A stretch of 49,505 nt of DNA from Bacteroidota bacterium (GTDB taxonomy: Bacteria > Bacteroidota > Ignavibacteria > Ignavibacteriales > Melioribacteraceae), in NCBI GenBank assembly GCA_021812705.1, contig JAKAMT010000004.1, positions 1 to 49,505 of the forward strand. Direction: 5' to 3'. The notes below the pieces were generated by a model. That model saw only the letters and a list, made by a program, of their open reading frames with translations, ran no database searches and was not told the DNA's origin. Below are positions 1 to 49,505 of this stretch, one piece after another. The stretch's first letter is position 1. Every line of letters begins with the position of its first letter. The translations under genes were made by a program, and so were the position numbers.

Positions 1-324
1 GTTGCCTATTCTTACTTTTCTTGCGGGATCTACAATTACATCCCAGATATTTTCTTCCTTGTTTAATTCTCGAAGCACAAAGACTTCAATCTTCGCGTTC
101 GTGCGTTCTTTTTTTCCGAACAGGCGCGCCTGCATTACTTTAGTCTGGTTTACAACCACAACGTCGCCTTTTTGAAAAAAATCTGTGATCTCGGAAAATT
201 TGCGTCCTTCAATTTCGCCGGTCGCGCGGTTTAGCACCATCAGTTTTGCTTTATCGCGCGGCGATACAGGATTTTTTGCAATTGCCGTTTTAGGCAGATT
301 GTATTGAAATTCTGATAATTTCAT
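1..324 (-). CDS. queA: S-adenosylmethionine:tRNA ribosyltransferase-isomerase, N-terminal part
   Basis: This is the first 108 codons of a gene that runs off the left edge of the window. The translation begins MKLSEFQYNLPK and continues with RDKAKLMVLNR, FQKGDVVVVNQTKVMQARLFG and a KIEVFVL strand. This is the usual N-terminal pattern of QueA (LP..LIA, R..s.LmvL, L..GDllV.N.TkV..ARL.G). QueA transfers and isomerises the ribosyl group of S-adenosylmethionine onto preQ1-tRNA to make epoxyqueuosine, in the cytoplasm. The ATG at 324 is preceded by GAGGAG seven bases upstream, which supports this start. It lies 74 bases downstream of ppdK on the same strand, with a hairpin in the gap. The catalytic part lies outside the window, so intactness cannot be judged. 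Confidence 0.93.
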   Translation of the reverse strand, partial: MKLSEFQYNLPKTAIAKNPVSPRDKAKLMVLNRATGEIEGRKFSEITDFFQKGDVVVVNQTKVMQARLFGKKERTNAKIEVFVLRELNKEENIWDVIVDPARKVRIGN

Positions 325-346
325 TTATGCTCCTCTTTTTAATTCC

Positions 347-386
347 GGGCGGAAAAAATCCGATCGCTCAGAAATTTTCTCCGCCC
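347..386 (-). promoter_or_regulatory. 12-bp hairpin between ppdK and queA
   Basis: On the minus strand GGGCGGAGAAAA pairs with TTTTTTCCGCCC (one G-U pair) around a 16-base loop. It sits between the ppdK stop and the queA ribosome binding site. No T-run follows the 3' arm (GGAATTAAAA comes next), so it is not a classical terminator. It may be an RNA-processing or stability hairpin, or an attenuator that separates queA from ppdK expression. Confidence 0.5.
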
Positions 387-398
387 TGTAGAATTATA

Positions 399-3221
399 TT
401 ACTTCTTCTTTGATACTTTTTTATTTGATTTTTTTACTGCCTTTTTTGCAGCAGGTTTTTTTGCGGCAGCTTTTTTTACAGCCGGTTTTGCCGACTGCGC
501 ATCTTTGACAGCCGCATGAGCCGCTGCAAGACGTGCAATAGGAACTCTGAACGGTGAACAGCTGACGTAATTCAAACCGATCTTATGGCAGAACTCAACT
601 GATTTTGGTTCGCCGCCGTGCTCGCCGCAAATGCCGATCTTAAGATCAGCTCTTGTAGCTCTTCCGCCTTCAACCGCGATCTTCATCAATTTGCCGATTG
701 CTTCCTGATCGATTGTCTGGAACGGATCTACAGGAAGGATTTTCTGCTCAAGATAATCCGGTAAGAATCCTCCGATATCATCTCGCGAGAATCCAAAGCC
801 CATCTGTGTAAGATCGTTTGTTCCGAATGAGAAAAACTGAGCGACTTCCGCAATCTTATCTGCGGTTAAGCATGCACGCGGAATTTCGATCATGGTGCCG
901 GTCAAGTGCGCAATTTTTTTCAATCCGAATTTAGCGCACACTTCATCGTGAATTTTGTTTACTATTACATACTGATTCTTTATTTCATTTACGTGGCATG
1001 TAACAGGAATCATTATTTCAGGGAAAGGTTTCTTTCCTTCCGCTAATAATTCTGCAGTTGCTTCGAAAATAGCACGAACCTGCATTTCTGTAATTTCCGG
1101 ATAAGTTATGCCAAGGCGAACGCCGCGGTGTCCCATCATCGGATTGTTTTCATGAAGAGAATCTGCGCGCTTGTTCAATTCGTCAAGTGAGATTCCTAGA
1201 CTTGATGCGAGTTTTTCTCTTTCATCCTGTCTCGTAGGAACGAATTCATGAAGCGGCGGATCTAGCGTTCTGAATGTTACCGGATAACCGTCCATAGCTT
1301 CCAAAGTTCCTTTAACGTCTTTCTTCACATAAGGGAATAATTCATCAAGCGCATTTCTTCTTTCAGCTTCTGTATTCGAGTGGATCATCTTGCGAAGTTT
1401 GAATAACGGCTCTTCAGAATTTTTTCCGTAGAACATATGCTCTGTTCTGAAAAGACCGATGCCTTCTGCACCGAATGCGCGTGCGCGTGCTGCGTCTTCA
1501 GGTGTGTCTGCATTTGTTCTTACTTTTAATTTTCTTACGGAGTCGCATATCTTCATGAATGCCTGGAAGTCGGGATTTTCTTCCGCAGCTTTAATCATCG
1601 GAAGTTCGCCTAGGTAAACATTTCCTTTTGAACCGTTAAGAGTAAGCCATTCGCCTTCGCGCACTGTCACATCGCCTACGGTAAAATATTTTTCATGATA
1701 ATTTATTTTAACCGATCCCGCTCCAACGATACAGCATTTGCCCCAGCCGCGTGCTACTAATGCAGCGTGAGAAGTCATGCCGCCTCTGCCGGTAAGGATT
1801 GCCTGTGCCGCGCGCATTCCTTCGATATCTTCAGGATTGGTTTCTTCTCTAACAAGAATAACTTTCTTTCCTTCTTTTGCCCAGGCGACTGCGTCGTTGG
1901 CAGAGAATACAACCTGTCCAGCGGCTCCGCCTGGTCCTGCCGGCAAACCTTTAACTATAACGTTTGTAGTTGCCTCCGCTTTAGGATCGATGATCGGATG
2001 GAGCAGTTCATCAAGCTGAGCCGGTTGAACGCGCATTGCTGCTTCTTCTTTAGAGATCAGTTTTTCTTTGAACATATCAACTGCCATCTTCACTGCTGCC
2101 GGACCGTTTCTTTTTCCGACGCGGCACTGGAGCATGTAAAGTCTGCCTTCCTGGATTGTGAATTCGATATCGAGCATATCGTGATAATGTTTTTCGAGAG
2201 TACGCTGGATTCCATGGAGCTGTTTGTATGCGGGAATCATTGCGGTTTCAAGAGACGGGAGATGAGCTGTGTGCTCGCTCTTTCCGACTTCATTAATTGG
2301 ATTAGGAGTTCTTATACCTGCAACAACATCTTCGCCCTGTGCGTTCGGAAGCCATTCGCCGTAAAAATAATTTTCTCCGGTTGCGGGGTTACGTGTGAAC
2401 GCAACGCCTGTTGCGGAAGTATCGCCCATGTTTCCGAAAACCATCGATTGAACATTTACTGCAGTGCCCCAGTCGTCCGGTATTCCTTCAATCTTTCTGT
2501 AAGCGATTGCGCGTTTTCCCATCCAGCTTTGAAATACTGCAGATACTGCGCCCCAGAGCTGGTCCATAGGATCTTCCGGGAAAGGTTTGCCAAGAACTTC
2601 CTGAACTTTTGCTTTGTAGATTTCGATAAGTTCTTTCAAGTCATCTGCTGAAAGATCGGTATCGCTTTTTGCACCGCGCGCTTCTTTCATATTGTGCAAT
2701 TCTTTTTCCAACTGCTGGCGGACTCCTTTGCCTTCTTCCGGTTCTATGCCTGCAGCTTTTTCCATCACCACATCAGAATACATCTGGATAAGACGGCGGT
2801 GTGAATCGTAGACGAAACGTGGATTGCCGGTTTTAGCAATCATAGCTTCGCGCGTTTCATTGTTCAAACCGACATTCAGAATTGTTTCCATCATGCCGGG
2901 CATCGAAGCTCTTGCGCCGGAACGGACTGAAACCAGGAGCGGATTTTTTTTGTCTCCGAATTTTGCGCCCATCTCTTTTTCAGTCTTCGCGAGAGCTGCC
3001 GCTACCTGTTTTTCCAGTTCTTTCGGATATTTTCTGTTGTTCTTGTAATAAGCTGTACATACTTCAGTTGTAATTGTGAATCCTGCTGGAACAGGCAACC
3101 CAATATTAACCATCTCTGCTAAGTTGGCGCCTTTGCCGCCAAGCAGCTCTTTCATTGTTGCCTCTCCCTCAGCACGTTTTCCTCCAAAATAGTATACATA
3201 CTTGGGTGTTGCTTTTGCCAT
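399..3221 (-). CDS. ppdK: Pyruvate, phosphate dikinase with a basic C-terminal tail
   Basis: The enzyme interconverts pyruvate + ATP + Pi and phosphoenolpyruvate + AMP + PPi in the cytoplasm. At 940 residues it is longer than the roughly 870-900 usual for the family. The ATP-grasp domain comes first (LLGGKGANLAEM near residue 28, SVRSGARASMPGMMETILN near 100). The swivelling phosphohistidine domain follows with GGMTSHAALVARG (His about 485). The PEP/pyruvate barrel has GLFRTEHMF, FGTNDLTQ and the catalytic Cys about 888 in YVSCSPFR. All key residues are present. The last 30 or so residues are almost only Lys, Ala and Pro in KKPAAKKAVKK-type repeats, like histone H1 or HU tails, and are not part of the known fold. 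GGAGG stands about ten bases before the ATG. lpxK ends 24 bases upstream on the same strand. Confidence 0.97.
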   Translation of the reverse strand: MAKATPKYVYYFGGKRAEGEATMKELLGGKGANLAEMVNIGLPVPAGFTITTEVCTAYYKNNRKYPKELEKQVAAALAKTEKEMGAKFGDKKNPLLVSVRSGARASMPGMMETILNVGLNNETREAMIAKTGNPRFVYDSHRRLIQMYSDVVMEKAAGIEPEEGKGVRQQLEKELHNMKEARGAKSDTDLSADDLKELIEIYKAKVQEVLGKPFPEDPMDQLWGAVSAVFQSWMGKRAIAYRKIEGIPDDWGTAVNVQSMVFGNMGDTSATGVAFTRNPATGENYFYGEWLPNAQGEDVVAGIRTPNPINEVGKSEHTAHLPSLETAMIPAYKQLHGIQRTLEKHYHDMLDIEFTIQEGRLYMLQCRVGKRNGPAAVKMAVDMFKEKLISKEEAAMRVQPAQLDELLHPIIDPKAEATTNVIVKGLPAGPGGAAGQVVFSANDAVAWAKEGKKVILVREETNPEDIEGMRAAQAILTGRGGMTSHAALVARGWGKCCIVGAGSVKINYHEKYFTVGDVTVREGEWLTLNGSKGNVYLGELPMIKAAEENPDFQAFMKICDSVRKLKVRTNADTPEDAARARAFGAEGIGLFRTEHMFYGKNSEEPLFKLRKMIHSNTEAERRNALDELFPYVKKDVKGTLEAMDGYPVTFRTLDPPLHEFVPTRQDEREKLASSLGISLDELNKRADSLHENNPMMGHRGVRLGITYPEITEMQVRAIFEATAELLAEGKKPFPEIMIPVTCHVNEIKNQYVIVNKIHDEVCAKFGLKKIAHLTGTMIEIPRACLTADKIAEVAQFFSFGTNDLTQMGFGFSRDDIGGFLPDYLEQKILPVDPFQTIDQEAIGKLMKIAVEGGRATRADLKIGICGEHGGEPKSVEFCHKIGLNYVSCSPFRVPIARLAAAHAAVKDAQSAKPAVKKAAAKKPAAKKAVKKSNKKVSKKK

Positions 3222-3245
3222 TTAAATTATCCTCCGATAATGATA

Positions 3246-4292
3246 TTAGTTGATTGAATTAAAAATAATTTTATTGAAATTTTCCTGATCGTCTAATTTG
3301 AGCTCGATCTTTAAATAATAAATATCTATGTCGTCCAGTTCTTTTGAATATTGATTGAATTTTACCGCGTCTTTCTGGGTCGTAAGCACAGAGTATGCAT
3401 TGGAATCGTAAAATTTCTTCCTTATCAGCTGGATCTCTTTTGAAGTATAATTTTTGTGATCGTCAAAAATCATCTTGTTTGTAAAATCTATTTTGTTTTT
3501 TTCGAGAACATTCAAAAAAGAATAGGGGCGCGCTATACCGCAGACAACTAAACTTTTTTGTCCCTGAAATTCTTTCATTTCAAAAAAATGATGCGTCTTT
3601 ACATCATATATTCCTGTGGCTTCATAATAGCCGGTAAATATTTTTTTCTCGTCGAAATATCTATTCAATTTTTGGGGAATTTCCGTTTTCCCGGAAAATT
3701 TTCTGTTTATTATTATAAGATCAGCTCTCTTAAGAGAATCAAAAGGTTCTCTCATAATACCGAGCGGCAGCATCCTCTGTTCCAACTGTTCAGGTTTTTC
3801 CAAAAAACTCTGATCAAAAATCACGACATCAAGATCGCGATGAATCCAGCGGTGCTGGAATGCATCGTCGAGCAGAATAATCTCTGCGCCTGAATCTTTT
3901 ATGAGCTGTTCTGCACCGGAGACTCTCCGTTCAGAAACGGCTGCGGGAACTTTCAATTCATCTGCCATGAAATACATTTCATCTCCGCATTGATCCACCG
4001 GCACGTTCATTCCGCTTCCGTCACTTACAAAAATATAACCCATCGAACTTCTTCCGTATCCGCGGCTGAGCAATCCGACTTTCTTGACCGAATCTTTTAA
4101 ATATCCCGCTATCATCATAACAGCAGGAGTCTTTCCCGAGCCGCCGACCGTAATATTTCCAACCGAGATCACTTTAGCGCCGACGGTTGATTCTGTAAAA
4201 ATATTTTTATCGAAAAACCAGTTCCTTATTTGGATGATTACCAAATAAAAAAAAGAAACCGGAGATAAAATTATTCTTATAATTTTTAACAA
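3246..4292 (-). CDS. lpxK: Tetraacyldisaccharide 4'-kinase (lipid A)
   Basis: LpxK phosphorylates the 4' position of the tetraacyl disaccharide lipid A precursor at the inner face of the cytoplasmic membrane. The protein has 348 residues, a normal length. It starts with a hydrophobic membrane-associating helix (about 5-25), then the P-loop GNITVGGSGKTP at 45-56, then SRGYGR, a catalytic-region DDAFQHR motif and the late LTTQKDAVK element, all typical of LpxK. The start is TTG at 4292 inside the end of the upstream acyltransferase gene (7-base overlap), so translation is probably coupled. It lies in a contiguous run with lpxB. The alternative start inside the P-loop region would remove the membrane helix and is less likely. 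Confidence 0.95.
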   Translation of the reverse strand: MLKIIRIILSPVSFFYLVIIQIRNWFFDKNIFTESTVGAKVISVGNITVGGSGKTPAVMMIAGYLKDSVKKVGLLSRGYGRSSMGYIFVSDGSGMNVPVDQCGDEMYFMADELKVPAAVSERRVSGAEQLIKDSGAEIILLDDAFQHRWIHRDLDVVIFDQSFLEKPEQLEQRMLPLGIMREPFDSLKRADLIIINRKFSGKTEIPQKLNRYFDEKKIFTGYYEATGIYDVKTHHFFEMKEFQGQKSLVVCGIARPYSFLNVLEKNKIDFTNKMIFDDHKNYTSKEIQLIRKKFYDSNAYSVLTTQKDAVKFNQYSKELDDIDIYYLKIELKLDDQENFNKIIFNSIN

Positions 4293-4945
4293 AATTTTAA
4301 CGCTTCCTTTTGAAGCATATTAAGCTTCTCTTCACATTCGATGATTATTTTGTCTGTTTCTTCATAACTCAAATTATCATCAATAAAAACGGGATCGGAA
4401 AAAACCACCACGGCTTTGCTAAACGGAACCGGTATTTCAAATTGATCCCAGCTTTTAAGTACAACTTTATTTTTCATTCCAATGCCTGCCAGAAAGAGGG
4501 GAGTGCCCGATTTCTTGGCGGCTATCACAGCTCCGGCTTTCATTTTGTAAATCGGTCCGCGCGGTCCGTCCGGAGTGATCGATAAAGTAAATCCCTCCCG
4601 CAAAAGAAAGATCATTCCTGTGAGCGCTTCGCTCCCGCCGGTTGAACTTGAACCGCGGACTACATTGTAATTCCATTTTTCCAATATAGCAGCCAGTACA
4701 TCGCCGTCTTTACTCTGACTTACAAGCGCAGATGCATTGTTCTTCCGGTTGAGATACCAGCCGAGCAGCATTGAACCGTGCCAGAAGGCATACACAAAAT
4801 TTCTGTTTTCGGCTGCATATTTATTGAACTCGCCGGCGTTAATTATTTTAACGCGGAGAGTTTTTATCAATCCTCTTACGCCCGCGCTTGCACACCGGGT
4901 TCCAATATATCTAAGAACATTTCTCTGCTTCTCAGTGAGTTTCAT
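4286..4945 (-). CDS. Lysophospholipid acyltransferase-family protein (DUF374)
   Basis: This 219-residue protein matches the DUF374 group of the LPLAT acyltransferase superfamily. Visible motifs are FWHGSM (His 56, the place of the HX4D-like catalytic His), SQSKDGDVLAAIL, RGSSSTGG and ITPDGPRGP. No signal peptide is seen. Members are often found in lipid A loci of Bacteroidota and are assumed to add an acyl chain to a lipid A or phospholipid precursor. Its position between lpxB and lpxK, overlapping both (14 and 7 bases), supports a lipid A role, for example a secondary acyltransferase standing in for LpxL. That is inference; the exact acceptor cannot be read from sequence. Confidence 0.85.
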   Translation of the reverse strand: MKLTEKQRNVLRYIGTRCASAGVRGLIKTLRVKIINAGEFNKYAAENRNFVYAFWHGSMLLGWYLNRKNNASALVSQSKDGDVLAAILEKWNYNVVRGSSSTGGSEALTGMIFLLREGFTLSITPDGPRGPIYKMKAGAVIAAKKSGTPLFLAGIGMKNKVVLKSWDQFEIPVPFSKAVVVFSDPVFIDDNLSYEETDKIIIECEEKLNMLQKEALKFC

Positions 4946-6077
4946 TTAACCGCGCATAAATTAATCCGGCCGCTTTAGCAGACGCTCCGGAACCGCCTAA
5001 TTTTTTATCAATCAAGCTCAGCTTCTCTCTAAGCCGGTTGTATTTCTCCGGGTCGCCTAAAATAGCGCTGCACTTTGAATAAATATTTTCTGAATTCACG
5101 TCAAACTGAATGAGTTCATCTACCGCATTCTCTCCGAGAATTATATTCGCCATAGCAATATTCTTAATCTGCACCAGAATTCTGCCCAGCAGATATGTAA
5201 TCCAATTGGTCTTATAAACAACAATAAAAGGGAGACGGAAAAGCGCCGCTTCCAAAGTCGATGTTCCTGATTTTATAATTCCGAACCTGGAATGCTTAAA
5301 TAGATCGTATGTGAATCCTTTTGCAATTTTATAATCCGTCTCGGCCGACAATTCCATGAAAACAGATTCATTTATGTTCTCGGAACAGGCGACTACAGTC
5401 TGCATATTAAAATCTTTTGATATTTGAACTGCAGCTTTAATGCAGTCGGGAAATATTTTTTGGATCTCATGTTTTCGGCTGCCGGGAAGTAAAAGTAATA
5501 TCTCTTTCCCATTTTGAATCTCCAATTTGCCTAAGAGTTCCTCTCTGGTCAGCGGTTTATAGTTAGAAACATGTTCAATGAGCGGATGCCCCGCATACTG
5601 AACATTGACTCCGTATTTTTTATACATAGTTTCTTCGAATGGAAAAACGACAATCATCAAATCCACCAGTTCTCTGATTTTATCTATTCTTCCTTTTCCC
5701 CAGGCCCACACTTGCGGTGATATATAATAGATAATCCGCTTTCCCTTCTCTTTCAGTTTCGCAGCGAGGTTCAGATTGAAACCGGGATAATCAATTAACA
5801 CTACGGTATCAATCTCTTCGTCGTTTATTTTTGCCAGCACCTCTTTTTTTACCCGGCTGATAAACGGAAGATGCTTTATTACTTCTATAAATCCGAGAAA
5901 AGCCATCTGTTTAATGTGAAACTGGCAATTCATTCCGGCAGAGATCATCCTGTCCCCTCCGATTCCAAAAATCTGAAGAGACGGATCGATCTTTTTCAGT
6001 TCCCTTATTAAATTGGCACCGTGCAGATCGCCGGAAGCTTCTCCCGCAATTATCATCAGTTTCTTATTCAATTTCAT
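4932..6077 (-). CDS. lpxB: Lipid-A-disaccharide synthase
   Basis: LpxB (glycosyltransferase family 19) joins UDP-diacylglucosamine and lipid X to form the beta-1,6 disaccharide of lipid A at the cytoplasmic membrane. The 381-residue length is normal. Motifs seen in order: AGEASGDLHGANLI near residue 11, GIGGDRM, FLGFIEV, YISPQVWAWGKGR, FPFEETMYKKYGV, YAGHPL, LLPGSRKHEI and the UDP-binding KSGTSTLEAAL, followed by VVYKTN. The start overlaps the previous gene by four bases (ATGA), and the end overlaps the acyltransferase gene by 14 bases, so these genes form a translationally coupled set with lpxK. Confidence 0.96.
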   Translation of the reverse strand: MKLNKKLMIIAGEASGDLHGANLIRELKKIDPSLQIFGIGGDRMISAGMNCQFHIKQMAFLGFIEVIKHLPFISRVKKEVLAKINDEEIDTVVLIDYPGFNLNLAAKLKEKGKRIIYYISPQVWAWGKGRIDKIRELVDLMIVVFPFEETMYKKYGVNVQYAGHPLIEHVSNYKPLTREELLGKLEIQNGKEILLLLPGSRKHEIQKIFPDCIKAAVQISKDFNMQTVVACSENINESVFMELSAETDYKIAKGFTYDLFKHSRFGIIKSGTSTLEAALFRLPFIVVYKTNWITYLLGRILVQIKNIAMANIILGENAVDELIQFDVNSENIYSKCSAILGDPEKYNRLREKLSLIDKKLGGSGASAKAAGLIYARLNETH

Positions 6078-6655
6078 CTCAACAAATAACGAACTACGAT
6101 CAATAAAATAATTATTCCGAATGCCTGAAACGTTCTTCTTTCTGAACGCAAACCCTTCTTCAATTCATACGAAGGCTGATCCAATCCCGGATTTTTGTAT
6201 TTCTTTAAGGACGGAATAAGTTTTGGAACCTCGGCGCAATACTTTTCATATTGCGTTCCATATTTTTTCTTTAAAAATTCTTCCTCTTCAGAAATAATGA
6301 CCGTATACTGCCAGAAGAAGAAGAGAAGAGCAATAATCTGAAGATACGGAAAGAGCGCCATGGACATAATTCCAATGCCGAAATACATGAGCATATTGCC
6401 GAAGTATAAGGGATTCCGAAGGTGTGCGAAAGCGCCGGATACGACCAAATAAGTTCCGCCGACTCCGTCTGTAGTCCTTGTCTCGCTCCCGGCGTAGCTT
6501 ACGCCCCACAACCTCATTGCTTCTCCTGCGGCGGCAATAATTAATCCTGCTGCCATGCTCAAAGGTGTTGCATTCTGAAACGCAAGCATAAGAATCAGAA
6601 AGGGAATTGGAGTATAACTTCTGTACTTAAATATTTTGACCGCAAAATTTTTCAT
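6074..6655 (-). CDS. Isoprenylcysteine methyltransferase-like membrane protein
   Basis: This 193-residue protein has about four to five hydrophobic segments and the C-terminal signature of the ICMT/PEMT family: the RNPLYFGNMLMYFGIG stretch in the middle, and EEEEFLKKKYGTQYEKYCAEVP near residue 145. Family members bind S-adenosylmethionine in the membrane and methylate small or lipid-like acceptors. The bacterial substrates are mostly unknown, so no pathway is assigned. It is coupled to lpxB by a four-base overlap and follows the HAD gene by four bases. The lpx context makes an envelope-lipid acceptor possible, but nothing in the sequence shows it. The last 25 residues form another hydrophobic helix. 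Confidence 0.8.
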   Translation of the reverse strand: MKNFAVKIFKYRSYTPIPFLILMLAFQNATPLSMAAGLIIAAAGEAMRLWGVSYAGSETRTTDGVGGTYLVVSGAFAHLRNPLYFGNMLMYFGIGIMSMALFPYLQIIALLFFFWQYTVIISEEEEFLKKKYGTQYEKYCAEVPKLIPSLKKYKNPGLDQPSYELKKGLRSERRTFQAFGIIILLIVVRYLLR

Positions 6656-6659
6656 TTAT

Positions 6660-7388
6660 CTATCCTTGGATGAATACTTCTTTTCTCTTCAACTCAGCCT
6701 GATATCTTTTTTTTAGACGCTTCTTCTCTTTAAGCTCGTTAATCTTTTTGATTACATCGCTGAACCCGGAATAGGGAAAATATGTGATCCTGTTCGTTTC
6801 GCAGTGCCTCAGCAAAGATTTTTTTGCGAAGATGAAGTCGCAATATTGAGCCGGGCATGTATCGCTGTTCCCGTCACCTATGTAAAAAATGTAGTCGTCC
6901 GGACCGGAGAAACTTAGAATATGGTTCCGTTTGCAGTTTGCACACTGCGCGCATTCCTCGTCGGTAAAAGGAAAATGGGGAATTAGCTTATTGTTTTTAT
7001 CAATCGTCAGTCTGTTTGAATAAACTTCTAAATGCGCCAATCCTTCACGTTCTAAAATTTTTTTTATGTAATATTCAAAACCGTCGCTAAGCACGCGGAG
7101 TTCAAAATTTTCCTTCTCGCAGAATTCCGCAAATCTCTTAAAGTCAGGATCAATTTTAATTTCATAAAGGAAATCATCGAACCTGGTCTCGTCAAAATCA
7201 TTTACGGTTCCGCAAAGCAGATTCCACAAGTCTTTTGAATTAATTTTTTTTGAAATCCAGTCTTCGATCCAGATTCCGGCTTTGCTGGTGTCTCCGAATC
7301 TATCGAACATCGCTTCGCCTACATCCGTAAGCGTAATAGTTCCGTCAAAATCCACAAAAAATTTAAATGATCGGTTATTGAGGTTCAT
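6660..7388 (-). CDS. HAD-superfamily phosphatase, MtnX/SerB-like
   Basis: From the ATG at 7388 the protein has 242 residues. It opens with FKFFVDFDGTITLTDVG, the HAD motif I (Asp 13 nucleophile, Asp 15). It then has an alpha-helical cap, motif II LRVLSDGF, and motif III/IV YIGDGNSDTCPAQYCD. The order and the C1-type cap fit subclass IB phosphatases such as MtnX (methionine salvage) or phosphoserine phosphatases. The cysteine-rich insert ECAQCANCKRN (CxxCxxC) is unusual and may bind metal. No methionine-salvage genes are nearby, so the substrate is open. A GTG at 7418 would add ten residues but lacks a clear ribosome binding site. The chosen ATG has GAGGA about 13 bases upstream and overlaps smc by 14 bases. 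Confidence 0.8.
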   Translation of the reverse strand: MNLNNRSFKFFVDFDGTITLTDVGEAMFDRFGDTSKAGIWIEDWISKKINSKDLWNLLCGTVNDFDETRFDDFLYEIKIDPDFKRFAEFCEKENFELRVLSDGFEYYIKKILEREGLAHLEVYSNRLTIDKNNKLIPHFPFTDEECAQCANCKRNHILSFSGPDDYIFYIGDGNSDTCPAQYCDFIFAKKSLLRHCETNRITYFPYSGFSDVIKKINELKEKKRLKKRYQAELKRKEVFIQG

Positions 7389-10300
7389 AATTCGACGGAA
7401 TTTCCTCGAAACGCACACCCACTAATTTTGAGATACCTTCTTCCTGAATTGTAACGCCGTACATTGTTTCCGATGCTTCCATTGTTCTTTTATTGTGCGT
7501 GACAATTATAAATTGTGTATCCACTGTAAATTCTTTTATCAATTTTGTGAATCTGTCTATATTGGCGTCATCCAAAGGTGCGTCAACTTCATCAAGAATA
7601 CAGAATGGACTCGGTTTAACCAGGTAGATCGCAAAGAGCAGTGCGGTAGCGGTGAGAGTTTTTTCTCCTCCTGAGAGCAGCTCTATTGAAGTGGGACGCT
7701 TTCCTTTCGGCTTGGCAAGAATTTCGATTCTTCCTTCCAGAGGATCCACTCCTTCTTCGAGTGTAAGATCCGCTTCATCTCCGGGATTGAACAGAGTCTG
7801 GAATATTTGAATGAAATTATTGCGGATCTTTTCAAAAGTTTCCAAAAACAATTGCTGTGCGGTAGCGTCAATCTCATTTATTGTTTTGATCAGATCTTTT
7901 TCGGATTCAATAAGATCGTCTCTCTGCTTATGAAGTACATCCAATCTCGATTTCTCTTCTTCGTATTCGGAATAAGCGAGAAGGTTCACAGGTCCTATAT
8001 TTTTAATCTTCTCTTTCAGAGAATGAACTTCCGCTGTAGTTCCCGTGAAGTCGAAAGTTTCTAAATCTTCGTATTCCTTTTTCTCGAGCTCAAGAGAATA
8101 ATTTTCTTTTATATGTTCTATCAGATTTTCCGTGCGCAGGGTAATTTCATTTTCCTTGATTTCAAAAGAGTGGACTTTGTCTGAAACTTCCTGTCTTTCG
8201 TTTCTAAGCCGGTTGAGACCGCTTTCAAATTTTGCGGCATCCTCTTTAATAATTTTTAATTTATCCCCGATCTCGCTTTCCTGCCCTAGTAAAATTTGCC
8301 GTTTAGAATTGATGTCAGACAATTCATCGGAAGAGCTGGAAAGTATTTCCTGAAGTGTATTGGTTTCGCTTTCATTTGATGCGAGATCGTTTCTTCTTTT
8401 TTCGATACCGGAAATTAATGTAGCCTTGTTGGAAACGGCCCGTTCTATCGAACCGCGGGTATTCGTTATCCGCCCTTTCAACCGCTCCAGTTCCAGCTTT
8501 CTCTGGTTGTGAGCTTCCATGAGTGAATTAAATTCATCTTCGCTTGAAGCTAAAGCGGTTTCAAATGCAGAAATATTATCTTCCGATAATTTTCTTCTTC
8601 CGCTTAATTCTTCAAGATCTTTATCCAGAGAGATCAGCTGATTGTCTAAAAGATTTGCTTTCTCTGCAAGTTCGTTAATCTCTTTTCTGGAGATATCAAT
8701 CTCTTCATTTGCCTTGCTCTTTTCAAACTCGAGTTGCGAAATCTGTTTTTCGATGTTTGCAACATCGTTTGCAATAAGTTTTTCGCTGTCGGTAAGATTT
8801 TTAATATCTATTCTGGAAATCTTGCCTTCGGTATCAGCGATCAGGGCTTTAAGCTTGGCCAGATTTGTTTCGTGCTTCGGAAATTCCTTTTTAAGGTTCT
8901 CAAGAAGCTGTCTGCGTCCGAATAAAGTTTCATCCTGTTTGGGAAGCGAGCCGGCCTCAACAATGCCGCCGCTCTGAACCAGATCTCCTTCTAATGTAGT
9001 ATAGTTGAATCCGCTGTACTTTCTGCTGAGTTCAACCGCAGCGTTCAGGTTTTCGGTAACGGCATAATTCTCAAGCGCCTGCTCAAAATAGGGGAGCCAG
9101 CTGGTTTCGGTTTCCACAAAATCTTTTGCCCAGCCGATGAAAGCGGATTCTTTTGAAAGTTTCTTGATCTTTTTGCCGCGGCTGTATTCGTTTAATTTTT
9201 CGAGTAAAGATTTTTTCTGTTTTGCGTTTGAACGCAGAAGGTAGAAAGAGGCTTTACCTAGGTCGTTGCTCCTTAAATACTCAATTGCTTTCTGAAGATC
9301 ATCGGTGCTATCAACCAGAAGATTGTTGAGCACTGATTTCAAAGCGGCTTCCAATGCAAAACGGAATTTTTCCTGCGCATTGCCTACATCTGCAAAAATA
9401 TTCTTGCTTCCGCTTGTCCAGCTTTTTTCTTCTATTAAAATTTTTGCGCCTTTGGAGATGCCTTCAAGGTTCGAGATTAATGTTTGCAGGAATTCAATTT
9501 TTTCTTTCAGACCGGCAAGAAGAGTTTTTTCTTCAACTTCCTTCTGCTTGAGTGAATTTAGCTCCTGTTCTAACTCTTCTTTTTCTTTCTCTCTGAGCGT
9601 AATTAAAAGCCCAGCTTCTTTCAGTTTCTTTTCGGCGCTTAGCTTTTCTAAATTAAGTTCTTCAATAAAGCCGACTGTCTTTGCAATTTTGTTGGTTATG
9701 CTCTCAATTTTTTGATTTTGTTTCCCTATGTTCGAGTTATGAGAGGCTAATTCTTTCTTAACTCCGGCAATGTTGTTTTCCAGTTCCGAAATCTGACGTA
9801 GAAGACCGAACTTGTCTTCGTTCATCTGTTTAAGTTCGCTTCTCTTCTGTTCAAGAAGTTCGCGGCTGTCGGAAAGATTTTTATCGAACGAAGAAATTTC
9901 TTCTATCTTTGCTTCCTGCTGCGAAGCCAGTTTTACAAGCTCTTCATTGCTTTCGTCTATAGTTATTAAAGTTTCGTCAAGCTGGCTTTGCAGTTCCGAA
10001 ATTTCTCTTATCAGACGGTCGTGATTGTTCAAAAGTGATTTTAACCGCTCTTCGGATACGGAAATGTTTTTTTGGGTGGAATGAAGCAGATCTGTATTTG
10101 TGGCTATCTCCGCCCGCTTCTCCTGAAGCTGGGAATCGATAGCGTTTATTTCATTTCTGTAGTGGATCAGTTCATTCTCGATTTTTCTGATTTCAAGATC
10201 TATCTCTTCTTTCTTAACAGTTGATTCTGAAATATCATTTAAAAGCGTCTGCTTTTTTATAGATAGAAGAGCGAACTCCCGTTCGGCAAGATCTATCTCT

Positions 10301-10974
10301 TTTTCGCGAAGAACGGATTGTATTTGTGTAAACTGATCGGCGCGTTTTGCCTGCCGTTCTAATGAACGAACTCCTTTTTCCACCTCAGAGACAATATCGT
10401 TTACACGGGTTAAATCTGCTTTTACATCTTCAAGTTTTTTAAGAGAGAGTCTGCGGCGCAGTTTGTATTTATTTACACCCGCAGCTTCCTCAAACATTTT
10501 TCTCCGTTCCTCGGTTTTGCTGCTCAGAATTGTCTCAATCATTTTTAATTCGATAACGGAATAAGCATTAGTGCCTATTCCCGTATCCATAAATAGATTG
10601 GTTATGTCTTTGAGTCGGCAGATATTTTTATTTAAGAGGTATTCGCTCTCGCCGGAACGGAAAATCCTCCTTGTTATTGTAACTTCGGAATATTCTGTCG
10701 GAAGAACTCCTTTATCATTGACTAAGGTAAGAGATACCTCTGCCATTCCCATCGGTTTCTTTTCGCGGGTGCCGTTGAATATCACATTTTCCATCTTATC
10801 GCTTCGGAGAGTTGTGGTCTTCTGCTCTCCAAGCACCCAGCGGATGGCATCAACAATATTTGTCTTGCCGCAGCCGTTGGGACCCACAATGCCGGTTATG
10901 CCCCGGTTGAAATTGATATTCGTCTTATTGGCGAATGATTTGAACCCGAAAATTTCTAGCTTTGATAAAAACAA
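7375..10974 (-). CDS. smc: Chromosome segregation protein SMC
   Basis: SMC is the ATP-driven coiled-coil dimer that organises and segregates the chromosome with ScpA/ScpB. The protein has 1199 residues, a normal length. The N-terminal head holds Walker A GPNGCGKT (31-38) and VIELKMIETILSSK. Long coiled coils flank a hinge at about 510-690 (KASFYLL, LEGDLVQSGGI). The C-terminal head has the signature LLSGGEKTLTA (about 1098) and Walker B FCILDEVDAPLDD (about 1125). The start is TTG at 10974. A GAGG that overlaps the stop codon of the upstream gene lies six bases before it, which supports this codon and suggests coupled translation. Being downstream of a possible phase-variable promoter is unusual for an essential gene, so an internal promoter is likely. 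Confidence 0.97.
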   Translation of the reverse strand: MFLSKLEIFGFKSFANKTNINFNRGITGIVGPNGCGKTNIVDAIRWVLGEQKTTTLRSDKMENVIFNGTREKKPMGMAEVSLTLVNDKGVLPTEYSEVTITRRIFRSGESEYLLNKNICRLKDITNLFMDTGIGTNAYSVIELKMIETILSSKTEERRKMFEEAAGVNKYKLRRRLSLKKLEDVKADLTRVNDIVSEVEKGVRSLERQAKRADQFTQIQSVLREKEIDLAEREFALLSIKKQTLLNDISESTVKKEEIDLEIRKIENELIHYRNEINAIDSQLQEKRAEIATNTDLLHSTQKNISVSEERLKSLLNNHDRLIREISELQSQLDETLITIDESNEELVKLASQQEAKIEEISSFDKNLSDSRELLEQKRSELKQMNEDKFGLLRQISELENNIAGVKKELASHNSNIGKQNQKIESITNKIAKTVGFIEELNLEKLSAEKKLKEAGLLITLREKEKEELEQELNSLKQKEVEEKTLLAGLKEKIEFLQTLISNLEGISKGAKILIEEKSWTSGSKNIFADVGNAQEKFRFALEAALKSVLNNLLVDSTDDLQKAIEYLRSNDLGKASFYLLRSNAKQKKSLLEKLNEYSRGKKIKKLSKESAFIGWAKDFVETETSWLPYFEQALENYAVTENLNAAVELSRKYSGFNYTTLEGDLVQSGGIVEAGSLPKQDETLFGRRQLLENLKKEFPKHETNLAKLKALIADTEGKISRIDIKNLTDSEKLIANDVANIEKQISQLEFEKSKANEEIDISRKEINELAEKANLLDNQLISLDKDLEELSGRRKLSEDNISAFETALASSEDEFNSLMEAHNQRKLELERLKGRITNTRGSIERAVSNKATLISGIEKRRNDLASNESETNTLQEILSSSSDELSDINSKRQILLGQESEIGDKLKIIKEDAAKFESGLNRLRNERQEVSDKVHSFEIKENEITLRTENLIEHIKENYSLELEKKEYEDLETFDFTGTTAEVHSLKEKIKNIGPVNLLAYSEYEEEKSRLDVLHKQRDDLIESEKDLIKTINEIDATAQQLFLETFEKIRNNFIQIFQTLFNPGDEADLTLEEGVDPLEGRIEILAKPKGKRPTSIELLSGGEKTLTATALLFAIYLVKPSPFCILDEVDAPLDDANIDRFTKLIKEFTVDTQFIIVTHNKRTMEASETMYGVTIQEEGISKLVGVRFEEIPSNYEPQ

Positions 10975-10983
10975 ATAGCGCCT

Positions 10984-13557
10984 CTAAAAAATCATTGAAT
11001 GATACTGCTTGATTGAATTATTTATATAAAAAATAATCGAATTCGAAATCTGATATTTTAACAACAATCCGCCGATAAAAAGAAAAATAACTCCGGTGCT
11101 CCAGAGATAAACCTTCAAAGGCATTACATCGAATACAACATAAATGCCTTTCAGAATTCTTTGAAGGATCCAAAAGAAAAAAAGAATCAGAAACACATAA
11201 ATTAGTGTATTGAATGAAACCATTGTGAGCAATTTGAAAAGTACCGCTTCCAGAGGAAGAAGAATTGTGAACGGGAGAAAAGACCAGATCACCATAAATA
11301 ATATGCTTAAGAATTCCACCTTTGTTTTTATAAAAAAGGATGCGAATTTTATCAAAGAAGAGACAAGAACAAATTTGAACATTATCAAAAGCATAAAGAA
11401 CAGGAATGAACTTGCAGGATTCCAGGCCAGATAGCTGATCAATTTCATCAGACTGTGATGACCGAATGACAAGAATAATTTTTCCAAAAGAATGTTCGAA
11501 CGGAAATAATAGAGAAGCACCGTGACCAGTAGAGAGGCAGCGCCCGCCTGTATGAACATGAGAATGGTGGTGTGAATACCGGACATGATTCTGTGGTCGC
11601 GTATATCCGCATAGAAGTTATAAGGACGCAGAAGTGCCCTTGTGCAGTCCTCTTTGAATTTTTTCTTTATGTTTACCAGAACAGCCATTACCAGAGTTAA
11701 TGCAAGAGCCAGTACAATAAAAATTATTGAACTGTCTTCTTTTCGAGTGCCGATTGGAATTGTAACTTTAGCGTCGTTGCTGAGTTTTGAAACAAGAACT
11801 TTGTAGCCGATGCTGCTTAAATTTCTGCGACTGTCCAATATCCCCAATTTATAAATAAGGTCGCTTGAATAACCGCCGTAAAGCGATGCAAATTCTCCTT
11901 TATAGTCGAATAGTGAATTAATAAAGAAACCGGAAATCTTTGCTTCCCTTGCAAGATCTATCATCTCTCTGAAATACTTTGCCTGTGCATCGGATGAAAA
12001 TTTTGCAAGGTACCCGCTTTGGCTGCCGTAATAATTGGGATAGCTCATTTCACTTATGAAATAAGAATTTTTTCCTAGCGAAGAAATTCCTTTTTGAATT
12101 TCACCGCGCGCAGTGTCAACGGCAGTAGAAAATAACTCGACTCCGTACAAATCCAGATTCTCAATCGGATTTCTCTGAATACCTATAAATGAAGCATAAA
12201 CCGGAATTCCTTTTTCTCTTGCCGGTTCAATCAATCTCTTAATAAATTTTTCAGTTATCTCCGAATTAGGGAGAAAAGAACTTCCGGCTCCGAAGCAGAA
12301 AGTATTTCCAAATCCGCTGTAACCGCTCAAATATGATTTAGTTCTTGAAAGAACACTTAATTGAAAATCTTCCTCGGATAAAATTTCTTCGGGTATGGAA
12401 TTCAGCGGCAACTCTATTAGGGCAAACATCCCTAATTCCTGACACAGCTGAATTACATAAGGATGAGGATAGGATTTTGAAAACCTGACAGCGTTAAAAC
12501 CGGTATTCTTAATTAGCGTGAGATCATCTTTTAGTTTATCATAAACTATCATTCTTCTCAGAGAAGTTTCGTCTAGGTAATATGTCGTTCCCTGAAACGC
12601 GAAAGGATTTCCATTCAGCGAAAAATTATTATTATCTTTTTTCAATTTAAAAACCGAAAATGACTTTACAGTTTTGTCGATCAGCTGTCCGTCTCTCAGA
12701 AGGGAAATTTCATAAAGATAAAATTGCGGAGCCTCGGGCGACCAGAGGGATGGATTGTTTACCTCAAGTTTTACGTTAATCTCGCTGTTCTCTGATGAAA
12801 TAGTATTTAAGAAATCTCCTTTCGCAACAGGTACCTGAGATGTATTTGGGTAAACATTCACTCTTATTAAAATATTCTGAGATTGAAAATTTTGAGATGC
12901 TTTGCTGAAGAATGAATTCTCAATTCCGATGTTAAAATTTAAAAATGCTTTTGTGAAAGACGGATCCAATGTAGTCGAACAAGCAGCTGCTGAGATATGA
13001 ACCGGAGAAACAACTTTCAGGTATACATCTCTAATGATTCCTCCGCTCAGGCTGGAATACATAAATTTATATGCCGACGGAATGGAATTTTCTGAATTTA
13101 ATTTTGAATTTACTTTTACTGTAAGTGTTGTCTTCTCTTTTAAAATATCTTTCGGAAGGGAAATTTCAAATGGAACCGAGCCTCCGGGGTGTTTATAAAT
13201 ATTATACCCGTTGACGGAAATTTCACAACTGTAGTTGATGCCCAAAAATCCTGCTATAATCTGCGAGTTCTGAATCTGTTGCTGAGTTAGAGTTATCTTT
13301 TTTTCAAATATTAAAATGTTGTTTCCCTCAAACACCGCAGGCACAGAGAGTCTGATTCTTTTTTCAGAATCATTTTCCAAATGCACTGTCCAATCATCGT
13401 CAAGCAGCTCAACATTTCTGAATTCATTCTTATCGAAAAAGATCTGATCAAAAATTCCCTTGCTGTTTTGGGGTAGAGAAGTAACTTTGATTTGAGCTGA
13501 AATTAAATTTTGAAGTAAAAATATTAAAAGGACGAAATACTTAAGATTTTTTGTCAT
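10984..13557 (-). CDS. Exported glycoside-hydrolase-2-like protein with a C-terminal membrane domain; probably not a normal hydrolase
   Basis: The 857-residue protein starts with a signal peptide (MTKNLKYFVLLIFLLQNLISAQ). A jelly-roll sugar-binding-like domain and an immunoglobulin-like strand domain follow (to about 310). Next is a (beta/alpha)8-like domain (about 320-590) beginning FQGTTYYLDE and LIKNTGFNAVRFS, the GH2 pattern. After that a hydrophobic segment (about 608-630) leads to a C-terminal part with four or five more membrane spans. The usual GH2 acid/base motif (NE after a GN/AN turn) is replaced by CFGAGSSF near 420. The nucleophile-like Glu 503 is in YFISEMSYP. So one catalytic Glu appears missing. 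I infer a cell-envelope protein that may bind rather than cleave glycans. The spacing to smc is 9 bases. The ribosome binding site is weak. Confidence 0.75.
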   Translation of the reverse strand: MTKNLKYFVLLIFLLQNLISAQIKVTSLPQNSKGIFDQIFFDKNEFRNVELLDDDWTVHLENDSEKRIRLSVPAVFEGNNILIFEKKITLTQQQIQNSQIIAGFLGINYSCEISVNGYNIYKHPGGSVPFEISLPKDILKEKTTLTVKVNSKLNSENSIPSAYKFMYSSLSGGIIRDVYLKVVSPVHISAAACSTTLDPSFTKAFLNFNIGIENSFFSKASQNFQSQNILIRVNVYPNTSQVPVAKGDFLNTISSENSEINVKLEVNNPSLWSPEAPQFYLYEISLLRDGQLIDKTVKSFSVFKLKKDNNNFSLNGNPFAFQGTTYYLDETSLRRMIVYDKLKDDLTLIKNTGFNAVRFSKSYPHPYVIQLCQELGMFALIELPLNSIPEEILSEEDFQLSVLSRTKSYLSGYSGFGNTFCFGAGSSFLPNSEITEKFIKRLIEPAREKGIPVYASFIGIQRNPIENLDLYGVELFSTAVDTARGEIQKGISSLGKNSYFISEMSYPNYYGSQSGYLAKFSSDAQAKYFREMIDLAREAKISGFFINSLFDYKGEFASLYGGYSSDLIYKLGILDSRRNLSSIGYKVLVSKLSNDAKVTIPIGTRKEDSSIIFIVLALALTLVMAVLVNIKKKFKEDCTRALLRPYNFYADIRDHRIMSGIHTTILMFIQAGAASLLVTVLLYYFRSNILLEKLFLSFGHHSLMKLISYLAWNPASSFLFFMLLIMFKFVLVSSLIKFASFFIKTKVEFLSILFMVIWSFLPFTILLPLEAVLFKLLTMVSFNTLIYVFLILFFFWILQRILKGIYVVFDVMPLKVYLWSTGVIFLFIGGLLLKYQISNSIIFYINNSIKQYHSMIF

Positions 13558-13588
13558 ATTACCGCAAATTATTCAAATAAACGGCACA

Positions 13589-13618
13589 AATATACAAAAT
13601 CGAGGGGGGGGGTATCAA
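13589..13618 (-). promoter_or_regulatory. Promoter of the GH2-like gene with a C9 tract in the spacer
   Basis: On the minus strand TTGATA (13618-13613) is followed by 18 bases and then TATATT (13594-13589), which extends to TATATTTG. Both boxes match the sigma-70 consensus in five of six positions, and TATATTTG fits the Bacteroidota TAnnTTTG box. Nine of the 18 spacer bases are one C run (13612-13604). The expected start of transcription is about 25 bases before the ATG at 13557. Length change in the run would alter the spacing. Confidence 0.6.
13604..13612. repeat. Homopolymer run of nine G (C on the minus strand)
   Basis: Nine consecutive G bases on the plus strand, the longest G/C run that I noticed in this moderately AT-rich window. 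Such runs are prone to slipped-strand length change. It lies exactly between the -35 and -10 boxes of the GH2-like gene. A sequencing artefact in run length is also possible. Confidence 0.9.
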
Positions 13619-13627
13619 TAAAATTCT

Positions 13628-13657
13628 AAAAAAACGGGCTTAATTTAAGCCCGTTTT
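13628..13657 (-). terminator. Rho-independent terminator after tpiA
   Basis: AAAACGGGCTTAA and TTAAGCCCGTTTT form a perfect 13-bp inverted repeat around a single base (13631-13657). On the minus strand a run of seven T follows. It starts 27 bases after the tpiA stop and closes the mrp-nifU-tpiA operon. It also insulates the downstream GH2-like gene, whose own promoter begins ten bases further on. Confidence 0.85.
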
Positions 13658-13684
13658 GAACTAAAATGACCGATTTTTAATACT

Positions 13685-14440
13685 TTAAACGGCTTCTGCA
13701 ATTTTTATAAAAGAATCTGCTTTCAAACAGGCTCCGCCTACTAAAGCGCCGTCGATATCCGGCTGCGAAAGAAGTTCTGCGGCATTCTCCGGTTTAACAC
13801 TTCCGCCGTATTGAATTACTAATTGTCCCGCAAATGATGCGGAATAAATTTTTTGTATTAAGGCGCGGATGAATTTATGAACTTCCTGCGCTTGTTCCGG
13901 GGTGGCGTTTTTACCGGTGCCGATTGCCCAGACCGGTTCATAAGCAACAATAAGATTTTTCAGTTCTGATTCCGAAATTCCCTCCAATCCTTCTTTAACC
14001 TGAGTCTCAATAACTTTAAATGTAATTCCGCCTTCCCGCTCCTTAAGTGTTTCTCCGATGCAAAAAATCGGTTTAAGATCATGTCTGATTGCTGTTTTAA
14101 TTTTTTTATTTATGGTTTTGTTGTCTTCGCCAAAGATAGTTCTTCTTTCGGAGTGGCCTACAATGACGTATTCGCTTCCAACGCTCTTTAACATGGAGGG
14201 GGAAATTTCTCCGGTAAAGGCGCCGCTCTCTTCATAAAAAATATTCTGAGCGCCCAGCCTAATATGGGAATCTTTAAGAAGCGCATTTGCAGTTTCAAGA
14301 TTTGTGAATGGGGGACAAACAATAATTTCTGCAGTAAGACTTTTTTCTGTCATCTCTTTTTTGATGTCAGAGATTAGATTCACAGTCCCATTCAGATCGT
14401 TATTCATTTTCCAGTTTCCGGCTACAACTTTTCTTCGCAT
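13685..14440 (-). CDS. tpiA: Triose-phosphate isomerase
   Basis: Interconverts dihydroxyacetone phosphate and glyceraldehyde 3-phosphate in glycolysis and gluconeogenesis. It has 251 residues, a normal length. The active site is complete: GNWKMN with Asn 9 and Lys 11, VGHSERR with His 96, AYEPVWAIGTG with Glu 168, which starts the mobile lid, and the phosphate-binding QYGGSVKPEN and GALVGGACL stretches. It is the last gene of a three-gene minus-strand set after mrp and the NifU-like gene (33-base gap) and is followed by a strong terminator. ATG at 14440 is preceded by a GAGG-like ribosome binding site. Confidence 0.98.
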   Translation of the reverse strand: MRRKVVAGNWKMNNDLNGTVNLISDIKKEMTEKSLTAEIIVCPPFTNLETANALLKDSHIRLGAQNIFYEESGAFTGEISPSMLKSVGSEYVIVGHSERRTIFGEDNKTINKKIKTAIRHDLKPIFCIGETLKEREGGITFKVIETQVKEGLEGISESELKNLIVAYEPVWAIGTGKNATPEQAQEVHKFIRALIQKIYSASFAGQLVIQYGGSVKPENAAELLSQPDIDGALVGGACLKADSFIKIAEAV

Positions 14441-14473
14441 TATCCTTCCTCTTTATAAATTTATTTCTGAAAA

Positions 14474-14710
14474 TCAGTTAACAGCTTCAACTCTTCTTAT
14501 GCCCGGAACCTCTCTTATAAGTGCTCGTTCTACACCGGCGCGTAGAGTCATTTGAGACATGGGACAGTTGCTGCAAGCTCCGGTCAGTTTAACTTCCACA
14601 ATACCTTCAGGAGTGATCTGAACCAGCTCAACATCTCCGCCGTCCGCTTTAAGATATGGTCTAATAGTCTGCAAGGCCATCTCAACTTTTTCTTTAAGAA
14701 TATCGTTCAT
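14474..14710 (-). CDS. NifU-like iron-sulfur scaffold protein
   Basis: A 78-residue single-domain protein that corresponds to the C-terminal domain of NifU (Nfu). It has IRPYLKADGGDVELV and the cluster-binding LTGACSNCPMSQMTLRAGVE with Cys 46 and Cys 49 (CxxC). Proteins of this type assemble or carry a [4Fe-4S] cluster and hand it to client enzymes in the cytoplasm. It sits nine bases downstream of mrp, which encodes another cluster carrier, so the two probably act together in iron-sulfur cluster delivery. It has no extra domains. Confidence 0.92.
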   Translation of the reverse strand: MNDILKEKVEMALQTIRPYLKADGGDVELVQITPEGIVEVKLTGACSNCPMSQMTLRAGVERALIREVPGIRRVEAVN

Positions 14711-14719
14711 AAAAACTCC

Positions 14720-15808
14720 TTAAAACTCTAACTCAATTTTAGGCGCAGAGCTGAAATTAATTTTACTGATCTCTGCTGCCAATTTTCTGCTTATTTCAAT
14801 AATCTTTTTTGCCTGTTCGGATTCCGGTTTGTTAAAAACAATCGGTTTGCCGGAATCGCCGCCTTCGCGGATATTCTGATTTATAGGAAGCTGTCCCAAC
14901 AGCGGAATAGAAAGCTCATCGGCTAATTTTTTGCCGCCGTCCGTTCCAAATATATCATATCGTTTTCCGGTATCGGGAGCTATAAAGTAGCTCATATTTT
15001 CAACTATTCCTGCGATCGGAACATTTACACGCTGGAACATGCGGACTGCTTTTTTTACATCGATAATCGATACATCCTGCGGAGTTGTAACAACGACTGA
15101 GCCAGATAATGGAATTGTCTGTACCAAAGTTAACTGAATGTCGCCTGTTCCGGGAGGAAGGTCAAATATCAGATAATCCAGTTCGCCCCAGTGAACATCG
15201 CTCATAAACTGTTTGATTGCACCGCTCGCCATTGGACCGCGCCAAATTACAGGCGAATCTTCTTCAAGAAGAAATCCGATCGACATAAGCTTAAGTCCAA
15301 AATTTTCCAGGGGCATCATCTTTCCGGTTGCGGCATCCTGATAAATTTTTGGATTATCGTTGACTCCAAGCATCATAGGAATGCTGGGGCCGTAAATATC
15401 CGCATCAATTAAGCCCACTTTTGCTCCGTCGAGAGCTAAAGCGACTGCAAGGTTAACAGCAACCGTGCTCTTTCCTACTCCTCCTTTCCCGGAAGCTACT
15501 GCAATCGTATTTTTTACGCCTGGAAGAATCTCGTTCATCCTCTGATTCTTGCTCTGTTGAACTTTTGCACTCATCGTAATTGCAATAAGCCCCACTCCAT
15601 CAATCTCTTTCTTGATTGCTTCAATGCAGTCCTGCTCAATTTTATCTTTTAAAGGGCAGGCCGGAGTTGTGAGTTCAATTGTAGCTGCAACATTGTTACC
15701 TTCTATTTTAATGTCCCTGACCATTCCGAGAGTGACTAGATCTTTGTGCAGATCGGGATCGTTCACTTTGCTTAATGCTTTTAATACCAATTCATTAGTA
15801 ATTGACAT
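14720..15808 (-). CDS. mrp: Mrp/ApbC-type iron-sulfur cluster carrier ATPase
   Basis: The 362-residue protein has an N-terminal MIP18/DUF59 domain (about 5-85) with the conserved TPACPLK (Cys 51). A P-loop ATPase domain of the Mrp/NBP35 family follows, with Walker A ASGKGGVGKST (105-115), DADIYGPSIPMMLG, YLIFDLPPGTGD and VVTTPQDVSIIDV. Mrp proteins load [4Fe-4S] clusters onto apoproteins. The CxxC pair that binds the cluster in enterobacterial Mrp/ApbC is absent: the segment after ENMSYF reads IAPDTGKRYDIFG. GGAGA before the ATG at 15808 supports the start. It leads the operon with the NifU-like gene and tpiA. It is divergent from the NRAMP gene with 139 bases between them. Confidence 0.93.
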   Translation of the reverse strand: MSITNELVLKALSKVNDPDLHKDLVTLGMVRDIKIEGNNVAATIELTTPACPLKDKIEQDCIEAIKKEIDGVGLIAITMSAKVQQSKNQRMNEILPGVKNTIAVASGKGGVGKSTVAVNLAVALALDGAKVGLIDADIYGPSIPMMLGVNDNPKIYQDAATGKMMPLENFGLKLMSIGFLLEEDSPVIWRGPMASGAIKQFMSDVHWGELDYLIFDLPPGTGDIQLTLVQTIPLSGSVVVTTPQDVSIIDVKKAVRMFQRVNVPIAGIVENMSYFIAPDTGKRYDIFGTDGGKKLADELSIPLLGQLPINQNIREGGDSGKPIVFNKPESEQAKKIIEISRKLAAEISKINFSSAPKIELEF

Positions 15809-15947
15809 TATTTCTCCAAAATTTGATTTTAAAAATAATTCATTTGCTTCTTTCTACCTAAACAATTTAATTGCCATCGGAGGTTCATTCAAAGAGATAA
15901 AAAACAGGAATATTTTTAAAAATTCTAAAAAGAATCCGAAATCCCGC

Positions 15948-17840
15948 ATGAGCATCAATAACAGCGAAACAAATTATAATAAAGTATCCGTAAAAAAACG
16001 AGGATGGTTCAGACGGCTGTTCGCGTTTGTTGGTCCTGCATACCTTGTAAGCGTAGGGTATATGGATCCGGGAAACTGGGCTACCGATATAGAAGGGGGA
16101 GCAAGATTCGGCTATTCTTTAATTTGGGTTCTGCTTGCATCCAATCTAATGGCAATTCTTCTTCAGACACTTGCGGCACGGCTTGGCATTGTGACTGGAC
16201 ATGATCTCGCTCAAGCCTGCAGAAAAGAATATTCAAAAACGCTCAGCTTTTTTCTCTGGATACTGGCCGAAATTGCTATTGCCGCTTGTGACCTGGCAGA
16301 AGTTCTAGGAACAATTATCGGATTAAATTTATTATTCGGACTTCCGCTTTTGTGGGGATGTGTAGTAACCGCATTCGATACATTTTTGCTCCTTGCCATC
16401 GAGAAACTTGGCGTTCGTAAAATGGAAGCCTTCATTGTCATGCTTGTATCTACAATAGGAATAAGTTTTTTTATAGAAGTATTTCTGTCTCAGCCGGATT
16501 GGTCTGGCATCGCAAGCGGATTCATACCTCATTTAGATTCATCGGCATTGTTCGTTGCAATTGGAATCATTGGCGCGACAGTGATGCCCCACAATCTGTA
16601 CCTCCATTCTTCGCTTGTGCAGACCAGAGCAATTTCAGATACTCATACTGGAAAGGCAGAAGCGTGCAAATATAATCTTATCGATTCCGCCATAGCTCTT
16701 AACGGAGCCTTCTTTGTGAATGCTTCAATAATGATTATGGCCGCTGCTGTTTTTTACAGCCGGGGTCTGGTTGTAACCGAGATTCAGGAAGCTTACCACT
16801 TATTGCAGCCAATTCTGGGTTCACAAATAGCACCGGTTGTATTCGGAATCGCTCTGGTTGCCGCCGGTCAAAGCTCAACACTCACCGGAACAATATCCGG
16901 GCAAATTGTAATGGAGGGCTTTCTAAATATAAAACTCAGGCCATGGCTTAGAAGAATAATTACCAGAGGACTGGCCCTTATTCCCGCGATTATTGTGATT
17001 GCTTTGATGGGAAATGAGGGAACACTGAAACTGCTGATTTTTTCGCAGGTCATTCTCAGTCTGCAGCTTCCATTTGCAATTGTTCCTCTGATTCAGTTCA
17101 CTTCAGAAAAAATGAAAATGGGTAACTTTGCCAACAAATACTGGGTTAAAATAGTATCCTGGATTGTGGCACTATTCATTATAGCTCTCAACTTTAAACT
17201 CATACTCGACACAGTGCTCGAATGGCTGCAATCAGGAAGTATGGCAGTTTATTTTATTATTCCAATGCTGATATCGATTTCCGGACTGCTGCTGTACCTA
17301 ATAATTCTTCCGCTGTTTAAGGAAAGTAAACCGTGGTCAGAGAAGACCGTTTCTTTGAGTAAAGAGATTGCCGCAAAAATTCTGCCGAGGAGCTATAAGC
17401 ATATCGGTGTTGCTATTGAACACGGCGATGGAGACGCAGTGGTTATTTCGGAAGCGTTATCCCTGGCTAAACTTCATAATGCCAAACTGGGATTGCTCCA
17501 TATAGTTGATACTCCCGGAACAATGATCCATGGAAATGAAGAAGAGAGCCTTCACAGCAAGGAAGACAATGCGTATCTGATAGATCTTGCAAGGGAGATT
17601 GAAGAACATGACATACCGGTGGAAACCGCGCTTCGTTACGGTAATCCTTCCGACGAAATAATTAAAGCTGTGGAAGAGGAAGGATATGATTTTCTGGTCT
17701 TCGGTTCACACGGGCATCATACTTTTGGAGACATTCTGTTCGGCAAGACAGTAGATAGTGTGCGCCATTCAATAAAAATTCCAATCATGGTTGTAAGAAC
17801 AACGCACGGCGATCGTGAGCGGGCGCTGAGAGAAAAATAA
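15948..17840 (+). CDS. NRAMP-family divalent metal transporter fused to a universal stress domain
   Basis: From the ATG at 15948 the protein has 630 residues. Residues about 25-450 are a multi-span NRAMP (MntH) transporter. The metal site is visible in VGYMDPGNWATDIEGG (Asp and Asn of DPGN) and in ATVMPHNLYLHSS (the MPHN motif). Such proteins import Mn2+ or Fe2+ with protons across the inner membrane. Residues about 480-625 are a cytoplasmic UspA domain that begins HIGVAIEHGDG and has GSHGHHTFGDILFGKT, close to the G-x2-G-x9-G-[ST] ATP-binding pattern but with Lys after the last Gly. The reading frame is open further upstream into mrp, but no other start has support. The ribosome binding site at 15948 is weak. 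Confidence 0.92.
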   Translation: MSINNSETNYNKVSVKKRGWFRRLFAFVGPAYLVSVGYMDPGNWATDIEGGARFGYSLIWVLLASNLMAILLQTLAARLGIVTGHDLAQACRKEYSKTLSFFLWILAEIAIAACDLAEVLGTIIGLNLLFGLPLLWGCVVTAFDTFLLLAIEKLGVRKMEAFIVMLVSTIGISFFIEVFLSQPDWSGIASGFIPHLDSSALFVAIGIIGATVMPHNLYLHSSLVQTRAISDTHTGKAEACKYNLIDSAIALNGAFFVNASIMIMAAAVFYSRGLVVTEIQEAYHLLQPILGSQIAPVVFGIALVAAGQSSTLTGTISGQIVMEGFLNIKLRPWLRRIITRGLALIPAIIVIALMGNEGTLKLLIFSQVILSLQLPFAIVPLIQFTSEKMKMGNFANKYWVKIVSWIVALFIIALNFKLILDTVLEWLQSGSMAVYFIIPMLISISGLLLYLIILPLFKESKPWSEKTVSLSKEIAAKILPRSYKHIGVAIEHGDGDAVVISEALSLAKLHNAKLGLLHIVDTPGTMIHGNEEESLHSKEDNAYLIDLAREIEEHDIPVETALRYGNPSDEIIKAVEEEGYDFLVFGSHGHHTFGDILFGKTVDSVRHSIKIPIMVVRTTHGDRERALREK

Positions 17841-17879
17841 ATAATAAATTTTTGAGTTCTTATTAAACCCTGATTTATT

Positions 17880-20015
17880 TTACTCCGCCGCTTCTTTGGT
17901 GTGAACTTTCTTGGGATTCGGCAGCGAACGCATCATCATCCTTTCCTGATGGCTTATTTTATTTTCTGTGTAAACTTTACGGTTGAACACATAACTCCCG
18001 GTTGGAAGCAGAATTCTCGCTTTAATATTGTCATTCAAACAGGTTTCCAGAATGTAATTCTTAATGAAACGCTTTAAACTTTTTTCGAGTATCGGAAATG
18101 AAATTTCCACTCTCCTGTCAAGATTTCTGGGCATAAGATCTGCACTGCTGCAATAAATTTCTTCCTCTCCGTTGTTATAAAAATAATAAACGCGGCTGTG
18201 CTCCAGGAATCTGCCAACTATACTTACAACTCTAATGTTGTCGCTCAAACCGGGGCGCTGCGGAACCAGACAGCATATGCCTCTAACAATCAGATCGATC
18301 TTTACGCCGCAGGATGAAGCCTCGTACAGCGCGGCTATAAGCATCGGATCTACTAAAGAGTTCAATTTAAAAATAATGTGGCCGGTACCGCCCTCCTTTG
18401 CATTTTTTATCTCTCTGTGAATCAGGTCCAGAAATTTTTGCCGTTTATTTATCGGCGCAACCCACAATTTCCTGAATTCTTTCTGCTCGGAATAGCCGGT
18501 TAGAAAATTAAAAATCTCCGACGCATCGGCGCATATTTCGTCATTGCAGCTGAACAAGCCAAGATCTGTGTAAATTTTTGCCGTGGCGGTATTGTAATTG
18601 CCGGTGCTCATATGCACGTATCTTTTTACCCCGTCTACCTCTTTTCTCACAACCAAAGTCATCTTTGCGTGAGTTTTTAAACCAAGAAGTCCGTATACGA
18701 CATGCACTCCGGCTTTTTCAAGCTCCCTCGCCCAGAATATATTGTTCTCTTCATCAAAACGTGCTTTCAGCTCTACGAGCACGGCAACCTGTTTTTTCCT
18801 TTCTGCCGCTTCTATAAGATATTTTACAATTGGAGAATTAGTCCCCACGCGGTAAAGCGTCTGTTTTATTGCAAGAACGTCGGGATCCAGAGAAGCCTGT
18901 TTTATAAATTCAATTACCGGATTAAATGAATCATAAGGGTGACTTATAAGAATATCTTTTTTTCTTATCAGGGAAAAAATATTTTCTTCCTCTTCAAAAA
19001 TTTCCGGAATCACAGGGTGAAACGGTTTCTCTTTTAAATTCGGAAGCTGCAGATCATAGAGAAGCATTAAATCGCTTAAGCCGAGATTGCCGTCTATGAT
19101 ATGAAGATCATCTTTCGTTATTTCCAGGTTCTCTACCAGCGTTTCAATCATATACTGTGGCATATTCTTTTCAACTTCGAGCCGTACTACAGAGCCGAAT
19201 TTTCTCTGCTTAATATTCTCTTCCATCATTTCCAGAAGATCGTCCGCTTCATCTTCCTGAATTTCGAGATCGGTATCGCGCGTAATTCTGAAACGGTAAG
19301 ATTCAATTACTTCGAGTCCGGGAAAAAGAAGATGCAGATTCGATTTGATGAGATCCCCAATCCATACATACTTGATTGCGCCGTTACTGTTTCCGTTCCT
19401 TGATTTATGCTTGACTATTGTATCAATCCTCAAAAGACGGGGAAGAATAGATGGCACTTTCACACGGGCAAAATATTTTTCTCCGGTGGGTTTCTTTATC
19501 AGTATCGCAAAACTGATGCTCAAATTTGAAATATAAGGAAACGGTCTGCCCGGATCGAAGGCAAGGGGAGTAAGTACGGGGTAGATTTCCCTAAGAAAAT
19601 AATTATTCAACCCTTCGCGGTCTTCGGTCGAAAGTTCATCCAGATTGTATATAAAAATTTTATTCTCTTTTAGCTGGGGAATTATTTCTTCTCGCCAGTA
19701 TTCATTTATCCTTTTAAGCATCGGCTGAATCGTCTGTTCGGCTTTTCTAAGCTGTTCAATCGGAGTCAACCCGTCAATTGAAGTGTCCAAAACCTTTGCG
19801 CGAAGCTGTTCCTTAATGCCTGCAATTCGGATCATATAAAATTCATCCAGGTTGGAAAAGAATATGGAGATGAATTTAATTTTATCCAGGAGAGGAAGTT
19901 CGGGATTCAACGCCTCTTCCAGAACCCGTCTGTTAAATTCCAGCCAGCTTAAATCCCTGCTGAAAAAATTATCGGGCTTGATATATTTTTGAAGATTCTC
20001 TTTAGTAAGTTTCAT
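17880..20015 (-). CDS. ppk1: Polyphosphate kinase 1
   Basis: PPK1 makes polyphosphate from ATP and runs the reverse reaction. The 711-residue length is normal. The N domain begins NFFSRDLSWLEFNRRVLEEA near residue 17. The head domain follows. Catalytic domains have KQTLYRVG, LVELKARFDEENNI, the autophosphorylated His 468 in YVHMSTGNYN and the second conserved His 606 in LEHSRVYYF, followed by SSADLMPRNLDRRVE. All expected residues are present. It is convergent with the NRAMP gene (39-base gap, no clear terminator) and lies downstream of the deaminase gene on the same strand with a 54-base gap, probably in one transcript. Confidence 0.98.
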   Translation of the reverse strand: MKLTKENLQKYIKPDNFFSRDLSWLEFNRRVLEEALNPELPLLDKIKFISIFFSNLDEFYMIRIAGIKEQLRAKVLDTSIDGLTPIEQLRKAEQTIQPMLKRINEYWREEIIPQLKENKIFIYNLDELSTEDREGLNNYFLREIYPVLTPLAFDPGRPFPYISNLSISFAILIKKPTGEKYFARVKVPSILPRLLRIDTIVKHKSRNGNSNGAIKYVWIGDLIKSNLHLLFPGLEVIESYRFRITRDTDLEIQEDEADDLLEMMEENIKQRKFGSVVRLEVEKNMPQYMIETLVENLEITKDDLHIIDGNLGLSDLMLLYDLQLPNLKEKPFHPVIPEIFEEEENIFSLIRKKDILISHPYDSFNPVIEFIKQASLDPDVLAIKQTLYRVGTNSPIVKYLIEAAERKKQVAVLVELKARFDEENNIFWARELEKAGVHVVYGLLGLKTHAKMTLVVRKEVDGVKRYVHMSTGNYNTATAKIYTDLGLFSCNDEICADASEIFNFLTGYSEQKEFRKLWVAPINKRQKFLDLIHREIKNAKEGGTGHIIFKLNSLVDPMLIAALYEASSCGVKIDLIVRGICCLVPQRPGLSDNIRVVSIVGRFLEHSRVYYFYNNGEEEIYCSSADLMPRNLDRRVEISFPILEKSLKRFIKNYILETCLNDNIKARILLPTGSYVFNRKVYTENKISHQERMMMRSLPNPKKVHTKEAAE

Positions 20016-20069
20016 TGCGAACTATTTTGCCGAACCGATTTTAAAAATAATTTATTAACATAGAACATA

Positions 20070-20558
20070 TTAAAACTTTTTTGCCGAAGAAAAACTTTCC
20101 AGATCATAATCAATTTCTTTATCCGGCTGGGGAAGACGCCGTATTTTTATATCTGCAATTTCAAAAAATTTTTCCGCGAGCGTATCATGATAATCGGAAA
20201 AAATTACAATTTCCTTAATGCCGGCCGTGATGAGCGCTTTTGAACAGTTTGTGCACGGCATATTTGTGATATACGCGGTTGCCCCCTGAGTGCTTATTCC
20301 GTGTGACGAACATTGCAGGATTGCATTCATTTCCGCATGAATTGTCCGTACGCAATGATTGTCCACAATCAAACAGCCGTCATCCTCGCAGTGCTTATCT
20401 CCCGGAATCGATCCGTTGTAGCCTGTGGATAGAATCTGCTTGTTTTTAACCAGAACGCATCCGCAATGCATGCGCGGGCAGGTCGCCCGTTCGGATACGA
20501 GCATAGCCACTTTCAAAAAGTAATCGTCCCATGACGGACGCGGAGCCGATTTTCCCAT
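20070..20558 (-). CDS. dCMP deaminase-family protein (ComEB-like)
   Basis: This 162-residue zinc deaminase converts dCMP to dUMP in the best known members, supplying thymidylate synthesis. The catalytic HAEMNA (His 74, Glu 76) and PCTNC (Cys 102, Cys 105) motifs are complete. An upstream region with HCGCVLVKNK and a Cys/His-rich DKHCEDDGC matches the second, structural zinc site of dCMP deaminases. Start: the ATG at 20558 has AGGTGA upstream; a GTG directly before it would add one residue. Its 5' side is the long gap 20562-20960, so its own promoter probably lies there. ppk1 follows on the same strand. Confidence 0.93.
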   Translation of the reverse strand: MGKSAPRPSWDDYFLKVAMLVSERATCPRMHCGCVLVKNKQILSTGYNGSIPGDKHCEDDGCLIVDNHCVRTIHAEMNAILQCSSHGISTQGATAYITNMPCTNCSKALITAGIKEIVIFSDYHDTLAEKFFEIADIKIRRLPQPDKEIDYDLESFSSAKKF

Positions 20559-20561
20559 CAC

Positions 20562-20960
20562 TCACCTGTATTTGCTATTTTGATTCTTAATTTACAAAAT
20601 ATTTTGGCGGAAAAGTTTTATAAAATAGAGGGAAAACAGGATCGGAAATAAGGTTTGCATTAGGATACCAGGCCCGGATCCAAAGCAAAAAAAAACTGCT
20701 GAGGTTGAGGGCGGACCACAGCAGTTTGATATGTAATAAGGGAGGTATGTATTGAGAATCTGATCCTATATGCTCAATTTTCGTACCAAATATTTTTTAG
20801 CTCAAAAAATTATTCGACAGTTCCTTTCTTATTTTTAATTTATAAAAGCTGCAATTTGCTTCAAATTTGAGGCGCAAAATCCATTCAATCATTTAATGCT
20901 TTACCTAAAAGTTCTGAACCCGGTTCTGACAGGAACGACCGGTAATTTTGGGAAGAAGCT
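20562..20960. other. Non-coding gap between the deaminase and histidine kinase genes
   Basis: About 400 bases without a credible gene. It holds a terminator-like hairpin (listed separately), a near-perfect ribosome binding site on the plus strand (AAGGGAGGT at 20739-20746) that is followed only by a two- or three-codon frame, and a 6-bp inverted repeat ATTGAG/CTCAAT at 20751-20778. Near 20919-20942 an imperfect hairpin (CCGG and GAACCGG arms with a bulge) follows the kinase gene. The promoter of the deaminase gene should be near 20580-20640 but I cannot name its boxes. Confidence 0.6.
20687..20727 (-). terminator. Terminator-like hairpin with long T-run, minus strand
   Basis: On the minus strand AAACTGCTG and CAGCAGTTT form a 9-bp stem around a 17-base loop, and six more T bases continue the 3' arm. 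It is about 230 bases downstream of the histidine kinase gene and could end the STAS-purA-kinase transcript. The distance is long, so it may instead end a small RNA. The same stem read on the plus strand lies just before an orphan ribosome binding site. Confidence 0.55.
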
Positions 20961-22184
20961 TTATGTAATATTTTCTGATTTCATCAGAATAATTTTGAAT
21001 GTTGTACCCTCATTTAGAACGGAATTTTTTACGAAAATTTTGCCATTGTGATAATCTTCCACAATTCTTTTAGACAGGCTCAATCCTAATCCCCATCCTC
21101 TCCTTTTAGTGCTGTAACCGGGACGGAAAATATCCTTTCTTCTTCCGCTCTCAATTCCTTTCCCGTTGTCAGTTACTTCAATTTCAATCTGTCTGTGTTT
21201 TTCTTCCACGGAAAATTTAATTATGCCGTCATTTCTTTCAATTGCATCCAGAGCATTCTTAATTAAATTTTCAACGACCCATTCAAAAAGATCTCCGTTC
21301 AATTTTGCCTGCAGTTCTTTACTGCCTTCGACGCTTATGTTCACATTCTTGCCTAACTGAGGAAGCCTTCTTTGAAAATAATTAATAACTTTCTCTATAG
21401 CTAAATAGGGTGAATCGTCTTTTAGCTCAGGCTTTGAGCCTATCTTTGAAAAACGGTTTGTAATCTTATTAAGCCGCGTCAAATCTCCGTCTATCTCTTC
21501 CGATATATCAAGGACTTTATCCGGATCGGAGTAGCTGAGTTTGAGCATCTCATTCCACCCCATCAGGCTGGATATTGGTGTCCCCAGCTGATGTGCGGTT
21601 TCCTTTGACATGCCGACCCAGATATTGCTGTGTTCACTCTTCTTGATGTAGCTGAAACTCAGATAGGCAATTAGCAGAAAAAGGAGAGCGAAAATTATCT
21701 GCAGATACGGATAATATTTCAGGCGCGTAACTATATCTGAATCGCCGTAATAAATTTTCTGAAAAACCTTTCCATTGGGAAGTTTAATTTCGATAGGTGA
21801 GTGTTCCGATTCCAGCGATCTGAGTTTGTCCGTTAAAAATTTTTTCAGTTCGGTTAGAGATATTCCCGGCTTATGTTCAATATTTTTATATCCGCTTCCT
21901 TCGGCAGTCGCTGTTACATTTCCCTCGCCGTCGGTTAGTATTAGAGGAAAATCTATTCTTTGAATGATATTCTGAAAAATGAAAGTCAGGTCGGAATTTG
22001 GAGATTCCGTATTAGCTACATACTCCAAGCTGCTTGCGTAGAGTTTTACTATTTCTGTTTCACGCTGTTGAAGTTTTGATACTAAATTTTGTGTATAATA
22101 AAGAGTGCCGATAGCAATTGCTGCCCCGATGACCACCAAGCTTAGCTTAATATTCATAGAAGCCGGACCGCCGGACATTTTCAT
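20961..22184 (-). CDS. Membrane-bound sensor histidine kinase
   Basis: The 407-residue protein has a membrane span at about 12-30, an extracytoplasmic sensor region (about 31-158), a second span at about 160-180 and a cytoplasmic kinase core. The H-box is SKETAHQLGTPISSLMGW with His 198. The ATPase domain has the N-box ENLIKNALDAI, DNGKGI and FRPGYSTKRRGWGLGLSL. It should autophosphorylate and pass phosphate to a response regulator. No full regulator gene is adjacent; the receiver-only protein at 33533 is a possible partner only by neighbourhood. GGAGA stands before the ATG at 22184. It is downstream of purA (78-base gap) in a STAS-purA-kinase set. Confidence 0.94.
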   Translation of the reverse strand: MKMSGGPASMNIKLSLVVIGAAIAIGTLYYTQNLVSKLQQRETEIVKLYASSLEYVANTESPNSDLTFIFQNIIQRIDFPLILTDGEGNVTATAEGSGYKNIEHKPGISLTELKKFLTDKLRSLESEHSPIEIKLPNGKVFQKIYYGDSDIVTRLKYYPYLQIIFALLFLLIAYLSFSYIKKSEHSNIWVGMSKETAHQLGTPISSLMGWNEMLKLSYSDPDKVLDISEEIDGDLTRLNKITNRFSKIGSKPELKDDSPYLAIEKVINYFQRRLPQLGKNVNISVEGSKELQAKLNGDLFEWVVENLIKNALDAIERNDGIIKFSVEEKHRQIEIEVTDNGKGIESGRRKDIFRPGYSTKRRGWGLGLSLSKRIVEDYHNGKIFVKNSVLNEGTTFKIILMKSENIT

Positions 22185-22262
22185 AAAAATCTCCAGTTTG
22201 AAATTAGCGGTATAAATTTACATAACTCTCCGGTTCTATTAAAAATAATAGAGTGTAAAAAT

Positions 22263-23600
<1,338 letters not shown>

Positions 23601-23939
23601 TTATTTAAAACTTTCTACAGCATCATCTACAGAAGTAAAGTGCTCAAAAATGGTAATTAACTTCGTAATCACCAGCAGGCTTTCTATCTTTTCAGTAGCG
23701 TTGGCCAATTTCATAACGCCGCCGCCGTTTTTAACAGTCGTATAACCGCTGATAAGCATGCCAAGGCCAGAGCTGTTCATAAATTTGGTTTCTGCGAGAT
23801 CAATAATTACATTTTTTTTCCCTTCATCGAGTAATTTATGAAGAAGATCGCTGAACTCCTGTGCTTCTGGACCGCCCATCACATTTCCCTTTAATTCAAC
23901 TACAACAGCCCCGTACTTTTCTACCTGTTTTACCTTCAT
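23601..23939 (-). CDS. STAS-domain anti-sigma factor antagonist (SpoIIAA/RsbV-like)
   Basis: A 112-residue single STAS domain. It has VVVELKGNVMGG at the start, the IIDLAETKFMNSSGLGMLI core with the phospho-acceptor serine motif NSSGLG (Ser 56/57), and the final amphipathic helices. Proteins of this type bind an RsbW-like kinase when unphosphorylated and release its target; phosphorylation by the kinase turns them off and a SpoIIE-type phosphatase restores them. It is divergent from the ECF sigma gene, whose operon encodes a matching kinase and three phosphatases. AGGAG lies before the ATG at 23939. A TATAATTG box at 23990-23997 is a possible -10 element, without a good -35. Confidence 0.94.
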   Translation of the reverse strand: MKVKQVEKYGAVVVELKGNVMGGPEAQEFSDLLHKLLDEGKKNVIIDLAETKFMNSSGLGMLISGYTTVKNGGGVMKLANATEKIESLLVITKLITIFEHFTSVDDAVESFK

Positions 23940-24106
23940 AGATTCTCCTCAAGTTTTATTTTAAAGTTAATTATCGTTTTTCTTTAATTCAATTATAAGA
24001 TAAAATAAAGAGATAAAAATGGATATAATCATTCACAAATAATTATATTGGCAGTTAAATTATTGAATAGAAAAGTAAAAAGAAAGTTAATTTAAGCCTC
24101 GGCGTT

Positions 24107-24136
24107 TTGTGATTTGATCCGTGTAAATCATAATTT
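24107..24136 (+). promoter_or_regulatory. Candidate promoter of the sigma-factor operon with a dyad in its spacer
   Basis: TTGTGA (24107-24112) and TAATTT (24131-24136) are 18 bases apart. Within this stretch TGATTT (24110-24115) and AAATCA (24125-24130) form a perfect inverted repeat with nine bases between, an operator-like dyad. Transcription would begin about 30 bases before the sigma gene. A second candidate, TGGATA-18-TATATT, lies near 24028-24057. Neither is proven. Confidence 0.35.
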
Positions 24137-24173
24137 TTAGAGGAACAATAAACAGGTATCCCCGTCTAAAAGC

Positions 24174-24776
24174 ATGGAATTCGGAAAAGAAAAAGAACAA
24201 TTTGATCCACTCGCTCCCCAAGAGGAAAAAGATGAAGATTTTTCTCTTATAAGAAAATTTATTGATGGGGAAGAGTCAAATTTCAGACTTTTGGTTTATA
24301 AGCATAAAGATAAGGTGAGAAATCTGGTGTTCCTCACTTTAGGCGATACCGAGTTTGTGGATGATATTTCTCAGGACGTATTCATTAGCGTTTACCATAA
24401 ACTTAACGAATTCAGATTTGAATCCAAGTTTACTACTTGGCTTTACAGAATTACAGTTAATAAATGCAGGGATTATTTAAGAAAGAAAAGAGTTAGAAGC
24501 ATCTTTGTCCCTATTAAAGATTCCGATACAGATTATGGGACCGGTCCGTTTTCTGAGGATATTGATATTCCTAATCTGGTAAGAAAATCGATCGATAAAT
24601 TACCCGAAAAACTTAGAATACCGTTAGTGCTTAGAGACATTGACGGATTAAGCTACAAAGAGATCGCGGATCAGCTGGGAACGGAAGTGGGGACAATTAA
24701 ATCAAGAATTTTCCGAGCCCGTGAAAGTTTAAAAATCATTCTTGAACCGTATCAAAAAGAGTTGAGAGCCAGTTAA
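24174..24776 (+). CDS. ECF-type RNA polymerase sigma factor
   Basis: The 200-residue protein has a sigma-2 region at about 30-105 (FRLLVYKHKDKVRNL, DISQDVFISVYHKL, FTTWLYRITVNKCRDYLRK) and a sigma-4 helix-turn-helix at about 140-195 (LPEKLRIPLVLRDIDG, YKEIADQLGTEVGTIKSRI). Sigma-3 is absent, as in ECF factors. An acidic 25-residue N-terminal extension precedes sigma-2. ECF factors redirect RNA polymerase to stress or envelope genes. It heads a seven-gene partner-switching operon. No zinc-type anti-sigma gene follows. The next gene encodes an unrecognised membrane protein two bases after the stop. The ribosome binding site at this ATG is weak, which suggests low or controlled translation. Confidence 0.95.
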   Translation: MEFGKEKEQFDPLAPQEEKDEDFSLIRKFIDGEESNFRLLVYKHKDKVRNLVFLTLGDTEFVDDISQDVFISVYHKLNEFRFESKFTTWLYRITVNKCRDYLRKKRVRSIFVPIKDSDTDYGTGPFSEDIDIPNLVRKSIDKLPEKLRIPLVLRDIDGLSYKEIADQLGTEVGTIKSRIFRARESLKIILEPYQKELRAS

Positions 24777-24778
24777 AG

Positions 24779-26047
24779 ATGGAACAGCCGAAAAGAAAAT
24801 TTCTCAGAACCGCAGCTCTGAGAAAATATATTCCTTTTGCTGTCCTCGGAATTTTAACGGTATTGCTGATGGTCTTCTTCAAAGAGAGGAATGAGGGAAT
24901 TTCGAAAATTTTTGAGGAGGGAAAAACTAATGTACTCTCATTCTACGCCGAAAATTTAAAACCTCTCATTTTTCAGACAACCATTTCTCAGGAAGATATT
25001 TTCAATTTTGCTCTTTTCAACAGCCTTCCGCTGGATAAAGACAAAAATAAAATTCTCGAAATATCCCACGATCAAACAGGTAGGGAAACTTTTGTAATAA
25101 GAACAGCCCCCTATAACCGAGATACTAAAAATTACGACACCTTTGTTAAGTATATTGGGATGAATAGGGACCAGAAACAAAAAATAGACTCGATTCTTAA
25201 CTCATACAAAAAAGATATTTATTCATCGGTGCTTCTTAACGAAAAAAATACATACGCTGTAAACCCGAATATTACAGATCTTCAGCAGGCGGTGCTTGCA
25301 GATATAATCTCTTACACGCAAAGCATCGATAAAAATAAATCAAATGAAAAATTTGCGGAATATTTCAGCACACGCGACGAGAGCAGACTTGCCGGATTGA
25401 TCGGATCTGCGAAAAAAATCAGCAAGGATGAATATCTGTTAATTACTCCCGATACTGTTGCCAGAACCTATTTCAAGTGGGACCAGAAAAATTTTGATAA
25501 AAATTATAACGACTTGGAAAGAAAGAAGATAAACATGCTGCCCCCGCTGCCTGAATTTAAAATTGAATACGAACATCCGAAATCATGGACGAATAATGTG
25601 AGCGGAGTTCATAAAGAAAATTTCTCTTTTAACATCGACACAAATTACATGAAAGTTGTGATCCCGGTTGAGGGTTTTAATCTTTCTGCGGCTGTCCAGG
25701 AAAGTTTGAGAGTGAAATTGGGCGAAGCGGCAAAAAAACTAAAAAGTATCAGATTTAAAATGGAAAAGATGTCCGGAAATATGAAACGCAAACAGGCCGC
25801 TTCCACCGGAGAACCAGAAGAGATCATCAATCCGTTCGAATTGGCAAATCAGGCTCTGCAATTCTTTTCAGGCGGAAAAGAATGGAGCAATTTGGGCGGC
25901 AAAATAGATTCTTTGTCCCGGCTTATAACTCCCAGTATGAAGGACTCGATAAAAAATGAGATCCGGAGGGAGATAAGAAGGGCCGCCAATGAAATAAAAA
26001 ATGCAAAACTGAAGGAAAGATCAGACTCTCTGCGGCTGAAAAAATAA
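24779..26047 (+). CDS. Single-span membrane protein of unknown function, next to the ECF sigma gene
   Basis: I do not recognise this 422-residue protein. It has a short basic N-terminus (about 17 residues), one membrane span (about 18-36) and a long, probably periplasmic part. A segment near 125-150 (YIGMNRDQKQKIDSILN) looks like the LTxxQ-type helices of Spy/CpxP periplasmic stress proteins; this is a weak likeness. The region 270-320 looks like beta structure and the last 60 residues are a charged, helical stretch rich in Lys and Arg. The cytoplasmic tail seems too short for a normal anti-sigma domain. Its start is two bases from the sigma stop, so the two are probably made together. It could be the envelope sensor of the operon. 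That is inference. Confidence 0.75.
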   Translation: MEQPKRKFLRTAALRKYIPFAVLGILTVLLMVFFKERNEGISKIFEEGKTNVLSFYAENLKPLIFQTTISQEDIFNFALFNSLPLDKDKNKILEISHDQTGRETFVIRTAPYNRDTKNYDTFVKYIGMNRDQKQKIDSILNSYKKDIYSSVLLNEKNTYAVNPNITDLQQAVLADIISYTQSIDKNKSNEKFAEYFSTRDESRLAGLIGSAKKISKDEYLLITPDTVARTYFKWDQKNFDKNYNDLERKKINMLPPLPEFKIEYEHPKSWTNNVSGVHKENFSFNIDTNYMKVVIPVEGFNLSAAVQESLRVKLGEAAKKLKSIRFKMEKMSGNMKRKQAASTGEPEEIINPFELANQALQFFSGGKEWSNLGGKIDSLSRLITPSMKDSIKNEIRREIRRAANEIKNAKLKERSDSLRLKK

Positions 26048-26081
26048 ACCTTATAATTTTACGCTTATAGGCTTAAACGCG

Positions 26082-28124
26082 ATGCGAAAGAAAGTTAAAA
26101 ATATTACAAACAGTCACAGATTGGAAAATGCAGTATTATTATCTGTGCTGCTTTTCCTTTTCAATCTTTTGTTCCCCCAGCACGATTCTATTATTCTTTT
26201 TATCTGTGCGGAAATAATTCTCTTTTTTACACTTTTCTTTCTTTATAATTATGTCCACACCTATATCAGTTCTAAAGTTGATTCTCCGCTCGGCATTGTG
26301 CTTAACGCCGGTATTCTTGGAGCGCTGATATTCTTCATAACCGCAACACTTAATGCAATCTTAAGTTCCAAGTCGGAAACTGTAGCTCCCGGATTTTTTA
26401 ATTCTCTCTTTTCCATCCTTCTTAATTTTGTTTTTATCGGTTCGGTTATTTACATTTTTTCTACCTTTAGAGAGCTCTCATTTTTACGTCAGAAGAAAGA
26501 TCCATCTGTTTATTTCAACACCCTGCTGGTCTATTTCGGATTAAGTTTTTTTTCCGACGCTTTTATTAAAATATTCACCGATGCCTCATTTGTAAAAACT
26601 GCGGTATACGTGATGACCATAATTCTTATTTCGCTCAATTCGGTAAGAGTATCTTGGATTGCTTTTCTTCCCAAGAAACAAAAATACTATCTTCTCCTTA
26701 CTTCGGTAATCCTTTCTGTCCTTTTTGGAATGAATTACGCGATGATAACAAATACAAACGTAATCAGGCAGATTATTTATCTCTTCTCGCCGGGATTTCA
26801 TACATTTTTTAATCTTGTGATGCTCTACGGAACAATCTATTTCGCCGTTATATTCTTCACTGCACTGTTTCATCTGCCTACCGCCGAAGCGTTCGACAGG
26901 AGGACGGATGAAGTTTCATCCATGATGGATCTTACAAAACTTGTAGCTCAGGTTTTCGATTTCAAGGAGCTGGCGGAAACAATCACCACGATTACAGCAC
27001 GGGTCTGCAGCGCGGATAGCGCCTGGCTTATTACAAAAAATGGGAACGAAATTGAATTAAGTTCTGTGAACAATATCGGATTTGTTGATGCCGATAATAT
27101 TACAAATAAAATTTTTGGATCGGGTGCGAATAATTTTGATTCGATTGAGATCATCGATTATCGCTCGCTCGTGCAGTCTGAAATTAATAATCGTCCCAAT
27201 TTTGCATGGATAGCCGTTGCTCCGTTAAAAGTGCAGGGAATTATAAACGGTTATCTGCTCGCTGCCCGTTACCGTGAAAATATTTTTGATCTGGATGACA
27301 AGAGAGCCGTGCAGGCATTTGCTGATTATGCCGCGGTCGCGCTGGAAAATGCTAAGCTGATAGGCGAATCTATTGAAAAAGAGAGACTGGAAAAAGAATT
27401 GGATGTTGCCCGCGATGTGCAGAGAAAAATCCTGCCCAGCGTAATTCCTGTTTCAGACCGGCTTCAAATCTCTGCCCTCTTTGTACCCGCTTTTGAAGTA
27501 GGCGGCGACTATTATGATTTCTTCGAATTGGATGGCGACCGGCTTGGTTTTGTTATAGCCGATGTTTCTGGAAAGGGAATCGGTTCGGCATTCATAATGG
27601 CAGAAGTAAAAGGAATTTTTGAATCCCTTTCGAAAATAATTTCGAATCCGAGGGAACTGCTGATAAATGTAAATGACAATCTCAAAAAAAGTTTGGATAA
27701 GAAAAATTTTGTGACTGCTATTTATGGTGTAATAAATAAGGAGACGGGAGTTCTCAATTTTGCGAGGGCGGGGCATACACCGGTGCATATCTTCTCGAAT
27801 GGTAAAACGGAACGGTATCAGCCGGCGGGTATCGGTCTCGGACTCGACTACAGAACGGGCTTTGAGTCCTCTATAAAAGAATTGGAAATTCAACTCAAGA
27901 ATAATGATATTGTAATTTGTTATTCTGATGGTATTCCCGAGGCGAAAAATAACTTGGAAGAAGACTTCGGTTACGACAGACTAGATTCTATTGTTGCCGC
28001 AAATTTTGAGAAGGGATTGGACCAGATATCTAATGAGATCATGAAATCTCTCACCGTCTTCTCAAAAAATCATTCGCAGCATGACGATATCACTTTAGTA
28101 GTCTTTAAATGGAATAAAAAATAA
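26082..28124 (+). CDS. Membrane-GAF-SpoIIE serine phosphatase (PP2C type)
   Basis: The 680-residue protein has an N-terminal membrane domain of about seven to eight spans (15-270), a GAF domain (about 285-435), a short coiled linker (EKERLEKELDVARDVQRKILP) and a SpoIIE/PP2C phosphatase domain (about 455-677). The metal-binding aspartates are present in GGDYYD (474-479), ADVSGKG, CYSDGIPEA and HDDITLVVF. The family removes phosphate from serine of STAS proteins and so releases their kinase partner. The next gene encodes a STAS protein, its likely substrate. The start codon ATG at 26082 follows the previous stop by 34 bases. The GAF ligand and the signal sensed by the membrane part are unknown. 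Confidence 0.93.
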   Translation: MRKKVKNITNSHRLENAVLLSVLLFLFNLLFPQHDSIILFICAEIILFFTLFFLYNYVHTYISSKVDSPLGIVLNAGILGALIFFITATLNAILSSKSETVAPGFFNSLFSILLNFVFIGSVIYIFSTFRELSFLRQKKDPSVYFNTLLVYFGLSFFSDAFIKIFTDASFVKTAVYVMTIILISLNSVRVSWIAFLPKKQKYYLLLTSVILSVLFGMNYAMITNTNVIRQIIYLFSPGFHTFFNLVMLYGTIYFAVIFFTALFHLPTAEAFDRRTDEVSSMMDLTKLVAQVFDFKELAETITTITARVCSADSAWLITKNGNEIELSSVNNIGFVDADNITNKIFGSGANNFDSIEIIDYRSLVQSEINNRPNFAWIAVAPLKVQGIINGYLLAARYRENIFDLDDKRAVQAFADYAAVALENAKLIGESIEKERLEKELDVARDVQRKILPSVIPVSDRLQISALFVPAFEVGGDYYDFFELDGDRLGFVIADVSGKGIGSAFIMAEVKGIFESLSKIISNPRELLINVNDNLKKSLDKKNFVTAIYGVINKETGVLNFARAGHTPVHIFSNGKTERYQPAGIGLGLDYRTGFESSIKELEIQLKNNDIVICYSDGIPEAKNNLEEDFGYDRLDSIVAANFEKGLDQISNEIMKSLTVFSKNHSQHDDITLVVFKWNKK

Positions 28125-28145
28125 TTAATAAATCGGGAGATGTTA

Positions 28146-28499
28146 ATGGCGGAATTTAATGTCGACTTGCGGCCTGTCGGTTCCGTAAGCGTGATAGATG
28201 TTAAAGGGTATCTTGATGCCCATACTGCGCCTGAGCTTGAGAATGTGTTCAACAAATTGCTCGATGAAAAAAGGTTCAAAGTTGTGGTTAATTTTGACGA
28301 GCTCAAATACATCAGCAGCGCGGGACTCGGAGTGTTTATGGCTTATGTAGAAACAATGAGGGAAAACAAGGGAGATATCAAATTTTCCAACATGAAAGAG
28401 AATGTCTACAACATTTTCGATCTGCTGGGATTTCCTATTCTATACGAATTTTTTAAAGATGAAAGAGAAGCTCTTCAGAAATTTGATACCCTGGGTTAA
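28146..28499 (+). CDS. STAS-domain anti-sigma factor antagonist
   Basis: A 117-residue STAS protein with VSVIDVKGYLDAHTAPELEN and the phospho-acceptor region LKYISSAGLGVFMAY (Ser 57/58). It should alternate between free and phosphorylated forms under the action of the RsbW-like kinase encoded next and the SpoIIE phosphatases on either side. The start at 28146 is chosen because GGGAG lies six bases upstream; an in-frame ATG at 28140 touches that site directly and is unlikely. The stop is two bases before the kinase gene, the classical spoIIAA-spoIIAB or rsbV-rsbW order. Confidence 0.94.
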   Translation: MAEFNVDLRPVGSVSVIDVKGYLDAHTAPELENVFNKLLDEKRFKVVVNFDELKYISSAGLGVFMAYVETMRENKGDIKFSNMKENVYNIFDLLGFPILYEFFKDEREALQKFDTLG

Positions 28500-28501
28500 A
28501 A

Positions 28502-28936
28502 TTGAATTCTGCCAATTACATATTTGAAAAAGATCTTTCCGTTAAAAGCACAACCGACAATCTTGCTTTGATACGGGAATTTACCCGCTCTTCTGCCGCG
28601 GAATGCGGATTTTCAGAGGAAACCGTAGGAAAAATTATTCTAGCCGTTGATGAGGCTTGTACGAATATCATTAAACATGCTTATAAATATTCCCCCGATG
28701 GCAATATCACTATTAATATAAAATTTGATCAGAAAAAATTTAACATCTCAATTACAGACGAAGGAATTCATTTCGATCCTTCCAGAGTTCCGGAACCGGA
28801 TCTGGTTGAATATTACAAACAAAAACGCGCCGGCGGACTGGGCGTTTTCCTTATTAAAAAACTGATGGATGAGGTGAAGTATTCCACTCTTTCCGGAAAT
28901 AAAAACCAAGTTGTTTTAGTTAAATATCTCTCCTAA
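28502..28936 (+). CDS. RsbW/SpoIIAB-like anti-sigma serine kinase (GHKL ATPase)
   Basis: The 144-residue protein is a stand-alone HATPase_c domain of the anti-sigma kinase group. The N-box is AVDEACTNIIKHAY with Glu 51 and Asn 55, the G1 box is ITDEGIHFDP with Asp 86, and the G2 box is GGLGVFLIKKLMDEV. The Glu that activates the attacking serine is kept, so kinase activity is expected. The only start in reach is TTG at 28502, two bases after the STAS stop and without its own ribosome binding site, so translation is likely coupled. Its target may be the ECF sigma factor, but RsbW-type kinases normally bind sigma-B/F-type factors or other proteins, so this is open. Confidence 0.93.
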   Translation: MNSANYIFEKDLSVKSTTDNLALIREFTRSSAAECGFSEETVGKIILAVDEACTNIIKHAYKYSPDGNITINIKFDQKKFNISITDEGIHFDPSRVPEPDLVEYYKQKRAGGLGVFLIKKLMDEVKYSTLSGNKNQVVLVKYLS

Positions 28937-28941
28937 TTGTT

Positions 28942-30621
28942 ATGATACAATTAGATAAAAATTCAGCATTAAGAAATTTTTCCGCGCTTGTCGATTTCAG
29001 CAATCTTATAAATTCCACTCTCGACTTAAATTTTACTCTCAATAATATTCTGCTCACCTGCTTCGGCAAATTTCATACGACAAAAGGTTTGATAGCTCTT
29101 CTGAATGAGGAAAATGCCTTTGAAGTGAAAGTGTTCAAAGGTATAAATGCTGAAATTGTTAAAAATTTCCCGAGGCTTGATTCGTCAAATTATTCGTCTG
29201 ACGGAAAATTAGTTGAGTTCATAGAAAAAAATAATTTTCCGGTTATTCAGGAAATTAAATCTTCGGAAGGGCTTAAAGGATTCATTATTCTCGGCCCCAG
29301 ACTCACTTCCGCGCCCTACGATGAAGACGACATCAATTTTTTGAAGACAATACTCAACGTCGGTTCCACCGCAATAGAAAACTCCATTGTGGTGGAAAAA
29401 CTTAAAAAAGCAAACCGCAATCTTGATGCGAAGGTCAATCAGCTCAGTTCTCTTTTCGATCTGAGCAAGGAATTCAGCGGGATACTTCAAATTGAGATGG
29501 TGAGTAAAATGCTTGTCTATTCGTTGATTGGGCAGATGCTCGTCTCTAAGTATGCCGTGGTTTCCTGCGCGGGGAAAATTCTTACACTCCTCGAAAACCG
29601 CTTCGAAGAAACCCATCTCAAATCAATTTTGAAGGAATGCAATTCTTCCGACTTCCAGAAACCATTGGCGAGAAACGAGATCATTCAAAAATTGAAACCT
29701 TTTTCTGATTTAGGCATAGATCTCATTGTTCCGATGCAGATCAAAGGTGAAACCAAGGGATTGATCCTGCTGGGAAAAAGAAAAAATGAGATGATTTATT
29801 CTCAGTCGGATATTGAGTTTGTATCGTCGGTGGGAAGTCTCGCAATAATTTCTATAGAGAATGCCAGACTTTTCAATGAAACTCTGGAAAAACAGCGTTT
29901 GGAAAAAGATCTCGAAACGGCCAGGAATATTCAGAATAATCTTCTGCCTAAATCAATGCCCGCCCTTTCAAATTTTGAAATTGCTGCTTTTAACAAATCT
30001 GCAAGAATGGTTGGCGGCGATTATTATGATATTGTTAAACTGGATGAACACAGAGTCCTCTTTGCTATTGCAGATGTTTCTGGAAAGGGAGTGCCGGCGG
30101 CACTTTTAATGGCAAATATCCAGGCTTTTTTGAAAACAATTTGCAAGATGAAACTCGGTCTCGTTGAAGCCACAAGCCTGATGAATGATCTTGTCGCAGA
30201 AAATACAACCATGGGAAGCTTCATCACTTTTTTCTGGGGAATCATTGATGATGAAAAGATAGAACTCTCTTATGTGAATGCCGGTCATAATCCTCCTCTC
30301 CTTGTAAGAAAAGGGGAGATAACAAAATTGAAAAAGGGGGGAATGATACTTGGAGTTATGCCGACAGTTGTTCCATATCTCTCGGAAACAATTCAAATGC
30401 AGCGCGGAGATGCGCTGATTTTATTCACCGACGGCATTACAGAGGCTATGAACCAGAAATGGGAAGAGTATTCGGATGAACGTTTGGAGAACCTGGCGCG
30501 TCAAAAATATAAAGAGAGTTCGCAAAATATTCTTTCGCACATAAAATTCAGCGTGGAAGACTTTACTCACGGAGCCGAACAGTCTGACGATATAACATGT
30601 TTGGTTATAAAGGTAAATTGA
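28942..30621 (+). CDS. GAF-GAF-SpoIIE serine phosphatase, soluble
   Basis: A 559-residue cytoplasmic protein without membrane spans. Two GAF-like domains (about 15-155 and 170-315) are followed by a helical linker (EKQRLEKDLETARNIQNNLLP) and a SpoIIE/PP2C domain (about 340-558). Metal-binding aspartates are in GGDYYD (358-363), ADVSGKG, LFTDGITEA and SDDITCLVI. It starts five bases after the RsbW-like gene and ends one base before the next phosphatase gene. The GAF domains suggest that it reports a cytoplasmic signal or a small ligand to the same STAS proteins. The second GAF has only a loose match and could be a degenerate copy. Confidence 0.92.
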   Translation: MIQLDKNSALRNFSALVDFSNLINSTLDLNFTLNNILLTCFGKFHTTKGLIALLNEENAFEVKVFKGINAEIVKNFPRLDSSNYSSDGKLVEFIEKNNFPVIQEIKSSEGLKGFIILGPRLTSAPYDEDDINFLKTILNVGSTAIENSIVVEKLKKANRNLDAKVNQLSSLFDLSKEFSGILQIEMVSKMLVYSLIGQMLVSKYAVVSCAGKILTLLENRFEETHLKSILKECNSSDFQKPLARNEIIQKLKPFSDLGIDLIVPMQIKGETKGLILLGKRKNEMIYSQSDIEFVSSVGSLAIISIENARLFNETLEKQRLEKDLETARNIQNNLLPKSMPALSNFEIAAFNKSARMVGGDYYDIVKLDEHRVLFAIADVSGKGVPAALLMANIQAFLKTICKMKLGLVEATSLMNDLVAENTTMGSFITFFWGIIDDEKIELSYVNAGHNPPLLVRKGEITKLKKGGMILGVMPTVVPYLSETIQMQRGDALILFTDGITEAMNQKWEEYSDERLENLARQKYKESSQNILSHIKFSVEDFTHGAEQSDDITCLVIKVN

Positions 30622-30622
30622 A

Positions 30623-33187
30623 ATGAAAAAATTATTTGAAAAATTTTGGGTCAAGAATAATAAGAAGATAATTCTTTTTACTACTGTTTTTCTTCTTCTT
30701 ATCGGCTTAGCAAACTTTTTTTTCATTTTCGAAGTGACCTCGCAATCAAACGATGAATGCCTCTGGATTGAAAAGAAATCGCCTGATGGCGATTCGGTCA
30801 AGGTGATATTTGATCAGGTAAAAGTGAATGGCGTAACCTGGGAGGCGGGCATAAGAAACGGTGACCAGCTCCTTTCAATAGATGGTGTGAAACTTACAAA
30901 TAATCTGGTCGCTTCCAGAACCCTGGATAAAATCCAGGCCGGAGACTATGCGACTTACAAAGTGATTCAGAAAGGGAGGATAATAGAAGCAAAAATACTC
31001 GTCAAAAAATTGATAAATTTTTCGGGACTTGCTTTCGCGCTTCTTTCCTTCATATGGGTTATAGTTGCTTTCATTGTTGTTATGGCAAAAGTGGAAGGGA
31101 AAACTCAGCTCGCTTTTTTCAAAGTGGGTATTGCCGCAACATTATTTTCGATGACCGACATGCTCTACAGGGGTCAGCAGGTTCCAAATCCCATATTTGA
31201 AAATGCTCTCCTTCTGTTTTTTATAGACACGCTCTGGACCGTGGGCGGAATCTTCTTTCCGTTTCTTCTGGTACGCTTTTTCTCTCTGTTTCCCAGAGAA
31301 CTTAGACTCGTCGGGAAAAAATGGTTCGACGGAACTGTGGTTTACGGACCTTACATCCTTTCAGCGATAATAATGGGGTTAAAAATTTCATTCGCCAATT
31401 CCGGAAATGCGAATAAAATTTATATGGCTTCAACAAATTTTATCTCGCTGATGATAGCCGCAGGATTATTAATCGGGCTTGTATTTCTTTTTATTAATTA
31501 TGTGCGGCTCAAAACAAAACAGGAAAGAAACACAATCTTTGTAATTCTTGTGGCATATATGGTAAGTGTGGCCGCCGGTTTTTACACGATGTTCCTGGCG
31601 GCACAGATTGCCGGCGTGGTCTTTAATAATCCTTACTATTTTATGCCCATCATTCTGATCGCTCTGCTCCCGATTGCGTTTGGCTATTCCATCTTCCGTT
31701 ATTCATTGATGGATGTTAGCGAGGTCGTAAAGAATACAATTGTGTACGGTGCGGCCACTGTCGCATTGGCCGGCATCTATTTCCTGATAATTTATCTGAT
31801 AGGTCAATCTGTGAGCGCGGCGATTGGAACGGAATATCAGGGGGCAATTGCGGGCGTTGTATTCGTTTTCTTTGCCGTCCTGTTCCAATCTACAAAAGAC
31901 AGGTTTCAGGACTATCTAACCGAAAAATTTTATCCTGAACAATTCGCATTCCAGAACCGCCTTCTTACCTTCAGCAATAATATTGCAAGCGTTGTTGGAC
32001 AGGAAAATATTCTGGATTCCACGTTAAGCCTTTTTGTGAATTCTCTCAGAATAAAAACATTCGGAGTGCTTCTTAGAGAGGACGGAAATATTTATAAGCT
32101 TGTGAGGAGCCGTGGAATTTCAAATACCTGGTTCAGAATAGACGACAGAAAAAATCAGATTGAGGAATTTTTAGTGAAAAAGAATCAGCTCGGTATGAAG
32201 ATGATTATTGAGCGGCAGGATTTCCGCGCATTGTGGGAAGATGACGCAGACCGTCTTATTGTGGAAGATATTTATACTATAATTCCTCTTTTTATTAAAT
32301 CGAACGTCATTGGATTGCTTCTGTTTGGATTGAAACAGTCGGGATCACAATTTTCCGGAAAAGATACGGATCTATTAATAACGGCGGCAAATCAAGTGGC
32401 TGTTTCAATAGAGAACGCGCGGCTATATGAATCTGAAACCGAAAAGCAAAAAATGGAACGGGATCTCGAAAATGCCCGCCACATCCAGGAAACTCTTCTT
32501 CCAAAAGTATTTCCCAAAATTGAAGGAATAGATATTTCGGGAAAAATGATTCCGGCGATGCATGTGGGCGGAGATTACTTCGATCTCATAAAAATATCCG
32601 ATAAAAAAATATTTGTGGTTGTAGGAGACGTTTCCGGTAAAGGTTTGAGCGCATCATTCTATATGTCGAAACTCCAGACTATGATCAGGCTCTACTGCAC
32701 TGATTCAAAATCGCCGCGGCAGGTACTTATTGATGTGAATAAAAACATTCATGAAAATATTGAAAAGGGATGGTTTATCACTGTTTCTCTTGCGCTGTTT
32801 GATCTGGATGAGAGAAAAGTTACAATATGCCGCGCCGGCCATCCGGCTGTAATAAGAGTGAGAAATAAAAATGTAGAATCGTTTACACCCGGAGGAATTG
32901 GAGTCGGGCTTGACAAAGGGGAGCTTTTTGCCTCCTCTCTGGAAGAAGTTTCAATGAAGGTTGAAAAAGATGATCTGTTTTTCTTTTACTCAGACGGCGT
33001 TACGGAACTGATGGATTCATCAAAATTATTTTACGGCGAGGATCGTCTGAGTAAATTACTTACGGAAAATTCGGATAAAGACTGCAGACAAATTGAAGCT
33101 GCCCTGATGAATGAGCTGGATGAATTCCGCGGTAAAGTGCCGCAGTATGACGACATTACCATTTTGACGATTAAAATAGTCTCGTAA
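30623..33187 (+). CDS. PDZ-membrane-GAF-SpoIIE serine phosphatase
   Basis: An 854-residue protein. A span at about 14-37 is followed by a PDZ-like domain (about 60-132; NGVTWEAGIRNGDQLLSIDG), placed by topology in the periplasm. Seven or eight further spans (about 134-405), a GAF domain (about 435-595), a helical linker and a SpoIIE/PP2C domain (about 615-853) complete it. Metal ligands are in GGDYFD (649-654), GDVSGKG, FYSDGVTEL and YDDITILTI. A PDZ in front of this architecture suggests sensing of a peptide or protein end outside the membrane, similar in idea to DegS/RseP-type sensors. That is inference. It is the last gene of the operon. Confidence 0.92.
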   Translation: MKKLFEKFWVKNNKKIILFTTVFLLLIGLANFFFIFEVTSQSNDECLWIEKKSPDGDSVKVIFDQVKVNGVTWEAGIRNGDQLLSIDGVKLTNNLVASRTLDKIQAGDYATYKVIQKGRIIEAKILVKKLINFSGLAFALLSFIWVIVAFIVVMAKVEGKTQLAFFKVGIAATLFSMTDMLYRGQQVPNPIFENALLLFFIDTLWTVGGIFFPFLLVRFFSLFPRELRLVGKKWFDGTVVYGPYILSAIIMGLKISFANSGNANKIYMASTNFISLMIAAGLLIGLVFLFINYVRLKTKQERNTIFVILVAYMVSVAAGFYTMFLAAQIAGVVFNNPYYFMPIILIALLPIAFGYSIFRYSLMDVSEVVKNTIVYGAATVALAGIYFLIIYLIGQSVSAAIGTEYQGAIAGVVFVFFAVLFQSTKDRFQDYLTEKFYPEQFAFQNRLLTFSNNIASVVGQENILDSTLSLFVNSLRIKTFGVLLREDGNIYKLVRSRGISNTWFRIDDRKNQIEEFLVKKNQLGMKMIIERQDFRALWEDDADRLIVEDIYTIIPLFIKSNVIGLLLFGLKQSGSQFSGKDTDLLITAANQVAVSIENARLYESETEKQKMERDLENARHIQETLLPKVFPKIEGIDISGKMIPAMHVGGDYFDLIKISDKKIFVVVGDVSGKGLSASFYMSKLQTMIRLYCTDSKSPRQVLIDVNKNIHENIEKGWFITVSLALFDLDERKVTICRAGHPAVIRVRNKNVESFTPGGIGVGLDKGELFASSLEEVSMKVEKDDLFFFYSDGVTELMDSSKLFYGEDRLSKLLTENSDKDCRQIEAALMNELDEFRGKVPQYDDITILTIKIVS

Positions 33188-33532
33188 AAAAATAATTTTT
33201 AAGTTTTACGCTTTCTTTTAATTTTTTTATACTATTTACTTCTGAAATTTTCATTTCAATTACATCCCTTATTATACAGAGCACACGTTTTTATGAAAAG
33301 CATGCTATGTTAGTCCGGTTCGAGATTCAAAAGGATCCGTTTTATACTTCGTTGGCGGTTAAAATATTCCGAAGCCGGTCAACTGAACCCGATTTATCAT
33401 TAAATTACTTTGTTGGACTCAGTATACTGGTTTGATAAAATATATTGTATTTGTATTGGTGTAAAATTAACTTAAGACGCGTGATTCCTGTGACTCCAGT
33501 CCGCAATTTCTAAAAATGCGTAGAGGAAATTA
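33188..33532. other. Gap between the phosphatase operon and the response regulator gene
   Basis: About 345 AT-rich bases with no credible gene. No strong terminator follows the phosphatase gene. A TTGGACT...TATACT pair near 33413-33429 is too closely spaced for a promoter. GAGGAAATTA directly before 33533 is a good ribosome binding site for the regulator gene. A piece near 33311-33329 contains GGTTCGAGATTC, which recalls a tRNA T-arm, but no other tRNA arm is there. Confidence 0.6.
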
Positions 33533-33910
33533 ATGGACAGAAAAAAAAATCTTGCCATTCTTGAAGATGATCCTGCAATACTTGAGATATTCAAACGGGT
33601 TTTAAGAAATGATGCCGAGGTGTATACTTGCGGCAGTGTAGCGGATTTTGAAAATATCTTATCCAAAACCGAGATGGATCTGTTTGTAATAGATCTGGCA
33701 TTGGGGGACAAGAAAGATGGTCTTCAAGTGATCCAAGAATTGCGTGCTTCCGATAAATATAAATCAACTCCTATAATTGTTGTTACCGCCCACGCATTTC
33801 ATTCAGATGAAAACAATGCTGTTGCTGCAGGCGCCAACAGATTTCTGCGCAAACCCGTAGAGAATATTGTGCTTCTGCATACTGTGAAGGATCTTCTGTC
33901 TCTAGAGTGA
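33533..33910 (+). CDS. Receiver-only response regulator
   Basis: The 125-residue protein is one CheY-like receiver domain and nothing else. The acidic pocket is ILEDDPA (Glu 11, Asp 12, Asp 13), the phospho-acceptor is Asp 54 in LFVIDLALG, Thr 85 is in IIVVTAHAF and Lys 107 in FLRKPVE. It therefore should act by binding another protein rather than DNA. It lies 345 bases after the phosphatase operon and has its own ribosome binding site, so it is probably separately transcribed. The membrane kinase at 20961-22184 is the only histidine kinase in the window, but pairing the two is inference. A bidirectional terminator follows. Confidence 0.95.
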   Translation: MDRKKNLAILEDDPAILEIFKRVLRNDAEVYTCGSVADFENILSKTEMDLFVIDLALGDKKDGLQVIQELRASDKYKSTPIIVVTAHAFHSDENNAVAAGANRFLRKPVENIVLLHTVKDLLSLE

Positions 33911-33930
33911 TAGGGGAGAGTGTTTAAAAT

Positions 33931-33959
33931 AAAAAACCCCGATCTATCGACCGGGGCTT
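33931..33959 (-). terminator. Bidirectional terminator between the regulator gene and secF
   Basis: CCCCGATC and GACCGGGG form an 8-bp stem with one mismatch and a TATC loop (33937-33956). On the minus strand six T follow the stem, which gives a good end for the secD-secF transcript, 20 bases past the secF stop. On the plus strand CTTT follows, so it may also stop the regulator transcript. Confidence 0.8.
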
Positions 33960-33975
33960 TGAGAAAATACAAAAT

Positions 33976-35115
33976 TTAGAACGTCAATTTTGTTTTGGTC
34001 CTGTTGGAATAATCCAACACGAAAGCACTCGCGATAAAAATAGAAGAGTATGTGCCTGTTATCATGCCTATGAATAGTGCAAAAGCAAATCCTCTTAATA
34101 CCTCACCGCCGAATATCAACAATGCAATAATTGTGAGCATAACAGTGAATACCGTGATAATGGTTCTGCTCATGGTTCTGTTTATTGCGTGATTCATATT
34201 CTCTTCAATGGAGAGTGTTTTGTGTATTTTCATCTGTTCGCGCACACGGTCGAAAACAATTACCGTATCGTTTATAGAATAACCGATAAGCGTTAGAAAT
34301 GCAGCCACAACACTGACCGAAATTTCCAGGTTAAAGCCGGGAATCACGCCATAAAGAATGGCAAAAATTCCGAGTGTTAGAAGCACATCATGGAATAGCG
34401 CTATAACCGCACCGATCGCAAACGCAAATTTGAAACGGAATGCCAGATAGATCAGAATTACAATAAGCGAAAGGATAACCGATAGAACGGCATCCCTTTT
34501 CAATTCTTTTCCTACTTTGGGACCTACTCTGTCTTCCTTTTCTACTTTGAAAGGATTATCAGTGTAGTTTTCTGCAAGGCTGATTTTGATTAGATCTGCA
34601 ATGCTCATTCTTACGCTTATTTTTGTGTTTGTCGGCTCCATTGAATCGAGTGTGCTTTGGAAGCCGGCCTGATTCAGACGGTTGTTTATAGCCGTAGCCG
34701 TAGCAGGATCTGCAAATGAATAAACGATTGATGAAGCTGTTGAGTCTGTTACTTTTTTATCGACACCCGGAAATACTTTGGCAATTTCAGATTCAATGCT
34801 GGTTCTTACATTAAGCATTACATTTTTGGGCAGTTCCTGGAGCTCTGTTCTTAAAAGAACTCCGGAAGCATCTCCGAAAGTCTTAACTTCTACATTTCCA
34901 ATTCCAAGTTTATCTACATCATTTCTGATTTTTTCGATATTGATAGGTTTTGCAAATTTCAACGCGATTTCAGATCCGCCCTTGAAATCAATTCCGAACT
35001 CAACACCTTTAATAAAAATTGTGATCAAACTTAGAAGAAGAATAGCTGACGACATCAGGTAAAACTTGGTGCGTTTTGCCATGAAATCGATATTTAAATT
35101 ATCAAAAAGTCGCAT
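33976..35115 (-). CDS. secF: Protein translocase subunit SecF
   Basis: SecF works with SecD to pull exported proteins through SecYEG with the proton gradient. The 379-residue protein has six spans. A first span near 17-35 is followed by the FGIDFKGGSEIALKF element and a periplasmic domain (about 40-190). The five-span bundle has KRDAVLSVILSLIVILIYL, FHDVLLTLGIFA, IGYSINDTVIVFDRVRE and NRTMSRTIITVF. All family motifs are present. It starts 21 bases after secD on the same strand and ends at a strong terminator. Length is a little above the usual 300-320, mostly in the periplasmic part. Confidence 0.97.
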   Translation of the reverse strand: MRLFDNLNIDFMAKRTKFYLMSSAILLLSLITIFIKGVEFGIDFKGGSEIALKFAKPINIEKIRNDVDKLGIGNVEVKTFGDASGVLLRTELQELPKNVMLNVRTSIESEIAKVFPGVDKKVTDSTASSIVYSFADPATATAINNRLNQAGFQSTLDSMEPTNTKISVRMSIADLIKISLAENYTDNPFKVEKEDRVGPKVGKELKRDAVLSVILSLIVILIYLAFRFKFAFAIGAVIALFHDVLLTLGIFAILYGVIPGFNLEISVSVVAAFLTLIGYSINDTVIVFDRVREQMKIHKTLSIEENMNHAINRTMSRTIITVFTVMLTIIALLIFGGEVLRGFAFALFIGMITGTYSSIFIASAFVLDYSNRTKTKLTF

Positions 35116-35136
35116 CTATGATTAATCTCCTAATTT

Positions 35137-37044
35137 TTATCCGACGTTAATTTTATACCCTTTTGCCAGCATGAAATCAAACAGAACACGTACTACAACA
35201 AGCTGTGAAAATAGCATGGTGATCAAACCTATCATAAGTGTGAGTGCAAATCCCTGTATAGGTCCGCTTCCAAATTGGTAGAGAATGAGTCCCGTAAAGA
35301 ATGTTGTAATATTAGAGTCGAATATTGGGGCAAAAGAAAGTTTGAATCCGCTGTCGACGGCCGCTTTAACGGTTTTACCGGTTGCAAGCTCTTCACGAAT
35401 TCTTTCATAAATAATTACGTTCGCGTCCACAGCCATACCCATTGTAAGAACTATGCCTGCGATACCGGGTAATGTGAGTGTTGCGTTGAAGCCTGCTAAA
35501 ACACCAAGTTGAAGAAGAACCGTGACAACAAGCGCTACGTCAGCAAAAGATCCGGCTTGCTTGTACCAAACTATCATGAAGACAGCTACGAATAAAAAGC
35601 CAATCCATGTAGAGTTAAGACCCTTGCTGATTGAATCCTGACCGAGTGAAGGTCCTACGATTCGCTGATCCAAAACTTCAATGGGAGCCGGCAGGGCGCC
35701 TGCTTTTAAAACGATCTCAAGAAGTTTAGCTTCTTCCATATTTGCAGACCCTGTTATTCTGGAACTGCCGCTTGGAATTTTACCTTCTATGGTTGGTGCG
35801 GTGTAAACCTGGCCGTCAAGAATGACCGCGCAGCGTTTACGAATATTTGCGCCCGTAATTCTTGCCCATTCGCGGGCTCCTTCGCTGTTCATCTGCATTG
35901 TAACTTCAGGTGCAGAAGTAGTAGGATCTATATTAGCCTGCGCATTGACAACCACGCCGCCGGTCAACTCCGCTTCTTTATTGACCATATACATTTTGTA
36001 ATAATTAACGCCGTCGTTACCTTTAACTGGTTTGGCATCATAAACGAACTGAACATTATCCGGCATTACTTTTTTAACGTCAGGATTTTCCAAAAGCGCG
36101 TTGATCCTTTCGCGGTCGCTCTCTTTTACATACGCGTCGGCAACACGTCCCTGGGGATCTATAAGTCTGGCTAACGCGAAGAAAGGATGCTCTTTAGCAA
36201 ACTGTTCTTCGGTCTGTTTTTCATCCTTCTTTGCAGCATCGGTTTTAGGGAGTGATGATTTAGATGCGGAAGAATCAATTTTATTCACCGCAGCAAGAGT
36301 CTCATCAATTTTATTCATAACGCCGATGGCAAATTCTGCTTCCTTCACCATTTTAAATTCGAGAAGCGCCTGTCCCTGCAAAAGTTTTTTTGCTTCTTCC
36401 TCTCTGGCTATGCCCGGGAGTTCAACAACGATTCTGCGGGAACCCTGCTTCTGAATGCTGGGTTCGGAAACGCCGTACTGGTTCACACGATTCGAAATAA
36501 TTTCGATTGCTCTTGTAACGGCGTCTGTTTCCTGCTGTTCCAATTTTTTCACAATCTGATTATCTTCTTCTCTAATAGTGCCGAAATATCTGCTCATGCG
36601 GATATTCTTAGCTTTCATTGCACGGGCAAAAATTGCAACAACATTTTCATCTGTAAGTTTTGAATCGGCTTCTGCCTTAGCAAGGATCTGCTTGAACTGT
36701 TCATCGGGATCTTTTGCCAATTTTTCCAAAAGTTTAGCCGTGTTCACTTCCATAACAAGATACATACCGCCCTGAAGATCGAGACCTAGTTTCATTCTCT
36801 TTTCTCTGGCAGATTTGTAATTAGGTGTGTTAACCAGAATACTATCTTTTATGGAGTTTATTTTTTCCTGCAACTGTACTTCGCTTATAGATGGATTGCT
36901 CTTCTTTATCTTGGTCTCGTATGACGCAAGCTGTGAGAGAACCTCTTTATTATTCACCGAATCCTGATATGTTGGATACAGGAGATATAAAGAGAGAGCA
37001 ATAGCACCTAAAATGATAATGATTCTAAATCTTAGCTCTTTCAT
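35137..37044 (-). CDS. secD: Protein translocase subunit SecD
   Basis: The 635-residue protein is the larger partner of SecF. A first span (about 5-22) leads to KRMKLGLDLQGGMYLVMEV. The periplasmic P1 head includes ISNRVNQYGVSEPSIQKQG and RIVVELPGI. A middle insert rich in Lys, Ser and Asp at about 255-280 looks flexible. The five-span bundle carries RIVGPSLGQDSISKG, LTLPGIAGIVLTMGMAVDAN, VIIYERIREEL and DSNITTFFTGLIL. All family motifs are in place. It lies 87 bases after rplI on the same strand with a weak hairpin in between, so it may have its own promoter. Confidence 0.97.
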   Translation of the reverse strand: MKELRFRIIIILGAIALSLYLLYPTYQDSVNNKEVLSQLASYETKIKKSNPSISEVQLQEKINSIKDSILVNTPNYKSAREKRMKLGLDLQGGMYLVMEVNTAKLLEKLAKDPDEQFKQILAKAEADSKLTDENVVAIFARAMKAKNIRMSRYFGTIREEDNQIVKKLEQQETDAVTRAIEIISNRVNQYGVSEPSIQKQGSRRIVVELPGIAREEEAKKLLQGQALLEFKMVKEAEFAIGVMNKIDETLAAVNKIDSSASKSSLPKTDAAKKDEKQTEEQFAKEHPFFALARLIDPQGRVADAYVKESDRERINALLENPDVKKVMPDNVQFVYDAKPVKGNDGVNYYKMYMVNKEAELTGGVVVNAQANIDPTTSAPEVTMQMNSEGAREWARITGANIRKRCAVILDGQVYTAPTIEGKIPSGSSRITGSANMEEAKLLEIVLKAGALPAPIEVLDQRIVGPSLGQDSISKGLNSTWIGFLFVAVFMIVWYKQAGSFADVALVVTVLLQLGVLAGFNATLTLPGIAGIVLTMGMAVDANVIIYERIREELATGKTVKAAVDSGFKLSFAPIFDSNITTFFTGLILYQFGSGPIQGFALTLMIGLITMLFSQLVVVRVLFDFMLAKGYKINVG

Positions 37045-37098
37045 TCTGGTTTAAAATTTTAGTGATAGAAATAGTCAAATAATGACGCATCGAATAAA

Positions 37099-37116
37099 GC
37101 CCATTAAATTAAGGGC
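37099..37116 (-). terminator. Weak terminator-like hairpin after rplI
   Basis: On the minus strand GCCCTTAA and TTTAATGGGC can pair with one bulged base, and TTTATT follows. It lies 16 bases after the rplI stop. The stem is short and AT-rich apart from four G-C pairs, so it would be at best a partial terminator between the ribosomal protein genes and secD. Confidence 0.4.
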
Positions 37117-37131
37117 ATCTTTAAATCAAAT

Positions 37132-37575
37132 CTATTCTCTAACAACCCAGGTTTTAACCGCGGCCGAAACGCTGGGATGAAGTTTAACATTAACAGTGTA
37201 GATGCCAAGAGCTTTAATCGGTTCAGTAATTTCGATTTTTCTCTTGTCGATCTCGAATCCTTTTTCCTTCATTGAATCGGCGATCATTTGGCTTGTAACA
37301 GTTCCGAAAATTTTCTCTTCTTCGCCGACTTTAACGGGAATTGTGATAGATACTTTTTCGATTTCAGCTGCAAGCAATTGAGCCGCTTCAAGTTCTTTAG
37401 CTTCTTTTTTAACTATCTGTTTTTTCTCTTCTTCAAGGGCTAAAATATTTCCCTTGGTTGCCTGATATGCAATCTGACGCGGGATAAGATAATTTCTGGC
37501 GTAGCCGTCTTTAACGGAAACAACGTCTCCAACTTTTCCCAGCTGATCAAAATTTTTTCTTAATATTACTTTCAT
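37132..37575 (-). CDS. rplI: 50S ribosomal protein L9
   Basis: L9 binds 23S rRNA near the L1 stalk. The 147-residue length is normal. The N-terminal domain begins MKVILRKNFDQLGKVGDVV and has GYARNYLIPRQIAYQAT, the standard L9 signature. A long lysine/glutamate-rich connecting helix follows (about 45-75). The C-terminal domain has EEKIFGTVTSQMIAD and IKALGIYTVNVKLHPSV. It follows rpsR by eight bases in the rpsF-ssb-rpsR-rplI order. Confidence 0.98.
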   Translation of the reverse strand: MKVILRKNFDQLGKVGDVVSVKDGYARNYLIPRQIAYQATKGNILALEEEKKQIVKKEAKELEAAQLLAAEIEKVSITIPVKVGEEEKIFGTVTSQMIADSMKEKGFEIDKRKIEITEPIKALGIYTVNVKLHPSVSAAVKTWVVRE

Positions 37576-37583
37576 CGCCGCTC

Positions 37584-37811
37584 CTACTTAACTGCTTCTG
37601 AAACAAATGGTAAAATAGCCAACTGACGGGCTCTTTTGATTGCCTGGACCAACTCTCTGTGCTGCTTTGCGGTAAGTCCTGTGATTCTGCGGGGAATTAT
37701 TTTTCCCTGGTCGGTTAAAAATCTTCCAAGTTGTTTTGAGTCCTTATAATCGATGTACCCATCGATGACTCTTTTCACTTTTTTCTGGTTTTTATTTCTT
37801 TCATTTCTCAT
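37584..37811 (-). CDS. rpsR: 30S ribosomal protein S18
   Basis: A 75-residue S18 with the family core [19 protein letters not shown] and [24 protein letters not shown]18 forms a dimer with S6 in the platform of the 30S subunit. The ATG overlaps the ssb stop by four bases (ATGA), so translation is coupled. No Cys zinc pair is present, so this is the zinc-free form. Confidence 0.98.
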
Positions 37812-38278
37812 GATTTGTTACTCTTCATTAAGTCTGATTCTTCATCGGTTAAAAATTTATCGAATGAGTTGTCTTCATAGTCGGCATCGTCGGATTCAGA
37901 AATAATATCTTCACCGTTAGTGCCCGACTTGGCAAATTTGTTAAGGAATTGAATTCTCTTCGCCTTGATCTCAACGATTGTTCTATTTTTTCCATCTTCA
38001 GTTTTGAAAGTTCTGCTTTGGAGTTCGCCATCAATTAAAACAGCACTTCCTTTTTTCAGACGGTCTTTACAGCTGTCCGCTAATTTATTCCATGCAACTA
38101 CGCCCACATAACAAACATCTTCCTGCCATTGATTGCTGCTGTCTTTGTATCTTCTGTTGGCAGCGACGTGGAAATTTACGACAGGAGTATTGTTAGAGGT
38201 CTGCCGGAAAATGGGGTCTTTGGTAAGATTGCCCGCAACAATAACGCTATTAAGTTCTGGCATCTTAAGTTCAGCCAT
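37808..38278 (-). CDS. ssb: Single-stranded DNA-binding protein with an atypical tail
   Basis: The 156-residue protein has the OB fold of bacterial [67 protein letters not shown] and the [11 protein letters not shown] strand. The start at 38278 is fixed by GGAGG five bases upstream; an in-frame start at 38290 would include that site. The C-terminal part is acidic ([17 protein letters not shown]) but ends [10 protein letters not shown], without the DDIPF-like tip that recruits replication and repair enzymes. It lies between rpsF and rpsR, the place of ssb in Firmicutes and priB in proteobacteria. A second SSB elsewhere in the genome is possible. Confidence 0.95.
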
Positions 38279-38309
38279 CGTTACCTCCATTCCTTAGATA
38301 AATAATAAA

Positions 38310-38699
38310 TTATACCTGGGTTTCGGTTGATTTTAATTGAGCTTCTGCAGCGGCAGCTTCAGCCAGCTTTGACGCTTCTTTTTGTTTAGCAATTGCCTCA
38401 AGAGCAAATTTGTCAAGCTGGATCGTAAGATAACGGATTACATTTTCATCCAGTCTGTAGTTGCGTTCAAAAGTTGCGATGAGTTCAGGAGAAGCAGTAA
38501 ATCTGAAAATAACGTAGTAACCGCTCTTTGCTTTGTTGATCGGGTACGCCAGACGTTTTCTTCCCCATTTGTCGAGATCTAGAAGCTCTCCGCCATGAGT
38601 CGTTATTGTTTCCTGCATTCTGGAGATTGTTGCTTCGATTTGATCGTCTTCGAGTGCTGCGTTGATTATAGCAACGCTTTCGTAAGTACGTTTACGCAT
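38310..38699 (-). CDS. rpsF: 30S ribosomal protein S6
   Basis: The 129-residue S6 begins MRKRTYESVAIINAALED and has LDKWGRKRLAYPINKAKSGYYV, which are family motifs. A helical Ala/Glu/Lys-rich tail of about 30 residues follows the fold. The ATG at 38699 is chosen because it fits the family start and has GGGAGG ten bases upstream; an in-frame ATG at 38741 would run through the leader hairpin. It is the first gene of the rpsF-ssb-rpsR-rplI operon and has its own promoter. Confidence 0.97.
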   Translation of the reverse strand: MRKRTYESVAIINAALEDDQIEATISRMQETITTHGGELLDLDKWGRKRLAYPINKAKSGYYVIFRFTASPELIATFERNYRLDENVIRYLTIQLDKFALEAIAKQKEASKLAEAAAAEAQLKSTETQV

Positions 38700-38731
38700 T
38701 GTGTTATTCACCTCCCTATGGGCTTGTGTCC

Positions 38732-38747
38732 CCCCGCTCAAGCGGGG
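38732..38747 (-). promoter_or_regulatory. Leader hairpin of the rpsF operon, candidate S6:S18-type autoregulatory site
   Basis: On the minus strand CCCCGC-TTGA-GCGGGG is a stable hairpin in the roughly 65-base rpsF leader, 33 bases before the start codon. The CTCCCC of its 5' side could alternatively pair with the GGGAGG ribosome binding site. rpsF leaders in many bacteria carry an RNA structure that binds the S6:S18 dimer. I cannot show a match to that consensus by eye. Confidence 0.4.
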
Positions 38748-38771
38748 AGAAGGGTTTATAAATAGGGCTCA

Positions 38772-38800
38772 AAAATAGGATTATTTAGAGAGCCTTGCAA
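38772..38800 (-). promoter_or_regulatory. Promoter of the rpsF operon
   Basis: On the minus strand TTGCAA (38800-38795) is 17 bases from TATTTT (38777-38772), which extends to TATTTTTG and so also fits TAnnTTTG. Transcription should start near 38765 and include the leader hairpin. Confidence 0.65.
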
Positions 38801-38828
38801 TAATTTCTTTATTAAATAAAATTTAAAT

Positions 38829-39470
38829 TCAATCCGCTTTTGAGCCTTTTTCTTCGTTTTTCGGCTCATCTTTGTGTGGATTATCAATCCTCGGCGGCTT
38901 TTGATTCATTCTTGCGCTGTAAAAATCAAGCATCGCCTTGAAGCCACCTGAAATAAATTTTTGGACTAGTTCCGTTGCAAACTCTATTCCTTTTGAAACT
39001 GAAGCTTCTTCCTCTTTAGAGAATCTATCCAGAACAAAATCTGCCATTTCACCCTTGTCGAAATTATTTCCTATTCCGAAACGTAGACGGGGAAATGAAT
39101 CGTACTGCAAATGATAAATAATCGATTTAATTCCGTTATGACCGCCGTCGCTGCCGGATCTTCTTAACCGTATTTCTCCGACGGGTAAATTTACATCGTC
39201 AACAAGCAAAAGAATATTTTCGGTTTGAACAGGATGATCTTGAAGAAATTCGAGAAGTGGAACACCGCTTAAATTCATATACGAAGCAGGCTTCATTAAA
39301 AAAAAATCGGAAGAGTCTTGCGTCCCTTCCGAATAGTAATAATCTTTCTTTGAAGCTCTGAACTTTAATCTATTTTTCTGAGCAAAACTGTCTAGAATCT
39401 GAAATCCAATATTATGACGTGTTAATTCATATTCAGAACCAGGATTGCCCAGTCCAACTACAAGATACAA
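38829..39470 (-). CDS. pth: Peptidyl-tRNA hydrolase
   Basis: Pth frees tRNA from peptidyl-tRNA dropped by the ribosome. The 213-residue protein has the full active site: GLGNPGSEYELTRHNIGF with the catalytic His, KPASYMNLSG, LLVDDVNLPVGEIRLR with the catalytic Asp, and SGSDGGHNGIKSI. The start is TTG at 39470, five bases after the rplY stop. The final 25 residues (after FYSARM) are charged and look unstructured; the family fold ends before them. It is in a prs-rplY-pth run, the usual order in many bacteria. Confidence 0.97.
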   Translation of the reverse strand: MYLVVGLGNPGSEYELTRHNIGFQILDSFAQKNRLKFRASKKDYYYSEGTQDSSDFFLMKPASYMNLSGVPLLEFLQDHPVQTENILLLVDDVNLPVGEIRLRRSGSDGGHNGIKSIIYHLQYDSFPRLRFGIGNNFDKGEMADFVLDRFSKEEEASVSKGIEFATELVQKFISGGFKAMLDFYSARMNQKPPRIDNPHKDEPKNEEKGSKAD

Positions 39471-39475
39471 AAACC

Positions 39476-40120
39476 TTATTCCTCGTCCTCTGTCTGTTTA
39501 CCCTTGCTGATTACTTCGGGTTCGGCTTTCTCTTCGCCAGGAGTTTCGGCACCGGCTGCAGTTTCAACAACAGCTCTAGGCAATACCACAGAAACGATCA
39601 TAACTTCAGGATGCTGAACGAATCTAACATTCTCAATTGCAAGATCGCTTATATGTATTGAATTGTTGAGGCCGAGTTCCGAAATATTGACAACGATATG
39701 CTGCGGAATATTTGCGGGCAGACAGGAAACAGTAACTTTATGAAGCGACTGCTGAACTATGCCGCCTTCTTTAACTCCTTTTGCCTGACCTTCAAATACA
39801 ACAGGCACTTCAATTTCAATCTCCTGATCTGCTGAAATTCCCAAGAGGTCAAAATGAACCACGCGGTCCGTGACGGGATCAAATTGAACATTTTTCAAAA
39901 TTGATTTGTGCTCTTCGCCATCATCTATTTTCAAATTGACAATGTGTGTTTCAGAAGTGAACACAATTGGTTTTAATGCTTTTTCAGAAACATAAACCGG
40001 GATAGGTTCTAAACCTTTCATATAGAAAATTCCGGGTACGTTTCCGTTCTTTCTCAATTGGTTCACTGTGCCTTTTGTAGAAAGAGCTCTTTTGCTTCCG
40101 CTAACTAGTATTTCTGACAT
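39476..40120 (-). CDS. rplY: 50S ribosomal protein L25/general stress protein Ctc
   Basis: The 214-residue protein is the two-domain TL5/CTC form of L25, which binds 5S rRNA. The N-terminal L25 domain has KGTVNQLRKNGNVPGIFY and the C-terminal TL5 domain has VFEGQAKGVKEGGIVQQ and VSCLPANIPQHIVVN. The tail after 190 is Glu-rich and disordered. It lies 31 bases after prs and five before pth, typical context for this gene. Confidence 0.96.
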   Translation of the reverse strand: MSEILVSGSKRALSTKGTVNQLRKNGNVPGIFYMKGLEPIPVYVSEKALKPIVFTSETHIVNLKIDDGEEHKSILKNVQFDPVTDRVVHFDLLGISADQEIEIEVPVVFEGQAKGVKEGGIVQQSLHKVTVSCLPANIPQHIVVNISELGLNNSIHISDLAIENVRFVQHPEVMIVSVVLPRAVVETAAGAETPGEEKAEPEVISKGKQTEDEE

Positions 40121-40151
40121 TGCTTAATTATCTCCAAGTATAATTTCTTTT

Positions 40152-41093
40152 CTAATTTTTGTCTATCTCGAATAATGAACTTATCGATTCATTCCTGTGA
40201 GAGCGTATAATAGCCTGCGCAAAAAGATCGGATGCAGAACGCACAATAATTTTTCCGCCCGCATCGTGCTTCAGAGGAATGCTGTCTGTAACATATAATT
40301 TTGTCAATTGCGAATCAGTCACTCTGCTTATTGCATCGCCTGAAAGAAGAGGGTGTGTAACCGCTCCGTAAATTTCCAAAGCGCCTCTCTCTTTCAATGC
40401 CTTAACCGCATTTACGAACGTTCCAGCGGTATCAATAAGATCATCAACAATAAGAACATTTTTACCTTCAACTTCACCGATGATGTTCATGGTTTCTGCC
40501 AAATTATGCTTGGGCCTTCTTTTGTCTATAACAACCAGACCGGCATCCAGTCTTTTGGCATAAGATCTTGCCAATTTAATGCCTCCCATATCGGGTGAAA
40601 CCACAACCAAGTTTTGAAGCTTGTCTTTAAAAACATTTGTAAATGCCGGTGAGGCGTACAAATGGTCGAACGGAATATCAAAAAATCCTTGAATCTGAGC
40701 AGCATGGAGGTCCATTGTAATTACTCTGTCTGCTCCGGCTTTTGTAATCAGATTCGCGACTAATTTTGCGGTTATTGCAACACGAGGCTGATCTTTGCGA
40801 TCCTGTCTCGCATAACCGAAATACGGCATAACAGCCGTTACTCTTGTAGCGCTCGCTCTTTTAGCCGCATCAATTGTAATTAAAAGTTCCATCAGATTTT
40901 CTGCAGGCGGATGTGTCGATTGAACAATGAACACATCTCTGCCTCTGATGTTTTCTATGAACTTAACCCAAATTTCACCATCGCTAAAACGTCTGAAGTC
41001 AATCGTTCCAGGGGATAAGTTTAAATGATTACAAATTTTCCCGGTCAAGTCTTTGCTTGAAGTACCGGAAAATATGAGCGGCTGCTGCTCCAT
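40152..41093 (-). CDS. prs: Ribose-phosphate pyrophosphokinase
   Basis: Prs makes PRPP from ribose 5-phosphate and ATP, the precursor of purines, pyrimidines, histidine and NAD. From the ATG at 41093 it has 313 residues, the family norm. Motifs: RFSDGEIWVKF, DVFIVQSTHPPAENLMEL, the ATP loop YFGYARQDRKDQPR, ITMDLHAAQIQGFFDIP, DKRRPKHN and the PRPP loop VLIVDDLIDTAGT. A TTG at 41120 would add nine residues but has no better ribosome binding site. The promoter upstream is among the best in the window. rplY and pth follow. Confidence 0.97.
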   Translation of the reverse strand: MEQQPLIFSGTSSKDLTGKICNHLNLSPGTIDFRRFSDGEIWVKFIENIRGRDVFIVQSTHPPAENLMELLITIDAAKRASATRVTAVMPYFGYARQDRKDQPRVAITAKLVANLITKAGADRVITMDLHAAQIQGFFDIPFDHLYASPAFTNVFKDKLQNLVVVSPDMGGIKLARSYAKRLDAGLVVIDKRRPKHNLAETMNIIGEVEGKNVLIVDDLIDTAGTFVNAVKALKERGALEIYGAVTHPLLSGDAISRVTDSQLTKLYVTDSIPLKHDAGGKIIVRSASDLFAQAIIRSHRNESISSLFEIDKN

Positions 41094-41132
41094 TTGTAAT
41101 TTATCTTCTTTTAGTTCCAAAAACAGTTGGCA

Positions 41133-41161
41133 AATATAAAGAAATCAATAAGGCGTGTCAA
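41133..41161 (-). promoter_or_regulatory. Strong promoter of the prs-rplY-pth operon
   Basis: On the minus strand a perfect TTGACA (41161-41156) is 17 bases from TATATT (41138-41133), extending to TATATTTG. Transcription should start near 41126, about 33 bases before the chosen prs start. Confidence 0.8.
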
Positions 41162-41198
41162 ATCAATCGGCTTTCCCTTTTTGACCGCTTTTTTGAAT

Positions 41199-41867
41199 TT
41201 ATTTCATCCTTTTGCTGAAAAGAAATACTACAACCACAATAAAAACTCCGAGAGCGCAGAAATAGATCCATACAGGAGTTTCTTTAAGTTTGAATGGCCG
41301 GTAAGTCGCAGTTATATATTTACCCGTTCCGATATCATCGGGCGTGTATTTCCATGTCAGTTTGTTCATCTCAATTTCGGTCGCGTTATGGCTTAAAGTC
41401 TCGCCCGGGAGATAATAAACATATGTGATTGAGAAATTCTTGCTCTGGTAACCGAATCCCGTTGCGATCGGAGGAACAAATTGCGAAAATATTTTTGTGT
41501 TCTTAGGCCCATCCTTAATTGAAAGCTCCGATTTGCGGAATGCGGGTGTACGGTTCAGAGAATCGAGACTGTTGAAATCCAATGTGATCTGAGTATGAAT
41601 TGTGCTGTCGTTAAGGTCTTTATACACTTCCGCCTTCTTTATGGAACTGTAGGCGGAAGAAAACTCTTTATAAACCGAATCTTTACTGAAAATTCCGAGT
41701 TGTTCAGCCAATGAAGAGTCTTTTGCAGTAGACCATTTCATCCAGTAGTGAATGAACATGTTGCCCGAGCCGTCTTTCTTTATAGTTGTTATCTGGGTAT
41801 AGTTAAGGCAGCCGTTCAGAAATATGAAAAAGAATAAGAATGAAACCGGTAAAATTTTACGGTACAT
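41199..41867 (-). CDS. Lipoprotein with a C-terminal membrane span, unknown function
   Basis: The 222-residue protein starts with a lipoprotein signal ending FLNGC (Cys 20 lipidated). A soluble part follows, with TTIKKDGSGNMFIHYWMKW and alternating polar strands. It ends with a hydrophobic span (about 195-217, PVWIYFCALGVFIVVVVFLF) and a basic SKRMK tail. A lipid anchor at one end and a span at the other are unusual together. The pattern of a lipobox followed by a DGSG-containing strand and a final span is a little like DUF3153/LppM-type proteins, but I would not assign it. It is a single gene between prs and the zinc-ribbon gene. Confidence 0.8.
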   Translation of the reverse strand: MYRKILPVSFLFFFIFLNGCLNYTQITTIKKDGSGNMFIHYWMKWSTAKDSSLAEQLGIFSKDSVYKEFSSAYSSIKKAEVYKDLNDSTIHTQITLDFNSLDSLNRTPAFRKSELSIKDGPKNTKIFSQFVPPIATGFGYQSKNFSITYVYYLPGETLSHNATEIEMNKLTWKYTPDDIGTGKYITATYRPFKLKETPVWIYFCALGVFIVVVVFLFSKRMK

Positions 41868-41923
41868 AACTCGTGTTTTTTTTTGAACAAATATGCGAAA
41901 AAATAGGTTAACAAAATAGGAGT

Positions 41924-41951
41924 TTGATTTATTAATCCAACTCTTTATTTT
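41924..41951 (+). promoter_or_regulatory. Promoter of the zinc-ribbon gene
   Basis: TTGATT (41924-41929) is 16 bases from TATTTT (41946-41951), which continues as TATTTTTG. The start of transcription would be about 28 bases before the ATG at 41985. Confidence 0.5.
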
Positions 41952-41984
41952 TGCGCGCGGATTTAATGTTCAGGGAATTAATTT

Positions 41985-42206
41985 ATGCCAACATACGATT
42001 ATAAATGCCTCGATTGCGGAAATACATTCGAACATTTTCAGAGAATAACGGAAGAGTCTTTGACTGCTTGCCCTAAATGCGGCGGTCATGTAAAAAGATT
42101 AATAGGAGCCGGCACGTCACCGATTTTCAAAGGGAGCGGATTTTACCAAACCGACTATAAGAACACCGGAAAAAAAGGAACTGACAGCTCTTCGGAAAAA
42201 AAATAA
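41985..42206 (+). CDS. FmdB-family zinc-ribbon protein
   Basis: A 73-residue protein that starts [17 protein letters not shown] and has [12 protein letters not shown], giving four zinc-binding cysteines (8, 11, 29, 32). The GxGFYxTDY-like [11 protein letters not shown] then follows, typical for the FmdB/CxxC_CXXC_SSSS family. The function is not settled; the family was named from a putative regulator of formamidase. AGGGAA stands before the ATG. The Lys/Ser tail is low complexity. It is convergent with the 1067-residue envelope gene, 12 bases apart. Confidence 0.93.
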
Positions 42207-42218
42207 ATTTTCAAGAAA

Positions 42219-45200
42219 TTAGAAATCTAATCCGATAGAAATCAGATAATTCGGCTGAGAAAATTTGTTCAGATCGTATTTCCAGGCTATATCAAGGCGC
42301 CATAAGAAAAGCATATAGAGGCGGAATCCGACTCCGGTGCTCATCAAAAGATCGTTTGTGACTATAGAACCGTTTTCATTTCTTCCAATCAGTTTCAATT
42401 TGTCCGTTGTATCCCATGCGGCTCCCGCATCAATAAACGCTACCCCCAATATATTTTGAAAGAAAAGAGGCAACCCGCCGGTCAATAGATATCGGATTAT
42501 CGGAACCCGAAATTCCAAATTGATAAGGCCGTATTTACTTCCCATTCTCTCTGCATAATCATATCCGCGAAGAGGGAGAGCCGGCGAGAGAAATGCGTAA
42601 TCGCTTGTATTCGAGATCGGAATGCCTCCGGTGGCAAATTTTCTGTTGATCCAGTTTTCCGTACCGCCTATAAAAAATCTTTGCGGATTTGCCCCGGCAG
42701 AGAATCCACCTGAAAGCCTGAAGACAAAACCGTTATCGAACCAGAAGCGGAAATAATTTCTGTAGTCAAATGTCAGTGAATAAAAACTTTGAGTCTTTCT
42801 CATAAAACCCGGATCTCCGAAGGCAGTGACCGAATATCTTGTTCCTTCGATAGGCGATGTATAACCCCACAAAACATTATCCTGCACAAAGCTGAAAGAG
42901 GGGAGTGTGTAAGTATTGTGGTCCGACAAAACAGAAGTGTTGTCTAAATTATCCGCCGTTACACTTAGAAGGCTCAACCCGAAATCGATGCGGTGAAAGC
43001 GGTCCAAAGGATAACTGGCTGTTCCAACCAATCCGAAATTTGTAAATCTATAGAGCTCTGAACCGAAGTAACCATCTTTGTAAAGGAACCGCGCTGTGTG
43101 AAAAGCCTGAATACCCAAATCCATCCTGTCTCTCAAATAAAAATAGGCTAAACCGTAATCGCTGTTCTTTATGTCCACCTGAAGGCTCGTCTGACCAATA
43201 AGCCTGTGGTTGCCAAGCACATCGCTGAAGGAAAGCACGGTGGTTCCCAACAATCCGTAGAATGTACTGTAGCCCGCGTTTGCGTAGATCAAATCCGGAG
43301 AGAAATTAATTTTGTACTTGCTTACAAGGAAATTTCCGTTTTTGTCCAATGACTCTTTGAAAAGCTGCTTTTTCATCTCTATGCGTGCGCTGTCCGAATC
43401 ATTCTTATCACTTATAAATACATATTTTCTGTATGCGATATTTACCGAATCTTCATAAACATTTTTATCGCTTACATACTGCCCGCTGAAAATTCTTGTT
43501 CTGGGCTTTTGAACGGTTGAATCTGGAACAGCAGCCAAAGTTTTGTGAAGAGAATCTTTCGCGGCCAGGGATTCAGTCAATATTAAATTCTCGTTTTTCT
43601 TTTTCTCTTTGATTAAACTTTCCATATACTTTGTAATCTTAAGAGAATCGGAAGCAATGCCCATGTCGAAAGGATTATTGATCAAAAAAATGTTATATCC
43701 TGAATTGTAAAGAGCTGTAAACGCTAATTTCTTTCCGTCGTATGTTGTAGAGAGCTGTCCCAAATCGCTTTGAGAATTTGTGATAGGTACCGCTTTATAT
43801 TCCAGAGAGGATTTAACGGTATCGCTATCCGAAGTTTTAATTTTTTTCCTGTAGATATTATTTATACCGTTGCGGTCCGATACAAAAAGAATCTCTTTCC
43901 CGTCCGCAGATATAGCCGCATATTTTTCATCGCTCAAATCCCAATCCGTTATGCGGTCTATTTTTTTTGATTCCACATCTATGGAGTAAAGGTCCATCTG
44001 TTTGTAGTTGTGTTTGAACATGTCAAAATCTTTTGTGGAAACGGTCTGATGCAGGTCTGCCCCTCTGTCTGAAGAAAAAATAATTCTCTTTCCGTCGGGG
44101 CTCCATACCGGCTCGGAGTCGCTGTAAATATCGTCCGTGAGATTTGTCAGATTTTTAGTGGTGAAGTCATATATGTAGATATCCGACTGAACGCTATTCT
44201 GACCGATGAAGGCTAATTTTTTTCCGTCACGCGACCAGTTCACGGATTCGATTCCGATCATTTTAAATGGAAGAGAATAACTTTTGTCCGTATCGACATC
44301 AATGATAGTAATTACATCGAAGCCGCTGCTTGTTGAAGAAAGGGCGAGTTGTTTGTTATCAGGAGACCATGTTAGTGACGGGTGCAATACAGTAAGTTCT
44401 TCAAAATCGGTAGTCCATCCGCTCTCTACAATTTTTTTTATTACCTTACCGTCATGCGCATTCATTACATAAACGTTCAGATAAATATCCCGGTCTGATA
44501 TGAAAGCTATTTTGTCTCCCTGGGGAGATAGAACCGGGCTGGTGTTATAAAAGCCGACATCCTTCTTGTTGTCTGTAAGTCTTTTTGAAAGTTCATCGGG
44601 ATCCTGTGTTACAGAGATATCAGGCCAAAATTGTTTCTTCAAACTTTTTTTCCATCTCTCGTTAAGTTCTTCTATGCTTATTCCCAATGTGGATTTCATT
44701 GCACTTTCCAGAGTGCCGGAGGACTGGACGCTGTTAATAAGCTCTCCAACTTTCTGTCTTCCGTAATTATCAGAAATGTATTTAAAGACAGCCTGCCCAC
44801 CGCGGTAAGCCAGATATCCGTCCAGTTGGTTTATATCCGGCAAAGTCTCGCTGATGATAGCATTTCGAATGAACATGTCCGTATTGGTTTCCCAGCCCTG
44901 AGATAGAAATTCAGCGCTTCCCTCCATGAACCAGTTGGGAAGCTGAAGAGAGATTCCTTTTGCAATTATATTTTGTACGGTTCCGCCGTAATACATGTCC
45001 CTCATTACTGCATGCACAAGCTCGTGTGCAATCACATGCTGAAATTTTTTATAAGAACCTTCAAACGGAAAGACCACACGGTTTTTGAAAGGTTCGGTAA
45101 AACCCCCGGTGCCTTTGCCGGTATATTCATCGGTTACATTTGTTTCCTGAAAATCATTATGTGAATTATAAACTATTAGAGTTATTCTGTTTGTGATCTG

Positions 45201-45422
45201 ATAACTTATATCTTGCTGAATCTGGTTCAATGCTTCTTCTGCAGCAGAAGAGGTAAACTCTGCAATTTTTTCTCCGCCGGTTGAAAAATAGATATCGAAG
45301 TGCCGCGTTTGAATGTAGAACCAGTCGAATTCTTTATAATTAACTTTGTTCTGCCCGAACTGTGCGAACGACACAGAACTGAAGAATAAACCCAAAACCA
45401 ATGGGAAGAAAAATTTTTTCAT
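42219..45422 (-). CDS. Peptidase-MA-like, TolB-propeller and outer-membrane-barrel fusion protein
   Basis: A 1067-residue exported protein (signal MKKFFFPLVLGLFFSSVSFA). Residues about 25-270 resemble the peptidase MA/gluzincin fold: HELVHAVMRD (HExxH at about 132-136) and WFMEGSAEF, where the Glu is the third zinc ligand. Residues about 295-620 hold repeated TolB/WD40-like blades (SPVLSPQGDKIAFISDRD, SPDGKRIIFSSDRG). After a Ser/Lys-rich linker, residues about 700-1067 have alternating amphipathic strands, the LPLRGYDYAERMG element and a terminal aromatic residue (IGLDF), as in BamA/Omp85-type barrels. I infer an outer-membrane protein with a periplasmic or surface metalloprotease-propeller. 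It follows rnr by 21 bases. Confidence 0.85.
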   Translation of the reverse strand: MKKFFFPLVLGLFFSSVSFAQFGQNKVNYKEFDWFYIQTRHFDIYFSTGGEKIAEFTSSAAEEALNQIQQDISYQITNRITLIVYNSHNDFQETNVTDEYTGKGTGGFTEPFKNRVVFPFEGSYKKFQHVIAHELVHAVMRDMYYGGTVQNIIAKGISLQLPNWFMEGSAEFLSQGWETNTDMFIRNAIISETLPDINQLDGYLAYRGGQAVFKYISDNYGRQKVGELINSVQSSGTLESAMKSTLGISIEELNERWKKSLKKQFWPDISVTQDPDELSKRLTDNKKDVGFYNTSPVLSPQGDKIAFISDRDIYLNVYVMNAHDGKVIKKIVESGWTTDFEELTVLHPSLTWSPDNKQLALSSTSSGFDVITIIDVDTDKSYSLPFKMIGIESVNWSRDGKKLAFIGQNSVQSDIYIYDFTTKNLTNLTDDIYSDSEPVWSPDGKRIIFSSDRGADLHQTVSTKDFDMFKHNYKQMDLYSIDVESKKIDRITDWDLSDEKYAAISADGKEILFVSDRNGINNIYRKKIKTSDSDTVKSSLEYKAVPITNSQSDLGQLSTTYDGKKLAFTALYNSGYNIFLINNPFDMGIASDSLKITKYMESLIKEKKKNENLILTESLAAKDSLHKTLAAVPDSTVQKPRTRIFSGQYVSDKNVYEDSVNIAYRKYVFISDKNDSDSARIEMKKQLFKESLDKNGNFLVSKYKINFSPDLIYANAGYSTFYGLLGTTVLSFSDVLGNHRLIGQTSLQVDIKNSDYGLAYFYLRDRMDLGIQAFHTARFLYKDGYFGSELYRFTNFGLVGTASYPLDRFHRIDFGLSLLSVTADNLDNTSVLSDHNTYTLPSFSFVQDNVLWGYTSPIEGTRYSVTAFGDPGFMRKTQSFYSLTFDYRNYFRFWFDNGFVFRLSGGFSAGANPQRFFIGGTENWINRKFATGGIPISNTSDYAFLSPALPLRGYDYAERMGSKYGLINLEFRVPIIRYLLTGGLPLFFQNILGVAFIDAGAAWDTTDKLKLIGRNENGSIVTNDLLMSTGVGFRLYMLFLWRLDIAWKYDLNKFSQPNYLISIGLDF

Positions 45423-45443
45423 CGCAAACCGCCTTTTAAAAAA

Positions 45444-47543
45444 TTAATCCTCTAATAAAATAAAATCAATTTCCCGTCTCTCTTCGTCAACGCGTTTAAG
45501 TTTTACGTTGACTTTATCTCCGAGACGGATTCTTCTGCCGGTTCTTTTTCCGATTACGGCATAATTTTTTTCATCGAACACGTAAAAATCATCCTGCATA
45601 TCGCGCAGGCGAATCAGACCTTCAGAAAGAGTCTGGCTCAGCTCAACAAAAATTCCGAAATAAGTTATTCCGTTTACAACTCCGTGGAATTCTTCGCCCA
45701 CTCTTTCTTTAAGATACTCAATTTGTTTCAGTTTTACAGAGAGCCGCTCTGCATTTATTGCATTGCGCTCCTGAGCCGATGAATGATTGCAAATTTCTTC
45801 TAATTCTTCCAGCGATAAATTTTTCTCCGCCTCTCCGGAATTAAATTTATTTATGATATCGTGGACAATCAAATCCGGAAAGCGGCGGATAGGAGATGTA
45901 AAATGAGTATAATGTTTAAAACCCAATCCGTAGTGTCCGATATTCTTTGTCGAATAGACAGCTTTTGCCATCGACCTGATTGCCACTTCGTTCACAACAG
46001 CTTCTTCTTCCTTCCCCTGTACCTCTTCCAGAAGCAGTTGAAATTGTTTGCTCTTGTTCGCCGACTTGGGATCGAAATGGTATCCTAAAGTTTTAACGAA
46101 CCGTGCGAACTCTTCAATTTTTTCTCTGTCCGGCAGATCATGCACCCTGTAAACAAACGGAACCGGCTTTTTGTTCTTGGCAGATTTGATATGTTGAGCT
46201 ACAATCTGATTCGCAAGAAGCATAAATTCTTCTATTAACTTGTGGCTCTCCTTTACTTCTTTAATTTTGACTTCTAAAGGGACGCCGTTTTTATCCAGGC
46301 TGAATTTCACTTCTGTAGTGAAGAAATTTATGCTCCCTTTAGACATCCGTTTTGACCTTAAGGTTTGAGCCAGCCTGTTGAGTTTTAAAATCTCCTCTGC
46401 AAAATCTCCCTTCCCGGTCTCGATTATTTTTTGCACTTCATCGTAAGTAAATCTTCTTTTGGAATTAATTACCGATTTGCGGATTTCATACGAGACAACT
46501 TTTGAACGCGGAGTCAATTCCGCAATGACCGAATAAGTAAGTCTGTCTTCATCCGGCACGAGTGAACAGATTTTATTTGATAATTTTTCGGGAAGCATGG
46601 GAACAACTTTGCCCACCAAATAGACGCTTGTTGCCCGCCTCAGAGCTTCTTCATACAGAGCCGTTCCGTCTTTCACAAAATGGCTAACATCCGCTATATG
46701 AATTCCCACCAAGAAATTTCCGTTAGGCAGGTCTGCTATTGAAACTGCGTCGTCAAAATCTTTGGCGTCTTCCGGATCGATTGTAAAGATTGTTTTATTG
46801 CGCAGGTCCAGTCTTTTTCTGATTTCGGAATTAGAGATCTCTTCAGAGATTTTTTCGGCATCTTTCAATACTTCTTTGGGGAATTTATATGTGAGTCCGA
46901 ATTCTCTTGCGATGGATGAAAGTTCCGCATCAAAGCTTCCGGCTTTTCCAAGGACTTCTTTTACTGTGCCTGTTGGGTTCTGCCGCGGAGATTTCCAGTC
47001 GATATCTGTAACAACCACTTTATCGCCGGTCTTTGCCCCCGAAAGTTTATTTGCCGGGATAAAAATATCCGTGTGAATTTTCTTTTCATCGGGTTTGATA
47101 AAGAAGAATGAATGATCTTTGTGAAGTGTGCCCGTAATTTCCGTTCTCTTACGCTCAACTATTTTTACAACTTCACCTTCGAGACTCTTTCCCCGGCGTG
47201 AAGAAATTAGGGTGATCTCAACGGTGTCGCCGTCGAACGCGGTGTTGAAATTTTTTCCCGCGATGAAGACATCTTTAACATCTTTATTCTTTAGCGCGAC
47301 AAAACCGTAATCCCCGTTCTCCAAAATCTGTATGGTGCCAATAAGTTTTCCGGAGGAAGGAGAATTAAATTGAAAACGTTTCCCTTCTTTTTTAAGGAAC
47401 CCCTCCTCAAAGAGAGAATGAAGAAAATGTTTCAGCTCGGCATAGCCGTGTTCATCCGCGATCTGCAGTTTCTTTGCAAGGTCTTTGGCTTTTATTTTAA
47501 GAGAGGGATGATTTTTGAAAAAAGAAATAAGTTGTTTTTTCAT
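45444..47543 (-). CDS. rnr: Ribonuclease R
   Basis: A 3'-5' exoribonuclease that degrades structured RNA. The 699-residue protein has an N-terminal winged helix (about 1-60), cold-shock domains (about 65-220), the RNB catalytic domain (about 250-580) with FTIDPEDAKDFDDAVSI and LVGIHIADVSHFV (metal aspartates), HYTHFTSPIRRFPDLIVHD, and an S1 domain at the end (VGEEFHGVVNGITYFGIFVEL). Length is at the short end for RNase R. Its ATG shares one base with the tamB stop (TAATG), so translation is coupled. Confidence 0.96.
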   Translation of the reverse strand: MKKQLISFFKNHPSLKIKAKDLAKKLQIADEHGYAELKHFLHSLFEEGFLKKEGKRFQFNSPSSGKLIGTIQILENGDYGFVALKNKDVKDVFIAGKNFNTAFDGDTVEITLISSRRGKSLEGEVVKIVERKRTEITGTLHKDHSFFFIKPDEKKIHTDIFIPANKLSGAKTGDKVVVTDIDWKSPRQNPTGTVKEVLGKAGSFDAELSSIAREFGLTYKFPKEVLKDAEKISEEISNSEIRKRLDLRNKTIFTIDPEDAKDFDDAVSIADLPNGNFLVGIHIADVSHFVKDGTALYEEALRRATSVYLVGKVVPMLPEKLSNKICSLVPDEDRLTYSVIAELTPRSKVVSYEIRKSVINSKRRFTYDEVQKIIETGKGDFAEEILKLNRLAQTLRSKRMSKGSINFFTTEVKFSLDKNGVPLEVKIKEVKESHKLIEEFMLLANQIVAQHIKSAKNKKPVPFVYRVHDLPDREKIEEFARFVKTLGYHFDPKSANKSKQFQLLLEEVQGKEEEAVVNEVAIRSMAKAVYSTKNIGHYGLGFKHYTHFTSPIRRFPDLIVHDIINKFNSGEAEKNLSLEELEEICNHSSAQERNAINAERLSVKLKQIEYLKERVGEEFHGVVNGITYFGIFVELSQTLSEGLIRLRDMQDDFYVFDEKNYAVIGKRTGRRIRLGDKVNVKLKRVDEERREIDFILLED

Positions 47544-49505
47544 TAAAACTCGAATTTATATTTGAGCGCAAGTTCGCTTATCTTTTCTTCTAAACCAAAT
47601 GTAGAGACAATCGGTTCCTTTCTTTCCACACGCAGAAGGAAACTCGGGCCAAGCGGCGACCATTCCAGTTTTACATTTGCTTTGCCGATATTCAAAAAAC
47701 TGTCCGTTGTGCCGCCGAATGTGTAGCGGAAATTCTGCGTCCTACCGGAAAGGGAGATCTTTGTCGCGTATGTGGTCTGATTGATCTGAATGTTGTTTAC
47801 TAAATCTCCGACAGCCGAATTGACGAAATTGGATAATATTGAACCAAGGAATGAAGTGGCTGTGTTGCCGATAAGATTTGTCTGTCCCGCAACGTTGGTT
47901 TTATCCTGCGCGGTCAAATCGTCTTTGAATTTTCCGATGAAGATGAATGAGAATGCGTCGGCATAGTCATATCTTGTATCGCGCACATTATTCTGAATAT
48001 TCTTTGCGCCCACATAAACGCCAATGCTCTCGTTATTTCCGGCTAAACTTTTTCCCAGTTCGCTAAGAGGAGAACGGATTTTAATCTTTACGGCAACTTC
48101 CTGTGGAGTGCCCGTCTCATCGCGAGGATTTATATATTCATCGGTATAGGTCGCAATAATATCCAGGTAGGGATCTGTGATATCTCTCTCGAAGCGGAGA
48201 AGTCCGGTAGCTTCAAAAGTTTTTATGAAGTCCAATTTTGATCCGCGCAGAAGTTCAAACACGCCCTGCGCTCTGGTCTCTCCGCTTATATTGGAATATT
48301 TCAAACCGCCGTTCATTTCGACGAACAATTTTTGATTTACAGCCTGGGATAAAATTACAACCGCCTTAGCGCTGTTCTCGCTTTTAATTCCGATCTCATA
48401 ATCAAAGTTGATGGGGGTCTCAAGTTCTTCCTTATAGTTGGCAAGATCTTTTTCTTTGGAAAGGACCTGCTGGAAACGCACAAGTTCTTTATCAATGCGG
48501 CTGGAATCCTGCACGTAGATAAAATTGAAATTTTTATTTGAACCGCTGTTGTTCTCTTCGCTCGTTGTGTATGTGAGATTTGTGTTCTTTAAAAGTATAT
48601 CGCCTTTGAAAAAGATCCGGTCGCCGTTCTTCGAAAGGATCCAATCGCCGTCGGAACCTATTAAGAGATCACCGTAGAAGAGAGGGCTGACGGATTGGGT
48701 AGGAGCTCCCAATATTGCAAGATCTCCGTTGAATATCAGCTTAATATTTCTAGTTTTGAATCCGTCAAAATCGATTCCGCCTGTGCCGTATATTATTCCG
48801 GGAAAGTTTGTTCCGCCGTTATTAGCAACCAGCATGCTGTCTACACTCATCGATCTGTCCTTAAAACTCAATCTCATTCCGCATTTATAATTGAGATTGT
48901 TGAAACGCATTTTAAAATCCCCGTCCGTCAAATTTATGAAACCGGAATAAACGGGCGATTTAAAAGTCCCGGTGATGTTGAGATCTGATGTGAGTATGCC
49001 TCGCTGATCGCTTATCAACGGTAAAATTTGGCCCAGTGAACTGAGATTAAAATGTTTCGACCTGATTTGAATATTGATAGGATTATTTTGCAAAAAGCGC
49101 TCCTCTGCGCCGGTGAAACTCAAATCTATTGGAAGAGTTCCGAACAGAGAAAATAACGGCTTCTCTTCGTTCGATGTGGAATCCAGGAATGCCAGATTAG
49201 CCGTGAGATTTTTTCCGGAATAATGAACCAATCCTTTAAAATTTCCGGAAGGAGCATTGGGAAGCTTAAAATCCTTCATTTGCGCTGAGAGATCGATAAG
49301 AGGATTCTCCAGGGTGCCTATAATTTTTGCGTATGCAGAGCCGTTGACATGAAGGCGGTCGTCCGTTAATCCTAAAAGATACCGTTCAAGAATATCTCCG
49401 GAAATTCCTGCAGCATTTAAAGTAAGATCCTGCTTGCCTGAACTTTCTATGGAGCCGCTTAAACTTATAAGCGTTGTATCCCGTTTGATGTTGCATTGGA
49501 CAATT
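47543..49505 (-). CDS. TamB-like translocation and assembly protein, C-terminal part
   Basis: The frame is open to the right edge of the window, so only the last 653 codons are seen. The protein shows long runs of amphipathic beta strands typical of the AsmA/TamB bridge proteins, and its end matches the TamB C-terminal domain: ARGVFELLRGSKLDF-like GVFELLRG, EATGLLRFERDITDPYLDI, SPLSELGKSL and the final LEWSPLGPSFLLRVERKEP. TamB works with an Omp85-type barrel in the outer membrane, in assembly or lipid transport. The ATG at 49279 is internal: upstream codons continue the same beta pattern without a stop. The next genes are rnr and a barrel protein. Confidence 0.88.
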   Translation of the reverse strand, partial: IVQCNIKRDTTLISLSGSIESSGKQDLTLNAAGISGDILERYLLGLTDDRLHVNGSAYAKIIGTLENPLIDLSAQMKDFKLPNAPSGNFKGLVHYSGKNLTANLAFLDSTSNEEKPLFSLFGTLPIDLSFTGAEERFLQNNPINIQIRSKHFNLSSLGQILPLISDQRGILTSDLNITGTFKSPVYSGFINLTDGDFKMRFNNLNYKCGMRLSFKDRSMSVDSMLVANNGGTNFPGIIYGTGGIDFDGFKTRNIKLIFNGDLAILGAPTQSVSPLFYGDLLIGSDGDWILSKNGDRIFFKGDILLKNTNLTYTTSEENNSGSNKNFNFIYVQDSSRIDKELVRFQQVLSKEKDLANYKEELETPINFDYEIGIKSENSAKAVVILSQAVNQKLFVEMNGGLKYSNISGETRAQGVFELLRGSKLDFIKTFEATGLLRFERDITDPYLDIIATYTDEYINPRDETGTPQEVAVKIKIRSPLSELGKSLAGNNESIGVYVGAKNIQNNVRDTRYDYADAFSFIFIGKFKDDLTAQDKTNVAGQTNLIGNTATSFLGSILSNFVNSAVGDLVNNIQINQTTYATKISLSGRTQNFRYTFGGTTDSFLNIGKANVKLEWSPLGPSFLLRVERKEPIVSTFGLEEKISELALKYKFEF

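What the first reader, a model, noticed from the sequence alone, without database searches (positions are those of the whole stretch)
23601..33910. Partner-switching cluster around an ECF sigma factor with three differently equipped SpoIIE phosphatases
Sequence shows, in order: STAS (divergent), ECF sigma, unknown membrane protein, membrane-GAF-SpoIIE, STAS, RsbW-like kinase, GAF-GAF-SpoIIE, PDZ-membrane-GAF-SpoIIE, then a lone receiver. All three phosphatases keep their metal aspartates and both STAS proteins keep the serine motif. From knowledge of RsbV/RsbW/RsbU and SpoIIAA/AB/E, one kinase and two STAS proteins with three phosphatases would combine a periplasmic, a membrane and a cytoplasmic input. 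RsbW-type kinases usually hold sigma-B/F-type factors; here the only sigma factor is ECF type, so either the kinase has a new target or the output is not transcription.
Basis: partly seen in the sequence, partly recalled or inferred. Interest (0 to 1): 0.75.

Follow-up and report, generated by a model that had tools for sequence, protein, structure and literature searches.

The report
Sigma switch that swapped its brake
In this group of bacteria a stress-type gene switch seems to have lost the brake domain that its relatives use and to sit instead in one operon with a second, unrelated kind of brake, so it may be a case of one control system taking over another's job.

Summary
The genes are as described, except that the lone receiver (33533-33910) does not belong. 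The order purA<STAS1< >ECF>UNK>PP1>STAS2>RsbW>PP2(>PP3) recurs across an order: through PP2 in 45 of 45, 5 of 5 and 33 of 39 testable loci of three families.

The 'unknown membrane protein' is what remains of the ECF factor's own anti-sigma factor. In loci from other orders (20 of 20) and in family f3 (55 of 55) it carries an RsiW/RseA-like cytosolic domain. In families f1 (this window) and f2 that domain is gone (0 of 74), and 12 of those 74 lack the whole gene. In 13 genomes of other orders the ECF pair and the partner-switch quartet are separate loci. Here they form one operon behind the ECF factor's own GGAAC-N16-CGTC promoter.

Best reading (0.5): RsbW took over restraint of the ECF factor. 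Binding is not shown. Against: RsbW also occurs without this ECF, and no wider ECF regulon was found. [quoted passage not shown]

The parts
23601..23939 (-). STAS1, divergent anti-sigma-antagonist-like protein (KFMNSSGLGMLI serine motif)
   Evidence: PF01740 E=8e-14, TIGR00377 over cut-off; divergent beside the ECF in 56 of 57 f1, 5 of 5 f2, 11 of 12 UNK-less and 36 of 52 f3 loci
24142..24169 (+). ECF-type promoter GGAAC-N16-CGTCTAA, ending 4 nt before the ECF start codon
   Evidence: form GGAAC-N14..18-CGTC[T/A] in 74 of 93 upstream regions of ECF orthologues; GGAAC-N15..17-CGTCTA occurs once in the 3.16-Mb genome, here
24174..24776 (+). ECF sigma factor
   Evidence: PF04542, PF08281; in 16 genomes searched, orthologues score 270-345 bits against at most 121 for other ECFs
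24779..26047 (+). UNK: remnant of the membrane anti-sigma factor; one TM helix (about aa 16-34) and the outer domain kept, cytosolic anti-sigma domain absent
   Evidence: homologues with an N-terminal anti-sigma domain in f3 and other orders
26082..28124 (+). PP1: membrane domain, weak GAF, SpoIIE phosphatase
   Evidence: PF07228 E=3e-41; part of the quartet seen in other orders
28140..28499 (+). STAS2 (RsbV-like, YISSAGLG serine motif)
   Evidence: PF01740 E=1.5e-14, TIGR00377 over cut-off
28502..28936 (+). RsbW-like anti-sigma/serine kinase (TTG start)
   Evidence: PF13581 E=6.5e-31; best NCBIfam match RsbW, below its cut-off
28942..30621 (+). PP2: phosphatase with weak GAF matches and a SpoIIE domain
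   Evidence: PF07228 E=5e-47
30623..33187 (+). PP3: weak PDZ, membrane domain, GAF, SpoIIE phosphatase
   Evidence: PF07228 E=3e-40, GAF_3 over cut-off, PDZ_6 below; not seen with the quartet in 13 other-order loci

Best explanation
The operon is an autoregulated ECF sigma factor whose original brake, a single-pass membrane anti-sigma factor of the RsiW/RseA kind, has been superseded by a partner switch. Proposed cycle (inferred): RsbW holds the ECF factor while it keeps STAS2 (and perhaps STAS1) phosphorylated. Signals at PP1 (membrane), PP2 (cytosol) or PP3 (membrane, possibly envelope) lead to dephosphorylation of STAS, which binds RsbW and frees the ECF factor. The freed factor transcribes its own operon from GGAAC-N16-CGTC, amplifying the response. 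Shown by sequence: conserved linkage, a conserved promoter, and absence of the anti-sigma domain only in clades where RsbW is linked. Inferred: RsbW-ECF contact, the phosphorylation cycle, the signals, and that the ECF reads this promoter.
For: Linkage: order through PP2 in 45 of 45 f1, 5 of 5 f2, 6 of 6 UNK-less and 33 of 39 f3 loci with more than 10 kb downstream. Anti-sigma domain: 20 of 20 loci of other orders and 55 of 55 f3, but 0 of 74 f1/f2/UNK-less; one change on the ECF tree. RsbW lies downstream of the ECF in all 56 f1/f2/UNK-less loci long enough to test. The domain looks like a class-I anti-sigma domain: its profile's best PDB hit is RsiW (5wuq, E=0.0055, residues 6-78 on 6-78), zf-HC2 matches weakly, below cut-off, in 7 of 8 proteins scanned, and the Asp that I align with RseA D11 is invariant in 12 of 12 (D11 from PMC7406223). 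UNK is dispensable once the domain is gone: 12 of 74 f1/f2 loci lack it with the ECF kept, 5 changes on the tree, against 0 of 55 in f3; in those 12 the ECF lies 1-31 nt before PP1, 151 nt in one. No competing SigB/F/G sigma over cut-off: 0 of 146. An ECF that drives its own promoter and has no anti-sigma would otherwise have no restraint (inference).
Against: RsbW is older than the link: the quartet PP1-STAS2-RsbW-PP2 lies apart from the ECF pair in 12 of 13 other-order loci (the thirteenth is cut by a contig end) and persists in G095 and G103, where no ECF orthologue was found, so it must have some other target or output there. f3 keeps both brakes (RsbW downstream in 37 of 39), and one f3 genome, G112, seems to have lost the RsbW orthologue (best match 102 bits). 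At the thresholds used no RsbW residue sets the linked clade apart. Mirror-tree correlations of the ECF are not special to RsbW. No regulon beyond the ECF promoter was detected. The promoter is found in only 5 of 12 UNK-less loci. ECF factors lack sigma region 3, which SpoIIAB contacts in sigma-F (recalled). A free-standing anti-sigma domain elsewhere in the genome was not searched for.
Confidence: 0.5

Rival explanations
1. Wiring only: the ECF pair was captured upstream of the partner-switch genes and now simply drives their transcription. RsbW keeps an older, still unknown target, and the output of the switch is not this ECF factor.
For: The quartet exists without the ECF in other orders and in G095 and G103. 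No strict ECF-type promoter lies before 17 PP1 genes outside the joined operons (two of them, L284 and L291, cut by contig ends), so it comes with the link. The only site standing out in the genomes searched is the operon's own.
Against: It leaves an apparently autoregulated ECF factor with no anti-sigma domain in 74 of 74 f1/f2 loci, and does not explain why the domain is missing only where RsbW is linked.
Confidence: 0.27
2. The shortened UNK still controls the ECF factor by a new contact, for example its short cytosolic tail, and the partner switch is a parallel system.
For: UNK is kept next to the ECF in 62 of 74 f1/f2 loci.
Against: Only about 15 residues precede the TM helix in the window protein. 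UNK was lost in 12 loci, 5 changes on the tree, with the ECF kept.
Confidence: 0.08
3. A free-standing anti-sigma protein elsewhere in the genome now restrains the ECF factor.
For: Not tested beyond the fetched loci; no genome search was left for it.
Against: No match to the domain profile anywhere in the fetched f1/f2 loci, six frames (0 of 74). Class-I anti-sigma factors are usually encoded next to their ECF (general knowledge).
Confidence: 0.15

Closest known systems
SigW/RsiW and RpoE/RseA (ECF with class-I membrane anti-sigma factor)
   Same: Likely the ancestral form of the pair: ECF followed by a one-TM anti-sigma factor behind a GGAAC/CGTC promoter; the domain profile hits RsiW and keeps an Asp that aligns with RseA D11.
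   Different: In this window's clade the anti-sigma domain is missing and a partner switch lies in the same operon.
RsbU/RsbV/RsbW-SigB and SpoIIE/SpoIIAA/SpoIIAB-SigF
   Same: Kinase, STAS antagonist and PP2C-type phosphatases together with a sigma factor.
   Different: The sigma factor is ECF type without region 3; no SigB/F/G sigma over cut-off in 146 relatives; three phosphatases.
Bordetella BtrS with BtrU/BtrV/BtrW and BtrA
   Same: An ECF factor and a partner switch in one locus (PMC7498569, passages).
   Different: There a separate anti-sigma, BtrA, binds BtrS, and BtrU/V/W are reported to control secretion by a yet unknown mechanism.
Rhodobacter RbaV/RbaW/RbaY
   Same: Partner switch without a known sigma partner; two ECF factors were tried as RbaW targets (PMC3999984, passages).
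   Different: No sigma gene nearby, and the two-hybrid tests with RpoD, RpoHI and two ECFs were negative.
EcfG/NepR/PhyR of Alphaproteobacteria
   Same: A known partner-switching control of an ECF factor (PMC8103513, passages).
   Different: Uses PhyR, which mimics EcfG, and NepR; the review has no mention of SpoIIE, STAS, RsbW or RsbU.

Membership tests
ECF sigma factor | Regions 2 and 4 present, region 3 absent | tested here: met
   PF04542 and PF08281 over cut-off; no Sigma70_r3 match listed
Class-I ECF anti-sigma factor (ASDI) | N-terminal cytosolic anti-sigma domain | tested here: not met
   Absent in the window protein and in 74 of 74 f1/f2 loci; present in f3 and in the loci of other orders. 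The window protein is therefore filed as a remnant, not as a member.
Class-I ECF anti-sigma factor (ASDI) | In relatives: homology of the domain to solved anti-sigma domains, with the D11-type residue | tested here: met
   RsiW 5wuq E=0.0055, a modest value; invariant Asp in 12 of 12 aligned; zf-HC2 below cut-off in 7 of 8. No structure could be predicted.
RsbW/SpoIIAB kinase | HATPase_c_2 fold with intact ATP site | tested here: met
   PF13581 E=6.5e-31; E51, N55, D86, G88, G111, G112, G114 invariant in 40 sequences
RsbW/SpoIIAB kinase | Binds a sigma factor | not testable with these tools
   No complex prediction was on hand
RsbV/SpoIIAA antagonist | STAS fold with phosphorylatable serine | tested here: met
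   phosphorylation itself not tested
SpoIIE/RsbU phosphatase | PP2C-type domain with conserved aspartates | tested here: met
SigB/SigF partner-switch system | Group-3 SigB/F/G sigma factor as output | tested here: not met
   TIGR02980 over cut-off in 0 of 146 genomes; own region-3 sigmas are RpoD-like

The most novel reading that the evidence does not exclude
An RsbW-type kinase directly restrains an ECF sigma factor, having replaced a class-I anti-sigma factor during evolution; living relatives preserve the steps: ECF with anti-sigma domain and the switch elsewhere, both in one operon, switch only, and anti-sigma gene gone.
Probability: 0.45. Interest if true: 0.85.

Novelty: new variant of a known kind. 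Interest (0 to 1): 0.7.

Why it matters
[quoted passage not shown] If RsbW restrains this ECF factor, SpoIIE/STAS/RsbW partner switching reaches the largest family of alternative sigma factors by a new contact. The locus also offers a series of living intermediates for how one kind of anti-sigma control can replace another, with a prediction for each clade. If it does not, the locus shows an apparently autoregulated ECF factor that lives without an anti-sigma domain, which also needs explaining.

Tried and rejected
Wider regulon: the promoter pattern was searched strictly, with one mismatch and in a relaxed form. In sum, matches did not exceed the backward-pattern control (78 against 177 in 11 genomes; 113 against 146 in 7 genomes), though in the window's own genome the relaxed form gave 22 against 16. 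No regulon could be named.

ECF control of the switch in trans elsewhere: no strict ECF-type promoter before 17 PP1 genes outside the joined operons (L284 and L291 are cut by contig ends; L289 has one relaxed match overlapping its start; L288 has a strict match 105 nt before STAS1). Not supported.

RsbW loss in three f3 loci as proof of redundancy: two of the three genomes (G139, G140) carry the orthologue elsewhere; only G112 seems to have lost it. Claim dropped.

Mirror-tree test: in f1/f2 the ECF correlates with RsbW (0.53) less than with STAS2, PP1 or PP2 (0.64-0.69); in f3 RsbW is the highest (0.59, n=22) and UNK low (0.10). Inconclusive. Positions at published anti-sigma contacts (RpoE 23 and 27) are conserved in the other-order loci and variable in f1/f2, but also in f3, so they do not decide. 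The Fisher value printed used a wrong denominator, because other-order loci had been picked by UNK, and is not used.

Rows dropped before the counts: L243, L262, L272 and L274 (no ECF match). Six further rows (one f3, five other) are missing from the tree, which kept only ECF segments over 200 bits; the tree is a quick one with 46 of 140 inner branches open and some long branches. Selection: f1, f2, f3 and other-order loci were picked by a match to UNK; the 12 UNK-less loci by the ECF in the 16 relatives without UNK. Of those 16, G064, G072, G095 and G103 had no ECF orthologue.

Full report
WHAT IS THERE. ECF to PP3 lie 1-34 nt apart. Some sensor-domain calls (GAF in PP1 and PP2, PDZ in PP3) are below Pfam's cut-offs. 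The receiver gene lies 345 nt beyond PP3, and no receiver match follows the cluster in the 60 relatives laid out, some of which are cut short; I leave it out.

CONSERVATION. UNK was found in 130 of 146 relatives searched. Twelve of the 16 genomes without UNK still hold the ECF orthologue, which scores 270-345 bits against at most 121 for other ECFs; G064, G072, G095 and G103 do not. I fetched 152 loci and scored them and the window in six frames: 57 f1 (window included), 12 f1 without UNK, 5 f2, 55 f3 and 20 from other orders hold the ECF; four loci lacked an ECF match and were dropped. From contig lengths shared with record titles I infer that f1 is Melioribacteraceae and f3 Ignavibacteriaceae. 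With more than 10 kb downstream, the order UNK-PP1-STAS2-RsbW-PP2 (without UNK in the UNK-less group) holds in 45 of 45 f1, 5 of 5 f2, 6 of 6 UNK-less and 33 of 39 f3 loci; with PP3 as well in 37, 5, 6 and 30. STAS1 lies divergently beside the ECF in 56 of 57, 5 of 5, 11 of 12 and 36 of 52.

THE UNKNOWN PROTEIN. In the loci from other orders and in f3 the homologues start with about 80-120 residues before the TM helix (start codons not curated); in f1 and f2 the TM helix begins about 5-27 residues from the N-terminus (loci L041-L124 and the window). A profile of the extra domain (12 sequences, A3) finds RsiW, the SigW anti-sigma factor, as its best PDB match (5wuq, E=0.0055, residues 6-78 on 6-78). 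Pfam's zf-HC2 matches weakly at the N-terminus, below its cut-off, in 7 of 8 proteins. The aspartate that I align with RseA D11, a residue a published study ties to sigma-4 contact (PMC7406223, passages), is invariant in the 12. The domain profile matches 55 of 55 f3 and 20 of 20 other-order loci and 0 of 74 f1/f2 loci. The profile was built from seven f3 and five other-order sequences, so those positives are partly built in; the 0 of 74 is the informative number. In the window the open frame begins only about 11 codons before the start codon, so no domain is hidden upstream. In the 12 UNK-less loci the ECF ends 1-31 nt before PP1 (151 nt in one). On a quick tree of 143 ECF sequences the domain changes state once, UNK presence five times (all inside f1), and RsbW linkage four times.

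TWO MODULES. An RsbW orthologue (157 bits or more, against at most 102 for other RsbW-like proteins) is present in 13 of 13 other-order genomes queried (four families), away from the ECF pair. There it lies in a quartet PP1-STAS2-RsbW-PP2 with no PP3, ECF or UNK match: four genes in 12 of 13, the thirteenth cut by a contig end. In f3 genomes G103 and G095 the cluster STAS1<>PP1...PP3 lacks ECF and UNK, and no ECF orthologue was found elsewhere. In a class-wide sample UNK was found in 108 of 294 genomes; RsbW matches as strong as those orthologues also occur in families without a UNK match, for example f14 and f20. So the ECF pair and the quartet look like older, separate units that were joined in this order. 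f3 mostly keeps both brakes; the f1/f2 side lost the anti-sigma domain, and parts of f1 lost the whole anti-sigma gene.

PROMOTER. GGAAC-N14..18-CGTC[T/A] lies before the ECF in 74 of 93 loci (36/45 f1, 4/4 f2, 12/12 f3, 17/20 other, 5/12 UNK-less); a k-mer scan against shuffled sequence had pointed to it. In f1, f2 and f3 the CGTCT mostly ends 3-7 nt before the start codon, so the message would be nearly leaderless. In the window's genome the pattern occurs once, at 24142 (backward control 3); in 11 of 12 relatives the longer form occurs at the ECF, with one extra site in one genome. Searches with one mismatch or a shorter pattern give fewer hits in sum than the backward control. No strict match lies before 17 PP1 genes outside the joined operons, two of them cut by contig ends.

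MECHANISM. Best reading: RsbW took over restraint of the ECF factor. The domain is missing only in clades where RsbW is linked, the ECF is kept, its promoter looks like its own, and no SigB/F/G-type target reaches the cut-off (0 of 146; own region-3 sigmas are two RpoD-like proteins). What is not shown: any RsbW-ECF contact, the phosphorylation cycle, or the signals. Against it: RsbW works somewhere without this ECF, linkage alone did not remove the domain in f3, the promoter is seen in only 5 of 12 UNK-less loci, and neither RsbW residues nor mirror-tree correlations single out the pair. The wiring-only rival is serious.

PRIOR ART. Nine library searches were made. 'Ignavibacteri + anti-sigma + ECF' and 'RsbW + ECF + partner-switching + Bacteroidetes' returned no papers. 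Others led to the Bordetella Btr locus, where BtrA is the ECF's anti-sigma (PMC7498569, passages), Rhodobacter RbaW, negative against two ECFs (PMC3999984, passages), and reviews (PMC8256260, PMC8103513, PMC4598750, passages). [quoted passage not shown] The 2021 paper that reclassified the ECF family (doi 10.1093/nar/gkaa1229, recalled) is not held, so I cannot say whether it notes this gene neighbourhood.

VERDICT. A real, order-wide operon. The novel part is the apparent exchange of one anti-sigma control for another; the exchange of genes is well supported, the exchange of function is a testable inference.

Noticed in passing
24142-24176: The ECF promoter's -10 element ends about 4 nt before the start codon, so the ECF message would be nearly leaderless; a similar spacing recurs in most f1, f2 and f3 loci with the site, while in other orders it is mostly longer (start codons not curated).
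   Followed up: partly
20961-22184: A membrane histidine kinase gene lies beyond purA and STAS1; a match to it is found in 49 of the 60 relatives laid out, mostly next to purA. No response regulator gene lies beside it in the window.
   Followed up: no
33533-33910: Stand-alone receiver between PP3 and secF, with no receiver match at this place in the 60 relatives laid out.
   Followed up: partly
L288, L295 (f19): In another order a STAS1 relative lies next to secF/secD, beside the unlinked PP1-STAS2-RsbW-PP2 quartet; in many f1 loci secF/secD follow the cluster, as in the window.
   Followed up: no
L278 (G103), L279 (G095): Two f3 genomes keep the partner-switch cluster with ECF and UNK absent between STAS1 and PP1.
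   Followed up: yes
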